Source of the DNA: Oceanispirochaeta crateris
GTDB taxonomy: Bacteria > Spirochaetota > Spirochaetia > DSM-2461
NCBI RefSeq assembly: GCF_008329965.1
Contig: NZ_CP036150.1
Coordinates: 806,001 to 870,000 of the forward strand
Direction of reading: 5' to 3'
Length of the DNA stretch: 64,000 bases
The notes under the pieces were generated by a model. The model saw only the letters and a program-made list of their open reading frames with translations, did not search any database and was not told where the DNA came from. The translations under genes were made by a program, and so were the position numbers. Every line of letters begins with the position of its first letter. Within the stretch, counting starts at the first letter, position 1. Shown here piece after piece: positions 1 to 64,000 of this stretch.

Positions 1-1367
1 CTTTCCAGGATCAGAACCACATAATCATTGCGTCCAATTATGGTGTCGCCTGTTGGAATAATATCCTGTCCTTCATGAGAGAGAAAAATAACAAGAGATT
101 TTTCAGGAAGTTTTAATTCACTGATTTTTTTACCGGCAATGGGAGAGTTTTCTTCTATCTGAAACTCTACAACCTCTAGTTTACCCCCCGACAGGGCATG
201 GACATTTTTGATATTCCCCTTTCGTATGACCTTTAGGATGGAGTTGACGACTGTGTCATTTAGACAAACCGTGACATCTACATTTAAATTGTGAGCCATG
301 TTGCGGTAACTGTTTCTTATAACAAGAGCCATGGCCTTGTCCACACCAAGTGTTTTGGCATAAATCCCTGTAATTATATTGAGTTCCTGATTATTGGTGG
401 CAGTTATAATGAGGTCTGTTCCAGCTAAAAATTCTTCTTCATTAAAGCTGTCATCTGTTACATCCGCATGTGTCACAAGGACTTGAGGAAATCGTTCCGC
501 CAATTCTTTGCAGCGATCGTAGTCTTTTTCGATAATCTGGAGAGACCGTTTGTGTTTTCTATTGAATAAACGACCAATCTTGGATTTGCCCACACGTGAA
601 AAGTTGTTGTGATCCTGATTCAGGAGTTCTTCCACAACATAGGCGCTGATATGCCCCCCTCCAATCAAAGTTATCTGGTTTAATTCAGATTTTTTAAGGT
701 CTTCAAGCTTAAAAATCAGTTCAAAACCCTTTTCAGAAGAGATAATATACAGCTGATCGCCTTCCTGGATAATTGTTTCACCCGATGGAATTATATAATG
801 TTCATCCCTGAGGATGGCGGCTATCAAAAAGGCAAAGTCCATATTTTGTCGTACCGATTTTAGGCTTTGACCGACAAAGGCAGATTCTTTACGTATGTTC
901 AGGTTCCGCATCTGAAGACTTGTGTTTTCAAAAAGCATGATATCACTGCGTGCCCCATGACTGATGGCATAGCTGATGATTCGTGCGGCTTCAATCTCCG
1001 GATTAATCACATAATCGATTCCCAAAAAGGAGTTTGAAATCATTTTGGTACGTGAGTAATCCAGGTTTCTGACCCGAGCAATTGTCTTTACTTTGTCATA
1101 TTCGGCAGATACCAGACCGCAGGCAATGAGGTTTGTTTCATCACTATCGGTCACGCTAACAAAAATATCAGCCTTTTGAATACCTGCCTTAGTCAGCCCT
1201 TCCAGACTATTTCCTTCATCATTGATGATAAGGCAGTCCAGTCTGTTGGCCGCATCTCTGGCTTTTTCAGAGTCTCTCTCTATGAGAGCCACATCCTTTT
1301 TTTCCAGTACCAATTGCCTGGCCAGCTGTGTTCCCACGCGTCCGGCACCTAATATTACTATATACAT
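1..1367 (-). CDS. trkA: Trk potassium uptake regulatory subunit TrkA (C-terminus cut by window edge)
   Basis: Peripheral NAD(H)-binding subunit that gates a Trk/Ktr-type K+ channel at the inner membrane. Reading the minus strand from the ATG at 1367 gives MYIVILGAGRVGTQLARQL, a Rossmann GxGxxG motif opening the first RCK module. A second Rossmann-like stretch (ITLIGGGHIS) lies near 640-680, and a TrkA_C segment with IIPTGDTIIGRNDYVV lies near the left edge. About 455 codons are visible, close to the usual length of two-RCK TrkA, so only a few residues should be missing. The membrane subunit TrkH/KtrB is not in the window. A promoter sits immediately upstream, with its -10 box only 10 nt from the ATG. 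Identity is very secure. Confidence 0.95.
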   Translation of the reverse strand, partial: MYIVILGAGRVGTQLARQLVLEKKDVALIERDSEKARDAANRLDCLIINDEGNSLEGLTKAGIQKADIFVSVTDSDETNLIACGLVSAEYDKVKTIARVRNLDYSRTKMISNSFLGIDYVINPEIEAARIISYAISHGARSDIMLFENTSLQMRNLNIRKESAFVGQSLKSVRQNMDFAFLIAAILRDEHYIIPSGETIIQEGDQLYIISSEKGFELIFKLEDLKKSELNQITLIGGGHISAYVVEELLNQDHNNFSRVGKSKIGRLFNRKHKRSLQIIEKDYDRCKELAERFPQVLVTHADVTDDSFNEEEFLAGTDLIITATNNQELNIITGIYAKTLGVDKAMALVIRNSYRNMAHNLNVDVTVCLNDTVVNSILKVIRKGNIKNVHALSGGKLEVVEFQIEENSPIAGKKISELKLPEKSLVIFLSHEGQDIIPTGDTIIGRNDYVVLILE

Positions 1368-1377
1368 AACTTCCAAG

Positions 1378-1407
1378 AGAATACTCGCATTTTTCTCTTC
1401 TTGTCAA
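1378..1407 (-). promoter_or_regulatory. Sigma-70-type promoter of trkA
   Basis: On the minus strand TTGACA (1407-1402), an 18-nt spacer and TATTCT (1383-1378) match the -35/-10 consensus. The predicted transcription start is about 4 nt before the trkA ATG, which leaves no room for a normal ribosome-binding site. Confidence 0.55.
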
Positions 1408-1522
1408 TTTGTAGGGTCTTTTAAAAGGGCTTAATAGTGGTATTGATGTTTACAAATGGTCTGTGTTTTAAAAATATTCAATGTTTAAAGTCGGTTCAAA
1501 AAATCAATAAAGAGGAAAAACG

Positions 1523-1551
1523 ATTGCTTCAGATCCGGAATAAATCTATAA
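1523..1551 (+). promoter_or_regulatory. Sigma-70-type promoter of the phoH operon
   Basis: TTGCTT (1523-1528), a 17-nt spacer and a perfect TATAAT (1546-1551) lie about 30 nt before the phoH-like start. A GGGAG ribosome-binding site follows at about 1568-1572. Confidence 0.6.
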
Positions 1552-1579
1552 TTAGGAGTATTTTCCGGGAGTTTCATCC

Positions 1580-2887
1580 ATGAAAGACAAGAAGAAGACC
1601 TTCGTAATAGACACCAATGTACTGATCCATAGGCCCGATGCAATTTTGTCTTTCAAAGACAGTGATATCGTGATTCCCATCTGGGTGCTGGAAGAATTGG
1701 ATAAGTTAAAGAGCGAACATGAAGGCCGCGGCAGAAGCGCCCGTGCTGCTATTCGTTTTCTGAATGAGATCAGTCATCACGGTAATTTGCAAAATGGTGT
1801 TAAACTTGAAAATGGAGGCACCCTCAGGGTCAGCCTTGATTTTGATCGCTCCGTCGAAGAGTCTTTAACATCAGCGAAAATGGACAATAAAATCATACTT
1901 TGTGCCAAGTTTTTACAGCATAAAAATCCAGATGTCTTCTTTGTTTCCAAAGATATCAATGCCAGAATCAAGGCTACCTCCATCGGCATACATGCCGTTG
2001 ATTATGAGAAACACAAGGTCAATATACAGTATCTTTATGATGGTTACAGAGAAATCTATGGTGAAAAAAAGCTTATGGAAGACTTGGAAAACAGGGGTGA
2101 AGCAAGCCCAAAGGATATAACGGTTTACCCTAACCAGTATGTTATTCTGAAGGAAAGTGCGACTTCCAAAGCCTTTCAAATAGCCCGCTGGGATGCAAAA
2201 AAGGGTTTATTAAAGTCCATTGTACCCACTATTGAACCAGTGCTGGGGATCCGCCCTCTCAATTTACAGCAGCGGATAGCGCTGGACCTCCTAATGGATG
2301 ATGAGGTTAAACTTGTTACACTCATAGGTAAAGCCGGTACGGGTAAAACTCTGCTGTCTCTTGCTGCCGGACTTAAAATCACCATGGAAGAAAAAAACTA
2401 TACCCGTGTGCTCTTGAGCCGCCCTGTTATTCCAATGGGTAAGGACATCGGGTATTTACCTGGAGCAAAAAGTCAGAAGATGAGTCCCTGGATGCAGCCG
2501 CTTTTTGATAATCTTGAGTACATTATTGAGGTGGCGCATAAACAGAATCTCAAGAGTATTGACCAGGTAATGAATAATAAAATAATAGAAATTGAGGCTC
2601 TTACTTATATTAGGGGACGTTCACTGCCCAGGCAGTATATAATCATAGATGAGGCTCAGAACCTGAGCCCTCATGAGGTCAAAACAATCGTCAGTCGTGC
2701 CGGTGAAGGGACGAAAGTCGTCTTAACAGGTGACCCTCATCAGATTGATAATCCTTACCTGGATGCAGAATCGAATGGGCTGTCCTGTCTTGTGGAAGCC
2801 TTTCGGGACGTAAATCTGGCCGGACATATAACTTTGGGGCATTCAGAAAGAAGCCCATTAGCAGAACTGGCATCGGAGCTTTTATAA
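1580..2887 (+). CDS. PIN-PhoH ATPase (PhoH2-type)
   Basis: A 435-residue cytoplasmic protein with two modules. The N-terminal PIN nuclease domain (about residues 6-150) opens with VIDTNVLIH and keeps acidic residues typical of the Mg2+ site (VLEELDKLK). The C-terminal PhoH helicase-like ATPase has Walker A GKAGTGKT near residues 250-257 and Walker B IIIDEAQNLSP near 354-362. PhoH2 proteins of this architecture are described as RNA-unwinding and RNA-cleaving enzymes, sometimes as toxin-antitoxin components; here there is no obvious antitoxin partner upstream. It heads a run of same-strand genes, with the next start only 2 nt after its stop. The start is supported by GGGAG 8 nt upstream. The family is secure; the physiological role is not. 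Confidence 0.93.
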   Translation: MKDKKKTFVIDTNVLIHRPDAILSFKDSDIVIPIWVLEELDKLKSEHEGRGRSARAAIRFLNEISHHGNLQNGVKLENGGTLRVSLDFDRSVEESLTSAKMDNKIILCAKFLQHKNPDVFFVSKDINARIKATSIGIHAVDYEKHKVNIQYLYDGYREIYGEKKLMEDLENRGEASPKDITVYPNQYVILKESATSKAFQIARWDAKKGLLKSIVPTIEPVLGIRPLNLQQRIALDLLMDDEVKLVTLIGKAGTGKTLLSLAAGLKITMEEKNYTRVLLSRPVIPMGKDIGYLPGAKSQKMSPWMQPLFDNLEYIIEVAHKQNLKSIDQVMNNKIIEIEALTYIRGRSLPRQYIIIDEAQNLSPHEVKTIVSRAGEGTKVVLTGDPHQIDNPYLDAESNGLSCLVEAFRDVNLAGHITLGHSERSPLAELASELL

Positions 2888-2889
2888 TT

Positions 2890-3216
2890 ATGGCAGAATA
2901 TTCTAAGAAGGTTTTAACAGAGCTTAACCGCTTAAAAAAAACAGCATTTAAAGCAGCCCAGGATACAGAACTGAATGCATTGTATCGTGAATTTGAGAAG
3001 TGGAAGAAAAAGAGGATCGGTTCTGACCGAATGGAGCAGATCATCAATGGGTACAAGGGGTTTCGGAAAGAGACTCTTGAGAAGCAGTATCAAGAAGATG
3101 GTGATCCAGGAATTCCCGTAGCGGATGCTTTGATCCGGGGATTGATAAAGAAAGAAGATTTAAGCGATGAAGCTTATAAATCTATTGAGATTTTGGTTGA
3201 TCTGGTTAATATTTAA
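2890..3216 (+). CDS. Small conserved-looking hypothetical protein
   Basis: A 108-residue, highly charged protein without signal peptide or membrane segment. Its N-terminal half is predicted helical with many Lys/Glu (KKVLTELNRLKKTAFK) and its C-terminus is acidic-hydrophobic. I do not recognise a family. It starts 2 nt after the PhoH-like stop, so the two are almost certainly co-transcribed and perhaps translationally coupled. Position suggests a partner of the PIN-PhoH protein, but nothing in the sequence proves that. Confidence 0.75.
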   Translation: MAEYSKKVLTELNRLKKTAFKAAQDTELNALYREFEKWKKKRIGSDRMEQIINGYKGFRKETLEKQYQEDGDPGIPVADALIRGLIKKEDLSDEAYKSIEILVDLVNI

Positions 3217-3248
3217 GATAAGACTTTTCGATTTTGTAAGGAGAAGCT

Positions 3249-3491
3249 ATGGACGAAGTTAAATTCTGCTCATCCTGCGGTAAACTGACAAGCTCTTGTT
3301 ACACTTACTGCCCCTGGTGTGGGAAAAGTCTTGAGAGTAAAACAGACCTGTCACAGGTCTTGAGCCGTTCCATGGATAAATTGGAAAAAATTCAGCTGGC
3401 GGATCGTCTTCATGAATTGGAAAAGCTTGAAACCTGTCTTGATAATCTGGAAGAAGAATTGGAAGCTTTTTTGTCTAAAGCGTCTCATTAA
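3249..3491 (+). CDS. Small zinc-ribbon protein with coiled-coil tail
   Basis: 80 residues. The N-terminal half carries two CxxC knuckles (CSSCGK at the start and CPWCGK about 14 residues later), the layout of a zinc-ribbon. The C-terminal half is a Leu/Glu-rich helix (LEKLETCLDNLEEELEAF) likely to form a coiled coil. The start is well set by AAGGAG 6 nt before the ATG. It lies between the PhoH-PIN pair and a secreted propeller protein. A nucleic-acid- or protein-binding accessory role is a guess. Confidence 0.8.
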   Translation: MDEVKFCSSCGKLTSSCYTYCPWCGKSLESKTDLSQVLSRSMDKLEKIQLADRLHELEKLETCLDNLEEELEAFLSKASH

Positions 3492-3560
3492 TCCTTCATC
3501 TCAATGGAATATCAGAAGGTTCTATTCTTATATAAAAAATTAGCCGATAATAGGCAGGAT

Positions 3561-5828
3561 ATGCGTCAGAAAATCACTCTAATAATCTTCATGATCCTCC
3601 CAGTTTTAATTCTTCATTCTCAGAACAGAAGATTGGAGTTTTCGGAATTCGATATTAATAAACGGAACGAAATCATCCTTACAATTACAAATCCTTCTGT
3701 TTCGGGAATGACCTATAAAACCCTTGTCAAAGGAAAAGCAGAATCTCTTCAATCGGAAGCAATTACTATTTTCCCTGAAAAAAGTTTTTATTTCCCTTTA
3801 AGAAATGAGTTGATGATTTACAATCAGTTCGGTCTATTCACTTATAATGGTGAGCTGCAAACCTGGATGGAACATGATTTCATTCCCTCCTTTTCCACTG
3901 GAACTCCCATTTCGCCTCTATCTTTGAAACCCCTGGAAATGAGTCCCGACGGTCGGTATGCCGTTTTTATTAGAGAAGTTGAAGATAGCGCATCTTTAAT
4001 TTTGTATGATAGGGAAATGAATGTTTCCTTGAACATTACAAATCAATTGAAGAAAGAATATATCCATGAGATGGTCAAATGGTCACCGGATTCAAAGTAT
4101 TTTATATACAGAAGAGGACGTGAACTCTTCTATTTTTCTATTGATCAGTATCTGTCCGGTCGTATTCCCGCAGAATCCTTTAGAAATTTAGGATTTCAGG
4201 ATATTCAATCCATTCAATGGAAATCCGGTAATTATCTCTATATTTTAAGTGATAAACTGCTCTACAGGGTTCATAGTTCAGAATTCTTTACCCGCTCTTT
4301 TTACTCTGATCCATTTAGAAAAGGAGTCGTTTGGAGCCGTATCCCCGTTTCTTTTGATCCCGTATTTGATAGATATTCATTAGACCGAGACGGAAAAAGG
4401 CTGTTTCTTATAAAAAATGGTTTGGAGGGTATGGTTATTCCCCTTGTGGATCATCAGGAAACATCCGGTTTTCTCCAGCAAGAACCGATGCTCTTCACAA
4501 AGGGCTACACACGGATTGTAAACCAAAAATGGCTCAGTAATGGAACGCTTCTTCTTTTTCTCAGGAATAATAAGGAAAATCGAGGTCGGATTTTATTCTG
4601 TAAAGCTGGAGATACTGGATTCAGTGAACTCGAGTCAGGTGAAATTACAGGTTTGTCAGCCAACGAGAGAGGGAATCAATTTGCTATTTTCAAGGATGAA
4701 TCTGTCGATCTATACAGTGGATTGACCATGGCAAAACTCCAAACTTTTCCTCTGAAAAACAGCCTTTCTTTTTTCTGGGGACGGGATTTTTATTACAGTA
4801 CTGGAATGAATTCAATCACAAGTATCAGTAAATCCTCTGGAGAACCTCAGATCATAGGTCTCAGCCAGTTAGAAAGGACAGGTTTTGATCTGTCAGGAGA
4901 TCTTTATGGACTTTCTGATGAACAGTGGTATAAATATAATGAATCAAAGAACTGGATACCTCAGGATTCTGCCGTTGAACTTCGTCCAAGCAGACAGAGT
5001 ACGGCCAAATACCGTATATACCTGGAAGACATAAGGGGCGGTTGGTATAGCTCCTCCCTGAAAATCAGGAATATGGAAGGGTATTCAACACTGGATTTTT
5101 TGCCTGTGTATCAAAAACAAGATCTCCAGAACCTTCCGGTTCAGCAAGAGAAACCTACTCGGGGCAATCCCTGGTTTTTTGATCATGGTCTCTCGGTTGA
5201 AAGTAATGAAATTACCCTCGTTTTAAATGCTGTTGATTCTTCTGAGGGTGTTCTGGAAATTCTGAATATACTTGAAAAATACGGTGTAGAGGCGACGATT
5301 TTCATCAATGGTGATTTTATACATGCCAATCCTGTCGAAACCAGGTTGATCGCTGATTCAGGTCATACCGTGGGTTCTCTGTTTTATACATGGTTTGATA
5401 TGTCTGATTCGTCTTACAATATAGATCAGGAGTTTCTGAAAAAGGGGATGGCACGGAATGAGGATGATTACTTTATTGCCACAGGCAAAGAGTTATCTCT
5501 CCTCTGGCACACTCCTCATTATTTTATAAATTCGGAAATTCTGGATGCTTCTGAATCGTTGCAGTATATATATATTGGAACTGACCTGCCCATAAATGAC
5601 AAAGATGGCAGATGGGATAGGGAACATACTTATGTTTCTGAAGCTGTGAATCAGGCCGAGGCTCTCCTATCACAAGTGCATCCCGGTGCAATTATTCCCT
5701 TTACTTTGGGGAAAAATCCAGGGCAGGAGGAGTCTCTTGTTATGTTGCTCCCCATGGTCATTGAGGAGCTAATACGGCAGGGGTACGAATTTGTTGATCT
5801 GTCGGAGATGATTAAAAGTAGCCGCTGA
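3561..5828 (+). CDS. Secreted beta-propeller protein with a degenerate NodB polysaccharide-deacetylase domain
   Basis: About 755 residues from the ATG at 3561, which begins a clear signal peptide (MRQKITLIIFMILPVLILHS) after AGGCAGG. An in-frame ATG at 3504 would place 19 polar residues before it and is less likely. Residues about 60-500 hold repeated TolB/WD-like strands (for example LEMSPDGRYAVFIRE and VKWSPDSKYFIYRRG), suggesting a beta-propeller. Residues about 545-755 resemble a NodB deacetylase (ILEKYGVEATIFINGDF is typical), but the catalytic Asp-Asp motif reads LNAVDSS and the metal-binding HxxxH region reads GHTVGSLFYTWF, so two ligands are lost. It may bind glycan rather than deacetylate it. 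It is last in the phoH run. Confidence 0.78.
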   Translation: MRQKITLIIFMILPVLILHSQNRRLEFSEFDINKRNEIILTITNPSVSGMTYKTLVKGKAESLQSEAITIFPEKSFYFPLRNELMIYNQFGLFTYNGELQTWMEHDFIPSFSTGTPISPLSLKPLEMSPDGRYAVFIREVEDSASLILYDREMNVSLNITNQLKKEYIHEMVKWSPDSKYFIYRRGRELFYFSIDQYLSGRIPAESFRNLGFQDIQSIQWKSGNYLYILSDKLLYRVHSSEFFTRSFYSDPFRKGVVWSRIPVSFDPVFDRYSLDRDGKRLFLIKNGLEGMVIPLVDHQETSGFLQQEPMLFTKGYTRIVNQKWLSNGTLLLFLRNNKENRGRILFCKAGDTGFSELESGEITGLSANERGNQFAIFKDESVDLYSGLTMAKLQTFPLKNSLSFFWGRDFYYSTGMNSITSISKSSGEPQIIGLSQLERTGFDLSGDLYGLSDEQWYKYNESKNWIPQDSAVELRPSRQSTAKYRIYLEDIRGGWYSSSLKIRNMEGYSTLDFLPVYQKQDLQNLPVQQEKPTRGNPWFFDHGLSVESNEITLVLNAVDSSEGVLEILNILEKYGVEATIFINGDFIHANPVETRLIADSGHTVGSLFYTWFDMSDSSYNIDQEFLKKGMARNEDDYFIATGKELSLLWHTPHYFINSEILDASESLQYIYIGTDLPINDKDGRWDREHTYVSEAVNQAEALLSQVHPGAIIPFTLGKNPGQEESLVMLLPMVIEELIRQGYEFVDLSEMIKSSR

Positions 5829-5961
5829 GACTTGCTTAGCAAAGAGAATTGTTTAAAACAGATCCGTCTTTGCAGAATGATGAATTAGAGACTTGATTTT
5901 AATGATGAGGAATTATAGGTTTTGATCCATAGAAAAAATCGTTATTAATCAAACTTTTAGT

Positions 5962-5988
5962 TAAGAAATATTCGGAATCTTCCGAAAA
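5962..5988 (+). promoter_or_regulatory. Sigma-28 (FliA)-like promoter of the fliS-polA operon
   Basis: TAAG (5962-5965), 15 nt, TCCGAAAA (5981-5988) matches the flagellar sigma-28 consensus TAAA-N15-GCCGATAA at 3 of 4 and 6 of 8 positions. A 7-bp inverted repeat, TTCGGAA-TC-TTCCGAA (5971-5986), overlaps the spacer and -10 and could be an operator. The fliS ribosome-binding site GGGGAGG follows at 6004-6010. Confidence 0.5.
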
Positions 5989-6020
5989 TATACTGAAGAA
6001 TCAGGGGAGGCCTTTCTTAC

Positions 6021-6437
6021 ATGAATAGAAATCCGTTAAATGCCTATCATCAGACGAAAGTCAAGACAGCCAGCCAGGGTCGTTTAATTGTTATGCTCTA
6101 TGAAGAAGCGGTAAAGCAGTTGGATATTGCTTCAGATGAAATTAAGAGGCCCGATAAGAAACTGGATAAAATTCACAATTCCATTGTGAAAACTCAAGAT
6201 ATCATAACAGAATTGATGGCATCACTTGATTTTGAAAAAGGTGGAGACATCGCTCAGAATCTATATAATTTGTATATGTTCTTTAATCAGCAGCTTCTTC
6301 AGGCCAATATCGACAAGACACCTGAATCTCTGGTTGAAATCAGAAGAATGATGTCTGAGCTTCGAGACGCCTGGGCATCCATTGAAGGTCAGGGCGTTTC
6401 TGGCTCCTCTCCCATGGGTGTTAATATAGCCGGATAG
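6021..6437 (+). CDS. fliS: Flagellar export chaperone FliS
   Basis: 138 residues, usual FliS length. FliS binds the C-terminus of flagellin in the cytoplasm and delivers it to the flagellar type III export gate. The N-terminal NAYHQTKVKTASQGRLIVMLYE stretch (the Y, Q, LI and LYE positions) and the helical GGDIAQNLYNLYMFF segment are typical. The ribosome-binding site GGGGAGG lies 10 nt before the ATG. It is the first gene of a run that continues into polA, and a sigma-28-like promoter precedes it. Flagellin genes are not in this window. Confidence 0.96.
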   Translation: MNRNPLNAYHQTKVKTASQGRLIVMLYEEAVKQLDIASDEIKRPDKKLDKIHNSIVKTQDIITELMASLDFEKGGDIAQNLYNLYMFFNQQLLQANIDKTPESLVEIRRMMSELRDAWASIEGQGVSGSSPMGVNIAG

Positions 6438-6450
6438 GAGATGTTATCCG

Positions 6451-6864
6451 GTGGCAAATGAGGTCTTATGGTTCTCCAAACTAATCAGAACACTTTGTTC
6501 TGATTATTCTGTTTATAATTCTATCATCGAACAAATGATACTCTTGTCCGCAAATCCTTTGAAGTCCCAGCTCAATTCGGTCATGGTGGAAGAACAAAGG
6601 ATTTCCAGAAAAATCATACGTCAGGAAAGGATCATACAGAAATGGCTGAAAGAAGCCTCTGTGCTGGCAGAAAAGGCCGCTCCGGAATTATCAGACCTTG
6701 CCAGCATGAGAAGAAAGTCTGCGGCTCTCAGGATCAAGGGGAGCGAGTCTCTGAGGTCTGGTATGGCCGTCCTTGCAAAGGAAAGACAGAATAGCAAAGG
6801 TCATATAAGATTCAAATCTAACAATAAGGAAACAGCCCCGAGGCTGATCGATATCAAACTATGA
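6451..6864 (+). CDS. Coiled-coil protein downstream of fliS, possible flagellar chaperone (FlgN/FliT-like)
   Basis: 137 residues, starting at GTG 6451 (AGGAG 10 nt upstream; the ATG at 6441 would give only six codons). It is nearly all helix, with a long amphipathic segment around residues 40-75 (MVEEQRISRKIIRQERIIQK) and a basic tail. FliT or FlgN commonly follow fliS and have similar size and helicity, so a secretion chaperone is a reasonable guess from position; the sequence match is too weak to assign either name. Its stop overlaps the polA start by 4 nt (ATGA). Confidence 0.6.
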   Translation: MANEVLWFSKLIRTLCSDYSVYNSIIEQMILLSANPLKSQLNSVMVEEQRISRKIIRQERIIQKWLKEASVLAEKAAPELSDLASMRRKSAALRIKGSESLRSGMAVLAKERQNSKGHIRFKSNNKETAPRLIDIKL

Positions 6865-9545
6865 AAGAGACACTCTATCTCCTAGACGGATACAGCCTAA
6901 TTTACAGATCCTATTTCGGATTCATACGCTCACCACTGAGAAATTCAGAGGGTAAAAATATCTCTGCCGTTTTTGGATTTATAAGGACCATGATTAGCAT
7001 CCTTGAAAAGCGAAAAACCGAACGCTTTGTCGTTCTTATGGATTCAAAAACAAAAACCTTCAGGCATGAAATGTATCCGGCCTATAAGGCTACAAGAGAT
7101 AAATCACCAGATGACCTGTTTGAGCAGATTCCCCTCATTGAGGAGATCCTCAGTCTTATGGAGGTTCCCACTTTGAGAGTGGACGGATATGAAGCAGATG
7201 ATCTCATGGGCACTCTGGCTGTTCAATCAAGACTGGAAGGGCGTCCCTGTTTTATAATTTCGGGAGATAAAGACCTTCTGCAGTTTGCCGGAGACGGCGT
7301 GGGCATCATCAAGTTTGATAATGGTAATTTACTCGAAGTAGACAGGGATGGCGTTTTTGAAGACCGGGGAGTCTGGCCTGAGCAGATTGTAGACTATCTA
7401 TCACTTGTGGGAGATTCGGCAGATAACATTCCGGGAGTAGCCGGTATCGGTCCGAAAACTGCTGCTAAACTTCTTCAGGCATACAAAACGCTCGACGGCA
7501 TATATGAACATCTTGATGAAATTAAGAGCAAGAGTCAAAGACAGAAGCTGGAAGATCATCGTGAAATGGCCTATTTCAGCAAAGAATTGGTCATAATCAA
7601 GGAAGATGTTCCTGTGGAGTTTCACATTGATGATTTGACAGTCAAAAATCGGAACTCTGAAGAAGCTGCCAGGCTGTTGATGAGAGAGGGACTGCAGAGC
7701 CTGGCAATGGAAATCTGTCCTTCCCTATCAGAAGAACATGAATCAGCCGCTGAAGCCCAGAAAAAAGGTGACTATTCATCTATTTTAACAGAAGAGGATC
7801 TGAATCATTGGGTGGATAAAGTACGGAAATCATCCATGGTATCCTTAGATACTGAAACAGATAACCTGAATCCTATGATCGCTAATCTTGTGGGAATTTG
7901 TCTTTCGACCGGTAAGGAAGAGGCCTGTTATATTCCGTTGAAGGCGGAAGGCGCAGATTGTTTGGATGCAGAGATTGTCCGGGAAAAGCTCAAGCCTCTT
8001 CTAGAAGACAAGACGATCAAAGTCATCGGACAGAATATAAAATATGATTATAAAGTCCTGAAACGATGGGGCATTAAACCGGCCAACATCTGGTTTGATA
8101 CCATGATTGCCGCCTGGATGATCGATGCCGGATCACCGGTCAATATGGATTTTCTGGCCGAGAGATATTTAGGGTATAAGACGGTTCACTTCAAGGATAT
8201 TGTCCCCAAAGGGGGAGTCTTTTCTGATGTACCCCTGGATCAGGCTGTTGAGTATGCAGCAGAAGATGCAGACATTACCTGGAGACTCTTTGAAGTTCTG
8301 TCGGCCAAATTAAAAGAAGAGAAACTGGATGAACTCTTTCATTCTCTAGAGATGCCCCTCGTCAGGATTTTAGCGGAGATGGAACTTCGAGGAATCTTGG
8401 TGAATAAAGAGGAATTGGAGCAGTATGGCCTTGAGCTTGGAGACGCCTTAAGGTCTCTTGAAAAAGAAATTTACGAGTTATGCGGTAAAGAGTTTAATAT
8501 CAGCTCTACTAAACAGCTTCAAGAAGTTCTCTTTACAGACCGTAAGCTGCAGCCCATTAAAAAAACTAAAAGCGGTTATTCAACAGATACATCTGTGCTC
8601 AAGCAACTGGCATCAGAAGATCCTGTTCCCGAGAAAATCCTTATACATAGGGGGCTGTCAAAGCTTAAATCAACCTATGTGGATACTCTTCCTAAAATGG
8701 TCAATTCAGAGAGTGGTAGAATTCATACCTCCTTTATACAAACAGGAACTGCTACGGGCCGTATTGCCTGCAAAGATCCGAACCTGCAAAATATTCCAGT
8801 GAAGGACGAGAATGGAAGGCGGATAAGACGGGCATTTTATCCTCGAGATGGTCATGTATTTTTATCGGCCGATTATTCTCAGATCGAACTCGTGGTCCTT
8901 GCACACCTGTCGGGAGATCCCGGTCTCAAAGAAGCTTTTTTAAGCGGAGAGGATGTTCATTCTAAAACAGCAGCACTTATTTTTAAAACACCCTTGGAAG
9001 ATGTTAATGCCAATCAGCGGCGGATAGCCAAGACCATAAATTTTGGGGTGATGTACGGCATGTCGCCTTTTAGACTTTCCAATGAACTAAAAATTTCCAG
9101 GGCAGAAGCTGCAGGATTTATAGAAACCTATTTTGAAGAGTATTCCGGCATCAAACAGTTTGTGGATGATACTGTGGCTCAGGCCGAGATTGACGGCGGA
9201 GTCTATACAATTCTAGGCCGTTTTAGACCCGTTCGGGAGATCTCTAGCCGTAACAAAATGGAAAAAAGCGCGGCTGTCAGGGTCGCAGTAAACACAAGAA
9301 TACAGGGCTCTGCAGCGGATATTGTCAAACGGGCGATGCTGGGCATAGACTGGGCCATTGCTCAAAAAAAGCTGAAGTCCCGTGTTCTCCTTCAAGTCCA
9401 CGATGAAATTATACTGGAAGTTCCTGAAGCTGAAGTGGATTCATGTTCTTTTCTTCTAGAAAAAGTAATGGAAGGTGCCTGGTCTATGGATGTTCCCCTT
9501 AAGGTCAATGTGGAACAGGGTTCAAATTGGGGTGAAATCCATTAA
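6861..9545 (+). CDS. polA: DNA polymerase I
   Basis: 894 residues with all three modules. The 5'-3' exonuclease covers about residues 1-300 (VDGYEADDLMGTLA, SGDKDLLQF, LVGDSADNIPGVAGIG). The 3'-5' proofreading domain, about 310-490, keeps its metal ligands (DTETDN near 330, GQNIKYDYK, YAAEDAD), so proofreading should be active, unlike in Taq polymerase. The polymerase domain has motif A DYSQIEL near 671, motif B RRIAKTINFGVMYG near 719-733 and motif C VHDE near 846. It fills Okazaki-fragment and repair gaps. It overlaps the previous gene by 4 nt and is followed 3 nt later by coaE, so it lies inside the fliS-led operon, an unusual place for polA. Confidence 0.98.
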   Translation: MKETLYLLDGYSLIYRSYFGFIRSPLRNSEGKNISAVFGFIRTMISILEKRKTERFVVLMDSKTKTFRHEMYPAYKATRDKSPDDLFEQIPLIEEILSLMEVPTLRVDGYEADDLMGTLAVQSRLEGRPCFIISGDKDLLQFAGDGVGIIKFDNGNLLEVDRDGVFEDRGVWPEQIVDYLSLVGDSADNIPGVAGIGPKTAAKLLQAYKTLDGIYEHLDEIKSKSQRQKLEDHREMAYFSKELVIIKEDVPVEFHIDDLTVKNRNSEEAARLLMREGLQSLAMEICPSLSEEHESAAEAQKKGDYSSILTEEDLNHWVDKVRKSSMVSLDTETDNLNPMIANLVGICLSTGKEEACYIPLKAEGADCLDAEIVREKLKPLLEDKTIKVIGQNIKYDYKVLKRWGIKPANIWFDTMIAAWMIDAGSPVNMDFLAERYLGYKTVHFKDIVPKGGVFSDVPLDQAVEYAAEDADITWRLFEVLSAKLKEEKLDELFHSLEMPLVRILAEMELRGILVNKEELEQYGLELGDALRSLEKEIYELCGKEFNISSTKQLQEVLFTDRKLQPIKKTKSGYSTDTSVLKQLASEDPVPEKILIHRGLSKLKSTYVDTLPKMVNSESGRIHTSFIQTGTATGRIACKDPNLQNIPVKDENGRRIRRAFYPRDGHVFLSADYSQIELVVLAHLSGDPGLKEAFLSGEDVHSKTAALIFKTPLEDVNANQRRIAKTINFGVMYGMSPFRLSNELKISRAEAAGFIETYFEEYSGIKQFVDDTVAQAEIDGGVYTILGRFRPVREISSRNKMEKSAAVRVAVNTRIQGSAADIVKRAMLGIDWAIAQKKLKSRVLLQVHDEIILEVPEAEVDSCSFLLEKVMEGAWSMDVPLKVNVEQGSNWGEIH

Positions 9546-9548
9546 TCT

Positions 9549-10139
9549 ATGATCATTGGGTTGGCAGGCAAGAGCTGTTCTGGTAAGAATCAGATTGCGG
9601 AAATGTTAGAGTTCCGTGGATTTTTATGCATTGATCTGGATCTGGAAGTTCATCGGCTTCAGGAATCCATGAAAGAGATTCTTTTGACAAATTTTGGAGA
9701 TTCGATTCTGGATTCTCATGGTCAGATAGATCGAAGGGCCTTGGGACAAATTGTTTTTAAAAGTCCTCCTCTTCTTAAGAAATTGGAGGACCTCCTCTAC
9801 CCAAAACTGGATGAATCATTGAATAGGATCATTTGTGATGCCCGTCCTGGGGCTCATATCATCCTGAATGCGGCCGCTCTACAGAAAGGAGAGTTCTGGA
9901 AACGGTGTGATCTTGTCATATGGGTCAGTGCTCCCTGGGGCTTGAGGTTCTTGAGAGCCTTAAAAAGAGATCAAAGATCTCTTCTGCATATATGCAGAAG
10001 ATTCCGAGCTCAGAAAGAACTAAAGTCTCAATTTTTTTTATCCAGAGTCGATACTTATATTATAAGAAACGGCTTCACCCGTTCTGTTCTTCAGAAACGG
10101 GTTGATTCTTTGATAAAACATCTTCCACCGGAGAGATAA
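9549..10139 (+). CDS. coaE: Dephospho-CoA kinase
   Basis: 196 residues. It catalyses the last step of coenzyme A synthesis, phosphorylating the 3'-OH of dephospho-CoA. The P-loop reads GLAGKSCSGKNQIA, with Asn where most CoaE have Ser/Thr after the Lys. The substrate-binding region ILNAAALQKGEFWKRCD corresponds to the family's D-x-PLL-E segment but is divergent. It follows polA by 3 nt; a polA-coaE neighbourhood is common in bacteria and supports the call. A related nucleoside kinase is the main alternative. Confidence 0.85.
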   Translation: MIIGLAGKSCSGKNQIAEMLEFRGFLCIDLDLEVHRLQESMKEILLTNFGDSILDSHGQIDRRALGQIVFKSPPLLKKLEDLLYPKLDESLNRIICDARPGAHIILNAAALQKGEFWKRCDLVIWVSAPWGLRFLRALKRDQRSLLHICRRFRAQKELKSQFFLSRVDTYIIRNGFTRSVLQKRVDSLIKHLPPER

Positions 10140-10144
10140 ACTGT

Positions 10145-10786
10145 ATGGATAGTATAAAAAGTCAGTCTAGAGATGACAATAATCTAAAAACGCTATGGGT
10201 TCTTCTTTCTGCCTTGGGTCTATTGATCATCGTTGGAACGGCAGGATTCTTCTTTTTTTCACCCGATAGAACAGGGGAGGAACTTAAACCTGTTCTCGCG
10301 TCAACGACTCTGGTGACTCAAGAAGAAGTAGAAGAATTCGATCCTATTGAATGGTCTCGTGAGAGTGATGAGTATCCCGGAATGGAAGAAAGTGCTGAAG
10401 ACTTGATAGACGTTGAAATTCTAACAGAGGAAGTTCTTCCCGAAGTGGAAGAACCGGCTGTTGTTGTAGAAACACCGGTGGTTCCAAAAGTGAAAGCTCC
10501 CGTATATAAAGAAGTTTCACAACTTGTCTACTGGATTCAGGTTGGTTCCTATAGTTCTATGACAAAAGCCGAAACAGTCAGTACTTTTTTAAAAGAAAAG
10601 GGGCTATCTAGTACAGTCCAGACGAAAAATGTGGATGGCAGTGCCCGATACAGGGTTCGAATTGGCGCCTTTAATACAAAGGAAGAGGCTGAAAAATTCA
10701 GTATTCAGGTGAGAGAACTCAAAGGGTATGAAGAAAGCTATGTCATACAGTCTGTCATTGTAAAAAAAGTAGTTGTAAACTCTTAA
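10145..10786 (+). CDS. SPOR-domain membrane protein
   Basis: 213 residues. A single transmembrane helix (about residues 18-38, LWVLLSALGLLIIVG) is followed by an acidic Glu/Val/Pro-rich linker and a C-terminal SPOR domain (about 133-207, YWIQVGSYSSMTKAET through YRVRIGAFNTKEEAEKF). SPOR domains bind glycan strands stripped of stem peptides and bring proteins to the division septum. The topology puts the SPOR domain in the periplasm. It follows coaE by 5 nt and ends the fliS-polA operon, with a strong terminator 25 nt downstream. Confidence 0.9.
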   Translation: MDSIKSQSRDDNNLKTLWVLLSALGLLIIVGTAGFFFFSPDRTGEELKPVLASTTLVTQEEVEEFDPIEWSRESDEYPGMEESAEDLIDVEILTEEVLPEVEEPAVVVETPVVPKVKAPVYKEVSQLVYWIQVGSYSSMTKAETVSTFLKEKGLSSTVQTKNVDGSARYRVRIGAFNTKEEAEKFSIQVRELKGYEESYVIQSVIVKKVVVNS

Positions 10787-10810
10787 CAGAATAAATTTTT
10801 GAACATTAAG

Positions 10811-10840
10811 GGATAAGACCTGAGTCTTATCCTTTTTTTT
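10811..10840 (+). terminator. Rho-independent terminator of the fliS-polA-coaE operon
   Basis: Perfect 9-bp stem GGATAAGAC/GTCTTATCC with a 4-nt loop, followed by eight T. Confidence 0.93.
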
Positions 10841-10876
10841 CTGGTATGTTAGTTCTGAAACTCTATAATTAATAGT

Positions 10877-12604
10877 ATGAAGACGAAAAAAGAACTTATT
10901 GAATTTATTTATGGTCCTGATTCCGTAGAATCAATAGCAAAGAGAATTGATCGTTTACAGGATCAATGGAGCTCCTTGATCAAGGTTCCCAAAATACCGA
11001 GAGCCAAGCTCCCTCTTTCGCAGAACGATGTCATCATGATCAGTTATGGCGATTCTATTCAAAAAAATGGTATCACCCCTTTGCAGGCTTTAAAGGAATT
11101 TTCAGATTTATGGCTCAAGGATCATATTTCTGGAATTCATATCCTTCCATTCTCTCCCTATACTTCGGATGACGGCTTTTCGGTTGTTGATTACAGGAAG
11201 ATCAATCCAGACCTAGGAAGCTGGGAAGATGTGGAAGAACTGGGAGAGCATTTTAATTTGATGTTTGATCTTGTTCTGAATCACTGCAGCGTTTCCAGCC
11301 CGTGGTTCAAGGGATTTTTGGCAGGTGATGAAAAATACAGCCGATATTTTCATCGGGTCGATCCTTCTACGGACCTGTCGACGGTTTTCCGTCCCCGAGC
11401 CCTCCCTCTGCTTACTGAGTTTGAGACTAGTCGCGGGAAGGAGCATGTTTGGACAACCTTCAGTCCCGATCAGGTCGATCTTGACTTTTCAAATCCCGAT
11501 GTCCTCCTCGAATTCCTTGATATATTCCTTCTGTATGCGTCAAAAGGCGCTCAGATCATTCGTCTGGATGCTATCGGCTTCCTCTGGAAAGAAATTGGTA
11601 CAAGCTGTATGCATCATCCTAAAACCCATGCCATTGTCCAATTGTATCGCGCGGTTCTTAACGATGTTGCCCCTCACATCATTCTCCTCACCGAGACGAA
11701 TGTCCCCCATAAAGATAATATTTCTTATTTTGGAACAGGCAGGGATGAGGCGCACATGGTCTACCAGTTTACCCTTCCACCTCTAACATTGGATGCCTTT
11801 ATCAGAGAGAGTGCAGTGCACCTAACTGATTGGGCTCATTCTCTTCCAAGAGTAAATTCGGATCATTCTTATTTTAATTTTATGTCCAGTCATGATGGTA
11901 TAGGAGTTCTTCCGGCCCGTGGTTATCTCAATGAGGATGAAGTAGACCATCTCATTGATGTGGTTCGCACCAGAGGGGGAAGGGTCTCATACAAGGCCAC
12001 AGCTGATGGTGAGATACCCTATGAGCTCAATATCAATTTTAGAGATGCAGTCAATAATCCTGATTTCCCGGTAGAGCTCAAGGCCATGCAGTTTCTATCC
12101 TCCCAGGCAGTTATGCTCGTGATGGCCGGTGTACCCGGCATATATGTTCACAGCCTTCTTGGTTCAGGCAACTGGACTCAGGGTGTTGATGAATCTGGAA
12201 TCAACCGGAGGATCAACCGTGAAAAGCTGGATAGTCACCAACTGGTAAAGGAACTGGAAGAAGAGGATTCTCTCCGCCGTCTCATTTACCTGGGGTATCG
12301 GGGGCTTCTTAAAATCAGACGCTCCAGAAAAGCCTTTGATCCATCCTCTCCGCAAACAATTTTAAAACTTGACGATGAAGTGTTTGCCTTGATACGAACA
12401 GCCTATGATTCCAGTGAATCCATCCTCTGTTTACAGAACACATCCAGAAGAAGACTCCATATGGTCATCGATGGTCGCAATTGTCCTATTCCTCTACCAG
12501 GGAGCTGTGATTGTCTGACTTCCGGCGGTAGTGTTATTGAAGCCGAAGAGGGAAGATGGGAGATTATTTTGGAACCCTTTGAAGTCTGCTGGGTAGCGTT
12601 CTAA
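10877..12604 (+). CDS. GH13 sucrose-phosphorylase-family enzyme (GH13_18), probable glucosylglycerate or sugar phosphorylase
   Basis: 575 residues, cytoplasmic, no signal peptide. The (beta/alpha)8 amylase fold is clear: IHILPFSPYTSDDGFSVVDY, nucleophile Asp in IIRLDAIGF (about D231), acid/base Glu in LLTETNVPHKDN (about E273), transition-state Asp in MSSHDGIGVL (about D340). The TETNVPHKDNISYFG stretch is typical of the sucrose phosphorylase clade, which uses phosphate to release glucose-1-phosphate. Members of this subfamily act on sucrose, sucrose-6-phosphate, glucosylglycerol or glucosylglycerate; glucosylglycerate phosphorylases have been reported from spirochaetes, so that is my first guess, but acceptor specificity cannot be read safely here. 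It stands alone between a terminator and pyrFE. Confidence 0.85.
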   Translation: MKTKKELIEFIYGPDSVESIAKRIDRLQDQWSSLIKVPKIPRAKLPLSQNDVIMISYGDSIQKNGITPLQALKEFSDLWLKDHISGIHILPFSPYTSDDGFSVVDYRKINPDLGSWEDVEELGEHFNLMFDLVLNHCSVSSPWFKGFLAGDEKYSRYFHRVDPSTDLSTVFRPRALPLLTEFETSRGKEHVWTTFSPDQVDLDFSNPDVLLEFLDIFLLYASKGAQIIRLDAIGFLWKEIGTSCMHHPKTHAIVQLYRAVLNDVAPHIILLTETNVPHKDNISYFGTGRDEAHMVYQFTLPPLTLDAFIRESAVHLTDWAHSLPRVNSDHSYFNFMSSHDGIGVLPARGYLNEDEVDHLIDVVRTRGGRVSYKATADGEIPYELNINFRDAVNNPDFPVELKAMQFLSSQAVMLVMAGVPGIYVHSLLGSGNWTQGVDESGINRRINREKLDSHQLVKELEEEDSLRRLIYLGYRGLLKIRRSRKAFDPSSPQTILKLDDEVFALIRTAYDSSESILCLQNTSRRRLHMVIDGRNCPIPLPGSCDCLTSGGSVIEAEEGRWEIILEPFEVCWVAF

Positions 12605-12799
12605 GAATAGGTTTTAGATTGATAGACATGAACAGTTTGATATCCTGCGAAAAAGTAGAAAAATCGAACCCTTTTTCTGTAAGATCATATCTCATCGGAT
12701 TTGAGACTGTTCAGGTCTTCTTCTTTTCATTATAATGTCAAAAAATTATCAGATTTTCATGCCCTGATTCTGGTGAAAAAACAAGCGGAGTAACAATCA

Positions 12800-14221
12800 A
12801 TGACATTTTTTGAAAAACTGGATTCTGTCTGTCGGGAAAAAGAAACACTTTTATGCATAGGTCTAGATCCTCGGGTCAAAGCCAAAGGTTCTGGTGCAGC
12901 GATGAAAGAAATTGTAGAACAGAATCGCCGTATCATAGAAGAAACACTGCCTTATGCCGCCTGTTTCAAACCAAACATAGCCTTCTATGAAGTCTATGGT
13001 CCAGAAGGATTAATGGCCCTTAAAGAAACGCTTTCACTGATACCAAGAGAAATTCCAGTTCTCATTGATGCTAAGAGAAATGATATCGGTTCTACCGCCC
13101 AAGCCTATGCTGATTCTCTCCTCGATTTTTACAAGGCAGATGCTGTCACATTATCTCCCTATATGGGAAGAGATGCAGTTGATCCCTTCCTGAACAAGGG
13201 TGACGAACATGGAGTTTTTTTGCTGTGCAGAACAACAAATCCCGGTGCAGGTGCCATTCAGGATCTTCAAGTTCAGCGATCTGGGGGTGAACATGAAGAT
13301 CTTTATATCTCTACAGCCCGGGAATGTATATCTTGGGGATCTCAAGTCGGCCTTGTTGTCGCCGGTACTGATACTGTGGCGCTCAAAAAGGTACGCGCCG
13401 TTTGTCCTGATACATGGTTTCTGACGCCAGGAATTGGTGCTCAAGGTGGAGATATGCTAGAAGCTGTCTCTGCAGGTTGCAGGGCTGATGGTCTGGGTAT
13501 ACTGCCAAATGTTTCTAGAAGTGTCGCCGAAGCCAAAGAACCGGGAAAAGCCGCCAAAGAATACAGAGATAAATTGAATGACGCCAGAGCAAAAAGAGTC
13601 TCCGTTTCAGGTCTGTCTCTGAAAGGCATAAGAAAAGATAAAATTATGAAAGGACTCATTAAGACCGAATGTTTCCGTATCGGAGAATTTATCCTTAAAT
13701 CCGGAAAAAAATCACCATTTTATATTGATCTAAGAAGAGTTTCTTCGGATGCTTCATTGTTGGCCGAAGTTGCTAGAGGTTACGCAGAATTAATGAAAGG
13801 GCTGGACTTTGATAGAATCGCAGGAATCCCCATCGCGGCACTTCCTCTGGCAACGGCTGTTTCACTCGAAACGGGTATTCCCATGATTTACCCCCGTATG
13901 ACCATGAAAGAGCATGGTACGGGCAATCGTATTGAAGGTGAATATAAAAAAGGAGAAAAGATCCTTCTCTTAGATGATCTAATTACGACAGGGAAGTCCA
14001 AGGTAGAAGCCATTGAGATCCTGAGGGATGCCGGTCTTGTTGTGGAAGATCTGCTGGTTCTTTTAGAAAGAGGGGTGCAGGGGCGAAAAGACATGGAAGC
14101 CGCTGGGATCAATTTACACAGTTATGCCCATGTGAAAGAATTCCTTCAGCCCTGCCGTGATCTGAATATGATTGATGATGTTCAGTTAAAAGACATGCTT
14201 GACTTTGCCGGAAAGGAATAG
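12800..14221 (+). CDS. pyrFE: Bifunctional orotidine-5'-phosphate decarboxylase / orotate phosphoribosyltransferase fusion
   Basis: 473 residues that make UMP from orotate and PRPP in one polypeptide. Residues 1 to about 275 are a type-2 OMP decarboxylase: LLCIGLDPR, the catalytic Lys-Asp array LIDAKRNDIGSTAQAYA (D90, K92, D95), and the phosphate-loop region TPGIGAQGGD. Residues about 285-473 are an orotate phosphoribosyltransferase: SGKKSPFYIDLRR and the PRPP loop LLLDDLITTGKS near 388-399. The order (decarboxylase first) is the reverse of eukaryotic UMP synthase. A TATAAT at 12731 could be its -10, but no good -35 is visible. Other pyr genes are absent from the window. Confidence 0.95.
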   Translation: MTFFEKLDSVCREKETLLCIGLDPRVKAKGSGAAMKEIVEQNRRIIEETLPYAACFKPNIAFYEVYGPEGLMALKETLSLIPREIPVLIDAKRNDIGSTAQAYADSLLDFYKADAVTLSPYMGRDAVDPFLNKGDEHGVFLLCRTTNPGAGAIQDLQVQRSGGEHEDLYISTARECISWGSQVGLVVAGTDTVALKKVRAVCPDTWFLTPGIGAQGGDMLEAVSAGCRADGLGILPNVSRSVAEAKEPGKAAKEYRDKLNDARAKRVSVSGLSLKGIRKDKIMKGLIKTECFRIGEFILKSGKKSPFYIDLRRVSSDASLLAEVARGYAELMKGLDFDRIAGIPIAALPLATAVSLETGIPMIYPRMTMKEHGTGNRIEGEYKKGEKILLLDDLITTGKSKVEAIEILRDAGLVVEDLLVLLERGVQGRKDMEAAGINLHSYAHVKEFLQPCRDLNMIDDVQLKDMLDFAGKE

Positions 14222-14223
14222 GA

Positions 14224-15423
14224 TTGAATCTTTTCAAAGCCTTTGCCGAAATCATGACCCGTCACATATCGATTGGCTCTTTTTCTCTGCCATTCAGTGC
14301 TGTCGGGTTGATCACAAGGGTTTTACTGCCTTTCTTTGCAATGCTGCTTCTCTATGGTTTGATAAACTGGATAGTCAAGCGGATCTTAACTCTAACGAGG
14401 TTCAAAGAAAATACGGTTCAACAGACCAAGAAGTATACTCGTCTGGTCTTAAAAATTCTTGTTATTGCCGGACTGGCAGCCTCGATCGGGAATCTACTGG
14501 AAACGGAAGTATATTCCTGGTATAGGCAATTTTTAGGATTTTTAAATAGTCCATTTTTTGTCTCAGGGAATACCCGTATCTCAGTGGTGACCCTTTTGAT
14601 GCTGGTCCCCGTGTTTTACCTTGCTTCCTGGTCCGGAAAATATGCTAAGAGAATATTAGACTCTTCCCTGTTTGAACAACTGGGTATGGATGAAGCAAAA
14701 AGGTTCTCAATTGGCAGTATGGCCCGGTATATTGTGATGACAATGGCTTTTCTCTTTGGGTTGTCCGTTGTGGGAATTGATCTATCCGCTCTGAGCGTCA
14801 TATTGGGCGTTCTCGGACTGGGATTGGGTTTTGGTCTTCAAAGCATTGTGGCTAATTTTTTTGCAGGACTCATCATCATCTCGACCAGACCCATTAAGGA
14901 AGGGGACAGAATACTGGTTAATGGTCTAGACGGCATAGTTCAGCATATCAGGTTTATTTCAACAGACATAAAGACATTTGAAAATCAGAATATTATCATT
15001 CCAAATTCTCATTTTGTGGACAATGCAGTTCATAATTACTCCTACTCGGATCGTCAGATTGTCATTGAGAATGAAGTTGCTGTTTCGTATAATTCAGATT
15101 TGGAAAGAGTTCGCATTCTTTTGGAAGAAATAAATGAAAGAAACCCCTATAAATTAGGAGGTTCAGAAAATATTGTGCGTATACGGTCATTTGGAGACAA
15201 TGGAATCAATGTATGTCTCAGGAGTTTAATCAGAGATGTCAACTTTAAATTTGATGCCCATTCCTGGACCAATATGGAAATATGGAAGAGCTTTAAATTA
15301 GAAGGAATAGAGATTCCATTTCCCCAGAGGGATGTTCATATCAAGTCTATGCCGGATCCCGATGCCCCTATCCAGATGGATGAAGACGGGACGGTCACTG
15401 TAAGCGAAGATCCCGAGGATTAA
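14224..15423 (+). CDS. MscS-family mechanosensitive channel
   Basis: 399 residues starting at TTG 14224, with AAGGA upstream and 2 nt after the pyrFE stop. Three or four hydrophobic segments fill residues 15-225. The last one, GVLGLGLGFGLQSIVANFF, is the Gly/Ala-rich pore-lining TM3 of MscS. The cytoplasmic beta domain follows (RPIKEGDRILVNGLDGIVQHI, ENQNIIIPNSHFVDNAVHNYS). It opens under membrane tension to release solutes on hypo-osmotic shock. Coupling with pyrFE is probably only transcriptional. The stop overlaps the convergent methyltransferase stop by 4 nt. Confidence 0.95.
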   Translation: MNLFKAFAEIMTRHISIGSFSLPFSAVGLITRVLLPFFAMLLLYGLINWIVKRILTLTRFKENTVQQTKKYTRLVLKILVIAGLAASIGNLLETEVYSWYRQFLGFLNSPFFVSGNTRISVVTLLMLVPVFYLASWSGKYAKRILDSSLFEQLGMDEAKRFSIGSMARYIVMTMAFLFGLSVVGIDLSALSVILGVLGLGLGFGLQSIVANFFAGLIIISTRPIKEGDRILVNGLDGIVQHIRFISTDIKTFENQNIIIPNSHFVDNAVHNYSYSDRQIVIENEVAVSYNSDLERVRILLEEINERNPYKLGGSENIVRIRSFGDNGINVCLRSLIRDVNFKFDAHSWTNMEIWKSFKLEGIEIPFPQRDVHIKSMPDPDAPIQMDEDGTVTVSEDPED

Positions 15424-16631
15424 TTCTTTTTGAGCAGAAGACCTCTGTTGCCCTTGAATCTCTCATCCATAACCGTTTTAAATCCTTGGATATGTTTTTC
15501 CAAGAGGGACATATCAGAACTTCTCCCCATGATAAAACAAAATCTTCCTTGTTTGACCAGTTTAGCGGCTGTTACGGCTAAGTCTTTGTGCCATTTTACT
15601 TTAGGGATTGGATTCAAATTCAAAAAAATACAATCGAAGGATGAATCATCAAAATTTTCACATAGAGAGGATTCATCTGGAAGTTCATATGTTTCAATTG
15701 ATCCATCGAATCCAGCTTGTTTGAGGTTGTAGAAGCTGATCTTATTCTGGAGAATATCTCTGGAAGCCAGACTAACGGATTTTATATTATTGGACATTCT
15801 TGAATGCAACCAGACGGGAAGGTGGCCCTGGCCCGGATTCCAGAAGAGAGATCTACCAGTAAACGAAGTATGATGAAGAATCTCTCCAGAAACATGGAGC
15901 CAGAAACTAACTTGATCAAAATCTGGCAGGTTGTAAACCGTCGAGAGTTTGTATCTGTCATCGCAGATTTTAAAGGAAGCGGTTTTCCTGATATACCGGG
16001 AAAAATCAATTTTTCCCTTTGATGGACTGCTGCCAAAGTGGAATACACTGTGCATTCTTGTCGCTTCGGTATACAGCAATGGACATCCACTATCCTTTAT
16101 GGATTCAGCAAGCAGATCTTTGAGAGTATCAACGATTACTACGGCCACAGTGCCCCTTTCCCGGATGCAGGAGGCCGCTTTTGTAATGAAATCCCGAATG
16201 ACATGTTCTCCCGCCTTGGCAGGAATGTTGCAGACAATCAGATCTTGGGAATTAAAATCTATTCCGTCAAGAAGTAAGCCTTCTGAAAATTTTGATGGAT
16301 CAACTTTCAAGCCATTGAGATGTGCATTATGTGAAGAAAAAGCAATGGCTAAGGCATCCCTGTCTTGAAATTGCATGTCAAGATCAGGGTATTTCTTTTT
16401 AAGACAAACCCCCAAAACACCTGTACCGCATCCCGTATCAAGGGCATTTTTACAGTCTGCAAGAGGCACTTCTTTGGCTAAGGTCTTCAAGAGAAGTTTT
16501 GTTCCGGCATCAATATCAAAACTGCTGAACAATCCCATGGAAAGATCAAACTTAAGCTTCATCCCGTGAAACTGAAAATTAACCTGTTTATTCAGCAGCT
16601 TTTGTATGAGAGGATCTGTCTTTTGTTTCAT
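15420..16631 (-). CDS. Class I methyltransferase with two tandem RsmC/RlmG-like domains
   Basis: 403 residues. The N-terminal half carries a good SAM-binding motif (ALDTGCGTGVLGVCL) and a motif IV region VCNIPAKAGEH that stands where NPPF/Y is found in RNA/protein N-methylases. The C-terminal half looks like a second Rossmann methyltransferase fold (SSFDCIFLNLNPIPKVKWH, GRFCFIMG) with a poor glycine motif. RsmC and RlmG have a similar doubled architecture, but there the C-terminal copy is the active one. It begins 3 nt after efp ends and probably shares the epmA-efp transcript, which hints at a translation-related substrate such as rRNA. Exact target unknown. Confidence 0.7.
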   Translation of the reverse strand: MKQKTDPLIQKLLNKQVNFQFHGMKLKFDLSMGLFSSFDIDAGTKLLLKTLAKEVPLADCKNALDTGCGTGVLGVCLKKKYPDLDMQFQDRDALAIAFSSHNAHLNGLKVDPSKFSEGLLLDGIDFNSQDLIVCNIPAKAGEHVIRDFITKAASCIRERGTVAVVIVDTLKDLLAESIKDSGCPLLYTEATRMHSVFHFGSSPSKGKIDFSRYIRKTASFKICDDRYKLSTVYNLPDFDQVSFWLHVSGEILHHTSFTGRSLFWNPGQGHLPVWLHSRMSNNIKSVSLASRDILQNKISFYNLKQAGFDGSIETYELPDESSLCENFDDSSFDCIFLNLNPIPKVKWHKDLAVTAAKLVKQGRFCFIMGRSSDMSLLEKHIQGFKTVMDERFKGNRGLLLKKN

Positions 16632-16634
16632 AAA

Positions 16635-17204
16635 TCAGTTGTTAATTCTTTCCTGATACTCTTTGGTTTCTACGTTGACCCTAATGGTCTCGCCTTCTTT
16701 GATAAAAATAGGCACTTTGACAGTAAGACCAGTTTCAACTTTGACGTACTTCGTAGCACCCTGAACGGTATCACCCTTAACACCATCTTCTGCTTCTGTA
16801 ACCAAAAAGTCGATCTTTGGAGGAAGTTTGATATCCAGAGATTCATTTCCCCAACGAACCACCTTATAGCTTTCTCCTTCTTTTAGGAAATACTGCATGT
16901 CTTCCATGGAAACCATGGGAATTTCATACTGTTCAAATGTGACGGTATTCATGAAGTGATAGCTTTCTCCATCTGAGTAGAGAAACTGGGAAGATACATC
17001 TTCTACATCAATTTCTTCAACAGCGTCCTGAGTTTTGTGGGTAACCTTGAGAACGGCTCCTGTTCTAAGATTTTTCAATTTCAACCTGGCAAAAGCCGAA
17101 CCTTTACCTGGATTTACAAATTCTCTTTCTACAACTATAAAAGGTGTATCTTTTTCAAGTAAGAAAGTCCCTTTGGCTATGGCGCCCGCTTTAATCTGTC
17201 CCAT
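16635..17204 (-). CDS. efp: Translation elongation factor P
   Basis: 189 residues, usual length. EF-P binds ribosomes stalled at polyproline stretches. The domain I loop reads FVNPGKGSAF, and the Lys is exactly residue 34, the position that EpmA beta-lysylates in Escherichia coli. Domains II (VEEIDVEDVSSQFLYSDG) and III (VQGATKYVKVETGLTVKVP) are intact. AGGAAA precedes the ATG. The modifying enzyme EpmA is the next gene upstream on the same strand, 88 nt away, so the pair is likely co-expressed, possibly with an extra promoter in the gap. Confidence 0.98.
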   Translation of the reverse strand: MGQIKAGAIAKGTFLLEKDTPFIVVEREFVNPGKGSAFARLKLKNLRTGAVLKVTHKTQDAVEEIDVEDVSSQFLYSDGESYHFMNTVTFEQYEIPMVSMEDMQYFLKEGESYKVVRWGNESLDIKLPPKIDFLVTEAEDGVKGDTVQGATKYVKVETGLTVKVPIFIKEGETIRVNVETKEYQERINN

Positions 17205-17292
17205 ATAATTTCCTTTGAATCTATTTCTTTAGTTTGTTCTTAAGAGCATTTCAACGTTCTTGTGATTGCTCTATTCTTTGCTTTATTTTTGC

Positions 17293-18258
17293 TCAGAGGA
17301 GTATATCATCAAGGGGAAATAAAATCACCCCCTGAATGCCCTTCATCCCCAGAAGTGCAGCGAGAAGTCTGTCTACACCGATTGCTGATCCAGAACAAGA
17401 AGGGAATCCGGCCATGCCAGCTAACCATTTTTCTGAAGAAACCACAGGAATCACCGCCTCTGCAGCCTTTATTGAAGTTTCATTCTGATAGTAATTCTGC
17501 ATTTTTTTAAGATCTGTCTCTTCAGTATAACAGTTTGCGATCTCTATTCCATTTATATACAGCTCCCAACGGTCCGACCAGGGAGTTCCGGTCACATCCG
17601 CAGCAAGTGTAGAAAGACGAGAGGGATAATTTTTCAGCACGAGAGGTTTTTCTGTTGGTAATTCGGGTTCTATTAGTGTTAGAAACAATTTATGAAAAAG
17701 AACTTCCCAGCTGTCATTGGAGCTTCCTGGAATATTATGGTCGGATAAGAGTCCTAACAAGGATTCACTATCCAGATTCTCCTCTAATGAAAACCCACCC
17801 AGTTCTCTAAAAGCCTCTTCCATCGTCATTACCCGGAATGGAGGTCTGCATTTTTGAGGAGTTTCGGAAAGACTGATCGAATCGATGAGGTCTTCACATA
17901 TCTTTATATTTGCATCGGATGTAATTCCTGTCTTGTACCATTCAAGCATTGTAAACTCAGGATTATGAATGGCACTGATCTGTTCGCTGTTTCTAAAGCT
18001 TTTACAGATTTGATAAATATCTCCCGAACCCCTTGCCAGAAGCTGTTTCATCCATATCTCTGGTGAGGGTGTTAGGAAAAGAGGCGAATTTCCTTTATAA
18101 GGGCTAATGAGATCGGTTTTGAAGTTTTCAATTGAAGATTCCGGAATCAGATGAGGAGAGAGCAGTGGTGTTTCTACTTCCAGGAATCCCCTGGAGTCAA
18201 AGAAATTTCTTATTTCTTTCTTTATGGAACTGCACTTTTTAATTATTTCTACGACCAT
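17293..18258 (-). CDS. epmA: EF-P--(R)-beta-lysine ligase EpmA (GenX/PoxA)
   Basis: 321 residues, the size of EpmA and much shorter than a lysyl-tRNA synthetase because the tRNA anticodon-binding domain is missing. Class II synthetase motifs are present: motif 1 VETPLLSPHLIPESSI, motif 2 KSFRNSEQISAIHNPEFTMLEWY, motif 3 SGSAIGVDRLLAALLG. It attaches beta-lysine to Lys34 of EF-P. Adjacent efp strongly supports this over a truncated LysS. The lysine 2,3-aminomutase EpmB that supplies beta-lysine is not in the window and should be sought elsewhere. Confidence 0.93.
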   Translation of the reverse strand: MVVEIIKKCSSIKKEIRNFFDSRGFLEVETPLLSPHLIPESSIENFKTDLISPYKGNSPLFLTPSPEIWMKQLLARGSGDIYQICKSFRNSEQISAIHNPEFTMLEWYKTGITSDANIKICEDLIDSISLSETPQKCRPPFRVMTMEEAFRELGGFSLEENLDSESLLGLLSDHNIPGSSNDSWEVLFHKLFLTLIEPELPTEKPLVLKNYPSRLSTLAADVTGTPWSDRWELYINGIEIANCYTEETDLKKMQNYYQNETSIKAAEAVIPVVSSEKWLAGMAGFPSCSGSAIGVDRLLAALLGMKGIQGVILFPLDDILL

Positions 18259-18282
18259 GTCTTTTCCTCAATGGCATTAATC

Positions 18283-18313
18283 AAAAAAAGCCGTCTGGTG
18301 TAGACGGCTTTTA
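18283..18313 (-). terminator. Terminator downstream of the ferredoxin gene
   Basis: On the minus strand the stem AAAAGCCGTCT/AGACGGCTTTT with a 5-nt loop (arms 18302-18312 and 18286-18296) runs into a T tract (18289-18283). It separates the ferredoxin from epmA. Confidence 0.88.
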
Positions 18314-18327
18314 TTAAAAGGCTGATC

Positions 18328-18501
18328 TTAACCTTCCAGAATACATTCTGTGGGGCAAACATCTGCACAAGCACCGCAGCTGGTACACAGATCTGCATCG
18401 ATGACTCTGGCATCATCTTTTTCGCTGATTGCTTCAACAGGACATTCACCTTCACAGGCGCCGCAGTTTACACAATCTTCGGCTTTAATTACATAGGCCA
18501 T
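18328..18501 (-). CDS. 2[4Fe-4S] bacterial-type ferredoxin
   Basis: 57 residues from the ATG at 18501 (MAYVIKAEDC), chosen because GGAGGA lies 6 nt upstream; an in-frame ATG at 18519 lies upstream of that site. Two complete CxxCxxCxxxCP cluster motifs (CVNCGACEGECP and CTSCGACADVCP) mark a small clostridial-type ferredoxin carrying two low-potential clusters, a typical electron carrier in anaerobes (for example for pyruvate:ferredoxin oxidoreductase or hydrogenase). It is monocistronic: a terminator follows directly. Confidence 0.97.
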   Translation of the reverse strand: MAYVIKAEDCVNCGACEGECPVEAISEKDDARVIDADLCTSCGACADVCPTECILEG

Positions 18502-18575
18502 GGGATTCCTCCATAACAATTTTGTTGGTTTTTCTGATATAAAAGTATCTTATTCCCTCAGGAAGATCAACATAA

Positions 18576-19016
18576 TCAATAGGTTTTGACGATCTTTTTC
18601 TTCATATGAATGTGAGATATTCCGGCTTCTTCGAATATTTCACCTTCTTCTTTGTATCCACAACTCTTATAAAAGCCCATTGCCTGGGTCTGTGCATTCA
18701 AACTGACCTCATCCATGGAGAACGAGACGGCCAAATTCTCCAAGGCTTCCATTAAAAGGGTACCAATATTATTTTTTCTGTATTCATAAAGTACGGCGAC
18801 TCTGCCTATATGGCCTTGTGGGCTCATGCGTGCTGTTCCGGCCGCATGTGAGTTTACAAAGGCAAGAACATGGGTCATCTGTGGATCATTCCCATCACAT
18901 TCAAGTTCGATGGGTACACCCTGTTCCTGTACAAAGACACGGGTCCTTACATCTTGAATGTACTTCAGATCTGATTCCCAAAATGCCTGCCTAATTTCGA
19001 TGTTCTTATCATTCAT
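18576..19016 (-). CDS. GNAT-family N-acetyltransferase (ElaA/YjcF-like)
   Basis: 146 residues from the ATG at 19016 (MNDKNIEIRQ); an in-frame ATG at 19061 adds 15 hydrophobic residues. Features of the fold are RTRVFVQEQGVPIELECDGND in the N-terminal helix region, GRVAVLYEYRKNNIGTLLME as the acetyl-CoA pyrophosphate-binding motif A, and a C-terminal FYKSCGYKEEGEIFEEAGI typical of ElaA/YjcF proteins, ending in HIHMKK. The substrate is unknown. I favour 19016 because TTGAAT-17 nt-TATCCT lies directly before it; neither start has a clear ribosome-binding site. Confidence 0.82.
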   Translation of the reverse strand: MNDKNIEIRQAFWESDLKYIQDVRTRVFVQEQGVPIELECDGNDPQMTHVLAFVNSHAAGTARMSPQGHIGRVAVLYEYRKNNIGTLLMEALENLAVSFSMDEVSLNAQTQAMGFYKSCGYKEEGEIFEEAGISHIHMKKKIVKTY

Positions 19017-19095
19017 AACAACAGGATATGCCAGAATCAAAACTGATTCAATATAACTCATTGACGGAAGAGGATCTCAACCTTTACTATGGGTG

Positions 19096-19111
19096 TAGTA
19101 TAAATATACTA
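19096..19111. promoter_or_regulatory. Palindrome between divergent GNAT and acyl-CoA synthetase genes
   Basis: TAGTATA-AA-TATACTA is a 16-nt inverted repeat with 7-bp arms in the divergent intergenic region. It has the size and symmetry of a dimeric repressor operator. No regulator gene is adjacent. Confidence 0.3.
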
Positions 19112-19212
19112 GTAAGATGGTTACTTCCCTATGCTGAATAGGTTTATTCATATAGATAGAGTAAAACCTGACACAAAACATGCATATACATGATGATTCA
19201 TGGAGGCTTTAA

Positions 19213-21117
19213 TTGGAATCTACAATAATGAAACAACTGCAGAAGGTTGTGAAAACTTTTCCCGATCAGTGTGCCCAGCTCAGTAAAGATGCGGATGGTG
19301 TCTTTCAAGAAACAGATTATAAAACGTTTTATAGGGAAGTTCAGTTTTGCGCCGCTGGCTTTCAGTCTATAGGAATTCAAAGAGGAGACACTGTCGGGAT
19401 CATTGCAGATAACAGAAAGGAGTGGCTTATCTGTGATATGGGTCTTCTTTCTCTGGGTGCCAATGATGCTCCCCGTGGCTGTGATATCAATTCTAAGATT
19501 TTGGCACATATAGTGAGTATTCCCCAATGTGGCACTGTCATATTGGAAAACAGCATGCAGTTGGATAAAGTTCTTGAAGTACAGGATGAACTGCCTGAGT
19601 TAAAAAAGATTATCATGATAGAACCGGGGGATGCAGAAAGTCGTTCCAAAGCGTCCCGATTCACACTCTATCAATACTCAGACTTGATGAAAACAGGTGA
19701 AGAAATCATTCAATCCCAACCGGATTTAATCGAGAAAGAGATAGCATTGGGACAAGAGGATGATATAGCTACTATCATTTTTACATCGGGAACGACAGGA
19801 ATACCTAAAGGGGTTATGCTGACAAACAAGAGTTATATCTATCAGTCAGAAGCCATGTTGGATTCAATTCCAGTCTCCGAAAATGACACATGGTTGACAA
19901 TTTTGCCTGTTTGGCACTCTTTTGAGAGGATTATCCAGTATGTCTCTTGCCTGAACGGAGCCTGTCTCGCCTATTCCAAACCCGTTGGAAAAACACTCCT
20001 TATGGATCTTCAAGCTGTAAAACCTACTCTTATGACGGCAGTACCGCGTCTCTGGGAAGCCTTATATGCGGGAGTCCTCAGGAATATAAAAGAGAAGGGA
20101 GAAAAGGCTGAAAAACTATTCCGATTTTTTCTTAAAAAAGCCATTCAGGATGAACATTATCGCTGTGTGATTGAAGATCGGTATCCAGATTATACTGGGC
20201 AGAGTACTGCTCTTAAGAAAATCGCTGCCCATACAGGACGGCTTGCTACCCGTCCTCTCAGGACTCTCGGTGATAAAATCCTCTTCAGTAAGATTATTGA
20301 TAAAATGTTTCCATGTCTGAGAGCCGGAATTTCGGGTGGAGGGGCGCTCCAAAGAGATGTCGATAACTTTTTTGCTGGGGTTGGTGTAAAAGTCCTTGAA
20401 GGATACGGCCTCACTGAATCAGGACCTGTTATCTCGGTTCGGAAAGAGTCCCATCCTGTCGTCAACACTGTCGGTCCCGCCTTTATCGGAACAGAAATCA
20501 AGGTTTTAGATAAAAATGGTGCTGAAGTGAAGTCTGGAGAACGAGGAGTCCTCCATGTTCGGGGACCACAGGTGATGAAAGGGTATTACGGAAATCAGGA
20601 GTTGACAGATACGGTTCTGACATCTGATGGATGGCTCGATACGGGAGATATCGCAATTATTTCGTTGAATAATGAAATAACCTTAGTAGGGCGTGCCAAA
20701 GATACCATTGTTCTTTTGGGTGGTGAAAATGTTGAGCCTGTTCCTCTTGAATCAAAAATTAAAGAGTCTCCCTATATCGATAATGCAGTGGTATTGGGTC
20801 AGGATAAAAAATATTTGTCGGCAATCATCATACCCAATTTTGATACAATGGAAGAATATGCAAAAAAGAACAACATCATGTACGAGAACAGAACATTACT
20901 TGGAGATGTTCCTGAATTGAAGGAACTCATAAATCAGGAAATTGCCGATCTAGTCTGTCCTGCCAACGGGTTTTCAAGCTTTGAAAGGATTTATCAATTC
21001 AGTATTCTTCACAATAGTTTTGAAGTAGGGAAAGAACTCTCTGCAAAGATGGAACTTTTAAGACCCAAGATATATGATTTATATAAGGCAGAGATTGATA
21101 GTCTTTTGAGCCGATAA
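19213..21117 (+). CDS. Long-chain acyl-CoA synthetase (AMP-forming, FadD15/ACSL-like)
   Basis: 634 residues starting at TTG 19213, fixed by TGGAGG 6 nt upstream; the in-frame ATG at 19228 has no site. It activates fatty acids to acyl-CoA through an acyl-adenylate. Motifs: ATP-binding loop TIIFTSGTTGIPKGVMLTNKS, the ACSL-type gate/linker LPVWHSFER, adenine-binding GYGLTESGPV, and the hinge GWLDTGDIA followed by GRAKDTIVLLGGENVEP. It lacks a transmembrane segment. It is the first gene of a likely three-gene run with the DJ-1 and TIGR00300 proteins, although the 58-nt gap allows a separate start. Confidence 0.95.
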   Translation: MESTIMKQLQKVVKTFPDQCAQLSKDADGVFQETDYKTFYREVQFCAAGFQSIGIQRGDTVGIIADNRKEWLICDMGLLSLGANDAPRGCDINSKILAHIVSIPQCGTVILENSMQLDKVLEVQDELPELKKIIMIEPGDAESRSKASRFTLYQYSDLMKTGEEIIQSQPDLIEKEIALGQEDDIATIIFTSGTTGIPKGVMLTNKSYIYQSEAMLDSIPVSENDTWLTILPVWHSFERIIQYVSCLNGACLAYSKPVGKTLLMDLQAVKPTLMTAVPRLWEALYAGVLRNIKEKGEKAEKLFRFFLKKAIQDEHYRCVIEDRYPDYTGQSTALKKIAAHTGRLATRPLRTLGDKILFSKIIDKMFPCLRAGISGGGALQRDVDNFFAGVGVKVLEGYGLTESGPVISVRKESHPVVNTVGPAFIGTEIKVLDKNGAEVKSGERGVLHVRGPQVMKGYYGNQELTDTVLTSDGWLDTGDIAIISLNNEITLVGRAKDTIVLLGGENVEPVPLESKIKESPYIDNAVVLGQDKKYLSAIIIPNFDTMEEYAKKNNIMYENRTLLGDVPELKELINQEIADLVCPANGFSSFERIYQFSILHNSFEVGKELSAKMELLRPKIYDLYKAEIDSLLSR

Positions 21118-21175
21118 AATCAATTTGGTTCATCAGGGAATGGTTCCTATTTTCTGGTGAGCCCAGGAGTGAAAT

Positions 21176-21730
21176 ATGACAAAGGTCGCCATAATCTTGG
21201 CAGATGGTCTGGAAGAAATAGAAGCCATAACACCGATTGACTTTCTCAGGAGGACGGGCATTCAGGTTGTCACTGTTGGATTGGATAAGAGCGTTATCCA
21301 AGGGGCCCATGGTGTTTCTCTAATGGCGGATGTTGAGCTTGATCAGTTTCCAGAAGATGCGGATGCTGTCATCATTCCCGGGGGAATGCCAGGGTCCGCT
21401 CACATCGCAGCCAACGACCATGTTGTGAACCTGATTCGGGGGTTCCATAAAGAAGGAAAGCTGGTTGCAGCCCTTTGCGCCGCTCCGGCCCTTGTTTTAG
21501 GAGGGGCTGGAATCCTTGAAAAGAGCCGTTATACATGCTATCCCGGTTTTCAGGATAAGGCGGGACCTTATGGAGACTATTCAACGGACAGAGTCGTCTG
21601 TGATAAGAATATCATTACCGGTTGTGGCGTTGGTGGAGCTGCTGAATTTTCAGCAGAGGTCATTGCATATCTGAGCAGTCGTGAAAAGGCAGATGAAGTG
21701 ATGAAGTCGACTCTTCAAGCGGGATATTGA
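21176..21730 (+). CDS. DJ-1/PfpI-family protein (YajL/ThiJ-like)
   Basis: 184 residues, family length. The nucleophile elbow reads AALCAAPALVL, with the conserved Cys at the DJ-1 Cys106 position. The conserved N-terminal Glu is probably in LADGLEEIEAI. The IIPGGMPGS segment is also typical. Members act as glyoxalase/deglycase or oxidative-stress chaperone-like proteins; the exact activity is debated. The start has AGGAG upstream. It is followed by the TIGR00300 gene 18 nt later, so the two are co-transcribed. Confidence 0.93.
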   Translation: MTKVAIILADGLEEIEAITPIDFLRRTGIQVVTVGLDKSVIQGAHGVSLMADVELDQFPEDADAVIIPGGMPGSAHIAANDHVVNLIRGFHKEGKLVAALCAAPALVLGGAGILEKSRYTCYPGFQDKAGPYGDYSTDRVVCDKNIITGCGVGGAAEFSAEVIAYLSSREKADEVMKSTLQAGY

Positions 21731-21748
21731 GGCATGATGGAGGTAAAT

Positions 21749-22963
21749 ATGAATAATATGACAATCATCATAGAAGGACATCTCATTGATTCAGGCTTGT
21801 TATCCAATCTATTAAATTTAATTGTCGATGAGAACCTGGACTATCATATCGATAAAATCACGGTGGGCAAAACTAAAGTCGAGACTACCAGGGCGGAGAT
21901 TACAATCTTTGCTGAGGATCAGGAATCTCTTGAGCTAGTCTTAACCAAAGTGTCTCCTCTGGGAGCCCATGAAAAGGGAGCCGTAGATGCTGTTTTTGAG
22001 AGGGCAATCAAGGATGCGCATGCGCCGGAAGGCTTCTATTCTTCAACTAATCATAGAACAGAAATCTATTTCGGCTCAAAGTGGAATCCAGTTCAGTCTC
22101 AAAGAATGGATGCTGTAATCATCAAAAAAGATCATGGTTTTGAATGTACAAAAATCAGGGATATCAAAAAAGGGGATTTCATTCTCTGCGGAAGTGAGTC
22201 TGTGAGAGTGTATCCTCCTGCTGCTGAAATGAAGGAAGATGATTTTGCCTTCATGACCAATGAGGTTTCCTCGGAACGGAGCTATGACATTGCCGTTGAT
22301 ACCATAGCTCGTGAGTTGAAACAGATCAAAGAGGATGGCGGAAAATGCATTGTTGTCTGCGGTCCTGTTGTGGTTCATACAGGAGGAGCTCCGGCGCTGT
22401 CTGCGTTAATCCGTGAGGGATACATCCAGGGGTTCCTGGGGGGGAACGCCGTGGCCGTCCACGATCTGGAATCCTTCTATTATGGCACTTCTTTAGGCGT
22501 GGATACGAAGACAGGAAAACCCACACATGGCGGTCATAACCATCATATGAGGGCCATAAATAGGATCAATGGATTTGGATCAATCAAGAAGGCTATGGAA
22601 GCAGGGGATTTAAAAGAGGGGCTGATGTATCAGGTTGAAAAGTCAAAGATTCCCTACTGCCTTGCAGGCTCTATCAGAGATGACGGCCCCTTGCCCGAAA
22701 CAGTCAATGATATGATTGAGGCTCAATCCCAGTATGCACAGATTATCAAGGGGGCAGACATGATTTTGATGCTCTCTTCCATGTTGCATTCCATAGGAAC
22801 CGGAAATATGACGCCATCCTGGGTCAAGACAGTCTGTATCGATATTAACCCTGCAGTTGTGACCAAGCTGGCAGACCGGGGTAGTGGGCAAGCCATAGGG
22901 ATTGTCAGTGATGTAGGCCTTTTTCTGAATGCCCTAGCCGGTAGATTAAATCTTAAATTATAA
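21749..22963 (+). CDS. TIGR00300/LOR-SDH family protein, archaeal-type ornithine cyclodeaminase homologue
   Basis: 404 residues from the ATG at 21749, which has TGGAGG 5 nt upstream; an ATG at 21734 is in frame but less well placed. Recognisable family landmarks are the N-terminal ACT-like part (IIIEGHLIDSGLLSNLL), CIVVCGPVVVHTGGAPALS, GFLGGNAVAVHDLE, THGGHNHHMRAINR and PSWVKTVCIDINPAVVTKLADRG. Homologues include archaeal ornithine cyclodeaminase and the C-terminal domain of cyanobacterial arginine-degrading AgrE, which convert ornithine to proline plus ammonia with NAD. A proline- or ornithine-related role is therefore inferred. A bidirectional terminator follows. Confidence 0.82.
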   Translation: MNNMTIIIEGHLIDSGLLSNLLNLIVDENLDYHIDKITVGKTKVETTRAEITIFAEDQESLELVLTKVSPLGAHEKGAVDAVFERAIKDAHAPEGFYSSTNHRTEIYFGSKWNPVQSQRMDAVIIKKDHGFECTKIRDIKKGDFILCGSESVRVYPPAAEMKEDDFAFMTNEVSSERSYDIAVDTIARELKQIKEDGGKCIVVCGPVVVHTGGAPALSALIREGYIQGFLGGNAVAVHDLESFYYGTSLGVDTKTGKPTHGGHNHHMRAINRINGFGSIKKAMEAGDLKEGLMYQVEKSKIPYCLAGSIRDDGPLPETVNDMIEAQSQYAQIIKGADMILMLSSMLHSIGTGNMTPSWVKTVCIDINPAVVTKLADRGSGQAIGIVSDVGLFLNALAGRLNLKL

Positions 22964-22966
22964 AAA

Positions 22967-22999
22967 AAACAGAGCCTAGATCATCTCCAGGCTCTGTTT
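22967..22999. terminator. Bidirectional terminator between the TIGR00300 gene and ackA
   Basis: AAACAGAGCCT ... AGGCTCTGTTT, an 11-bp stem with an 11-nt loop, flanked by an A run on the left and a short T run on the right. It can serve both convergent genes. Confidence 0.85.
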
Positions 23000-23030
23000 C
23001 CTTAATTATATTCTAAGTCTTTTTAATATT

Positions 23031-24359
23031 TCAGACCATAATATCTTTTAAAGCGGGATTTTTTTTCAGATTGGCTGGAAGTGCTCTTTCTCTCGCCTTG
23101 TTTTTGTATTCTTTGCTCTGGAAGTAGTAGGTATAGTTTGTGTGAATGTCGTAAGTTCCATTCATAAGCGCATAGGTGTCTTCGGTCATTACCAGCTCTT
23201 CGTCGGTGGGAATAACAAAAACTTTTACCTCAGAATCGTCTGCAGAGATACAGGTTTCACAGTTCCGTGTTGAGGACGCTTTGTTTTTACTGTCATCCAG
23301 CTTAATTCCCATACTTTCCAGACCACCTACAGATTTTTCTCTGTAGTTGGGATTCATTTCACCAACACCGGCAGTGAAGACAATGGCGTCTACATGGCCA
23401 AGGGCCGCATAGTAGGAACCAATGTATTTTTTGATTCTATATGTTTCCATTTCCATGGCCAGGATACATCTCTCATCACCATTATCACATCCAGTCTGAA
23501 TATCGCGACGGTCAACAAACTTTTCAGTAATACCCAAAATACCGCTTTTTTTGTTCATGGCAGTATCCATTTCTGCTCCGCTCATTCCTGTTTCTTTCAT
23601 GATGTAAGGGACGATGGCAGGATCTATATCACCGCAACGTGATCCCATGATCAGCCCTTCGAGGGGAGTCATTCCCATGGAGGTATCGTAACATTTACCA
23701 TCCTTTACGGCGCACATAGAGGCTCCATTACCAATATGGCAGATGATAACATTGGTTTTGGCAGGGTCTTTTCCGAGGAGGACAGAAGCTCTTTTGGCAG
23801 TATAAAGATAAGACGTTCCGTGAAAACCATAACGACGCACATTGTATTTCGTATACCAGTCGTAGGGCAGGGCATACATGAAGGCGTGTGCAGGCATTGT
23901 TTGATGCCATGCTGTGTCCATAACAGCACAGTGAGGAACTTCTGGAAGAACGGCCATGGCTGCTCTAATTCCTTGAATGTTCGCGGGGTTGTGTAAAGGA
24001 CCAAGGTGGTTCAGAGATTCAAATACTTTTAAGACTTCTTCATCTACAACAGTGGACTGTTTAACGATTTCTCCACCATGGAGAACTCTATGTCCAACGG
24101 CTTTAATTTCATCTATTTTTTCAATACAACCATGATCTTTATTGAGAATGGTTTTGATAATCCATTCAATGGCTACTTTGTGATCATGACAGGGTCCACT
24201 CTCTTCAAACTCATTTTTATTGAGGGGTTTGTGTTCAATGTTTGACATTTCCTGACCAATTCTTTCAACAATACCAACACCCAATACTTCTTTTTTGTCC
24301 CAATCATAAACCTGAAATTTTGCAGAAGAACTTCCGCAGTTCAGTGTTAAAATAACCAT
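23031..24359 (-). CDS. ackA: Acetate kinase
   Basis: 442 residues. It makes ATP and acetate from acetyl phosphate, the last step of fermentative acetate production. Motifs: N-terminal ILTLNCGSSSAKF (ASKHA phosphate 1), GHRVLHGG, YGFHGTSY, HIGNGASMCAVKDGK, MTPLEGLIMGSRCGDIDP, and VFTAGVGEMN. After the normal end (TDEELVMTEDTY) there is an extra basic tail of about 45 residues rich in Tyr, Lys and Asn. GGAGGAT precedes the ATG. No phosphotransacetylase gene is adjacent, so the gene is monocistronic between two terminators. Confidence 0.97.
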   Translation of the reverse strand: MVILTLNCGSSSAKFQVYDWDKKEVLGVGIVERIGQEMSNIEHKPLNKNEFEESGPCHDHKVAIEWIIKTILNKDHGCIEKIDEIKAVGHRVLHGGEIVKQSTVVDEEVLKVFESLNHLGPLHNPANIQGIRAAMAVLPEVPHCAVMDTAWHQTMPAHAFMYALPYDWYTKYNVRRYGFHGTSYLYTAKRASVLLGKDPAKTNVIICHIGNGASMCAVKDGKCYDTSMGMTPLEGLIMGSRCGDIDPAIVPYIMKETGMSGAEMDTAMNKKSGILGITEKFVDRRDIQTGCDNGDERCILAMEMETYRIKKYIGSYYAALGHVDAIVFTAGVGEMNPNYREKSVGGLESMGIKLDDSKNKASSTRNCETCISADDSEVKVFVIPTDEELVMTEDTYALMNGTYDIHTNYTYYFQSKEYKNKARERALPANLKKNPALKDIMV

Positions 24360-24661
24360 TTTATCCTCCAGAGCTGTTTAATCATAATGATTTCAATATA
24401 TTGATAGGCCCCAAGAGGGCGTTTAATTGAAATTTTATATTCTATTTTACAGTTTGGTGTGGAAAGTTCAATAGATGTAAAGAAATTGTCTGAACAAAAA
24501 CAGTATTTATTTATTCTTTGAATATCCGTTGTAACTTTATTTAACTCTTTCAAATTGCTTGTGAAAAGGTTTTGAAATGCAATTGGAATGCCTTTGATTT
24601 GTTTATAGGCCCATAGTAAAAATAACTTTAAGAATCCTACAGATCGGTGTATAATGTTTTT
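24360..24661. other. Divergent intergenic region ackA / hydrolase
   Basis: AT-rich stretch of about 300 nt without a credible gene. It holds the ackA promoter candidate and a TATAAT directly before the hydrolase start. I see no riboswitch or RNA gene; short open frames here lack ribosome-binding sites. Confidence 0.6.
24444..24471 (-). promoter_or_regulatory. Candidate ackA promoter
   Basis: Minus-strand TTGAAC (24471-24466), 16-nt spacer, TAAAAT (24449-24444), about 85 nt before the ackA ATG. Confidence 0.35.
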
Positions 24662-25621
24662 GTGATACAGGACAATCCAAAGGAAACCGAGTCCCAGTCT
24701 TTTTCATTCCAAGGGGATGGATCAAACATTATTCATGGCCGAAAATGGCTGCCGACTCAACAAAAAATTAGAGCAGTTCTCATTATCAATCATGGAATGG
24801 CAGAGCATATTGACCGCTATGATTCTTTCGCCGTCTTTTTGGCCTCTCAGGGTATTGCTGTTTATGGTGAGGATCATCGAGGTCATGGAAAAACCGCAGG
24901 TTCTAAAGAAAATTTAGGATACTTTGCAGATGAAAAGGGTTGGATGAAGGTGATCGGTGATATCCGTGCACTTTATCTTCTTGTCATTGAAGAGCAAAAA
25001 GAGGTTCCAGTTTTGATGCTTGGTCACAGTATGGGTTCTTTTTTGACCAGACACTATCTGAGTCTTTATGGTTCAGAAATCCATGCCGCTATCATCTCTG
25101 GAACGGGTGATCAGCCGTCCATTGTATTATCATTAGCGTCTCTTATTTCCAATTTGGAAGCGGCATTGAAAGGAAAGCGCCATAGAAGCCAATTGATGGA
25201 TAAGCTCAGTTTTGGATCCAATAACAAAAAGTTCAAAACTGAAAGTTCCCATGGATTTGAGTGGCTCTCACGGGATGCGGAAAAGACTCGTCAGTATGTA
25301 GAAGATCCCTATTGTGGATTTGTGTGTACCTGCGGGTTCTATTCTGATCTTACCACTGGTTTGAAAATCATAGGCAGGCAACGCTGTTATGATTCGACAC
25401 CAAATCTATTACCACTTTTATTCTATTCTGGAAAGGATGATCCTGTCGGGAATTTTGGTAAGGGTGTGGAAAGGGTCGCCTCTTCTTATAGAAAATCTGG
25501 AAATCAAGATGTAACAGTGGTCCTCAAAGATAAAATGAGACATGAATGTCTCAATGAACTGGAAAGAGATGACTGTTATAAAGACATATTCAGTTGGATT
25601 GATTCCCAATTGAAAAGCTGA
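24662..25621 (+). CDS. Alpha/beta-hydrolase, monoacylglycerol lipase/lysophospholipase type
   Basis: About 319 residues. The Ser hydrolase triad is visible: nucleophile elbow LGHSMGSF, acid in FYSGKDDPVG, and His in KMRHECLNE. INHGMAEHIDRYDSF and GEDHRGHGKTAG are hallmarks of the serine aminopeptidase S33/monoglyceride lipase family, which releases fatty acids from monoglycerides or lysophospholipids. No signal peptide, so cytoplasmic. I place the start at GTG 24662, exactly 6 nt after a perfect TATAAT (24650-24655); the alternative GTG at 24647 would lie upstream of that box. No ribosome-binding site exists at either. Confidence 0.88.
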   Translation: MIQDNPKETESQSFSFQGDGSNIIHGRKWLPTQQKIRAVLIINHGMAEHIDRYDSFAVFLASQGIAVYGEDHRGHGKTAGSKENLGYFADEKGWMKVIGDIRALYLLVIEEQKEVPVLMLGHSMGSFLTRHYLSLYGSEIHAAIISGTGDQPSIVLSLASLISNLEAALKGKRHRSQLMDKLSFGSNNKKFKTESSHGFEWLSRDAEKTRQYVEDPYCGFVCTCGFYSDLTTGLKIIGRQRCYDSTPNLLPLLFYSGKDDPVGNFGKGVERVASSYRKSGNQDVTVVLKDKMRHECLNELERDDCYKDIFSWIDSQLKS

Positions 25622-25684
25622 AAAAGCAAACGCAAAGGGGAAATGTTTCATTTCATAGGATTTGAAACTAGTGAAAAAGGAGTT

Positions 25685-25720
25685 GAGGCTGCCACAGTTT
25701 TGAGGCAGCCTCTTTTTTTT
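25685..25720 (+). terminator. Terminator after the hydrolase gene
   Basis: 9-bp stem GAGGCTGCC/GGCAGCCTC, 10-nt loop, eight T. The T run touches the TTG that may start the next gene. Confidence 0.93.
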
Positions 25721-27032
25721 GAAGCATCAGTCCTTAAAAATCAGTTTTTACTGTATGCTTTTCATCCTTATCGTTTTTATACTGATCTGTTCTCCCCTCA
25801 TGTCGGATCAGGTTATCCGGGAGAGCTGGACATATAAAACAGAAAATAAGATTTTATACCGTATATCTGAAGAACAATTTCTTACAGAGCTTATGGTGAG
25901 GACCGATCAGGGGGGTGACACAAAGCCGGCGTATTTCATTTGGGATAGTCCTTCCATACAATTCGGGTCATTTGATCCTTCAGGGCTCTGGAAATTCATG
26001 TGTCTAAGTTCTCTAATCAGCGACAGCACTCTGCGACAGAATCATGGTCTAGTACCTAACAGAAATAACCTCGATCCTTTTGACCCTATTTCTGGGGCTC
26101 TCCTTTGGTCCCATAACGGGGGAGTACTAGCCCGGAAATCTGAAGGGGAAATCCAATCAGCCTTTTGGCAGGAATGTTCCATAACACCCTATACATCGAT
26201 GACACTGGGTCTATCAATTCTTTTCCCAGATTCACAGGACGCTTTAGAAGACTCATGGTTTGAGAATGAACTTATTCAGGATGATCAACCCGTTTATCAT
26301 CCGGGAATGGATGTTAAAAATGAAGGGAAAAATTATCGTTTTCATTTTCAGGGTGGAGGATCATTTTCTGAAAACAGAATTCCCGGATTTTCATTCCTTC
26401 CGGTTTATACTTGGTTTGGTGATTCTTGGGATTTAACCGGCAGGTACTGGTACAATTCTGAGTTCTGGGTGAACCAGAGTCTTGATAGGGTCAACTGGGT
26501 TCACTATTGGGATAGCAAGGCAAATGTGACCCCGACTCCTGCCTGTTTTATGACAATTTATTTTTATCAAGGATTCAAAGACGACGGATCAACACCCTGG
26601 GATGGGGTGCAGTTTAAAGCAGAGATTACGCCAGGTCCACTCTCTTTTCTTTTTGAGTTCACAGAAGATCGTGAACCGTTGGATGAATCCATCCTCAAGG
26701 TCAAAGGGTACCGCCTTATGGTAGCTGTGAGGACCGGTCTGTGGAGATCTCAGTTAGATGGGGAAATTGCACATGACAACAGCGGGATTTTAAAATGGTC
26801 TCTCATTCCCGAAGTCAAAAGAAGTCGTAAACAGGGGGGACACAGCCGCTTTTCCTGCCCTGTCCGCGCCGAGATCGGTACCACCAGTATTTTGCCACAG
26901 TGGGAAGAATCCTTCTACATTGGTTCTTTCAGTATAAAGGGGAAAGCCGGGTATGAATTTGTTTATCCCCGTGAGAACAGGAACCCATCCGAAGCAATCT
27001 TGCTGCGATTGCAGTTGGAGTGGAGTCATTGA
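25719..27032 (+). CDS. Secreted hypothetical protein, possible outer-membrane beta-barrel
   Basis: Up to 437 residues. TTG 25719 gives a complete signal peptide (basic MKHQSLKIS, then FYCMLFILIVFILICSPLM); ATG 25755 would drop the basic part. Neither has a ribosome-binding site, and the TTG overlaps the preceding terminator's T run, so the start is unsure. The mature part is rich in Trp, Tyr, Phe, Gly and Ser with alternating hydrophobic patterns (GPLSFLFEFTEDRE, RLMVAVRTGLWRSQL) and ends in LRLQLEWSH, compatible with a beta-barrel. I recognise no family. The neighbouring convergent gene is a GH18 hydrolase. Confidence 0.6.
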   Translation: MKHQSLKISFYCMLFILIVFILICSPLMSDQVIRESWTYKTENKILYRISEEQFLTELMVRTDQGGDTKPAYFIWDSPSIQFGSFDPSGLWKFMCLSSLISDSTLRQNHGLVPNRNNLDPFDPISGALLWSHNGGVLARKSEGEIQSAFWQECSITPYTSMTLGLSILFPDSQDALEDSWFENELIQDDQPVYHPGMDVKNEGKNYRFHFQGGGSFSENRIPGFSFLPVYTWFGDSWDLTGRYWYNSEFWVNQSLDRVNWVHYWDSKANVTPTPACFMTIYFYQGFKDDGSTPWDGVQFKAEITPGPLSFLFEFTEDREPLDESILKVKGYRLMVAVRTGLWRSQLDGEIAHDNSGILKWSLIPEVKRSRKQGGHSRFSCPVRAEIGTTSILPQWEESFYIGSFSIKGKAGYEFVYPRENRNPSEAILLRLQLEWSH

Positions 27033-27040
27033 CAAATCCG

Positions 27041-28090
27041 CTATTGAAGAGATTCGAAGAGGGTAAGGGTTAGAGATTTTTCACTCAAACTATCCTGGCC
27101 GATTTCCCAGACAAAGAATCCGCCGAGACCAAGCTCCTTTCCCAGCTCAGTTTTTTTGCTTACAGTATCCGCTCCATTAAAATAGTATCCCTGAGCTTCA
27201 TCTTCATGAGCTAATAGAGAATTCTGTCTGACAATCTCCTTGTAGGATTGGGATTTTTTCCAATAGTCGGGAGAGTAACCGTCAAAAATTCTCCCATAAT
27301 AGGGAATCCCCATCCATAGTTTCTCAGGAGGGATGTCATACCGAGCGATCATGTATTCAAGGGCTTCTCTGGTACTTTCCAAGGTTGAATGGCGGCCATA
27401 AAAATCATAGGTCATTAAATGGATCTTATCGGGCAGCTGATAGGCCTCATCGGGGAGTGAACGGAATCTGCTGACGGCTATGGAAAGCGATTTCTGCTTC
27501 GTTTCAGATAAATCTCTTAAATCAGTTAAGAAATCCATATAGAATTCTTTTTCCTGATCATTTCCAGGAAACTCCCAATCCAGATCTATGCCCTGCAGTT
27601 GGTATTCGTCCAATAAATTTGAGAGTTCCCTCAGAAAGAGATCCTTCTTGGTTTCATCCCTCAGCATAGGAATAAAATCACTGGAAGACCCGCTAATACA
27701 GAGATTCAGATTTGCATTCTTTAAAGTTGAAAAACGCTTCAAATAGGTTAATTGATCAACCATATCAACCGGGATAAAGGGATCTCCATTGGGGGGAATC
27801 TGAAGAGAAAAGAAGTAGACCTCATCAAAATGATTTAAAATGAATTCCCCTCTGCTGAAATTATAATTGGCCGGAAGTGTCTGGGATTTACTGAAATCTA
27901 TTCCCCTGGCAAAAGGATGCATTCGATACCAGGCGGTTCTGCCGGAAAAATCCTGAGGGAATAATTGCTTCATTCTATAGGAAGGAAGATAGGTTTCCAG
28001 TTTTACAGATGATTGGCCTTGTACAGACGGAATCAGTAAAATTTGGGAAATGAGAAAAAAAATGGGTATAATAGGTTTGAAAAAATTCAT
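27041..28090 (-). CDS. Secreted GH18 family glycoside hydrolase (chitinase-like)
   Basis: 349 residues from the ATG at 28090 (GGGAG 5 nt upstream), opening with a signal peptide ending near SVQGQ. The GH18 active-site signature DxxDxDxE is present as LQGIDLDWEFPG, with the catalytic Glu followed by FPG. LMTYDFYGRHS (the conserved substrate Tyr-Asp) and GGFFVWEIGQDS (the C-terminal Trp) are also family features. GH18 enzymes cleave beta-1,4 GlcNAc polymers, either chitin or peptidoglycan. No chitin-binding domain is attached, so peptidoglycan or chito-oligomer cleavage are both possible. Confidence 0.9.
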   Translation of the reverse strand: MNFFKPIIPIFFLISQILLIPSVQGQSSVKLETYLPSYRMKQLFPQDFSGRTAWYRMHPFARGIDFSKSQTLPANYNFSRGEFILNHFDEVYFFSLQIPPNGDPFIPVDMVDQLTYLKRFSTLKNANLNLCISGSSSDFIPMLRDETKKDLFLRELSNLLDEYQLQGIDLDWEFPGNDQEKEFYMDFLTDLRDLSETKQKSLSIAVSRFRSLPDEAYQLPDKIHLMTYDFYGRHSTLESTREALEYMIARYDIPPEKLWMGIPYYGRIFDGYSPDYWKKSQSYKEIVRQNSLLAHEDEAQGYYFNGADTVSKKTELGKELGLGGFFVWEIGQDSLSEKSLTLTLFESLQ

Positions 28091-28239
28091 GAACACTCCC
28101 GGATCTGTTGGAAGAAGTATTATAGCCGTCCCGTATTTTATGGTAAAGTCATTCTCTCCTGATTTACAAAACAGATGCTTTTTCTCATAATTGATTTAGA
28201 AATAAGCAATTTAAGAACAAAATTCCATAGGAGATCATT

Positions 28240-28575
28240 TTGAATATACAGATCATTGGTAAAAAGAAATGCCAGGATACCAGAAAAGCCGAGCGTTTTT
28301 TCAAAGAGAGAGGTCATAAATATTTTACACTTGATTTGAATGAGAAAGCACTAAGCCCGGGAGAGTTGAGAAACATTCTAGCAAAGGTTTCCTCCGATGA
28401 TCTGGTCGATAAAGACTCAAAATTGTATAAACAAAAATTTTCCTTTATGGATTTTGATCCGGAGGAAGAACTCTTGGCCCATCCCGACTTGATCAAAACA
28501 CCAATCATACGTTGCGATGGTAAGGTTTGTGTCGGATATAAACCGGAGACATGGAAGACCTGGATTGAAGGCTGA
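28240..28575 (+). CDS. ArsC/Spx-family thioredoxin-fold protein
   Basis: 111 residues starting at TTG 28240, with TAGGAG about 8 nt upstream. The single active-site Cys lies in IGKKKCQDTRKAERFFKERG, the CxxT(R) layout of arsenate reductase/YffB proteins, and the cis-Pro region is KTPIIRCDGKVCVGY. Real ArsC would carry arginines contacting arsenate that I cannot confirm. Function is therefore open: glutathione/thiol-dependent reductase-like. It overlaps the start of the following metallo-hydrolase by 11 nt, so they are likely co-translated. Confidence 0.85.
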   Translation: MNIQIIGKKKCQDTRKAERFFKERGHKYFTLDLNEKALSPGELRNILAKVSSDDLVDKDSKLYKQKFSFMDFDPEEELLAHPDLIKTPIIRCDGKVCVGYKPETWKTWIEG

Positions 28576-29359
28576 TTCCACACGCTTTGCAATTTTAGGG
28601 AGTGGTTCGGCAGCCAATGGCTATGTTTTTGAGTCGGGCAACTTTTCTTTTATCATTGATAATGGATATTCTTTATCGGAATTCCGGCGTCGGATGAAAC
28701 AGCTTGACTTCAGCGAATCCAAACTGACTTTTATTTTTCTTACACATCATCACAGTGATCATTTTAAGGGGGTAGAGCCTCTTTCTTCCGCACTGGGTAT
28801 TCCCGTGGTAACCCATAAAGACATGCCTCTGGAAAAATACTGCAAAAAAGAAGGACTTCATCGACTCGATATAATTCCCGGCAAAGAATATAGCTTTGAT
28901 TCTCTGCAATTTCGCTGTTTTGAAACTTCCCATGATGCAGCTTCTTCCGTAGGTTATCATTTTACATTGAACAATCTGAGCTTTACAATTATAACCGATA
29001 CGGGGATTGTCAGTGACGAAATGATGTTTCTTGCAGCCAAATCGGATTACCTGTTTCTGGAATCTAACTATTCTCCAGAACTTCTCCATAACGGTCCTTA
29101 TCCTGATTTCTTGAAACGCAGAATCCTCTCAGACAAGGGACATCTTTCCAATCTTGATGCTGCTGTTTGCATGAGCCGTCTGTCAGAAATGGAGAATCTT
29201 AGGCTTAAAAAGATATTTCTCTGTCATTTATCCGAAAAAAATAATAATGTGGAAAAAGTAAAAGAAGAAGTCTCGCGGATTTACGAAGGGGCAATTCCCT
29301 ATGCTATCTGCCCCAGGAATGACTGTCTCAGTCAGAAAACACTCATTCGCTCAGACTGA
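28565..29359 (+). CDS. Metallo-beta-lactamase-fold hydrolase (YycJ/WalJ-like)
   Basis: 264 residues from TTG 28565 (GGAAGA 6 nt before), overlapping the ArsC-like stop by 11 nt; an in-frame ATG at 28517 would add 16 residues that do not resemble the family. The protein opens with TRFAILGSGSAANGYVFESG, typical of YycJ-type proteins, and has the zinc motif THHHSDH near residues 59-65, FETSHDAASSVGY, and IITDTGIVSDE carrying the bridging Asp. YycJ/WalJ is an exonuclease-like metallohydrolase linked to DNA repair and cell-wall signalling. Substrate unproven. Confidence 0.88.
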   Translation: MKADSTRFAILGSGSAANGYVFESGNFSFIIDNGYSLSEFRRRMKQLDFSESKLTFIFLTHHHSDHFKGVEPLSSALGIPVVTHKDMPLEKYCKKEGLHRLDIIPGKEYSFDSLQFRCFETSHDAASSVGYHFTLNNLSFTIITDTGIVSDEMMFLAAKSDYLFLESNYSPELLHNGPYPDFLKRRILSDKGHLSNLDAAVCMSRLSEMENLRLKKIFLCHLSEKNNNVEKVKEEVSRIYEGAIPYAICPRNDCLSQKTLIRSD

Positions 29360-29385
29360 TTTAAATATCAATGGAGGTAATAGGG

Positions 29386-31323
29386 ATGACAACCGGCAGT
29401 TGGTTCTGGAATGCAGTTTGGGAATTTCTCCCTGAAATCAATGATTTTGATAAAGGAATAAGCGGGAAAGACCTCCCGGTTCGAGTGGTTTCTCAGTTAA
29501 GAGATTTTATGAGTATCCTTTCTGAAAAAGATCCTCCCGTATTAGAAAATCCCTCTTTCCTGGCTCAGGCAGCTAGTCTTATCAGTCAGGAATGGATGAC
29601 TCCCGAGGCTGCAAACTTCAGAAAGAAGGCTTCATCCCTCGTTGCTGATGGCCTCTGGTCTACCTCTGATCTTCTGGATTTGTTCTTTCCGGAATACTCC
29701 TTCGGTGGGAATTCTGCAGATGAGCAGGAATCATATATCAGAAACAAGAGAACAATCCAGGTCAAAAGCCTGAATCCCAACCCTGTGATTGATCCATCTA
29801 AAGAAATGGTTTTTACCTCCAATGTGCTAATGACTCTCCCACCCGAGGAATACAAGAATCGCTTGACTCCTGAGATGCTGGAAAAAGTCACATTGATTGA
29901 ACAGGAACAGCAGAAATACTGGTTTGATCATCCCATTTTCATGGGAGTTGACAAGGATTCCAATGAAATGATTTACGGGCTTAAGGGCCTGGCCGAAGCC
30001 TTCGCTTTTGAAAAAACTGAAGGGATTGTCCCTGCACAAAGCCGTATGACGGTTCTTCTCTCCCTGTCTGTCACGCATGACGGCCTTAAATCCATTGCAC
30101 CCGAGTATCTTGCCTCGGAACTTGCTGGATGCGAAGGTCTGGAAGATCTGGATGTATTCTTATTTACAGAAGAGGATACACAGCTTCTCTCTTCTTCACT
30201 ATTTAAAATACTGGGGAGGGAAGATGAGGATAATCCCATTGCCAGGGTTTTTGGCGTAGATGGCCGATATGGCCGGCATTACAGTTTTCTAAAAGCCGTT
30301 GTTCCCCTATGGTCCCTTGTGATGGATTCTAATGTGAAGGGAACCTTTAAGATCGATCTGGATCAGGTATTTCCCCAGGCAAAGCTAAAAAATGAAACCG
30401 GAAAGACAGCTTTTCAACACTTTCAAACACCCCTGTGGGGAGCTTTGGGGCAGGACGGCCGCGGTAAGAAAGTGGAACTGGGAATGATTGCCGGAGCCCT
30501 TGTAAATGAAAAAGATATTTCCCAATCAATTTATACACCGGATGTTCCGCTTCCACCCGTGGATATGGAGCTCCAGGGTGAAAACCGCATCTTCTTTAAA
30601 CAACATCCCATGGCGGTTTCGACTCTGGCGGAAATGATGACATGTTATGGAAAGGAGGGGCAGCCCGATGGAAAAACCAGCTGTTTAAGCCGGGTTCATG
30701 TGACAGGCGGAACAAATGGAATCCTCTGTTCATCCCTTCGCAGGATAAAGCCTTTTACACCGGGTTTTATTGGAAGAGCCGAAGATCAAGCATACATTCT
30801 GTCTGTCCTGAACGGACAAACAGAGCCTGGGCTGCGCTATGTTCATGAACCGGGTTTGATCATGAGGCATGATAAGGATGCTTTTGCTGCCGATTCAATT
30901 GCCGCCGCAAAGCTTGGAACATGGGTTGCTGACTTACTGCGGATTTTGTATTTTAGTTATTACGCTTCTTTTCTTCCCGGTGGAGTAGAACGCATCAAAG
31001 AGGAATTGGATCCTTTCACAGGTTGTTTTATAAGTTCTACCCCTTATATCAAGGTTTTCTTGCGACTCGTCTTAAAAATCCTTGAATCACCCAAGGATAG
31101 TGAAGCTCTTTTGAATTTAGCCGAAATTCAGCTCAAACCATTTTTGTCGGGAGAAGAAAATATGCTTACCGTAAGGGAACAATGGATAAGCGAACGGTAT
31201 GCCTGGGATCTGTACTATGAGGCTCTGGACAAACTGGAAGAGGGAATCAAAATGAATGATTCTAAAACAAAAAAAGAAGTCTCTATTATGAAATCGCGCC
31301 TTGAGGATTGCCGTATTAGTTGA
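29386..31323 (+). CDS. Unassigned large protein, possible GT-A-type glycosyltransferase
   Basis: 645 residues from the ATG at 29386 (GGAGG 8 nt upstream). No signal peptide. I do not recognise a named family. The central region shows a glycosyltransferase-like order of motifs: a strand-turn LEDLDVFLFTEEDTQ, an Asp-x-Asp (FKIDLDQVFP, about D324/D326) that could bind metal-nucleotide sugar, VTGGTNGILCSSLRRIKPF near 437-455, GRAEDQAYILSVL (an ED pair as in the catalytic base position), and YVHEPGLIMRHDK with a late His. N- and C-terminal parts (about 1-200 and 520-645) are mostly helical. The DHH gene converges on it, overlapping by 8 nt. Confidence 0.6.
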   Translation: MTTGSWFWNAVWEFLPEINDFDKGISGKDLPVRVVSQLRDFMSILSEKDPPVLENPSFLAQAASLISQEWMTPEAANFRKKASSLVADGLWSTSDLLDLFFPEYSFGGNSADEQESYIRNKRTIQVKSLNPNPVIDPSKEMVFTSNVLMTLPPEEYKNRLTPEMLEKVTLIEQEQQKYWFDHPIFMGVDKDSNEMIYGLKGLAEAFAFEKTEGIVPAQSRMTVLLSLSVTHDGLKSIAPEYLASELAGCEGLEDLDVFLFTEEDTQLLSSSLFKILGREDEDNPIARVFGVDGRYGRHYSFLKAVVPLWSLVMDSNVKGTFKIDLDQVFPQAKLKNETGKTAFQHFQTPLWGALGQDGRGKKVELGMIAGALVNEKDISQSIYTPDVPLPPVDMELQGENRIFFKQHPMAVSTLAEMMTCYGKEGQPDGKTSCLSRVHVTGGTNGILCSSLRRIKPFTPGFIGRAEDQAYILSVLNGQTEPGLRYVHEPGLIMRHDKDAFAADSIAAAKLGTWVADLLRILYFSYYASFLPGGVERIKEELDPFTGCFISSTPYIKVFLRLVLKILESPKDSEALLNLAEIQLKPFLSGEENMLTVREQWISERYAWDLYYEALDKLEEGIKMNDSKTKKEVSIMKSRLEDCRIS

Positions 31324-32287
31324 TCAGATCTTTCAGGCTGGCAAACCAGGATTCAGGGTCGGCAGGTATGTCAGAATCTAGGATTCCGCCTGCCATTTGC
31401 TTATGTCCACCTCCACGCCCCTTACCAGCAGTGAATGCTTTCATAATAACAGAGGCGTCCTTATCATCCCAATTGTTGCGAAAGGAGAGGGAGATCTGAT
31501 CGTTATTGCAAGCAAAAAGACAGACAAAATGGATTTCCTGCAGGGAGAGGATGAAATCACCCAGAATCCCCATCAGATTCTTCGGACAGCCATCGGGTAA
31601 GTAACAGAAGGCCATGCCCTTGGATACAACCAGATTGGTCAGGAGTTTTCGGTAATAATCCAGATCTGTCAGTTGTATATTATTTCTGAGGATGTTGTTC
31701 ACAAGGCCCTTGTCAGAGTAGGGAAAGAGGTATGTGAGGGCTGCCAGATCCATTTCTGTCATACCCCGGGTAAAGAGATCTGTATCCCTTGCCAGACCTA
31801 TATAGAGAGCCGAAGCCACGGCAGCGGTGGGAATGACTTCCTGCTCCTGATAGTATTCGCATATCATGGTAGAACAGGAGCCGTATTCCGGTCTTATATC
31901 AATCATTTTCACATCATCCGTTGTGAGGCTCTTATGATGGTCTATGACGGCAATTTCTTTGCCGATCAGATCTTCCACATTGGCGTTTCCTTTACAGCCA
32001 TCTACAATGATGATCCTATCCGAATTTGTCAGTTCATAATGTTTCCAGTGGTGGATCGGGATGTTGAGGTGGGCAATCATCTGGATGAGAGCATGCCTTT
32101 GAAGTTCACCATCGTAGATGATTCCTGCATTGATGCCTTTTGCATTCAGGAGCTCTTTCAAGCCAAAGGCGGCTGCAACTGCATCCGGATCTGGAAAATT
32201 ATGAGTTTGAATAAAGATTCTTCCCTCTTTATCCTTGAGGCTGTGAATCAGAATATCCGAAAAGATAAGCAACTCCTGATAGTACAA
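31316..32287 (-). CDS. DHH/DHHA1 phosphoesterase (NrnA-like)
   Basis: 323 residues from TTG 32287, with CAGGA close upstream. The DHH domain shows IQTHNFPDPDAVAAAFGL (metal-binding His and Asp residues), IIIVDGCKGN and the name-giving VIDHHKS. The DHHA1 domain ends with GKGRGGGHKQMAGG. Family members hydrolyse nano-RNA dinucleotides, pAp or cyclic dinucleotides. Which of these applies cannot be told from sequence; no PAS/GGDEF part is present, so it is not GdpP. It overlaps the previous convergent gene by 8 nt and is divergent from rbgA. Confidence 0.9.
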   Translation of the reverse strand: MYYQELLIFSDILIHSLKDKEGRIFIQTHNFPDPDAVAAAFGLKELLNAKGINAGIIYDGELQRHALIQMIAHLNIPIHHWKHYELTNSDRIIIVDGCKGNANVEDLIGKEIAVIDHHKSLTTDDVKMIDIRPEYGSCSTMICEYYQEQEVIPTAAVASALYIGLARDTDLFTRGMTEMDLAALTYLFPYSDKGLVNNILRNNIQLTDLDYYRKLLTNLVVSKGMAFCYLPDGCPKNLMGILGDFILSLQEIHFVCLFACNNDQISLSFRNNWDDKDASVIMKAFTAGKGRGGGHKQMAGGILDSDIPADPESWFASLKDLIN

Positions 32288-32354
32288 TTATCCTGCTTGG
32301 TTTATGATCATACAGGATACAATTTGACTATAGAATAATACAGGAGTACCACCC

Positions 32355-33257
32355 ATGTCCATTCAATGGTTTCCAGGACATATGACCAGAACAAAAAAAT
32401 TAATTCTTGAGAATCTCAAGAAAGTAGATATGGTCATTGAAATTCTGGATGCACGAGCTCCATTAGCCAGCAGAAACCCCCTTCTGGAAGAACTCACAAA
32501 GGGGAAACCCAGACTCATTTTGCTCAATAAATCAGATCTTGCAGATCCCATTATGACTCAAAAATGGATAAGAACTTTGACCGAGGGAAACAGTATCAAG
32601 GCTGTTGCTGTCAACTCAAGGAATATCAGATCTCTAAAAGCCGTGCCTAAAGAGTGTAAAATTCTCTGCCGGGATAAGAAGTGGGTAAATCGGCGCCCAG
32701 TAAGAACTATGATCGTAGGAATCCCCAATGTAGGGAAGTCTACGGTGATTAATACTCTGTCGGGGAAGAAGAAAGCCGCAGCTGCCAATCAACCCGGGGT
32801 GACAAAGGATATGCAGCATGTACCCGTTTCTCGGGAACTTCAGATCCTGGATACTCCCGGTATCCTCTGGCATAAGTTTGATGATCAATTGGTAGGGCTG
32901 AAACTAGGAGCCCTTGGTTCCATTAAGGATGCGGTTCTTTTGCTTGACCAGATAGCCCTGGGAACTCTACTTTTTCTTAGAAATAGTTACCCTGAGCGCT
33001 TGGTAAAACGGTATAAACTGACCTCTCCCGAAGAGAACCAACCCGATGGGATTCAAATAGACACACAGGAACCTCATGATCTCCTGGAAATGATTGGCAA
33101 AAATAGGGGATTGATTCTTCCTGGTGGGGAGGTGGATCTGGAAAGAACATCCCGCATGTTTCTCAAGGAATTACGGGATGGTATCATTGGCCCTATCAGT
33201 CTTGAAAATCCATCAGATCCGGATTTTGGATGGAATTTTATTCAGGAAGAGCAATGA
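32355..33257 (+). CDS. rbgA: Ribosome biogenesis GTPase RbgA (YlqF)
   Basis: 300 residues. A circularly permuted GTPase: G4 LLNKSDLAD lies upstream of G1 IVGIPNVGKST and G3 LDTPGIL. The start IQWFPGHMTRTKK is characteristic of RbgA/YlqF, which is needed for late 50S subunit assembly. The C-terminal ANTAR-like region is present. GGAG lies about 9 nt before the ATG. Its 3' end overlaps the convergent secreted protein by 20 nt. Confidence 0.96.
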   Translation: MSIQWFPGHMTRTKKLILENLKKVDMVIEILDARAPLASRNPLLEELTKGKPRLILLNKSDLADPIMTQKWIRTLTEGNSIKAVAVNSRNIRSLKAVPKECKILCRDKKWVNRRPVRTMIVGIPNVGKSTVINTLSGKKKAAAANQPGVTKDMQHVPVSRELQILDTPGILWHKFDDQLVGLKLGALGSIKDAVLLLDQIALGTLLFLRNSYPERLVKRYKLTSPEENQPDGIQIDTQEPHDLLEMIGKNRGLILPGGEVDLERTSRMFLKELRDGIIGPISLENPSDPDFGWNFIQEEQ

Positions 33258-34254
33258 TTTTCCACTGCCCCTTTTCCTGTCTCACCATAAATACAAGGTT
33301 CTGACCTTTCATGAAATCAACTTGACCCGGTAGCACTTCTGTACCGAGAAAAAGATAGCAGCTGCTATCGGGAGACCAGCGTCGTCCCTCTTCAAACCAC
33401 TGGGGAAACAACTCAGAATATTCATCGTAACCGTAGATATGGTATCTGTAGCTTCTCTTATAGTCTGCCAGGGAGTAGGCGCTCAAATCGCTTGCTGGCG
33501 GGGCAATCCTATAACGGCTCTGACTAAACCCGGTTTCAAGATCCTTTAAATTTTCAGAGAGGGATTTGTAGAATCCGGGGAGATTGCCGTCAATGTTGTG
33601 CTGCACAAAATCCAGAGAAAATTTTACGGCATTTTCTTTGGTTTCCATTGAGTCTGGAGATCTGTAATTATCCCTGGGGATCGTGAGTTCTGAAGGTGTG
33701 GAAAAAGCCATTTGGAGCTGAGGTTTCTCACTTTGAAGGTCCTCCAAATCCATTGGAAAATCCCAGGCTTCTAGTTCTATCTTATATATCTTTCCCGGTG
33801 CGGAGCTGCGGGGTGGGGCAATTAGTCTCACAGAGAGAACTCCATTATTGTCCAGAATCATGCCGTCATCCTCTAAGGGAATAAACCAGTTACTGTTTTT
33901 CTCCTGCCATCGGGAAGCCTTTTCAGTCCAGGGGAGGGTAAAGACAGTTCCCGGGTTATCAACAGACCTGAGCTTCACCTGGAGTGTGCTCTGTCCATTT
34001 TGGCCGGATTCATCGATGTAGGTCGTTTTCACCCTCCATTTTCTGATAGTTCCTGCTGTTGGAGGGAGGATGCTATTGAAATCTTCTTTATAGACCTTCC
34101 TCACTTCCATCCAGCCGCCATCGCTGTTTACCAAAAAAGGTTGGTAGCTATGACTGTCATAGAGAGTCAGTGTTCCCGTAAGGGATCCTTCCTCCTGGGC
34201 AAAGAGCAGAAAGGGGAGTAATGCCAAGGCAAAAAGCAATATATTTTTTTTCAT
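33238..34254 (-). CDS. Secreted hypothetical protein
   Basis: 338 residues from the ATG at 34254, preceded by AGGAGG. The signal peptide MKKNILLFALALLPFLLFAQ has a clear cleavage site. The N-terminal half contains beta-strand-like segments (GTIRKWRVKTTYIDESG, LSVRLIAPPRSSAPGKIYKIELEAWDF), and the C-terminal half (YGYDEYSELFPQWFEEGRRW, NLVFMVRQEKGQWKIIALPE) resembles small domains of spirochaete periplasmic proteins. I recognise no family. Its last 20 nt overlap rbgA on the other strand, so it lies alone between rbgA and ilvH. Confidence 0.72.
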   Translation of the reverse strand: MKKNILLFALALLPFLLFAQEEGSLTGTLTLYDSHSYQPFLVNSDGGWMEVRKVYKEDFNSILPPTAGTIRKWRVKTTYIDESGQNGQSTLQVKLRSVDNPGTVFTLPWTEKASRWQEKNSNWFIPLEDDGMILDNNGVLSVRLIAPPRSSAPGKIYKIELEAWDFPMDLEDLQSEKPQLQMAFSTPSELTIPRDNYRSPDSMETKENAVKFSLDFVQHNIDGNLPGFYKSLSENLKDLETGFSQSRYRIAPPASDLSAYSLADYKRSYRYHIYGYDEYSELFPQWFEEGRRWSPDSSCYLFLGTEVLPGQVDFMKGQNLVFMVRQEKGQWKIIALPE

Positions 34255-34360
34255 CAAAAACCTCCTGAGGTTGAAGACTCAACAATTTTCAATTCTTCTT
34301 ATTAGATAATCGGAACCTTTAAGGCCCTTATCAAGTGTTTGGTATAAAATTATTGGATTA

Positions 34361-34389
34361 AAAAAACCGGCAAGAATTTCCTGCCGGTT
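34361..34389 (-). terminator. Terminator of the ilvBH operon
   Basis: On the minus strand AACCGGCA/TGCCGGTT with a 9-nt loop, then a run of T, 25 nt after the ilvH stop. Confidence 0.85.
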
Positions 34390-34413
34390 GTTGATCTCTT
34401 TAGATGTGAAGTT

Positions 34414-34920
34414 TTACCAGGAGGTTTCTTCTTTACCACGGGCAATCAGAAGTTTTCCCGTTCTGACGACCTCAAGAACTCCAAATTTATCAAGCATTTT
34501 GCTGACTGCATCGATCTTTGAAGATTTCCCGGTGACCTGAAAGGTCATTGTTGTATCACTGATATCTACATTCCGGCATTTGAATGCACCGGTGATCTGC
34601 AGAATCTCGGTTCTGGATTCATTGTTGCACCTGACTTTAATCAGAGCCAGTTCCTTTTGAATCACATCTTCATCAGAATACTCTCTGGCATGAATCACGT
34701 CCACAAGGCGGTTGAGCTGTTCCAGCATCAAATGAAGAGTCTGGGAGTCACCGGTGGCTTCAATATTGATTCTGGAATAGCGATCATCCTGAGCTGGTGA
34801 ACCCACAAAGCTCTCAATGTTATAGCCTCTTCTGGCAAATACCAGGGCAATCCTGATTGTCACACCTGGTTTATTCTCTACATAAAGGCTGATGTTGTGT
34901 CTTTTTTGTGTTTCATTCAT
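34414..34920 (-). CDS. ilvH: Acetolactate synthase small (regulatory) subunit
   Basis: 168 residues. The N-terminal ACT domain (ISLYVENKPGVTIRIALVFARRGYNIESFVG) senses valine. The C-terminal domain, including LALIKVRC and VTGKSSKIDAV, activates the large subunit. It begins inside the ilvB stop (TGATG, one shared base), so the subunits are translationally coupled. If ilvB is truly frameshifted, ilvH would lack its partner unless a second large subunit exists. Confidence 0.96.
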   Translation of the reverse strand: MNETQKRHNISLYVENKPGVTIRIALVFARRGYNIESFVGSPAQDDRYSRINIEATGDSQTLHLMLEQLNRLVDVIHAREYSDEDVIQKELALIKVRCNNESRTEILQITGAFKCRNVDISDTTMTFQVTGKSSKIDAVSKMLDKFGVLEVVRTGKLLIARGKEETSW

Positions 34921-36634
34921 CAGGTACCTCCCTTAGGTTTTTCCAGTTTTTTTCTTGGCATACTGAGGAGCATTTTGTCTAAACTGGCACCAGAGGGTAC
35001 CATGGGGAATACATTATCATATTTTTCTACTTCCGCATCAATGATGCAGGGACCATCATTATACGCCAGTGCGGCACCCAGTACCTTGCGCACATCGGCA
35101 CTTCTTTTTACTCTGAATCCCTTGCAACCATAGGCTCCTGCCAGTTTCACAAAGTCGGGGTTCCCTTCAAGGTCTACACCGGAAAGCCTGTTGTCATAAA
35201 ACATATGCTGCCACTGACGAACCATCCCCAGATAGTTATTGTTAATGAGGAGAATTTTGATTGGAAGCTTTTCATTGACGGCTGTTGATAATTCCGGAAG
35301 AGTCATTTGAAATCCACCGTCCCCCACGACAGCTACAACGATTTTACCGGGATTGGCCATTTGAGCGCCAATGGCCGCTGGGAATCCAAACCCCATGGTT
35401 CCGGCTCCGCCGGAAGATAGGAAATGGCGGGTATGTTCTGTCTTGAAAAATTGTGCAGCCCACATCTGATGTTGTCCCACATCTGTGGTAACAATGGCAT
35501 TACCTTCTGTCAGCCTGGACATCTCTTCAATTACATGCTGAGCTCTCAGTTTTCCTTCTTTCTTATACTTTAAAGGATATTCCCGTTTTAAACGGCGAAT
35601 TTGTTTTACCCACCGTTGTGTGTTGCCCTTTTCCAGAAATCCGTACAGTGAGTTTAAAACCGATTTAGCATCACCAATGATGGAACAGTCTACCTGGACG
35701 GTCTTATTGATTTCCACTGGATCGATATCAATATGAATTTTCTTTGCCTGAGGTTGGAAGTCGCTGGGAGAACCGGCTATCCGGTCATCCCATCTGGCTC
35801 CTATGGAAACAATCAAATCACAGTCACAAAGGGCCATGTTGGCATAGGCCGTACCGTGCATTCCAGGCATACCCAGATTCAAATCATGACTCTCGGGAAA
35901 GCATCCCTTTCCAAGGAGGGTGTTGATCACAGGAATCTGCATCTTTTCAACTATGGCCTTGATTTCCTGTGTAGCACCGGAGATAACCGCCCCATGACCA
36001 ACCATGAGAATCGGCTTTTCCGCTGATGAAATCATTGAGGCTGCTTCTTTTATAGATTCAAGACTACCTTCTTTTCTGATTGAATATCCCGGAAGGGTGA
36101 ATTCACCAGAGGTATCTACATCTATGAGTGCGCTTGTGACGTCTTTAGGCAGGTCTACTATGACCGGTCCGGGGCGTCCTGTATTGGCTATATGGAAGGC
36201 CTGATTGATAACAGAGGGTAATTCTTTGGGGTCCTTAACCAGGAAAGAGTGCTTGACTATGGGATAGGAATACCTGAGACATCGGCCTCCTGAAATGTAT
36301 CCAATCCAAGGTTACTCGTTAGCTGCTGTCCACACAGAACGACCATGGGTACCGAATCCATCATGGCTGTCATAACTCCGGTCAGTGTGTTTGTAGCCCC
36401 AGGTCCGGATGTTACAAGAACCACACCCGGTTTTCCCGAAGATCGGGCATACCCATCAGCCATATGTGTGGCTCCCTGTTCATGTCTTGTTAGTACCAGT
36501 TTCATATCGGACTGTGCCAAAGCATCAAATATAGGGATTGCATTCCCTCCGGGGAGACCGAACATACATTCTACTCCCTGGTTTTTTAAAATATCTATTA
36601 ACTTGGCGGCGGCAGTACATTGCTTTTTGTTCAT
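34920..36634 (-). pseudogene. ilvB: Acetolactate synthase large subunit, split by a one-base frameshift
   Basis: ThDP enzyme that starts branched-chain amino acid synthesis; about 571 residues if the frame is restored, exactly the family size. Frame 1 (36634-36257) encodes the N-terminal domain (FGLPGGNAIPIFDAL, catalytic Glu in TRHEQGATHMADGYAR, VTSGPGATNTLTG) and stops after GIPIP. One base out of frame, the homology continues at once with PIVKHSFLVKDPKELP and runs open to 34920, through the C-terminal ThDP motif GDGGFQMT...NNNYLG. One base is missing near 36260-36268. Without a shift, the second frame could only restart at the internal ATG at 36035. Sequencing error or recent mutation are equally open. 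Confidence 0.9.
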
Positions 36635-36663
36635 GGTGCCTCCTGAATAAATTGAACAATTTC

Positions 36664-36692
36664 ATAATAGATTATTATATTTGAGAGGTCAA
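36664..36692 (-). promoter_or_regulatory. Sigma-70-type promoter of ilvBH
   Basis: Minus-strand TTGACC (36692-36687), 17-nt spacer, TATTAT (36669-36664), 30 nt before the ilvB ATG, which has CAGGAGG. The leader is too short for an attenuator. Confidence 0.6.
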
Positions 36693-36772
36693 TATATGTT
36701 AAACTCCATTTTTTGTTAATAATTGTGTTAATTTTGACTCTATATTTTATTGAGTATGCTTGTTTTCGATAT

Positions 36773-38110
36773 TTATTGTGTATTTAACCGATTGGTAATG
36801 AGAGTATGCCTATCAGATTTATTCATATTTTGAGAATCTGTCAGTGATTGAACCGTTTTATCAAACAAACCATTATTCAGTTTGATTTTCAGTATTCTTC
36901 TAAGGGATTCATCGAGTCTTTCTTGTGTGTATAGGCCATCTGAAAGGGCTTTTAGCAATGTTTGTTGTGCCTCGGGGATATTCTCAGGCATTAAAATCAT
37001 GTCTGATCCTGCTAAAAAGGCTTTCAAGGCTGCTTCTCCCGGTGCAAAACTGTTTTTTATGGCTCCCATGTCCATGGCGTCGGTGATGATCAGTCCTTCA
37101 TATCTAAATTCTTCTCTGAGTATGACCGTTTGGATTTGCCTTGAAAGAGATGCCGGTTCATTCGTGCCAGTCAAAGCTGGTGCTGCCATATGACCCATCA
37201 TTATGAAATCAGTACCAGCCTCAATGCCTTTTATAAAAGGAATAAAATCTATGTTATAAAAATCCTCTCTGGAACTAAGGGAAGCCACGGCGCCGTTGTG
37301 ACTGTCTCCGCCTACATTACCGTGTCCCGGAAAATGTTTGAGAACCGGAGATATTCCAGCCTTCTTATATCCTCTTACGGCCGCAGCAGTCATGGACCCT
37401 GCCGTTTCAGGATCGGAGCTGAAAGATCTGCTACCAATGGGATTCATCGGGTCTGCATCGGCCACATCGGCAACGGGTGCCATATTCATATTAAATCCCA
37501 GTTCTTTCATATCCAAGCCAAGATATTCAGCTGCGACTTCAGCCAAATCCGTATTCAGCGTATCACCAATTTCGCCGGCAGGGGGGAGATAGAGGACATT
37601 CATATAAGCGGATTTGCCCAGACGGCTCACTTTTCCGCCCTCTTCATCGGTTGTGATAAAAAGTGGATAGGGACTAATGGATTGAAGTTGGCTGATCAAT
37701 TCTTTGGTTTGTTCCGGATTCTTAAAGTTGAGAGAAAAAAGGATAATGCCACCAGGTTTATATTTTGACATGAAAGTTTTGATGGTTTCATCAACTTTTA
37801 ATGCGGGCTTCCCGTAGTCTGTATGTCTTATTGCCAGTATAAACAACTGTCCGATTTTCTCGGAATCCGTCATTGAGAGTAAATAGGAATCAATGAGTGA
37901 GTCTTTTGCGGACTGGGATAAGGCGCTGTAAAGACCTATTTTTTTTAAATAGGCATCGTTGAAGTCTTCTTTCGTATTTTGAGACTGACTTTGACTATTT
38001 AATTGCCTGTCGGGAGTAGATAAAAGAGCTTTTTCGTCCATGATTTGATTCGTCCGGCAGGAGATCATGAATAAAACTGAAAAAGTTATAATTGAAAAAA
38101 TCCGTTTCAA
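36773..38110 (-). CDS. GH3 beta-N-acetylhexosaminidase lipoprotein (NagZ-like)
   Basis: 445 residues starting at TTG 38110 (GAGG 6 nt upstream). A lipoprotein signal peptide ends in VLFMISC, so it is probably anchored in an envelope membrane, unlike cytoplasmic NagZ of enterobacteria. GH3 landmarks: KHFPGHGNVGGDSHNG near residues 258-272, with the catalytic Asp-His pair of bacterial NagZ enzymes, and the nucleophile in GLIITDAMDMGAI (about D344). It removes GlcNAc from muropeptides or chito-oligomers. Sequence after residue 420 is a short extra tail. It fits with the GH18 and M23 envelope enzymes in this window. Confidence 0.93.
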   Translation of the reverse strand: MKRIFSIITFSVLFMISCRTNQIMDEKALLSTPDRQLNSQSQSQNTKEDFNDAYLKKIGLYSALSQSAKDSLIDSYLLSMTDSEKIGQLFILAIRHTDYGKPALKVDETIKTFMSKYKPGGIILFSLNFKNPEQTKELISQLQSISPYPLFITTDEEGGKVSRLGKSAYMNVLYLPPAGEIGDTLNTDLAEVAAEYLGLDMKELGFNMNMAPVADVADADPMNPIGSRSFSSDPETAGSMTAAAVRGYKKAGISPVLKHFPGHGNVGGDSHNGAVASLSSREDFYNIDFIPFIKGIEAGTDFIMMGHMAAPALTGTNEPASLSRQIQTVILREEFRYEGLIITDAMDMGAIKNSFAPGEAALKAFLAGSDMILMPENIPEAQQTLLKALSDGLYTQERLDESLRRILKIKLNNGLFDKTVQSLTDSQNMNKSDRHTLITNRLNTQ

Positions 38111-38237
38111 TGAAAACCTCGTCCATGCCTTGCATTTTTTGATAATTTAGATCATTTTTAATTTTACCACCATAGAAACAAGAAAAAAACAATACTTTTC
38201 CCTACTGAGAAGAGTCTGAAAATATGGAGATTCAGAT

Positions 38238-39284
38238 ATGGAAAAACTAAATAATGCTAATATACGGTCCATCGTGCCTCTCATTACACCAGATGACCTA
38301 AAAGAAGAATATCCTATTAGTGAGGCTCTTACAAAGCAAATTCTTACCCATCGCAATGAGGTTCGCAATATCCTGGAAAAAAAAGATGATAGGATGCTGG
38401 CCATTGTCGGGCCGTGTTCCATCCATGATACGGTTGCTGCCCTGGATTATGCTCAAAGACTTGCGGAATTGAGAGAGCGGTACAAAGACCGGCTATGCAT
38501 TATCATGCGGGTCTATTTTGAAAAACCCCGAACGGCTCTTGGATGGAGAGGGTTGATACTCGATCCGGATATGGATGACAGCTATAAGCTGGAAAAGGGG
38601 CTTAGACAAGCGAGAAAGCTTCTCCTAGAAATTAACAATCTTGGATTGCCAACGGGGTCTGAGATCCTCGACCCCATTGTACCCCAGTATATATCCGATC
38701 TGATTTCGTGGGCTGCCATAGGTGCCAGAACAACCGAATCCCAAACACACCGGGAACTAACCAGTGGGTTATCCATGCCCGTCGGTTTTAAAAACGGAAC
38801 AGATGGCAGCATGGACGTTGCCATCAACGGGATTCATTCAGCACATCATCCTCATAGTTTTATCGGCATTGACGGGAAAGGGCAGACATGTGTTCTGAGT
38901 ACAGAAGGAAATAAGACAGGTCATCCTATTCTCCGGGGGGGCAAACGGGGACCTAATTACTATGAAGAGATCATCGAAGATACGGAGGAGCTATTAATCA
39001 AGGAAGGTCTGCTTCCGGTTGTGATGATTGACTGCAGTCATGAGAATTCGGGTAAAAAATATTTCCGCCAGGAAAGGGTCATGAACTCCATCATGGATCA
39101 GAGAAGCAAGGGCCGGGATTCAATCGTCGGTTTTATGCTGGAAAGTAACATTCATGAAGGAAAACAATGCATTCCCGAAGACAAGAGTCAATTATCCTAT
39201 GGTGTTTCTATAACCGATGCCTGCATCTCTTTTGAAACAACTGCCAAGATTCTGGATTCTGCCTATAAGGTTCTAGACAAATAA
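38238..39284 (+). CDS. 3-deoxy-7-phosphoheptulonate synthase (DAHP synthase, type I)
   Basis: 348 residues, aldolase TIM barrel. It condenses phosphoenolpyruvate and erythrose-4-phosphate as the first step of aromatic amino acid synthesis. AIVGPCSIHD, RVYFEKPRTALGWRGL, ARTTESQTHRELTSGLSMPVGFKNGTDG and IDCSHENSGK are the AroF/G/H (type I alpha) signatures, including the metal-binding Cys and His. Which aromatic amino acid regulates it cannot be assigned. No other aro gene is nearby; a terminator follows. Confidence 0.96.
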   Translation: MEKLNNANIRSIVPLITPDDLKEEYPISEALTKQILTHRNEVRNILEKKDDRMLAIVGPCSIHDTVAALDYAQRLAELRERYKDRLCIIMRVYFEKPRTALGWRGLILDPDMDDSYKLEKGLRQARKLLLEINNLGLPTGSEILDPIVPQYISDLISWAAIGARTTESQTHRELTSGLSMPVGFKNGTDGSMDVAINGIHSAHHPHSFIGIDGKGQTCVLSTEGNKTGHPILRGGKRGPNYYEEIIEDTEELLIKEGLLPVVMIDCSHENSGKKYFRQERVMNSIMDQRSKGRDSIVGFMLESNIHEGKQCIPEDKSQLSYGVSITDACISFETTAKILDSAYKVLDK

Positions 39285-39290
39285 GCTGTG

Positions 39291-39326
39291 AAAATCCAAA
39301 AGGAGAGCTTTCTCTTTTTGGATTTT
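39291..39326 (+). terminator. Terminator after DAHP synthase
   Basis: 16-bp stem (AAAATCCAAAAGGAGA pairing with TCTCTTTTTGGATTTT, one G-U) with a GCTT tetraloop. The U-rich right arm runs into an AT-rich tract. Confidence 0.85.
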
Positions 39327-39442
39327 GTTGTATTAATTTTATATTTTAACAAGAAATATTTGAATTTCAGTACTTTTCTTCTTGATGGAATTTGAAAAAA
39401 AAATATATCCTTCTTTCCGCAATAACCAAGGAACAGGGGATC

Positions 39443-40927
39443 ATGAGTATTTTTGAAAGAGATGCAAAAGCTATAACAATCACAAATCGAATTTGTCATT
39501 TAGCTCTAGAGTTTCTGCATGATCGCAGCAACTGTCTCATCCGTAAAGATGATCAAACTCTCATAAACGGCGAGTCCTGCACATATTCCCTTTCTCTTTC
39601 CCATATCAATGACAATACTCTCATCCTGGATGAACAGGTGCTGGCCATCAAGTGCAATAGGATGACTCACCGTCATTGGCTGTTTCATCACAGGGAAGCC
39701 TGGAAACTCAAGGATGCTGGAAAGAACGGTGCCGCCCTGGATAAGGAGCTGGTGACCATAGAACTTTTGGATTTGATGGAGCGTCTTGAAGGCATCCGGG
39801 ACAAAAAAACATCCCGTTTTGATGTTCCTGTTTCACCCAGGGGGTCACACGTCCATGATGCAGCGGGTCTGTTAAAGAGCAAATCTGCCAGGGTTTTTAC
39901 ACTCGCAGCAGCAGGACTGGTCATGGCCGTACTCTTTTTATCTCTGTTTATATCAACAATGCAGTATGGGCGAATGTTGAAAACAGTTTTGACCCTCAAT
40001 GATGTCATCACAACCACTTCTCAGTCCAATAATGAGACCATCGATGTACTTAGTACCGAAATGAACCGTATCAATGAGGAGCTTTATAGTCTCAAGGATG
40101 TGGTGTTTCAAGAAAAAGAGGCCTTTGAATTCAATAAAAAGCAGACTTCAATGAACCTGCGTTGGCTGGCTTCCCGATTTCCAAGATCCAGCAGTTCCAG
40201 AGCTAAAGCCTATGAGTACCTGGCTGATAGGATCGAAGAATCCGAGACCTATGGTGAAATGGTTTTTCAGATGTCGAGGCTCCCTGAAAATAACGATCAG
40301 GCCGAAACTTTGATGGCCACTGATAGAAGCAATCGACTCTCTATGGACCACTATTCCTCCGTATTTCCCGGTCTAATTCTACCTGTGAATACGGGATTTC
40401 CGGATAATGATGACAGTGATTTTATGATTTCTAGTGGATTTATAGAACGACGTTTGTCTCCTCTCGGATCCGGGGGTGTTAAGCCTCATTTAGCCGTGGA
40501 CATCATCAATCTGGATAACATCATAAAAGTCTCTGAAGGCAATGATATTATCAGAGACGCCAGCCAGCCTGGTTATGCTCAGGCTGTGTATCCTGGAATT
40601 ATGCAGGAAAAAGGGTTTGACTGGGTCTATGGCTGGCACGCTGAGGTCCGGCATGAACTGATGCCTGAAGTTCAAAAACTTTTTCCTCAAGCTCAGTTCT
40701 GGACCAGTTATTATGCTCATATGGAGGATGAAAGTCATTTGTCTGAGGGAGCATCCCTTGATGCGGGTGATTTTATTGGTAAAATCGGCAATACCGGCAA
40801 GTCTACCGGACCCCATCTTCACTTTGAGTTGAGAGTCTACCATCCTGGTGGACAGGAAAGCAATTCCTATGGAACATTTGACCGTATCAATCCCTATAAA
40901 AGAGTCCGTCGGAGTCAGCAGGAATAG
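39443..40927 (+). CDS. M23 (LytM-type) peptidase with one membrane anchor
   Basis: 494 residues from the ATG at 39443, where AAGGAACAGGGGA provides a ribosome-binding site; a TTG at 39392 is in frame upstream. The first ~150 residues are cytoplasmic and unrecognised. A transmembrane helix follows (about 156-178, VFTLAAAGLVMAVLFLSLF), then a coiled-coil-like stretch and a C-terminal LytM domain. Zinc ligands: HLAVDI near 350 and HLHFEL near 465. The second domain has an insertion between these motifs compared with compact M23 enzymes. It probably cleaves peptidoglycan peptides in the periplasm. A second, LysM-containing M23 gene is at 58192. Confidence 0.88.
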   Translation: MSIFERDAKAITITNRICHLALEFLHDRSNCLIRKDDQTLINGESCTYSLSLSHINDNTLILDEQVLAIKCNRMTHRHWLFHHREAWKLKDAGKNGAALDKELVTIELLDLMERLEGIRDKKTSRFDVPVSPRGSHVHDAAGLLKSKSARVFTLAAAGLVMAVLFLSLFISTMQYGRMLKTVLTLNDVITTTSQSNNETIDVLSTEMNRINEELYSLKDVVFQEKEAFEFNKKQTSMNLRWLASRFPRSSSSRAKAYEYLADRIEESETYGEMVFQMSRLPENNDQAETLMATDRSNRLSMDHYSSVFPGLILPVNTGFPDNDDSDFMISSGFIERRLSPLGSGGVKPHLAVDIINLDNIIKVSEGNDIIRDASQPGYAQAVYPGIMQEKGFDWVYGWHAEVRHELMPEVQKLFPQAQFWTSYYAHMEDESHLSEGASLDAGDFIGKIGNTGKSTGPHLHFELRVYHPGGQESNSYGTFDRINPYKRVRRSQQE

Positions 40928-40949
40928 AAATGTTCCGGAGAAGAGCCGA

Positions 40950-41465
40950 TCATAGTGGTATTTCTAATTTCATTTTTTCGAAGATTAAAAAGACAGCCGG
41001 GCAGATTTTTGTATTTTCAAGCATCTGACGCGTATATTTTTTAAAAGAGATGCTGTTTGTGTGTGGGAAATCCCGGCAGGCACCCGGTCTATCTGAATAG
41101 AAAAGGCAGAGATTGTCTTCCTGTATGAAGGGGCAGGGCATGGTCTGGAACACATAGTCTCCCTCTTCATCTATTTTTAGATAACTTTCAGTAAAACTGC
41201 CGGGTTTCATTTTAAGGCCTCGGGACAACCTTGTGATGTCTCTCTCCCTTAGCAGGGGTCCGGTGCTCCTGCAGCAATTACTACATTTCAGACAGTCAAT
41301 TTCATCAAACACTTCCACATGAAAACGGCGGAGGAGGGTATCTACCTTTCCCTGTTTCACTTTTTTGAGTTTCTTGAAATATACCTTATTTTCCCTGTAT
41401 TTCTGCGAGGCTTTGTTCAGTATGTCTTTGTAGGCACGGCAGGTTTTATCAATGTCCTGGTCCAT
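40950..41465 (-). CDS. YkgJ-family cysteine-cluster protein
   Basis: 171 residues. The family signature CxxCxxCC is present (DCLKCSNCCRSTGP), together with PCPFIQEDNLCLFYSDRPGACRDFPH, supplying the Cys residues that bind zinc or an Fe-S cluster. Function of the family is unclear. It is the last gene of the operon; its start lies inside hisI (17-nt overlap). Confidence 0.92.
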   Translation of the reverse strand: MDQDIDKTCRAYKDILNKASQKYRENKVYFKKLKKVKQGKVDTLLRRFHVEVFDEIDCLKCSNCCRSTGPLLRERDITRLSRGLKMKPGSFTESYLKIDEEGDYVFQTMPCPFIQEDNLCLFYSDRPGACRDFPHTNSISFKKYTRQMLENTKICPAVFLIFEKMKLEIPL

Positions 41466-41838
41466 ATACTTCTTCTGGATTAAAGAGTGCTTTATCCGTT
41501 TCTACCAGTATCCCATCTTCCCAACGCCTGTAGTAACAACTCTTGTGCCCGGTGTGACAGGCTGCACCGCCAATCTGTTCTACAACAAATAATACAGAGT
41601 CATTGTCACAATCAATGCGAACTTCTTTTAGAATCTGATAGTTCCCGGAGGATTCGCCTTTCCGCCAGAGTTTCTGTCTGCTACGTGAGAAGTAGACTCC
41701 TCTGGAGGTCCGAATAGATTCTTCCCAGGCTTCTTTATTCAGGTAGGCCTGCATTAGGATTTCTTTGCTTTCAAAATCCTGTACTATCACAGGGATCAGA
41801 CCTTTTGTTTTTTCAAAATCCAGAGGGCATTCACTCAT
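41449..41838 (-). CDS. hisI: Phosphoribosyl-AMP cyclohydrolase
   Basis: 129 residues from the ATG at 41838 (AAGGA 8 nt upstream); an ATG at 41859 overlapping the previous stop (ATGA) is the other option. It opens the purine ring of phosphoribosyl-AMP in histidine synthesis. The Mg site DCDNDSVLFVVEQ and the Zn site GGAACHTGHKSCYYR are complete. The HisE pyrophosphatase domain fused in many bacteria is absent. No other his gene is near: it is the fourth gene of an operon with a sugar-nucleotide enzyme. Confidence 0.95.
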   Translation of the reverse strand: MSECPLDFEKTKGLIPVIVQDFESKEILMQAYLNKEAWEESIRTSRGVYFSRSRQKLWRKGESSGNYQILKEVRIDCDNDSVLFVVEQIGGAACHTGHKSCYYRRWEDGILVETDKALFNPEEVYGPGH

Positions 41839-41855
41839 ATTATTATCCTTACTTA

Positions 41856-43376
41856 TCATTTCTTTTCTTCAGGCCGCCACAAATTGTCTTCTAAGACAAG
41901 AGCATATACGGTTGATAGAAGATTTTTCAATCCTCCATTGAGTTTTTGAGCAGTAGCAAGCAATGCTTCTTGATCATCAGGAAATCCGGGGGCATTGAGT
42001 TTGAGTCCGGATGTCATCATGTTTTCAAGAAGAATTTTAGCAGCCAGAAACCTCTGATACTTGTCTACGGCAAAAATTATTGGGTCTTTAATCATCCCCA
42101 TGACTTCCCATGTGACCTGTTCTGCCTGGGAGTATAAGCCTATATCCTTGTTTTGATCACTAAAGCGTAAAGGAAGTCCTTCTATGATGGCATCAATATT
42201 TTTTAGAAGCCACTCGAGGTTAAACAATCCTGTTCCGCAATTGAACAATATTTTTTTCCCTGAAGATTCAAGGGCTGCGGCCTCTTCATGACTGATTCCC
42301 ACTCCAAGATCAACGCAATTCAGTCTGCCTTTGCCGGCATCTACGAGGATTCCACCTTTGATATCTACAGCAGTCTTATAAGATTCATCAAATCCTGCAG
42401 GGGCGTCTTTGATTGCGAGAATGGCCAATTCAAGGGGGTCTAGTGTATAGCCCAGGTTATCAATGTTCCCCAGTGAGATGAATCGGATACCCTTGTCATA
42501 GAGGTGCTGCCAGGTTTTCTTGAGAACCCGGAAACACTGGCCATGACCTCCCGGAAGGCAAATGAATGGGAAATCCTTGTTTGAAGAACGAAATATCTCC
42601 TTTGGATCACCTTGAGAACTGTGACTGTACGCTGTTATGAGGGGCTGTTTGGCAGAGTAAGCATCGTAAGGCGGTATGTCCAGGGATTTCGCCAGACTCT
42701 TAAGCCAGGGACTTTGTTTGTAAGTCTTCAGAGCTCCCTGTACTTCACTGTCATTTGAAACACTTGTCATCTGAAAGAAGGGTATGCCTTTTAGCTCATC
42801 TTTGCCGGTCAGACCTTTGTAGGATTTGTTTAAAAGCAGGAGTGATCGGAGCTTTAGTTCCATATAGGAGGGCCCTGGAAGGCCGACGGGCTGAAGGAAG
42901 CCAGGAGTGACACCCTTTGGTCTTCCCTTGGATTGAGCGGCTAATTTTGTAAATTCATCTTCATAAAGATCAAATAGTTTTGGACTAAAACCACTATTCT
43001 TTTTTATATCTCCATAGGATGTGGCAGAACCGCCGTTTAAAAATCCATAGGCGAAGACAGGAAGGAGGGCTGTTCCTGCCTTTATCAATTCAGAACGAGA
43101 GATCCTTCCTTCCTCTGGATTTAGATATGATGCCGCATCGGGATAAGATTTGGTAAATTTCCTGAGTTCTTCCTCACTAAAGTGAAAAGATTTGGCACCG
43201 CTGAGGTCCAAGATTCTCTTTCCATCAATCTCTGGAACTCCCTCGGGGATTACCTTTTCCGACCTTCCAGTCTGTCCTTTATTGTATCCGTCTAGTATGG
43301 ATAATGATAATTCAACATCCACACCATGGTTCAGGAGTTGTGTGGTCTCTTCAAGGGTCAGTAAGGGATCGCTCAT
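41856..43376 (-). CDS. UDP-sugar pyrophosphorylase family (UDPGP/UAP-like) protein
   Basis: 506 residues from the ATG at 43376, with AAGGAGA about 8 nt before; an ATG at 43421 lies inside the preceding gene. Eukaryote-type UDPGP/UAP landmarks are seen in diverged form: YGFLNGGSATSYGDIKK for the LxGGxGTRLG nucleotide loop, CLPGGHGQ for the PGGxG loop, and SLGNIDNLGYTLDP for the NxDN metal/uridine site. The enzyme should couple UTP with a sugar-1-phosphate, but the Arg of GTRLG is replaced by Tyr, so specificity is doubtful. It lies between the J-like gene and hisI. Confidence 0.82.
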   Translation of the reverse strand: MSDPLLTLEETTQLLNHGVDVELSLSILDGYNKGQTGRSEKVIPEGVPEIDGKRILDLSGAKSFHFSEEELRKFTKSYPDAASYLNPEEGRISRSELIKAGTALLPVFAYGFLNGGSATSYGDIKKNSGFSPKLFDLYEDEFTKLAAQSKGRPKGVTPGFLQPVGLPGPSYMELKLRSLLLLNKSYKGLTGKDELKGIPFFQMTSVSNDSEVQGALKTYKQSPWLKSLAKSLDIPPYDAYSAKQPLITAYSHSSQGDPKEIFRSSNKDFPFICLPGGHGQCFRVLKKTWQHLYDKGIRFISLGNIDNLGYTLDPLELAILAIKDAPAGFDESYKTAVDIKGGILVDAGKGRLNCVDLGVGISHEEAAALESSGKKILFNCGTGLFNLEWLLKNIDAIIEGLPLRFSDQNKDIGLYSQAEQVTWEVMGMIKDPIIFAVDKYQRFLAAKILLENMMTSGLKLNAPGFPDDQEALLATAQKLNGGLKNLLSTVYALVLEDNLWRPEEKK

Positions 43377-43401
43377 GATTGAAATCTCCTTGGATGATTC
43401 A

Positions 43402-43716
43402 TCAGACTTCTTCTTTTTCAATAACGTCTTTAAGGGATTGATACCAGAGTCCCGGACCGGTGTATTGGGGGCGTAGTGGCATGTTCTCTAGGATACCCTC
43501 CAGGGTTTCCTGTCTTCCTGGGTAAAGCAATTTCCATTGAGCACGAGCCTCTTCGCTTGCAATCATTCTATAGGCCTGATTGATTTTGTCGTCCTTGTGT
43601 CTACTCCCGGATAAATGTTGCCAGGCCTTCTCAATCTCTGTGTTATCCGCATCGCGGGAAAGCCCCAGGACTTTCCAGGGGTCCATGGTACTATTTAAAT
43701 AATCAAATGTGTTCAT
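43402..43716 (-). CDS. J-domain-like protein without HPD motif
   Basis: 104 residues. Residues 12-65 follow a DnaJ N-terminal domain (DPWKVLGLSRDADNTEIEKAW, INQAYRMIASEEARAQW), but the HPD tripeptide that activates DnaK ATPase reads HKD (40-42) and helix II/III are shortened. Such proteins use the J fold without stimulating Hsp70. GAGGAA stands 6 nt before the ATG. It is 11 nt after the helical protein and 25 nt before the UDPGP gene. Confidence 0.78.
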   Translation of the reverse strand: MNTFDYLNSTMDPWKVLGLSRDADNTEIEKAWQHLSGSRHKDDKINQAYRMIASEEARAQWKLLYPGRQETLEGILENMPLRPQYTGPGLWYQSLKDVIEKEEV

Positions 43717-43727
43717 GTTTTTTCCTC

Positions 43728-44792
43728 TTAAATTGCAAACAATTCCAATTGAATTGCACTCTTCACGGAATCCCTTGTTTTTCTTGGATGCAGGGGAGCT
43801 GAATTCTTTCCAGCTAACAGAAATATATCCTGAAATGGATCATTGCTCAAAACAGATGTACCCTGAATTTCCGGATATATATGGTAGAGGTTTACAGATA
43901 GCTCGGAAATAAGGCTTGTCAGGAGCATGATGTATTCATCGGTTAGCTCAAATTCAAGTTTAACCGATTCGGCCGTATCACTGATGATATTTAGATAGGC
44001 CTTTACAAAACTTATCTTGGTATTTCTTTGTTCAAGATAGGCTATCAGGGAATGAAGCCAGTAAACAAGGCTTCTATCAGGATCAAAGCTCAATGATGTG
44101 AGTGCAGCCAGTCTGTACCCTTCCTGATCCCCAAACAGCTTTTTAACCTTAGTAAGGGCCTTATCTGAAAGCATTTCGCTTTCCTGAAGATGCTCCAAAC
44201 ACCAGATCATAATCTTCAGCGCCGTTTCGCTATCCTCACGGCTGATAATTTTTATAACCATTTCAGCCGTATCGAGAAGAACATCTTCGATCTCAGAAGA
44301 ATCTTTGATCAGGTTAAGAGAATCACTAAGTTCGCGATTGTTCTCAAGAATAGCAGCTGCCAATTTGCTCCACTCATCGGGTATTGTCCGCTTCTTCATA
44401 ATATTAAGAAAGAGTGGTTTAAAGGCGGAAGGAGCAGATTCTGCTTCAATGGATTTTACTAAATCCAGGCAAAGGTCTTCTTCGTTTCTATAGAAAGCAT
44501 CCACGGCTAATATAAAAGTCTTCCAGGGAGCCAGCAATGAAGTGGGAGGAATCAATGAAAGATCATTCAGTAACTCATCATTGTGCATACCATTCGTAAG
44601 AGCTTCAAAAGCATCTGATAAAATTATTGCTTCTTTTTTCAGCGGATTGTCCGGAGGGAGAAAGTCGCATTTTGTCAGAATGACAGGGGAATATATATTC
44701 TTCTTTAAAAACTGAGACAATTCCTCTTTTTCGGGATTATCCGAAGACATCAAAAAGTATTTGTTTAGAGTTTTTTTAATTATTCGGGACAT
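43728..44792 (-). CDS. Hypothetical helical protein, first gene of the UDPGP-hisI operon
   Basis: 354 residues, no signal peptide or membrane helix. The sequence is almost entirely helical with Leu-rich amphipathic segments (LAPWKTFILAVDAFYRNEED, SALKIM-like, DSLNLIKDSSEIEDVLLDTA), suggesting an alpha-solenoid or TPR-like scaffold. No family is recognised. It follows a very good promoter and shares the operon with the J-like protein, an adaptor-adaptor arrangement. Ribosome-binding site weak. Confidence 0.72.
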   Translation of the reverse strand: MSRIIKKTLNKYFLMSSDNPEKEELSQFLKKNIYSPVILTKCDFLPPDNPLKKEAIILSDAFEALTNGMHNDELLNDLSLIPPTSLLAPWKTFILAVDAFYRNEEDLCLDLVKSIEAESAPSAFKPLFLNIMKKRTIPDEWSKLAAAILENNRELSDSLNLIKDSSEIEDVLLDTAEMVIKIISREDSETALKIMIWCLEHLQESEMLSDKALTKVKKLFGDQEGYRLAALTSLSFDPDRSLVYWLHSLIAYLEQRNTKISFVKAYLNIISDTAESVKLEFELTDEYIMLLTSLISELSVNLYHIYPEIQGTSVLSNDPFQDIFLLAGKNSAPLHPRKTRDSVKSAIQLELFAI

Positions 44793-44847
44793 GGTTCACT
44801 CACTTAATCCAGGTTATTTCCATTCCTGTATGAAAGGGAATGCCACA

Positions 44848-44876
44848 AAAATAAAGGGCAGGCATATCTGTGTCAA
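44848..44876 (-). promoter_or_regulatory. Sigma-70-type promoter of the 44.8-41 kb operon
   Basis: Minus-strand TTGACA (44876-44871), 17-nt spacer, TATTTT (44853-44848). A CATTCC-N10-GGAATG inverted repeat (44821-44842) overlaps the expected start of transcription and may be an operator. Confidence 0.62.
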
Positions 44877-44882
44877 GGACAA

Positions 44883-46091
44883 TCATCCTTGAGTTTGTAT
44901 GAGGGCCTTGATTTTTTGAATTTCAGAATTATTCAAAACAGAAACAATCTTCATTTCTCCTCCCTCACTCGTTTTAATAGAAGGCTGATCCTTAAGAATA
45001 TTTCTATTCTTATCCAGCAGAATCTTCACTGTGGGGTAGCGGAAATCTTTATCGTTCGTTTCTGTGACAATGCCTGTATACCCATTTACAAGGGTTATAT
45101 AGCTTCCTAGAGGGTAGATGGACAGAATTCCTAAGAGAGCCTTCATGACTTCTTCATCGTAATGAGAGCGCATTTCCCTCAACATTCCGGTCAGACTGGT
45201 ATGGGCATCTCTTCCAGATCTAAATGGCCTGTTGGAGATCTGGGCATCATAAGAGCAGGCTACGGCAATGATTTTACCAAATTGAGAAATACGGGCTGTT
45301 GAGAGTCCCTGTGGATATCCGGAGCCGTCATTCCTTTCATGGTGTTCAAGTATTCCCAGGAGAATATCTCTGGGGAGAGAAAATTCTCTTAATGCTCTGA
45401 ATCCCAGCAGGGTATGGGCTTTAATGACTTTTTGTTCATCCGCGGAAAGAGCCCCTTTCTTGTCGTATATCTTATTGGGAATCTGAAGCATTCCCACTTC
45501 GTGGAGAAGTGACGCGATACCAAGTTCAATTAGTTTATGATTGGGCATTTTCAGCCTGTCTCCGATGGACAGAGCTAAAATGGTTGTTTTGACAGAGTGG
45601 CTGATCATGTATTCACTCCCTTCGGGAGGAACAATCTCCTGAAAACGAAGGACATATTTATCATCTTCTCTGATCATTGTGATCGCTTTTTTAATTTCTT
45701 CTGTCATGGCATTGAGATTCAGGATGCTGTCTTCTTTGAATCTCGTGTGAATTTTTTCTGTAAAATGAAACATCTGCATAAAGAAGTTTCTGGCCCTGTT
45801 GAGGCCTTCTTTTTCTTTAATGTTCTGATCTAGTGTGGCTGTCTGAATATTGGAAGAAGGGCCGCTTTGTGTGGGTGTCTCTCTACCAATGGGAGAACCT
45901 TCGCTGAAGAGAGTTGTAAAACCCCATGTATTCAGATTCTTTATAAGCATTTCGGAGACGGGAGTTTCCGGAGTCAAAAGGACATAACCCTTGTCCAGGT
46001 AAACAGGTGACTCAAAATACATACCTGGTTTGAGACTCTTAATTTCTATATTATTCACCTTTTGCTCATTTTCCAACTTAGTTGACCCCAT
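44883..46091 (-). CDS. HD-GYP-like domain protein with altered HD motif
   Basis: 402 residues. The N-terminal ~120 residues (IEIKSLKPGMYFESPVYLDKG) form the small domain often found before HD-GYP in spirochaete and proteobacterial proteins. The HD-GYP domain is recognisable by YMISHSVKTTILAL, KAHTLLGFRAL and HHERNDGSGYPQGL. The central metal-binding dyad, however, reads LLHEVGML near residue 195, His-Glu instead of His-Asp, and the following Lys of HDxGK is Met. If Glu can replace Asp it is a c-di-GMP phosphodiesterase; otherwise a sensor. Divergent from the membrane protein gene. Start codon lacks a ribosome-binding site. Confidence 0.85.
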   Translation of the reverse strand: MGSTKLENEQKVNNIEIKSLKPGMYFESPVYLDKGYVLLTPETPVSEMLIKNLNTWGFTTLFSEGSPIGRETPTQSGPSSNIQTATLDQNIKEKEGLNRARNFFMQMFHFTEKIHTRFKEDSILNLNAMTEEIKKAITMIREDDKYVLRFQEIVPPEGSEYMISHSVKTTILALSIGDRLKMPNHKLIELGIASLLHEVGMLQIPNKIYDKKGALSADEQKVIKAHTLLGFRALREFSLPRDILLGILEHHERNDGSGYPQGLSTARISQFGKIIAVACSYDAQISNRPFRSGRDAHTSLTGMLREMRSHYDEEVMKALLGILSIYPLGSYITLVNGYTGIVTETNDKDFRYPTVKILLDKNRNILKDQPSIKTSEGGEMKIVSVLNNSEIQKIKALIQTQG

Positions 46092-46135
46092 TATGTATAT
46101 AATTTACACTATTTTTTATTATAGGAGCAACATTG

Positions 46136-46978
46136 ATGAAATTTAAAACCATTTTTTTCCTGTTTAACGGAATCATCCTGTTTTCCTTTCTTTTCATAGC
46201 TTTAATGCCCTTATTTGTTCTCGGTGCCGAATATACACGCATATTCTGGGGAGAAAATTGGTTCCTTGCTCTTTTGTTTTTAATCTTTATATCGGTACTT
46301 GATGCCTATTTCATGATCAACTGGAAAATGTTTTCACTCTTGGAAAAAGAAGATTGGCCGGGATTGACCTCTTATCTTGAGACAGAAATATATGAGAAAA
46401 AGCGACTCAGCTCCCGAAATATCAGAATGATGGTCAATACATCCCTCACAATTTCTAATCTGGATAAAATTATTCGTCTTGAAAAAGAGGTTAGTGAGAA
46501 GAAACCGAGTTTACTGAGCCGCTATGGTGCCATGCTTGGGATTCCTTATTTGCTGAACCAGAACAAGGAGGAGGGGAAAATATATTTCAAGGACTGTATT
46601 GCCCAGAGTTCCGCCAAAGATTTGCCATGGCTGGAGTGGTGTTATTCTTTTCTTCTTCTGGCAGATCAGAAACTGGATGAAGCAAAAACATATCTGTCTT
46701 CCCTTTCTGCTCAGACAAAGGACTCCATACTAAGACTCCTTTCTCTTTATCTTTTATCCACAATATCAGGCAAAGCTCAAGATGAAGCTCTGGTTCAGAA
46801 TAAAAGATCCTTCATAGAACAATATCCCGATAGGCAGAGCCTTGAGAAAGATGTATTAAAAAGTAAAAATAAAAATATTGTGGTTCTACTTCTCTCCAGC
46901 GTACTGGACGACAGTCAGAACTGGTTGTACGATACAGTTTCTGAAAATAATGTAGAGGAAATAAACAATGGTCATTAG
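46136..46978 (+). CDS. Membrane protein with TPR-like cytoplasmic part
   Basis: 280 residues from the ATG at 46136 (AGGAG 8 nt upstream; the TTG just before is in frame). Two transmembrane helices occupy residues 6-30 and 42-62 (LFLIFISVLDAYFMINW). The remainder is soluble and helical, with a repeat-like region (GKIYFKDCIAQSSAKDLPWLEWCYSF, LLADQKLDEAKTYLSSL) reminiscent of TPRs. Family unknown. A TATAAT at 46098-46103 lies upstream. It overlaps the aminotransferase start by 11 nt. Confidence 0.72.
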   Translation: MKFKTIFFLFNGIILFSFLFIALMPLFVLGAEYTRIFWGENWFLALLFLIFISVLDAYFMINWKMFSLLEKEDWPGLTSYLETEIYEKKRLSSRNIRMMVNTSLTISNLDKIIRLEKEVSEKKPSLLSRYGAMLGIPYLLNQNKEEGKIYFKDCIAQSSAKDLPWLEWCYSFLLLADQKLDEAKTYLSSLSAQTKDSILRLLSLYLLSTISGKAQDEALVQNKRSFIEQYPDRQSLEKDVLKSKNKNIVVLLLSSVLDDSQNWLYDTVSENNVEEINNGH

Positions 46979-48188
46979 GAAATCTAAGAAGTTGGATAAT
47001 GTCTGTTACGATATTCGTGGACCCGTTTTAAAAGAGGCCATGAGGCTGGAAGAAGAGGGCTATAGAATCCTTAAACTGAATACAGGAAATCCGGGAGTTT
47101 TTGGTTTTGATGCTCCTGATGAGATCCGCCATGATATCATATTAAATCTTCTGGACGCTCAGGGATATTCCGATTCCAAGGGTGTTTTTTCCGCTAGAAA
47201 AGCGGTCATGCATGAATGTCAGCGTTTAGGAATCCAGGGAGTTGACACAGACGATATATATCTGGGTAATGGTGTCAGCGAACTCATCTCCATAGCCATG
47301 CAGGGGCTTCTTAATAATGGAGACGAAATCCTGATACCTATGCCTGACTATCCCTTGTGGACTGCCTCTTCAGTATTGGCCGGTGGTAAAGCTGTTCATT
47401 ATTTCTGTGATGAAGAGTCTGACTGGTATCCCGATCTGGATGATATTAAGAGTAAAATAAATGAGAATACAAAAGGCATTGTTGTTATAAATCCTAACAA
47501 TCCCACAGGGAGTGTTTATCCCAAAGAAATCCTTGAATCTATCATTGAGTTAGCCAGAGAGCATAATCTCATTATTTTTTCGGATGAAATCTATGATAAA
47601 ATTCTCTATGATGACGCCATTCACATACCCATGGGCTCCCTGGCCGATGATGTACTGATTGTCACCTTTAATGGACTGAGTAAGTCATACCGGGCTGCCG
47701 GGTTTAGAGCCGGATGGATGATTCTAAGCGGAAATAAGAAGATGGCATCCGATTACATAGAAGGTTTGGATATTCTTTCCAATATGAGGTTGTGCAGTAA
47801 TGTTCCGGCACAACTGGGAATTCAGACCGCTCTGGGAGGCTATCAAAGTATCAAGGACTTGGTTGCTCCGGGAGGTCGTCTCAGGAGTCAGCGAGATTTT
47901 TTCTATGAAAAACTCGTTTCAATTCCCGGAATTAGCTGTGTGAAGCCTAAGGGTGCCTTGTATATGTTTCCAAAAGTCGATGTTAAGAAATTCAACATCA
48001 GTAATGACCAGAAGTTGATCTATGACATCTTGACCGAAACAAGGACACTCCTTGTTCAGGGAACCGGTTTTAATTGGAAGGAACCGGATCATTTTAGAAT
48101 GGTTTTTCTTCCGGAACTGGAGGCCTTGTCCCTTGTGGCAACCAGACTGGAATCCTTTTTTGAAACTTATGTACAGCGAGTGAATTAA
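46968..48188 (+). CDS. Alanine-type aminotransferase (AlaA-like, class I)
   Basis: 406 residues, PLP fold type I. The internal-aldimine Lys is in NGLSKSYRAAGFRAGW, the PLP-binding Asn/Asp in INPNNPTGS and FSDEIYD, and the substrate-carboxylate Arg in DHFRMVFLPE. The opening YDIRGPVLKEAMRLEEEGYRILKLNTGNPG is characteristic of AlaA, which interconverts alanine and 2-oxoglutarate with pyruvate and glutamate. AGAGGA lies before the ATG. It is probably translated together with the preceding membrane protein. Confidence 0.94.
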   Translation: MVIRKSKKLDNVCYDIRGPVLKEAMRLEEEGYRILKLNTGNPGVFGFDAPDEIRHDIILNLLDAQGYSDSKGVFSARKAVMHECQRLGIQGVDTDDIYLGNGVSELISIAMQGLLNNGDEILIPMPDYPLWTASSVLAGGKAVHYFCDEESDWYPDLDDIKSKINENTKGIVVINPNNPTGSVYPKEILESIIELAREHNLIIFSDEIYDKILYDDAIHIPMGSLADDVLIVTFNGLSKSYRAAGFRAGWMILSGNKKMASDYIEGLDILSNMRLCSNVPAQLGIQTALGGYQSIKDLVAPGGRLRSQRDFFYEKLVSIPGISCVKPKGALYMFPKVDVKKFNISNDQKLIYDILTETRTLLVQGTGFNWKEPDHFRMVFLPELEALSLVATRLESFFETYVQRVN

Positions 48189-48272
48189 TTTTTTAATCTT
48201 GAAAGATTTGATTCACTTAGATATACTCCATCAGTAAAATTAAATACTACTTATGCTACCAGGAGCATCCCT

Positions 48273-48881
48273 ATGCGCAAACTTTTTTTGACTTTTATGG
48301 CTCTGATTATTACAACAGGTACAGTTTTTGCCCAGATACCACCAGAAGCCGTAGATATTCCTACTGCCCAAGCAGAAATCGATGAATTGACCGCAGCCAA
48401 TGAAGCAATGGTCGATGAAAATAGTCAATATGAATCAGAGAATATGGTTCTCCGTGATGAAATTGATGCAATGGAAGGTTTAAAACGAGATATTTTCGTG
48501 ACACTAGGAAAAATTAGCAGTCAGGCTGGAGAATTGTATGCCATTATGCAGAATGTGAACGATGCGGATATGCGATCAAGATTGAATGCCCAGATTGTAA
48601 CCAATAGGTCTCAGAGATATGCACTAGAGCAGAAGAGTCAGGAATTAGACGAGCTCATTGAACAGCATGAAGCAACTGTTGAAAAAAACATCCGTTATAT
48701 CAATAGAAATATCCTTCAAACAAAGAAGAACAATACCCGCATCGCCCATTTAAATTCCAGCATTACCTACACTCAGGATGAGGGTGCCGGAATGGATGAA
48801 TCCATTCAGAAATCTCAGTCAATCCAGAGTGAAGTTGACAATTTGTTGAATCAGAATCCAGCTCCCAGTGCTGCAAGATAG
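48273..48881 (+). CDS. Exported coiled-coil protein
   Basis: 202 residues. A signal peptide MRKLFLTFMALIITTGTVFA-Q is clear, followed by long heptad-rich helices (AQAEIDELTAANEAMVDENSQ, ALEQKSQELDELIEQHE). Almost no predicted beta structure. Likely periplasmic, possibly tethering or structural, as in small spirochaete periplasmic coiled-coil proteins. A family cannot be named. AGGAG precedes the ATG, and a terminator follows. Confidence 0.78.
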   Translation: MRKLFLTFMALIITTGTVFAQIPPEAVDIPTAQAEIDELTAANEAMVDENSQYESENMVLRDEIDAMEGLKRDIFVTLGKISSQAGELYAIMQNVNDADMRSRLNAQIVTNRSQRYALEQKSQELDELIEQHEATVEKNIRYINRNILQTKKNNTRIAHLNSSITYTQDEGAGMDESIQKSQSIQSEVDNLLNQNPAPSAAR

Positions 48882-48906
48882 ATTCATTATCATCCATTTT
48901 CAGAAT

Positions 48907-48933
48907 GCCTGTTCTTTGAACAGGCTTTTTTTT
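48907..48933 (+). terminator. Terminator after the coiled-coil protein
   Basis: 8-bp stem GCCTGTTC/GAACAGGC, TTT loop, eight T. Confidence 0.92.
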
Positions 48934-49010
48934 AACCAACCCTTCTGGTGGTTTACTCACTCCTGACCGGTGAGTATAATAAGTCCATCTTTAAGGCTAA
49001 GGAAATGACC

Positions 49011-50495
49011 ATGTCAGTGCGTGTTCGCTATGCTCCGTCACCCACCGGTTTACAGCACATCGGTGGAGTTAGAACGGCGCTTTTCAATTACTTTTTTGCC
49101 AAAGCCAATGGTGGCTCTTTTATACTTCGAATCGAAGATACAGATAGGGAACGATACAATGAAGATGCCCTTAAGGATCTTTATGATACTCTTAACTGGT
49201 TGAATATTCCCTGGGATGAAGGACCAGGTAAGGGTGATTTCGGCCCCTATCAACAATCTGAACGTTATAATCTCTACCAGGAATATGCTCAGAAGCTCTT
49301 GGACAATGGGAAGGCTTACTACTGTTTTTGCAGTGCCGAGCGTCTTGATGCCGTGAGAGAAGAGCAGAAAAAGAATAAATCCAGTAATCAGGGTTATGAT
49401 AGACACTGCCGGGATATTGATCCTGCCGAAGCACTGGCCCGCAAAGAAGCCGGTGAATCCTGTGTTATCCGCTTGAAGGTTCCTCTGGAAGGTAAAACTA
49501 CATTTCATGATGAAGTCATGGGGGATATTACCAGGAAAAACAGCGACGTCAGTCCGGATCCTGTCATCGTAAAGACAGATGGTTTTCCAACATATCATCT
49601 GGCTAATGTGATCGACGACCATCTGATGGAAATTACTCATATCATGAGAGCGCAGGAATGGATACCTTCCGGTCCGCTGCATATCATTCTGTATGAGGCG
49701 TTCGGGTGGACAGCTCCCAAATACTGTCACCTTCCACTTGTCATGGGAAAAGATGGATCTAAATTGTCAAAACGCCATGGTTCTACATCTCTAGTAGACT
49801 TTAGGAATGGTGGGTATCTCCCAGAAGCCATCATCAACTATATCTCTCTGCTGGGTTGGTCTTTTGATGATTCAAGAGAATTTTTTACGAAGGAAGACCT
49901 CGAGAAGCTTTTTTCCATGGAGAGAATCAAAAAGGCTCCCGCCGTTTTTGATTATAAAAAACTGGAGTGGTTCAACGGGCAGTACATCCGTAAAAGAAGC
50001 AAAGAATCTCTTCTTGAACTGCTGATTCCCATACTCCAGAAGGATCAGGTTGTTTCCGATCCCATGACTGCTGAAGAAACAGCTATTTTAGAAGGCGTAT
50101 TACCCCTGGCTCAGGAGAGATTGAAGTTTACAACCGATGTGTCAGAAACGGTCAGATTCCTCTTTAGGGACATAGATGGTTATAACATTGATGATGCGTT
50201 GCCCAAAAAAATAGAACTGTCTCAGATTCCTGCAATTCTCGATGCAGCCTCAGAGCTTCTTGAAGGCTTTGAGAGCAGAACTCAGGAAGAAAATGAACAG
50301 GCTTTTTATAATAAATCTCAGGAAATGGGGTTGAAGATGGGTCAGATCATGCAGCCCGTCCGTGTAGCCGTCACTGGCAGTAAAATTTCTCCTCCCCTGT
50401 TTGAGTCTATAGGACTCCTTGGTGTGGAAAAAGCGATTCAAAGAATAAAGGCTCTAAAAGAGCAAATCACCAGGGCCCTCGGGACAGTTCAGTAA
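49011..50495 (+). CDS. gltX: Glutamyl-tRNA synthetase
   Basis: 494 residues from the ATG at 49011, 7 nt after AAGGA; in-frame starts upstream (48948, 49005) are less suitable. Class I synthetase: RYAPSPTGLQHIGGVRTALFN holds the HIGH-equivalent motif and SKLSKRHGS the KMSKS-equivalent. It charges tRNA-Glu, feeding translation and tetrapyrrole synthesis. It heads a row of three synthetase genes, with glyQS 57 nt downstream behind a small hairpin and tyrS directly after that. Confidence 0.97.
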   Translation: MSVRVRYAPSPTGLQHIGGVRTALFNYFFAKANGGSFILRIEDTDRERYNEDALKDLYDTLNWLNIPWDEGPGKGDFGPYQQSERYNLYQEYAQKLLDNGKAYYCFCSAERLDAVREEQKKNKSSNQGYDRHCRDIDPAEALARKEAGESCVIRLKVPLEGKTTFHDEVMGDITRKNSDVSPDPVIVKTDGFPTYHLANVIDDHLMEITHIMRAQEWIPSGPLHIILYEAFGWTAPKYCHLPLVMGKDGSKLSKRHGSTSLVDFRNGGYLPEAIINYISLLGWSFDDSREFFTKEDLEKLFSMERIKKAPAVFDYKKLEWFNGQYIRKRSKESLLELLIPILQKDQVVSDPMTAEETAILEGVLPLAQERLKFTTDVSETVRFLFRDIDGYNIDDALPKKIELSQIPAILDAASELLEGFESRTQEENEQAFYNKSQEMGLKMGQIMQPVRVAVTGSKISPPLFESIGLLGVEKAIQRIKALKEQITRALGTVQ

Positions 50496-50501
50496 TAACA
50501 T

Positions 50502-50522
50502 CAGACCCGATATTCGGGTCTG
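50502..50522 (+). other. Hairpin between gltX and glyQS
   Basis: CAGACCCGA-TAT-TCGGGTCTG, a perfect 9-bp stem with a 3-nt loop but without a T run, so a weak terminator or RNA-processing site. Confidence 0.6.
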
Positions 50523-50552
50523 TTAAATACCACCAAGATAAGGAAATTAATC

Positions 50553-51938
50553 ATGGCCAAGGAAAAGAAATCTAATCAGCTCAGTAACAAGTACGGCGCA
50601 TCTATGGAGAAAATTGTCTCTCTTGCTAAAAGAAGAGGTTTTGTATATCCCTCCAGCGAAATTTACGGGGGATTGTCTGCTACTTGGGATTATGGTCCGC
50701 TGGGTGTGGAATTGAAAAAAAATATACAGGAAATCTGGTGGCGTGAAATGACACGGCTTCAGGATAATATTGTTGGGCTGGATGCCGCAATCATGATGCA
50801 CCCTAAAACATGGGAAGCCTCCGGGCATGTCGAGAATTTCTCAGACCCCCTTGTGGACTGTAAGCAGTGTAAAACACGATTTCGTGAGGATAAACTGTCT
50901 GCCGAAGTCATTGCCAGTAAAAAATGTCCCGAATGTGGGGGAGAACTGACAGAACCTCGTCAGTTCAACCTTATGTTCAGTACTCATTTGGGACCCGTTG
51001 CTGATTCTGGATCTATAGTCTATTTACGACCTGAAACAGCTCAGGGTATCTTTGTGAACTTTAAGAATGTTGTAGATACCAGCCGTGTGCAGATACCCTT
51101 TGGTATCGCCCAGATTGGAAAAGCCTTTAGAAATGAAATAACCACGAAGAATTTCATATTCAGAACCTGTGAGTTCGAACAGATGGAGATGCAGTTCTTT
51201 GTAAAACCCGGTACGGATGACAAATGGTTTGAATACTGGAAAGAACAGAGGATGAATTATTATGTGAATCAGCTGGGAGTTCTCCCAGAGAATCTTCATT
51301 TTCATCAGCATGGTCCCGATGAATTAGCTCACTATGCCAAGGACGCCTATGATGTGGAATATCACTATCCCTTTGGATGGGAAGAGCAGGAAGGTATCCA
51401 TAATAGAACAGACTTTGACCTGGGACGTCATGGAGAGTATTGTGGAAAAGAGATCAATTATTTAGATCCACAAACAAACGAACGCTACATTCCCTACGTT
51501 ATTGAAACCTCAGCTGGACTCACCAGATCCGTTCTGGTTTGCCTCATGGATGCCTACCATGAAGAAACTATCGGAGAAGATAAACAGGGAAAACCCGATG
51601 TCAGAACCGTTCTACACCTGCATCCTAATGTGGCGCCTATTAAGGCTGCTGTACTCCCCCTTGTGAAAAAGGACGGACTCGCCGATCTTGCCAAAGACAT
51701 TCAGAAAGAATTGAATTTGGAATTCAATACTTTCTACGATCAGTCAGGTGCGATCGGCCGTCGTTATCGACGTCAGGATGAAGTTGGTACACCTTTCTGC
51801 ATAACCGTGGATTATGACAGCAAGGACAATCATGATGTGACTATCCGCTTCCGTGATTCAATGGAGCAGATTCGTGTCCCCAGAGAAGGTCTGGCTGCAC
51901 GCCTCAAAGACGAAATGAAGAAATACAAGAGAGTTTAA
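50553..51938 (+). CDS. glyQS: Glycyl-tRNA synthetase, dimeric type
   Basis: 461 residues, the single-chain alpha2 type found in archaea, eukaryotes and some bacteria including spirochaetes, rather than the alpha2beta2 GlyQ/GlyS type. RRGFVYPSSEIYGG, FNLMFST, YLRPETAQGIFVNFKN (motif 1), FRNEITTKNFIFRTCEFEQMEMQFF (motif 2) and ETSAGLTRSVL (motif 3) are diagnostic. A CKQC...CPEC zinc-type pair lies near 97-130. It attaches glycine to tRNA-Gly. tyrS begins 1 nt after its stop. AAGGAAA lies before the ATG. Confidence 0.97.
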   Translation: MAKEKKSNQLSNKYGASMEKIVSLAKRRGFVYPSSEIYGGLSATWDYGPLGVELKKNIQEIWWREMTRLQDNIVGLDAAIMMHPKTWEASGHVENFSDPLVDCKQCKTRFREDKLSAEVIASKKCPECGGELTEPRQFNLMFSTHLGPVADSGSIVYLRPETAQGIFVNFKNVVDTSRVQIPFGIAQIGKAFRNEITTKNFIFRTCEFEQMEMQFFVKPGTDDKWFEYWKEQRMNYYVNQLGVLPENLHFHQHGPDELAHYAKDAYDVEYHYPFGWEEQEGIHNRTDFDLGRHGEYCGKEINYLDPQTNERYIPYVIETSAGLTRSVLVCLMDAYHEETIGEDKQGKPDVRTVLHLHPNVAPIKAAVLPLVKKDGLADLAKDIQKELNLEFNTFYDQSGAIGRRYRRQDEVGTPFCITVDYDSKDNHDVTIRFRDSMEQIRVPREGLAARLKDEMKKYKRV

Positions 51939-51939
51939 T

Positions 51940-53184
51940 ATGAATCAAGCACTTGCCACTCTAAAAGAGAGAGGCTTTTTCAAGCAATGTACAGACGAGG
52001 ATTTACTGAATAAAAAACTGGATGAGGGACCGGTTAAAATTTATGTGGGGGTGGATCCTACGGGGCCATCTATGCATATCGGTCATACCATTCCTCTCTT
52101 TGCTATGCATCATCTTCAAGAAGCAGGACATAACCCCATTATCCTCGTAGGGGGAGGCACCGCTAGGATCGGAGATCCGTCGGGTAAAACCGATATGCGT
52201 AAAATGCTTACCATTGATCAGATCAAGGATAATGCAGAGAAACTGAAGAAGCAGATAGCCCAGTTTATTAAGTTTGATGATGGTTCCTCCAAGCTGGTAG
52301 ACAATGCAGACTGGTTATCTTCTTTGAACTATATCGATTTTCTTCGAGATATTGGCCGTCATTTTTCAGTCAATAGAATGCTGACCTTTGAAGCCTATAA
52401 AAAGAGACTGGAAAAGGGGCTTTCTTTTATTGAGTTTAATTATCAACTCCTGCAATCCTATGACTTTCTGGAACTCTACCGCAGAGAGAACTGTATCCTC
52501 CAGATTGGAGGGGATGACCAATGGGGAAATATCGTAGCCGGTATGGAGCTCATCCGCCGCATGGAAGGTGGTGAAGCTCTTGGACTGACCTTTCCTCTGG
52601 TTACCCGTTCAGATGGCAAAAAAATGGGTAAAACTGAAAAAGGTGCTCTTTTTCTGGATCCCGAAATGACCTCTATTTATGACTTTTTCCAGTATTGGAG
52701 GAATGTAGCCGATGCAGATGTTGAAAAATTCCTACTTCTGTTTACTTTTCTTCCTGTAGATGAGTGTAAGCGCTTAGGATCTTACAAGGATCAGAAAATA
52801 AATGAAGCCAAGGAAATCCTAGCCTTTGAATTGACAAAAATTATTCATGGCGAGGAAGAGGCCACTAAGGCTTTAGAGGGGGCAAGGGCGGCCTTCAGCG
52901 CAGGTAAATCTCAGGATAAATCGGGAATGCCCACCGCCGATATATCTGCCTCAGAACTCGAACAGGGCATCAACATCCTTGATCTATATGTCACTTCCGG
53001 ACTCAGTAGTTCCAAGAGTGAAGCCCGGCGTCTGGTCAGTCAGAATGGCGCGGCCGTCAATGGTGAAAAAGTAAGCGATGTAGATACTCTGATCAACTCT
53101 TCCTTCATCGTGGAAGAAGATGGAGAAAAAGAAGTGATCCTGAAGGCCGGAAAGAAACGATTTTTCAGATTTGTGGTCAAATAA
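51940..53184 (+). CDS. tyrS: Tyrosyl-tRNA synthetase
   Basis: 414 residues, class I. HIGH motif in SMHIGHTIPLF near residues 45-50, LLQSYDFLEL, GGDDQWGNIVAGMEL, and the KMSKS-equivalent GKKMGKTE near 225-232. A C-terminal S4 RNA-binding domain follows (about 345-410). The gene starts 1 nt after glyQS, so it shares its mRNA and the terminator at 53206. Confidence 0.97.
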   Translation: MNQALATLKERGFFKQCTDEDLLNKKLDEGPVKIYVGVDPTGPSMHIGHTIPLFAMHHLQEAGHNPIILVGGGTARIGDPSGKTDMRKMLTIDQIKDNAEKLKKQIAQFIKFDDGSSKLVDNADWLSSLNYIDFLRDIGRHFSVNRMLTFEAYKKRLEKGLSFIEFNYQLLQSYDFLELYRRENCILQIGGDDQWGNIVAGMELIRRMEGGEALGLTFPLVTRSDGKKMGKTEKGALFLDPEMTSIYDFFQYWRNVADADVEKFLLLFTFLPVDECKRLGSYKDQKINEAKEILAFELTKIIHGEEEATKALEGARAAFSAGKSQDKSGMPTADISASELEQGINILDLYVTSGLSSSKSEARRLVSQNGAAVNGEKVSDVDTLINSSFIVEEDGEKEVILKAGKKRFFRFVVK

Positions 53185-53205
53185 CTCTGTTTATGCTGCT
53201 ACTAC

Positions 53206-53230
53206 ACCCGTCCCCGAGGACGGGTTTTTT
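53206..53230 (+). terminator. Terminator after tyrS
   Basis: ACCCGTCC/GGACGGGT with a CCGA loop and six T. Confidence 0.9.
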
Positions 53231-53240
53231 ATACCCTTTT

Positions 53241-53891
53241 TCAGGGGTTGGTATTTTCCATTGTTGCTTTTAAGTGTTTCAGGGCTGGTTTGAGGGGATG
53301 ATCTTCATCAAGATATTGGGAATAACGCTGAACAAGCCTGGTCGCCTCTTCGTTGAAACCAAAACTAGAATAGATTCTTGCCAGTTCAAGAGGTATCACC
53401 ACCTGTCTTTCCATTTCAGCCACTGCAGAAAGAAGAAGGGAGTATCCCTGCTGGACATCGTCTTCTAAGAATCGGCACTGTGCCATCTGATAGAGCAGCA
53501 TAGGATCGTGAGATGATAGGGCAAGTGCGGTATCCAAAAGTGGGATAGCATCCGCTGTGCGTCCATTATGGATGAAGTAAGATGCCATACACTTCATACT
53601 GTCAATGTCCATCTCATCTTCTTTCTCCAGCTTCTTCCACAGTTCAACGGCCTTCTGATCATTCCCATTATAAAACAGACAGTTGGCGTAACTTCTCGTA
53701 TTTTCATGAAAATCTGGATAATCAGAATAGATCTTGCTAAATACGGCTTCTGCTTCAGACAATGCTCCGTTGTAATAAGACTGCATGGCTTTGGCATAAT
53801 CTGTATAGGTCTGTTTGTCTGGGGATTTTTGGCAAGAGAAGGATAAGCTGAGAATGAGGAGAGCCTGGAGGGTTCCAACAGAGAAATGCAT
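53241..53891 (-). CDS. TPR-like lipoprotein
   Basis: 216 residues. The signal peptide ends LLILSLSFSC, a spirochaete-type lipobox. The mature protein has TPR-like helix pairs (AMQSYYNGALSEAEAVFSKIYS, TADAIPLLDTALALSSHDPM, VELWKKLEKEDEMD). Anchored in an envelope membrane; role unknown. It is 59 nt downstream of maf and likely ends that operon. Spacing from GAGG to the ATG is only 2 nt, so the start could lie a few codons later. Confidence 0.8.
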   Translation of the reverse strand: MHFSVGTLQALLILSLSFSCQKSPDKQTYTDYAKAMQSYYNGALSEAEAVFSKIYSDYPDFHENTRSYANCLFYNGNDQKAVELWKKLEKEDEMDIDSMKCMASYFIHNGRTADAIPLLDTALALSSHDPMLLYQMAQCRFLEDDVQQGYSLLLSAVAEMERQVVIPLELARIYSSFGFNEEATRLVQRYSQYLDEDHPLKPALKHLKATMENTNP

Positions 53892-53950
53892 ATCCTCTTT
53901 AACAGAACTGTCTGCCTTGGAAATTCAGAGAGCAAACAAAGGAATCTGAC

Positions 53951-55753
53951 TTAGGTCTTTTCTCCAAAATCAATGGTGAGAATCATGTCCTTGTGAAAAG
54001 ATAAGCTGGCGTTTAAGCGGGTATAAAGATCGAGGGATCGGCTGAGTATTTTTTCTTTAGAAAGTTCCTGATTAGAACCCGTAAACAGATCCTCGAGGAT
54101 CGGTGCCAGGATAAACCCTGCCATCTCTCGGCTTTCCCTGTTTAAAATGGCCTGATCTATTTGGTTCAGCTTCTCAAGATTTTCAGGTTCTATCCCCGTC
54201 TGTAGTACCTGTTCCGAAATCTTGACACCCTGTTTTGTGAGGTTTATGAGATCATCCAGTTCTTCCAGAAGCTTGTTGTAGGACTGGATGAGAAGGTCCT
54301 TGGGTACTTCGCATTGTATCAGGCGGATCTCTCCCAGAATCCTATCTATCTTATTTTCTCTGATTTCTGGAAGTGTCAGGAGATGATGGGGATCTTCCCA
54401 GTCCATTCCTTCCAGGGCTATGCCCCGGGGTGACAGCTGACTGGTTTTTATATTTTGATTCAATTTCATCTGTTCCTGGAACCAGTGGATATAAATCTTC
54501 ATCCTCTGATCCGTGAGAACAGGTTCATCCCTATGATTTTTTCCTAAATAGGGGTTTCCCCCCATGAGAGCCAGCCAGCTTGAAGTCTCGACAGGAATTT
54601 TTCTATGGCTGAATCCATGTAATCTCTCTTCGAAAGTACTGCCTCTATAATGAGTCTCGCCGTCAGGAAATGAGAGATCAAGCCCGGCACAGTAGATCTT
54701 GGAGATCCCTGAAAACCGTAAAAAATCCCAGGCTGCCGTAGAAACAGAGCCCCCGGATTTGAGTTTCCCCTTGATTTCAGTTCTGGATTCAAAGAATTGT
54801 CCCAAAGGAAAGGGGGTGGAACAAAAAAAGATGGTTCCTTTAAAGGCTCTCAGTGGTGCCGGATATGTAGAGACATCACTGATCAAAATCGTGTGAGCCG
54901 TTATACAACGATCCAGGTGTCTTGAATTCCAGTACTGAGGATCTGTCAGAATCAAAAAATCCGGTTCAATACCCACTCTTAAGCAGGCTTTGAGGGCCGT
55001 ATCTACACAGACCAGAAGAAAACGTTTTCTGATTTCTCCTAGAAGGGGTAGAACTTCTTCCAGTGTCGGACCAGCTGCCAGGAGTAGGGCTGGAACGCCT
55101 AAAAAACGGCCTTTCAAGGTCCGGATTCCGGGAACTTTTGACGTCATTGGAAGGTTTCTGCAAATATTACTGACCCATAAACGGCTGAATTTATCCAGAG
55201 TATTGGCATTAATTTCCTTCCTGGATAGGTATTCATTGACAATCTTCTCACAGCTTTCAAAATATTTGCGGTTGTTTTCAACGGCAGATCTGAGCATACA
55301 GATTTGAATATTTTTATGGGGCTTTCCATCCAGAAGAGCCGGGATGGAATCTGGAGATGCACCCAGGGCCAGTGAAAAGCCGGGGCTTTTGAAGATCTCT
55401 GTGAAATCTCTGAGGGTCAGTGCCGTTTTGAATAGAGTTACATCCGGTTCGACCACGGCAAAGGGTGTATTTCGGTGCTTTTTGATAAAAGATTCAAGAT
55501 GGTAAGCCAGGCCAAACCCGTAAAAGAGACAGAATGGGCATGCTTCGGGAATACTCTTGAGGATGAGGCGCTCTGCCTCCCTAATGGGGGCGCGTGTGGA
55601 GTGAAGCCAGATTCCCCCCAGGCGGCGAAAACTTATCTGACCATCATTGGTCACAACAGTTTCTATCTCCTGAGCTACAGGAACATCCAGTTTTTTAAGA
55701 ATAGAAGGAAAGAGAGACGAGAGTATTTCCAGATTTTTTTGGTAAAAGCTCAT
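53951..55753 (-). CDS. Motility accessory factor family protein (Maf, DUF115)
   Basis: 600 residues, cytoplasmic. The DUF115 core is clear: VPALLLAAGPTLEEVLPLL, LLVCVDTALKACLRVGIEPDFLILTDPQYWN, KLKSGGSVSTAAWDFLRFSG and IYCAGLDLSFPDGETHYRGS. Maf proteins, related to MptE and sialic-acid-type transferases, are needed for flagellin glycosylation in several bacteria. The C-terminal ~150 residues are helical. Its ATG overlaps the ftsI stop (ATGA), so it is coupled to cell-wall genes. Donor sugar unknown; no nonulosonate genes in the window. Confidence 0.88.
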   Translation of the reverse strand: MSFYQKNLEILSSLFPSILKKLDVPVAQEIETVVTNDGQISFRRLGGIWLHSTRAPIREAERLILKSIPEACPFCLFYGFGLAYHLESFIKKHRNTPFAVVEPDVTLFKTALTLRDFTEIFKSPGFSLALGASPDSIPALLDGKPHKNIQICMLRSAVENNRKYFESCEKIVNEYLSRKEINANTLDKFSRLWVSNICRNLPMTSKVPGIRTLKGRFLGVPALLLAAGPTLEEVLPLLGEIRKRFLLVCVDTALKACLRVGIEPDFLILTDPQYWNSRHLDRCITAHTILISDVSTYPAPLRAFKGTIFFCSTPFPLGQFFESRTEIKGKLKSGGSVSTAAWDFLRFSGISKIYCAGLDLSFPDGETHYRGSTFEERLHGFSHRKIPVETSSWLALMGGNPYLGKNHRDEPVLTDQRMKIYIHWFQEQMKLNQNIKTSQLSPRGIALEGMDWEDPHHLLTLPEIRENKIDRILGEIRLIQCEVPKDLLIQSYNKLLEELDDLINLTKQGVKISEQVLQTGIEPENLEKLNQIDQAILNRESREMAGFILAPILEDLFTGSNQELSKEKILSRSLDLYTRLNASLSFHKDMILTIDFGEKT

Positions 55754-57633
55754 TTAAATTCCAAGAACATTTTGGTCGATTCATCGATGATCTCTCCTGC
55801 AGGTGGAAACTGAAAGACAACCCAACCTTCCCCTTTTATACTGACAGGAATGCTGCTTCCCTCAAGGGCTGCCATGACTTCTCGCTTGGATAAGCCTGAA
55901 AAGTCAGGAAGTTCTGTTCCTATTTCAATTTGTTGTGGTTTTGTGAGACGAATCTTTCCGTCATGGGTCAAAACAGTATTCCCCTGAATTGGTATCCCAT
56001 AGTAGGGGGAGAGACTTTCGGCAAGTTCTTTAACGATGGGAGAGGCTATTCTACCCCCGTAAATGCTCTGTCCTTTGGGAAATTGCAGGATGACATATAC
56101 AATAAGTTTTGGATCTTCTGTTGGAAACAGAGCTAGAACTGAAGACATATAATCTGTATCCGAATAGGTTCCTGTTTCCGGATTAATCCGCTGGGCAGTT
56201 CCCGATTTTCCTGAAATCCTCAACCCCGGTACCTGGGCTCTTCTGACCGTACCTTCCGGGGATGAGACAACCTGCTCCATCATAAGGAGAATGCTCTCTG
56301 CCACTTCCGGAGACAGCACCTCTCTGACGGCTTCTCTTTCGTATTCTTTTACAATCTCACCCGAAGGGGAGACGACTTTTTTGACTATTCTTGGTTTTAA
56401 CAACTCTCCGCCGTTGGCAAAAACCGTTGCGGCCGTAATCATTTGCATGGCAGATACACCAATTTCCTGACCTATCGCCATGGTCGGTTTTGACCGGACA
56501 GACCATCTGGAAGGATCAGTGAGTATCCCATTGGATTCTCCCGGAAGAGGTATGCCTGTCTTGCCGCCAAACCCAAAGTTTTTAAGCATATTGTAATATT
56601 CTTTCTGTTCTACGGTGTCAGAGGCCAGGGCAGTTCCCACATTGCTTGAATGAATCAGGATATTCGTCGTATCCAGTACGCCATAATTCCCCAGATCTGT
56701 AATGGGAGGAATCTTATACTTCTGAAAAATTTCAGGATTATATCCACCTCTTGTATCAAACTGATCGTCAGGTCTGATGCCTCCAAGCTGCATAAAGCTG
56801 GCCAGAGAAAATATTTTCATGACCGATCCCGGTTCATAAGTGAGTGTAACAGGAAGATTATTTCTCTGAGCAGCTGTGTATTTTGAAAAATTATTGGGAT
56901 CAAAGGAGGGGAGGGACACAAAACTGTAAAACTCCCCTGTTTCGGCACCCATGACGAGGATCATCAGCCCTTCGGGTTTATGCTCCTCCATGGCCCTATG
57001 GGCTATTTGTTCGGTTATATACTGAGTGTTGAGGTCTATGGTCAGAAAAATATCATTGCCATATAAAATTTCATCTTTGTTTGTACTGATTTCTGGAGGT
57101 GCCAGAACCTGGTTGAAAGTGTATTCAATTCCATCCAGGCCAATGTTGTCGGTTCCAACATAACCAACAATATGTGATGCCAGATCCTTTTCTGGATAAC
57201 TGCGGCCCTGTTCCGGTTCCAGACGGATTCCAGGGAGTGATCCGGACTGGATCATTTCATTCACAAGCTTCGATTCTGTCGGAGATATTTGTCTTTTTAT
57301 ATAGAGAAATCCCTGACGGGAGGAATCATTAAATCGGTATAAAAGTTCCTCTTTGTCCAGTGATAGAGCATCCGCTAGGAGAGAGGCCGTTTTCTCACTG
57401 TCTTTGATTTCCGGTAGCCAGGCTGTGACGGAATCAAGTCTCGTCTGGATGGCCATGAGTTTTCCATTCCTGTCATAAATCTCTCCCCGCTGTAGCTCTG
57501 GAAATACTGGAGTATCCAGAGGATTATGAGGTGCGCTTACAAGCATGATTCTTGCATATTGAACCACAAGGATCATTGTGAAAGACAGAAGTATGATAAG
57601 AAATAAGCGGAAGCGCTTGTTTGTGGTATTCAC
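55750..57633 (-). CDS. ftsI: Penicillin-binding protein 2/FtsI-type transpeptidase with PASTA domain
   Basis: 627 residues starting at GTG 57633, overlapping the lepB stop (GTGA). An N-terminal signal anchor is followed by a dimerisation domain (residues 40-220, RGEIYDRNGKLMAIQ) and the transpeptidase: SxxK in EPGSVMKIF near 266, SxN in SSNVG near 326, KSGT in SGKSGTAQRI near 478. A single PASTA domain (about 560-627, ELPDFSGLSKREVMAAL) ends the protein, as in some spirochaete and Gram-positive FtsI/Spo-type proteins. It cross-links septal peptidoglycan. A function other than division (for example PBP2-like) cannot be excluded. Other division genes are not adjacent. Confidence 0.9.
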   Translation of the reverse strand: MNTTNKRFRLFLIILLSFTMILVVQYARIMLVSAPHNPLDTPVFPELQRGEIYDRNGKLMAIQTRLDSVTAWLPEIKDSEKTASLLADALSLDKEELLYRFNDSSRQGFLYIKRQISPTESKLVNEMIQSGSLPGIRLEPEQGRSYPEKDLASHIVGYVGTDNIGLDGIEYTFNQVLAPPEISTNKDEILYGNDIFLTIDLNTQYITEQIAHRAMEEHKPEGLMILVMGAETGEFYSFVSLPSFDPNNFSKYTAAQRNNLPVTLTYEPGSVMKIFSLASFMQLGGIRPDDQFDTRGGYNPEIFQKYKIPPITDLGNYGVLDTTNILIHSSNVGTALASDTVEQKEYYNMLKNFGFGGKTGIPLPGESNGILTDPSRWSVRSKPTMAIGQEIGVSAMQMITAATVFANGGELLKPRIVKKVVSPSGEIVKEYEREAVREVLSPEVAESILLMMEQVVSSPEGTVRRAQVPGLRISGKSGTAQRINPETGTYSDTDYMSSVLALFPTEDPKLIVYVILQFPKGQSIYGGRIASPIVKELAESLSPYYGIPIQGNTVLTHDGKIRLTKPQQIEIGTELPDFSGLSKREVMAALEGSSIPVSIKGEGWVVFQFPPAGEIIDESTKMFLEFK

Positions 57634-58133
57634 CTGTGATTAATTCCACCAAAGACGTTTATAACTTTTCCCCTTATAGAATCCATTGAGATACAGCCAT
57701 AATCCCTTGAGTCTACGGAATGATAGGGATTGTCACCCAGAACCAGAACTGTATTCTCTGGAACAATCTTAATATCACTCAGAAGATCCTTTTGTCTGGA
57801 TGTAAGAAAATATCTTTCATCCCCAATGAGAAGCCAACCCGTTGAATCAATCAAAATTGGTTCTCCAGGTAGAAGTCTGCACCGTTTAACAACCAGTTTA
57901 TGATCATAGGGATTCTTAAAGACTACTATATCTTCAACAGAAGGTTTTGTCATGTTTAGAAAAGGAATCCGGTAGGCAAATTTGCTCACCAATATGGTCT
58001 GACCATGATGAATTCCGGGTTCCATTGATATTTCCTGCACCTGCAGAATATCGAAACAGGAGAACCATAGAACAGCCGCTGCCATGACCGCGGCTGCTAT
58101 CCCTCCGTAGTAAACAATAGTTTTGTGAATCAT
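57630..58133 (-). CDS. lepB: Signal peptidase I
   Basis: 167 residues, one N-terminal transmembrane helix. The Ser-Lys dyad is seen as QEISMEPG (Ser36) and KLVVKRCRLLPGEP (Lys83), with box E GDNPYHSVDSRDYG. It removes signal peptides on the outer face of the cytoplasmic membrane. It is compact, resembling Gram-positive-type SipS enzymes. The first gene of the lepB-ftsI-maf run. Spirochaetes often have more than one signal peptidase I; this may be a secondary one. Confidence 0.92.
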   Translation of the reverse strand: MIHKTIVYYGGIAAAVMAAAVLWFSCFDILQVQEISMEPGIHHGQTILVSKFAYRIPFLNMTKPSVEDIVVFKNPYDHKLVVKRCRLLPGEPILIDSTGWLLIGDERYFLTSRQKDLLSDIKIVPENTVLVLGDNPYHSVDSRDYGCISMDSIRGKVINVFGGINHR

Positions 58134-58191
58134 ATCTCAACTTATATTAATATACCCCTCCTGTTTTGTCGATATATGCGAGTAGAGAATT

Positions 58192-59286
58192 ATGATTGTG
58201 ACAGCCAACAGGCAGGACATTGAAGTGTCCCAGCTGAAAAAAAAGAACCATAAAAGAACTCAGGCCTCATTTGAAGGATTTACACGACTTTCTACAGGAA
58301 AGAGTTCTGAATCCTCATTATTTACAGGGATCAGTCCCTTTATGACTGTATTCCTCTTTTCTCTGTGTTTTTTCTTTTTCATCCTTGGAACTGAGATTCC
58401 CTATAAGCATACTTTTTACTATGGCAATCTGCGGAACCTCAGTCTTCCAGGTGAAACTCTTCTCTCACAAGTCGAAATTAAAACCTTGAAGGCCGAGGCG
58501 GCTGTCACTCTTCCTTACATGGCTGATGAAAAAAATATGATCCTATGGGATGTACCGAATCGGAAATATAGAATGACTGATTCAGATAGGCTTTCTTCAC
58601 TGAGTCAAAGATACTCAATCAGTATCAGTACAATCATCAGTTTTAATAAACTTGAAAACATTCGCCATGTTAGGGAAGGGGATCTCCTAATCCTGCCGGA
58701 AATTGATGGAATATTGTATACAGTCAAAAAAGGAGATTCGCTTGAGTCTCTGATAAAAGAGTATGATCTTGATAGGAGCCTTCTTGTGAGGTATAACCCA
58801 TTCATCCCCTTGGAGAATGGGTTGTTAAGGGTAGAGACCGATCAGGAATTATTTCTGCCTCAAGTTTCGTTGGATGAAAATGAGATTAGAAGTAAAACAG
58901 GTCAGCTTTATGTTTTTCCTATCAAGGGTAGAATCCTAAAACCCTTTGGTGAATACAGAGATTCGGTGACCCAAATAGAAACATTTCATAACGGTATAGA
59001 TATATTGGGAAATATCGGTGATCCCGTAAAAGCCTCTTTTGGTGGAACTGTTATCTCTGCCGGATTTAATAATTCCTATGGTAATTTTATAGTGCTGGAC
59101 CACAGGAACGGATATAAAAGTCTCTATGCTCATTTGAGTGTTATTTCAGTACAAAGAAATGATAAAGTCTTACAGGGTGAAATGATAGGGGAGGTGGGCA
59201 AAACTGGTTATGCTCCAACTGCCCATCTTCATTTTTCCTTGTTTAAAGAGAAGAAAAGTGTTGATCCAATGGACTATCTACATTAG
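58192..59286 (+). CDS. LysM- and M23-domain peptidoglycan peptidase
   Basis: 364 residues. A signal anchor lies around 50-68 (MTVFLFSLCFFFFILGTEI), two LysM-like modules at about 137-165 and 178-208 (LSSLSQRYSISISTIISFN, YTVKKGDSLESLIKEYDL), and a C-terminal LytM domain: HNGIDILGNIGDPVKASF (first His/Asp ligands), YAHLSV and HLHFSLF. It should be periplasmic and cleave peptidoglycan cross-links. The start follows GAGTAGAGAAT, a weak site. Divergent from lepB. Confidence 0.93.
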   Translation: MIVTANRQDIEVSQLKKKNHKRTQASFEGFTRLSTGKSSESSLFTGISPFMTVFLFSLCFFFFILGTEIPYKHTFYYGNLRNLSLPGETLLSQVEIKTLKAEAAVTLPYMADEKNMILWDVPNRKYRMTDSDRLSSLSQRYSISISTIISFNKLENIRHVREGDLLILPEIDGILYTVKKGDSLESLIKEYDLDRSLLVRYNPFIPLENGLLRVETDQELFLPQVSLDENEIRSKTGQLYVFPIKGRILKPFGEYRDSVTQIETFHNGIDILGNIGDPVKASFGGTVISAGFNNSYGNFIVLDHRNGYKSLYAHLSVISVQRNDKVLQGEMIGEVGKTGYAPTAHLHFSLFKEKKSVDPMDYLH

Positions 59287-59309
59287 TATAAATTTGGTTC
59301 TTTCACCAC

Positions 59310-59329
59310 TTATCCACAGGTTATCCACT
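59310..59329 (+). promoter_or_regulatory. Tandem DnaA-box-like sites
   Basis: TTATCCACA (59310-59318) is a perfect strong DnaA box; TTATCCACT (59321-59329) matches 8 of 9. They are in direct orientation 11 nt apart and lie just before the small peptide's ribosome-binding site. Confidence 0.55.
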
Positions 59330-59346
59330 TCAGGAGGTTCTTGTTC

Positions 59347-59478
59347 ATGAGAAAATTGGTCTTCTTTATCATAGCCCTTATGGCTTTGTTTAATCTAATC
59401 AGAGCTTTTGCTACTTATAGCAATCAGACCATCCCTATGGAAACTATGGACGTTCTTCAGGAAGATCCTGAAAACTGA
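59347..59478 (+). CDS. Small exported peptide (43 aa)
   Basis: An open frame of 43 codons preceded by CAGGAGG 9 nt upstream. It starts with a near-perfect signal peptide (MRKLVFFIIALMALFNLI, RAFA cleavage-like), leaving a mature peptide of about 21 residues, TYSNQTIPMETMDVLQEDPE, acidic and without Cys. It may be processed and secreted or be a membrane microprotein. No family can be named. Its 5' region holds two DnaA boxes. Nearby genes are an M23 peptidase (upstream) and a VOC protein (convergent). Confidence 0.65.
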   Translation: MRKLVFFIIALMALFNLIRAFATYSNQTIPMETMDVLQEDPEN

Positions 59479-59555
59479 TCCCCGTTAATTTAAAAAAGAT
59501 TATTCATAGAAGTTTTGCGAGAGCATTTTTTTATATCTTAATATTTCTGTAATGA

Positions 59556-59924
59556 CTACTTATTGGAGTGCAATCCTATCCGATTGCCTTCGGTGTCTAC
59601 GATTTGAGCAAAAAATCCAAAATCTCCAATATCAGTTTTGGGCAGGAGTATTTTACCACCCTCTTTTTCGGCAAGTTTTAATTCATTTGAGATATCTTCA
59701 CATGAAAAGTAAATAACGCTCCCGTCGGTAGTGGGTTTATTTTGTTCACTTGACTCCACTAAAGATCCTGATGATCCGACTCCTTCTGGATCACCAAAAA
59801 TATACATTTTACTCCAAGGCATCTCTATCAATTGAGTTTTAAGATTAAAGACTTTCTTGTAAAATGCGTTTGCTCTTTCTATGTCTGTAGTGGGAATTTC
59901 AAACCAATGGACTGGATTCATCAT
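59556..59924 (-). CDS. VOC-superfamily (glyoxalase-like) protein
   Basis: 122 residues, two beta-alpha-beta-beta-beta modules: NPVHWFEIPTTDIERANAFYKKVFNL and GFFAQIVDTEGNRIGLHSNK. Putative metal ligands are the N-terminal His and the C-terminal Glu/His region. This subgroup often includes short proteins of unknown substrate. Monocistronic. No partner in context. Confidence 0.88.
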   Translation of the reverse strand: MMNPVHWFEIPTTDIERANAFYKKVFNLKTQLIEMPWSKMYIFGDPEGVGSSGSLVESSEQNKPTTDGSVIYFSCEDISNELKLAEKEGGKILLPKTDIGDFGFFAQIVDTEGNRIGLHSNK

Positions 59925-60019
59925 ATAATACTATCTCCTGAATTAATATAATTTTACTTATATTTTAACTTACTCACAGTCATATAGCAAAAGAAGATTC
60001 TTTTAAATGATGGAACCAT

Positions 60020-60053
60020 AAAAAACCGCTGCGCTTTAAAAGCAGCAGCGGTT
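60020..60053 (-). terminator. Terminator after secA
   Basis: Minus-strand stem AACCGCTGC/GCAGCGGTT (arms 60045-60053 and 60024-60032) around an inner small hairpin, ending in a T run (60025-60020). Confidence 0.82.
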
Positions 60054-60087
60054 ATTGCATTTCTGTAGAACCAACCTTGCGGCTATT

Positions 60088-62829
60088 TTAGGCTCCGTGA
60101 CAGTTCTTGTACTTTTTCCCACTGCCGCAAGGACAGGGATCATTCCGTCCAACCTTTTCGGCAGTTCTTCTCACCTGCATATTTTGGGAATTTGCTTCGG
60201 CGCGCTCTCCGGATTTTCCCGGTGCAAAACTGTTTACACCATTATGGGATGCCTTGATGGGTTGCTGGTTTCTTTTGGGATAGGATTTGTCCGGTGCATT
60301 ACGGACAATGACTCGGAAAATTTTCCTTGCCAGGGTTATCCGTATGTCATCCATCATCTGATCGAATATTTCAAACCCTTCGTTTTTATATTCAACCAAA
60401 GGATTTTTCTGTGCATAGGATCTGAGATATACGGCCTCTCTTAAGGAATCCAAATTTTCCAAATGCTCTTGCCAGCGGTTATCTAGGTGTTTCAGATACT
60501 CATAGCGGATAAACTGATTGAGCTGTGTTTCTCCAACCAGTTCTTTCTTATCTTTCAGATCCTTCTTAAGAAAATTCACAAGATTGGTCTGCCACTCTTC
60601 CAGAGAGAGAGACTTCCAATCAATATTCTCATCGGCGTTGAAATTAAAATTCTCTTTGAGACGGTCCATTAAGCGGGCTAGAGCTTCCTGTTCATCCTGT
60701 TTGACATCACTCTTGTAGTCTTCCAGGAGGATGGTCACAATCTCTTCACCGGTTTCTATGATTTTCTTTGTAAGGTCTGTTTCAGAAAGAATTTCATCTC
60801 TTTGCTGGTAAATAGAAGTTCTCTGCATACTGAGTACATCATCATAGTCCAGAAGATGTTTTCTGATTTCATAGTTGCGATCTTCCACACGTTTCTGGGC
60901 TTTTTCGAGAGACTTGTTCAGTAATGAGTGATGAAGAGGTTCATCTCCTTCCATGCCTAAACGGGCCATGGTTTTCTTGAAGCTCTCTCCGCCAAACAGG
61001 CGCATAAGATCATCATCGAGGGAAATATAGAATTGTGAAAATCCCGGGTCTCCCTGACGGCCGGATCGTCCTCTGAGCTGATTATCAATACGTCGGGATT
61101 CATGACGTTCTGATCCAATCACATACAAACCACCAAGCTGACGAACTTCTTCATTCTGAGCTCTCCAGGTCTTGTATTCCTTCTCAATCGCCTTTTTAAT
61201 CTCTTCTTCTGTGGCATCGGAACCTGCGGCTCTGATCGCCCTGTATTCAGGGTTTCCACCTAGCTTGATATCCGTACCACGACCAGCCATGTTGGTGGCT
61301 ATGGTGATGGAGTTTTTAGCTCCAGCTTCAGAAATGATCAGAGCTTCTCTGTGGTGATTTTTAGCATTGAGAATCTCAAACTTTACTCCTCTCTTTCTAA
61401 GAACGGAAGCCAGCTTTTCAGACTTATCAACTGATACTGTACCAACGAGAATGGGCTGACCAGTTTTATGAATCTTAATAATATCGTCACAGATTGCATT
61501 GAATTTATAGTCTTCATTGAGATAGATGATATCATCTTCATCGACTCGGTTTACGGGTCTGTTGGTGGGGATCACCACCACTTCAAGGCCATAAATCCGT
61601 CCAAATTCTCTGGCTTCTGTATCGGCCGTTCCGGTCATCCCTGATATTTTGTCATACATTCTAAAGAAGTTTTGAAAGGTTATACTTGCAAGGGTTCTGT
61701 TCTTCTTGGCAATTTTAATCCCTTCTTTGGCTTCTATGGCCTGGTGGAGACCATCAGAGTAACGACGACCAGAAAGAATTCTTCCTGTAAATTCATCGAC
61801 TATCTGTACTTGACCTTCCTGAATGACGTAATCCACATCATTATGGAAAAGCTTGTGAGCCTTCATAGCCTGGGTAAAGTAATGGATATACTCGAAGTTT
61901 TCTTCATCAAAAAGGGAACCGGTGATATATTTGCGGCTGATGAGCAGTTCTTCAATCCTGTTCATACCTTCATCGGTAAAAACTACTTTCTTGCTTTTTT
62001 CATCCAGTTTATAATCGCCTTTAGGCTGTATTCCCGTGATAGGATCTTCTACTGGATAGTCTCCAGTTGCCGGATCTTTTTCACATTCAGTGAGGAACTT
62101 TACAAGTTGATTCACATTGAAAAATTTGCTTGTATCTTCTTGAACCGGGCCGGAAATAATCAGTGGGGTTCTGGCTTCGTCAATCAGGATGGAGTCGATT
62201 TCATCGATGATACAGAAGGGATGATTTTTTTGAGCCTTCTTATCCATGCTCCAGCGCATATTATCTCTTAGATAATCAAAACCGAATTCGTTGTTCGTTC
62301 CGAAAGTGATATCCTTGCTATATTCTATTTGCCTGGTTTCGGGATCCATGTCGGAAAGAATCACACCAACGCTGATGCCAAGGTAGTCATAAACCGGTTT
62401 CATCCAGGCTGCATCCCTTGAGGCGAGGTAGTCATTTACCGTGATGATATGAACACCCTTTCCCGCTAAAGCATTCAAGTAAGCAGCGGTTACACTGGAC
62501 AGAGTTTTTCCCTCTCCAGTTTTCATTTCCATGATTTTTCCCTGATGGAGGACAATCCCCCCCAGGAGCTGAACATCGTAGGGACGTTCGCCCAGTGTTC
62601 TCCGTGCAGCTTCGCGAGCCAATGCAAACGCTTCGGGGAGAATCTCATCCAGAGACACTCCAGCGGCAATCTTCTCCTTGAATTGAAGAGTCTGTTCTTT
62701 AAACGCCTCTTCAGGAAGATTAATTGCCCACAGTTCTTTTGCATTGATTTTGTGAAGAGTAGGAAGCAGTTGTTTCAGATCTCTATCCTGTTTTGATCCT
62801 AGGATTCGAGCTATTATCTTATTTGCCAT
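60088..62829 (-). CDS. secA: Preprotein translocase ATPase SecA
   Basis: 913 residues. It drives proteins through SecYEG. Walker [12 protein letters not shown] near 105, DEAD-box [18 protein letters not shown] near 208, the PPXD domain, NBD2 motif [15 protein letters not shown], and [26 protein letters not shown]. The C-terminal SEC-C zinc motif [13 protein letters not shown] near 897-910 binds SecB/ribosome and metal. Full length. The ATG at 62829 has no ribosome-binding site; a TTGACG-17-TACATT promoter ends 6 nt before it. Confidence 0.98.
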
Positions 62830-62835
62830 GGGACA

Positions 62836-62864
62836 AATGTACGGTTTTTATCAGGAGTCGTCAA
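62836..62864 (-). promoter_or_regulatory. Candidate secA promoter adjoining the start codon
   Basis: Minus-strand TTGACG, 17-nt spacer, TACATT, then TGTCCC and the ATG. The transcript would start at or next to the start codon. Confidence 0.42.
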
Positions 62865-62865
62865 G

Positions 62866-62887
62866 ATTGACATTATAAAGTGTCAAT
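62866..62887. promoter_or_regulatory. Inverted repeat between secA and the lipoprotein gene
   Basis: ATTGACA-TTATAAAG-TGTCAAT, a 7-bp-arm inverted repeat that covers the -35 box of the plus-strand promoter (TTGACA 62867-62872, 17-nt spacer, TAGGAT 62890-62895). It could be an operator. Confidence 0.4.
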
Positions 62888-62895
62888 TGTAGGAT
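62867..62895 (+). promoter_or_regulatory. Sigma-70-type promoter of the lipoprotein gene
   Basis: Perfect TTGACA (62867-62872), 17-nt spacer, TAGGAT (62890-62895), about 70 nt before the lipoprotein start. Confidence 0.6.
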
Positions 62896-62964
62896 TAAAC
62901 TGTTTTTATATCCCTAGCGGGAGAGGCCCTGGAGGACTAATCCGGGAATAGAGGAGTCTGTCCA

Positions 62965-64000
62965 TTGAAACAAAAATATCTGACCCGTTTTTTGATTATC
63001 AGCCTACTGTTCATTCTGTTCTCCTGCAACAGTGAAAATAAGGTTCTCCAACGGGAGGATTTATTCATTTTACCCATGGGTTACATGGCTGATGAGCTTA
63101 ATTATTTCCTCAAACCGGATTCTCAGCTTCCCGGATCAAGTGATCTTTTTATCAATGATGGCCGTGTTTTTTTAAGTAGCAGCAATGCGGGTAAAATCAT
63201 GGAACTCAATTCCTATGGAGATCTACTAGGATTTTATTATAACCCAACGATTAATCCTGAGCCGGCTCAGTACATAACAGAAGAGAAAGAAAATCCTGTT
63301 ATGGTCAAAAAGTGGAACTTCAGGGGAATCGAGCATCTGGCAGTGACCGATGAATACTTGCTGGTGGCAGATAGAGTTGATGAAAATCAGAGCAAAATGG
63401 AAAATAAAATCCTTCATAACCGCATTGTGCTCAGATTCAACCATAAGGGTGAGTTTATCGATTATCTGGGTCAGGAAGGTATTCAGGGGGCTCCCTTTGC
63501 TTTTATTCAGGGCTTGGAAGTGACCGATTCCGGTGAAATAGTTGTCATGACCCGACAGGGCCAGAATCAACTTGTCTACTGGTACTCCCAAAAAGGGGAA
63601 CTGCTGTATAAAATCATTCTTGATAAGCAAAACCTTCCTATCATGGAAGAAGATGGATGGAGTCCTGGTGTTCCAGAGAGCATCAAACCAGACAGGCAGG
63701 AACATAAACTCTATATTAAAATGGACTACTTTCCGCTGATCGATTCTCCGGACCTTAAATCGGTGAGTCGATTGTATACCCTTGATCTGACAGAAGAGCG
63801 GTATACGGGTTACTTTACCATTGCCAATCTTGAAGTTGAGCTGAATGGACAAAAAATGGATGGTATCTATGAATATCTTGGTATCACCAGTTCAGGGCTC
63901 CATTTTTTTCTAGGGTCAGATTTCAGCGGGCGGTACTATTTGATTTTTATGGATCAAACAGGGGCTGTTAAGGTCTCTCGAGTGATGTTTATTCAAGACA
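62965..64000 (+). CDS. Lipoprotein, possible beta-propeller (truncated by window edge)
   Basis: 345 codons seen, from TTG 62965 (GAGGAG 8 nt upstream) to the right edge with no stop. A lipoprotein signal peptide ends LLFILFSC. The mature part shows repeated strand-turn motifs (LFINDGRVFLSSSNAGKIMEL, LAVTDEYLLVADRV, LEVTDSGEIVVMTRQ, LGITSSGLHFFLGSDFSG) compatible with a six- to seven-bladed propeller. No named family can be given safely; an extracytoplasmic binding or sensor role is a guess. It lies behind a good promoter. Confidence 0.75.
   Translation, partial: MKQKYLTRFLIISLLFILFSCNSENKVLQREDLFILPMGYMADELNYFLKPDSQLPGSSDLFINDGRVFLSSSNAGKIMELNSYGDLLGFYYNPTINPEPAQYITEEKENPVMVKKWNFRGIEHLAVTDEYLLVADRVDENQSKMENKILHNRIVLRFNHKGEFIDYLGQEGIQGAPFAFIQGLEVTDSGEIVVMTRQGQNQLVYWYSQKGELLYKIILDKQNLPIMEEDGWSPGVPESIKPDRQEHKLYIKMDYFPLIDSPDLKSVSRLYTLDLTEERYTGYFTIANLEVELNGQKMDGIYEYLGITSSGLHFFLGSDFSGRYYLIFMDQTGAVKVSRVMFIQD

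Follow-up and report, generated by a model that had tools for sequence, protein, structure and literature searches.

Two DnaA boxes standing in tandem before a small gene, in a part of the Oceanispirochaeta crateris chromosome remote from dnaA, raise the question of whether DnaA controls that gene, is held at the site without effect on it, or does not act there at all. The window that we analysed is a stretch of 64,000 nucleotides (G000:C1 806001-870000) of a chromosome assembled as a single contig of 4,012,482 bp. Re-reading the coordinates from the sequence confirmed the original prediction of one perfect and one 8/9 box, which start 11 nt apart with GG between them, as well as that of a good ribosome-binding site and a small frame after the boxes (Table 1). 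Both boxes have the same orientation, their 2-bp gap lies within the 2-3 bp spacing of double DnaA boxes, and both are good matches to TTATCCACA. Box 2 ends 17 nt before the ATG, within the leader. The dnaA gene is encoded at G000:C1 3118199-3119557, about 1.76 Mb from the boxes by the short way round; there is therefore neither dnaA nor oriC in the vicinity, as had also been stated. A consensus search for a sigma-70 promoter at the boxes gave no match, and this candidate was rejected.

Table 1. Features of the locus, in positions of the window.
Feature	Position	Strand	Evidence
Signal peptidase I-like gene, divergent from the M23 gene	57630..58133	-	Pfam S26 2.1e-22; NCBIfam sigpep_I_bact 94.9 bits, cut-off 47
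LysM + M23 peptidase gene, ending 60 nt before the micropeptide gene	58192..59286	+	Pfam M23 2.7e-30, LysM 7.1e-11
DnaA box 1, TTATCCACA, 9/9	59310..59318	+	Sequence match
DnaA box 2, TTATCCACT, 8/9, 2 bp after box 1	59321..59329	+	E. coli-type double DnaA box
Shine-Dalgarno sequence (AGGAGG) of the micropeptide gene	59332..59337	+	Sequence
43-aa membrane micropeptide gene, MRKLVFFIIALMALFNLIRAFA..., stop TGA 59476-59478	59347..59478	+	Homologues; sequence profile
secA, convergent to the M23-micropeptide unit	60088..62829	-	Open reading frame

A lone box is not unusual in this sequence: the window contains two copies of TTATNCACA, and 1.9 would be expected. Apart from box 1, the window has one perfect TTATCCACA, at 46754-46762, which is a single box with no partner after it. 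Allowing up to one mismatch, TTATCCACA is found 32 times at positions 1-64000 (19.3 expected), a number reached in none of 100 shuffles, and perfect copies number 65 genome-wide against 16 for the reversed pattern. The pair, by contrast, exceeds what chance would give. A perfect box followed in tandem by one with at most one mismatch, at 9-20 nt, occurs once in the window, and was absent both from twenty sampled 20-kb stretches of the same chromosome (400 kb) and from 60 windows simulated with a first-order Markov model. The arrangement TTATCCAC-N(0-30)-TTATCCAC was retrieved three times in 4.01 Mb, against none for the reversed control. An unbiased double-box pattern, TTATCCACANNTTATCCACA, matched 13 genome sites with up to three mismatches (reversed control, one), among which the present boxes rank joint second with a single mismatch. 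Seven of these sites have at most two mismatches, and six of the seven are located within 3.113-3.129 Mb, the dnaA region, or at 3.449 Mb, leaving the boxes studied here as the only such site away from both clusters. The other two double-box sites show the same 11-nt tandem.

The double-box sites elsewhere deserve a description of their own. Across the 26 genomes of the family, TTRTCCAC-N(2-4)-TTATCCAC was detected 13 times (reversed pattern, none), 11 of them with the same 11-nt period. Besides the micropeptide locus, the pattern precedes a small transmembrane frame and a recC-like gene in five genomes (G000, G003, G004, G005 and G006), adjoins an EPSP-synthase-family gene in three (G000, G009 and G012) and occurs in two further places, in G008 and G009. 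The first of these settings corresponds in O. crateris (G000) to a conserved tandem DnaA-box cluster at G000:C1 3448829-3449083 (L009, about 2330-2584), lying in an intergenic stretch of about 590 nt, with orthologous tandems in the other four genomes. This cluster is a candidate for a second DnaA locus or for part of the origin. At G000:C1 3128687-3128911 (L008, about 2188-2412), a perfect double box, accompanied by a third box, comes after the stop of the EPSP-synthase-family (MurA-like) gene and before an inverted repeat with a run of T's behind it; the two other genomes with a double box beside this gene belong to other genera. Sampled GC skew changes sign at 1.30-1.35 and 3.20-3.25 Mb, the origin-like flip falling between dnaA (3.118 Mb) and the 3.449-Mb cluster. 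Since that flip, located by comparing the stretches at 3.20 and 3.25 Mb, is nearer dnaA, we do not claim 3.449 Mb as the sole origin.

In Escherichia coli, DnaA binds in vivo chiefly to boxes that come in pairs with a gap of 2 or 3 bp, according to the sections consulted of Stringer 2024 (PMC11317965). There, a double motif is matched by 15 of 16 ChIP-seq regions, one base added to a 3-bp gap lowers binding, and at purH a 7/9 box next to a perfect one suffices. The double boxes of purH, polA and mutH/DARS2 described in these sections resemble the present pair in their common orientation, their 2-3 bp gap, their position upstream of a gene and their tolerance of an imperfect partner. The two cases differ in the target: the E. 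coli regulon as given there comprises nucleotide synthesis, replication, repair and RNA metabolism, whereas the candidate target here is a cell-wall-linked microprotein. In our judgement, DnaA probably binds the pair in O. crateris.

The gene behind the boxes belongs to a family that is almost certainly real. The micropeptide matched no Pfam model at E<=0.001 and no NCBIfam model at E<=1. Searching the 26 genomes of its own family (f1) with the one sequence retrieved homologues in 13 genomes at E<=1, 12 of them behind an M23 gene and one, a weak match (E 0.24), elsewhere. A profile search extended this to 15 of the 26 (the match in G020 being due to chance), and in a sample of the phylum 13 of 392 genomes gave matches, that in G180 likewise by chance. 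With a wider profile, 103 of 394 genomes sampled from the class gave a total of 104 matches, all of which were inspected: 76 are stand-alone peptides, 17 are the N-termini of long forms linked to M23 genes, and 11 are unlinked N-termini of other proteins. The 28 long-frame matches were examined singly, with the long form L117 counted once, and the 11 unlinked ones, most of which are N-termini of the lipoprotein or signal-peptide kind, were left out of the family count. Of the stand-alone copies, 73 are encoded directly behind a homologue of the same M23 protein and on the same strand; the three that lack such a neighbour all come from genus g48. For comparison we used 76 loci (75 stand-alone copies and L117, the remaining stand-alone copy, G472, being added separately), which cover 21 numbered families and in which the gap to the M23 gene ranges from 8 to 284 nt. 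The class-sample profile search found no peptide in g3 and g6, two genera of the same family as O. crateris; in five g6 genomes without it, the convergent M23 gene and secA are immediate neighbours, separated by -1 to 53 nt.

What kind of peptide this is can be read from the distribution of conservation. The conserved part comprises residues 1-21 (MRKLv...A13...F-I-N/R-A-Y), with A13 present in 74 of 76 sequences; entropy is 0.2-2.7 bits at positions 1-21 and 3.2-3.9 bits at positions 23-34. Three members from family f17 stop at residue 24 and end in ...NAYTPV, ...NAYTPV and ...NAYAAV. Because conservation lies in the hydrophobic N-terminus while the tail is variable, and because some members end at residue 24, the product is likely to be a single-helix membrane microprotein with a hydrophobic N-terminal segment and a short tail that varies. 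With a disposable signal peptide, the pattern would be the reverse. The emphasis of the original prediction on an exported peptide with a signal peptide is probably wrong, given that the hydrophobic segment itself is conserved, whereas the tail varies or is lacking altogether. A secreted signalling peptide, cut after A20-F21-A22 by the neighbouring signal peptidase, would agree with the positive N-terminus, the hydrophobic core and the AxA-like end seen in many members, and a signal peptidase I-like gene is indeed encoded two genes away. However, the family has no conserved mature part behind its hydrophobic segment: the would-be mature part is the variable one, and cleavage would leave almost nothing of the 24-aa members. 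We regard secretion as very unlikely.

The membrane microprotein and the M23 peptidase appear, from their shared gene order, to form an old unit of this spirochaete class. Downstream of the micropeptide gene, a glyoxalase-like frame runs in the opposite direction, like the frame that follows, which we take from its sequence to be SecA. A secA homologue is convergent in 43 of the 76 loci. SecM-like control of secA was rejected as a candidate, as secA, in each of the 43 loci showing it, is convergent and not a downstream gene of the same orientation. The gene linkage, on which this proposal is based, makes it possible, if tentatively so, that the micropeptide is a partner of the M23 protein. Small bitopic membrane proteins such as AcrZ and CydX regulate larger membrane proteins; the micropeptide is like them in its size, its single hydrophobic helix and its linkage to a possible partner, and differs in its sequence and its putative partner.

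In 17 genomes (families f73, f75, f77, f78 and f79), the slot behind the M23 gene is occupied by a protein of 350-368 aa. These long forms (L117, L167-L171 and L174-L184) begin with the micropeptide segment, in which M1, L11, A13 and R19 are invariant. Scored with the profile of the stand-alone peptides, the 17 N-termini all reached 26.5-47.4 bits, whereas none of 4,393 background N-termini exceeded 8.0; the latter were taken from this genome alone, and L117 was also part of the training set. The simplest reading is that micropeptide and long form occupy one orthologous slot, whose product would have been fused or truncated. Behind the shared segment, the middle part of the long forms is weakly bactofilin-like and is followed by several hydrophobic, presumably transmembrane, segments. 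The Pfam bactofilin model (PF04519) matched 8 of the 17 at E<=0.1 (best 0.0026), and four long forms among the matches listed scored 13.7-18.4 bits against a cut-off of 27.9; neither the long forms among these matches nor the micropeptide, which matched no Pfam model, can thus be assigned to PF04519. A PDB search with the long forms gave nothing useful. Partnerships between bactofilins and M23 endopeptidases are established elsewhere, as the available portions of the reports on BacA-LmdC (PMC10945521) and Borrelia bb0246-bbbG (PMC13393453) indicate, which makes a role as M23 partner plausible for the micropeptide. The likeness to these systems, as far as those portions describe them, lies in a small partner gene adjoining an M23 endopeptidase gene; the difference is that the micropeptide has no bactofilin domain. 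Moreover, the true bactofilin genes of O. crateris sit elsewhere, two of them (G000:C1 264989-269355) beside another M23 gene in an arrangement like that of bb0246-bbbG.

The boxes have a far narrower distribution than the peptide. In all six genomes of genus g1, to which O. crateris belongs, the micropeptide gene begins 60-63 nt behind the M23 gene. The leader block reads TTATCCACA-GG-TTATCCACT in O. crateris, TTGTCCACA-GG-TTATCCACT in G004 and G006, TTGTCCACA-GG-TTATCAACC in G002, CAGTCCACA-GGC-TTATCCGCT in G005 and TAGTCCACG-AG-TTAACTACT in G003. Box 1 matches at 8/9 in the three genomes with TTGTCCACA and at 6/9 in G005 and G003; the pair reaches 6/9 + 7/9 in G005, the nearest sister (M23 protein 73% identical), and 6/9 + 6/9 in G003. 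Pair scores in the six congeners are 17, 16, 16, 15, 13 and 12 out of 18, the best-scoring gap being 2 or 3 bp in every case (these two gaps were tried). Across the box block, the six share a mean pairwise identity of 83%, compared with 46% for the sequence preceding it and 67% for the one following. The M23 proteins of the congeners are just 45-73% identical to that of O. crateris, so the box block is constrained. Coincidence, which the original prediction had allowed for, is disfavoured by this contrast between 83% and 46%, by the rarity of the pair and by its E. coli-like 2-3 bp spacing. TTRTCCAC-N3-TTATCCAC is present at the micropeptide gene in three of the six congeners (G000, G004 and G006), eroded in the other three and absent in other genera. 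Among the 76 loci of the class, a box with at most one mismatch occurs within 120 nt upstream in six, four of which belong to genus g1, and tandem pairs occur in three. Outside g1, none of 70 loci, including the long form G513, has a pair in these 120 nt, and two have a single box, which is about chance level. Of the two elements whose conservation the original prediction proposed to check, the peptide has proved conserved across many families of the class, while the boxes are confined to one genus, good in half of its genomes and eroding in the other half. The micropeptide is thus conserved far more widely than the DnaA boxes, and the pair, being confined to g1, is a genus-level addition to an older gene rather than part of the class-wide unit.

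With the micropeptide as described above, the conserved block could nevertheless be there for the start of translation or for some factor other than DnaA, and resemble DnaA boxes only incidentally. The block is continuous with the Shine-Dalgarno sequence; GGAGGTT is unchanged in the six congeners, and the conserved stretch also takes in TTCTT, so part of it may serve translation. Furthermore, invariance is limited to TCCAC and GTTA-C and does not extend over the entire boxes, which match poorly in G003 and G005. However, spacing and rarity fit DnaA too well for an incidental likeness, the 11-nt tandem recurs at the two other double-box sites, and there is no convincing RNA structure: a consensus fold of the six leaders contains 7 weak pairs, none with a two-sided change. 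A structured RNA leader was rejected on these grounds, as was a coding frame in the leader, which indels in G005 and G002 disrupt. Overall, we place the incidental reading on the unlikely side. Much the weaker proposal is a titration site, also raised originally, at which DnaA would be held without effect on the gene. The double box is high-scoring, and titration has been reported for chromosomal boxes in E. coli in the part consulted of PMC12371093, but the same text describes the E. coli boxes as enriched near oriC. The present locus has two boxes only, unlike a datA-type cluster with many boxes or enrichment at oriC; it is a single pair among 65 perfect boxes, far from dnaA, and titration does not explain its placement right before the Shine-Dalgarno sequence. 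We judge it very doubtful.

The best explanation of the locus, which we regard as evenly poised between right and wrong, is a murein-hydrolase-linked membrane microprotein under genus-specific DnaA control. The box pair with its rarity, spacing and pattern of conservation, the peptide family and the gene linkage are observed, while DnaA binding, the direction of control, translation and the partnership are what we infer. The microprotein would serve the product of the preceding gene, the LysM-M23 peptidoglycan endopeptidase, as a membrane anchor or as a regulator. In genus g1, this unit would have gained a double DnaA box right before the Shine-Dalgarno sequence. As box 2 ends within the leader, 17 nt before the start codon, the simplest effect of DnaA bound there as a dimer would be repression or a block, with transcription initiation or elongation into the micropeptide gene being hindered. 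The level of the microprotein would then be tied to DnaA-ATP and hence to the replication cycle. That DnaA regulates the micropeptide gene is a real possibility that falls a little short of probable. Against the explanation as a whole stand the poor boxes of G003 and of the nearest sister, G005, the replacement of TTATCCACA by TTGTCCACA in three congeners, the three g48 peptides without an M23 neighbour, and genus g6, where M23 and secA have stayed adjacent in the five genomes that lack the peptide. A bolder version appears rather unlikely to us. In it, DnaA would directly gate a class-wide microprotein controlling the M23 endopeptidase, and the start of replication would thereby set the time of murein opening in this genus. 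The microprotein itself would correspond, in stand-alone form, to the membrane anchor of the bactofilin-like protein that other spirochaete families have in this slot.

Genes as small as 24-50 codons are regularly overlooked, and the titles and abstract openings of the spirochaete literature that we surveyed report neither this micropeptide nor a DnaA-controlled cell-wall gene. The micropeptide gene described here is found in many families of one class, in a fixed slot behind a cell-wall hydrolase, which makes the pair of hydrolase and microprotein directly testable. If bound by DnaA, the genus-specific double box would directly connect the initiation of replication with the remodelling of the cell wall in spirochaetes.
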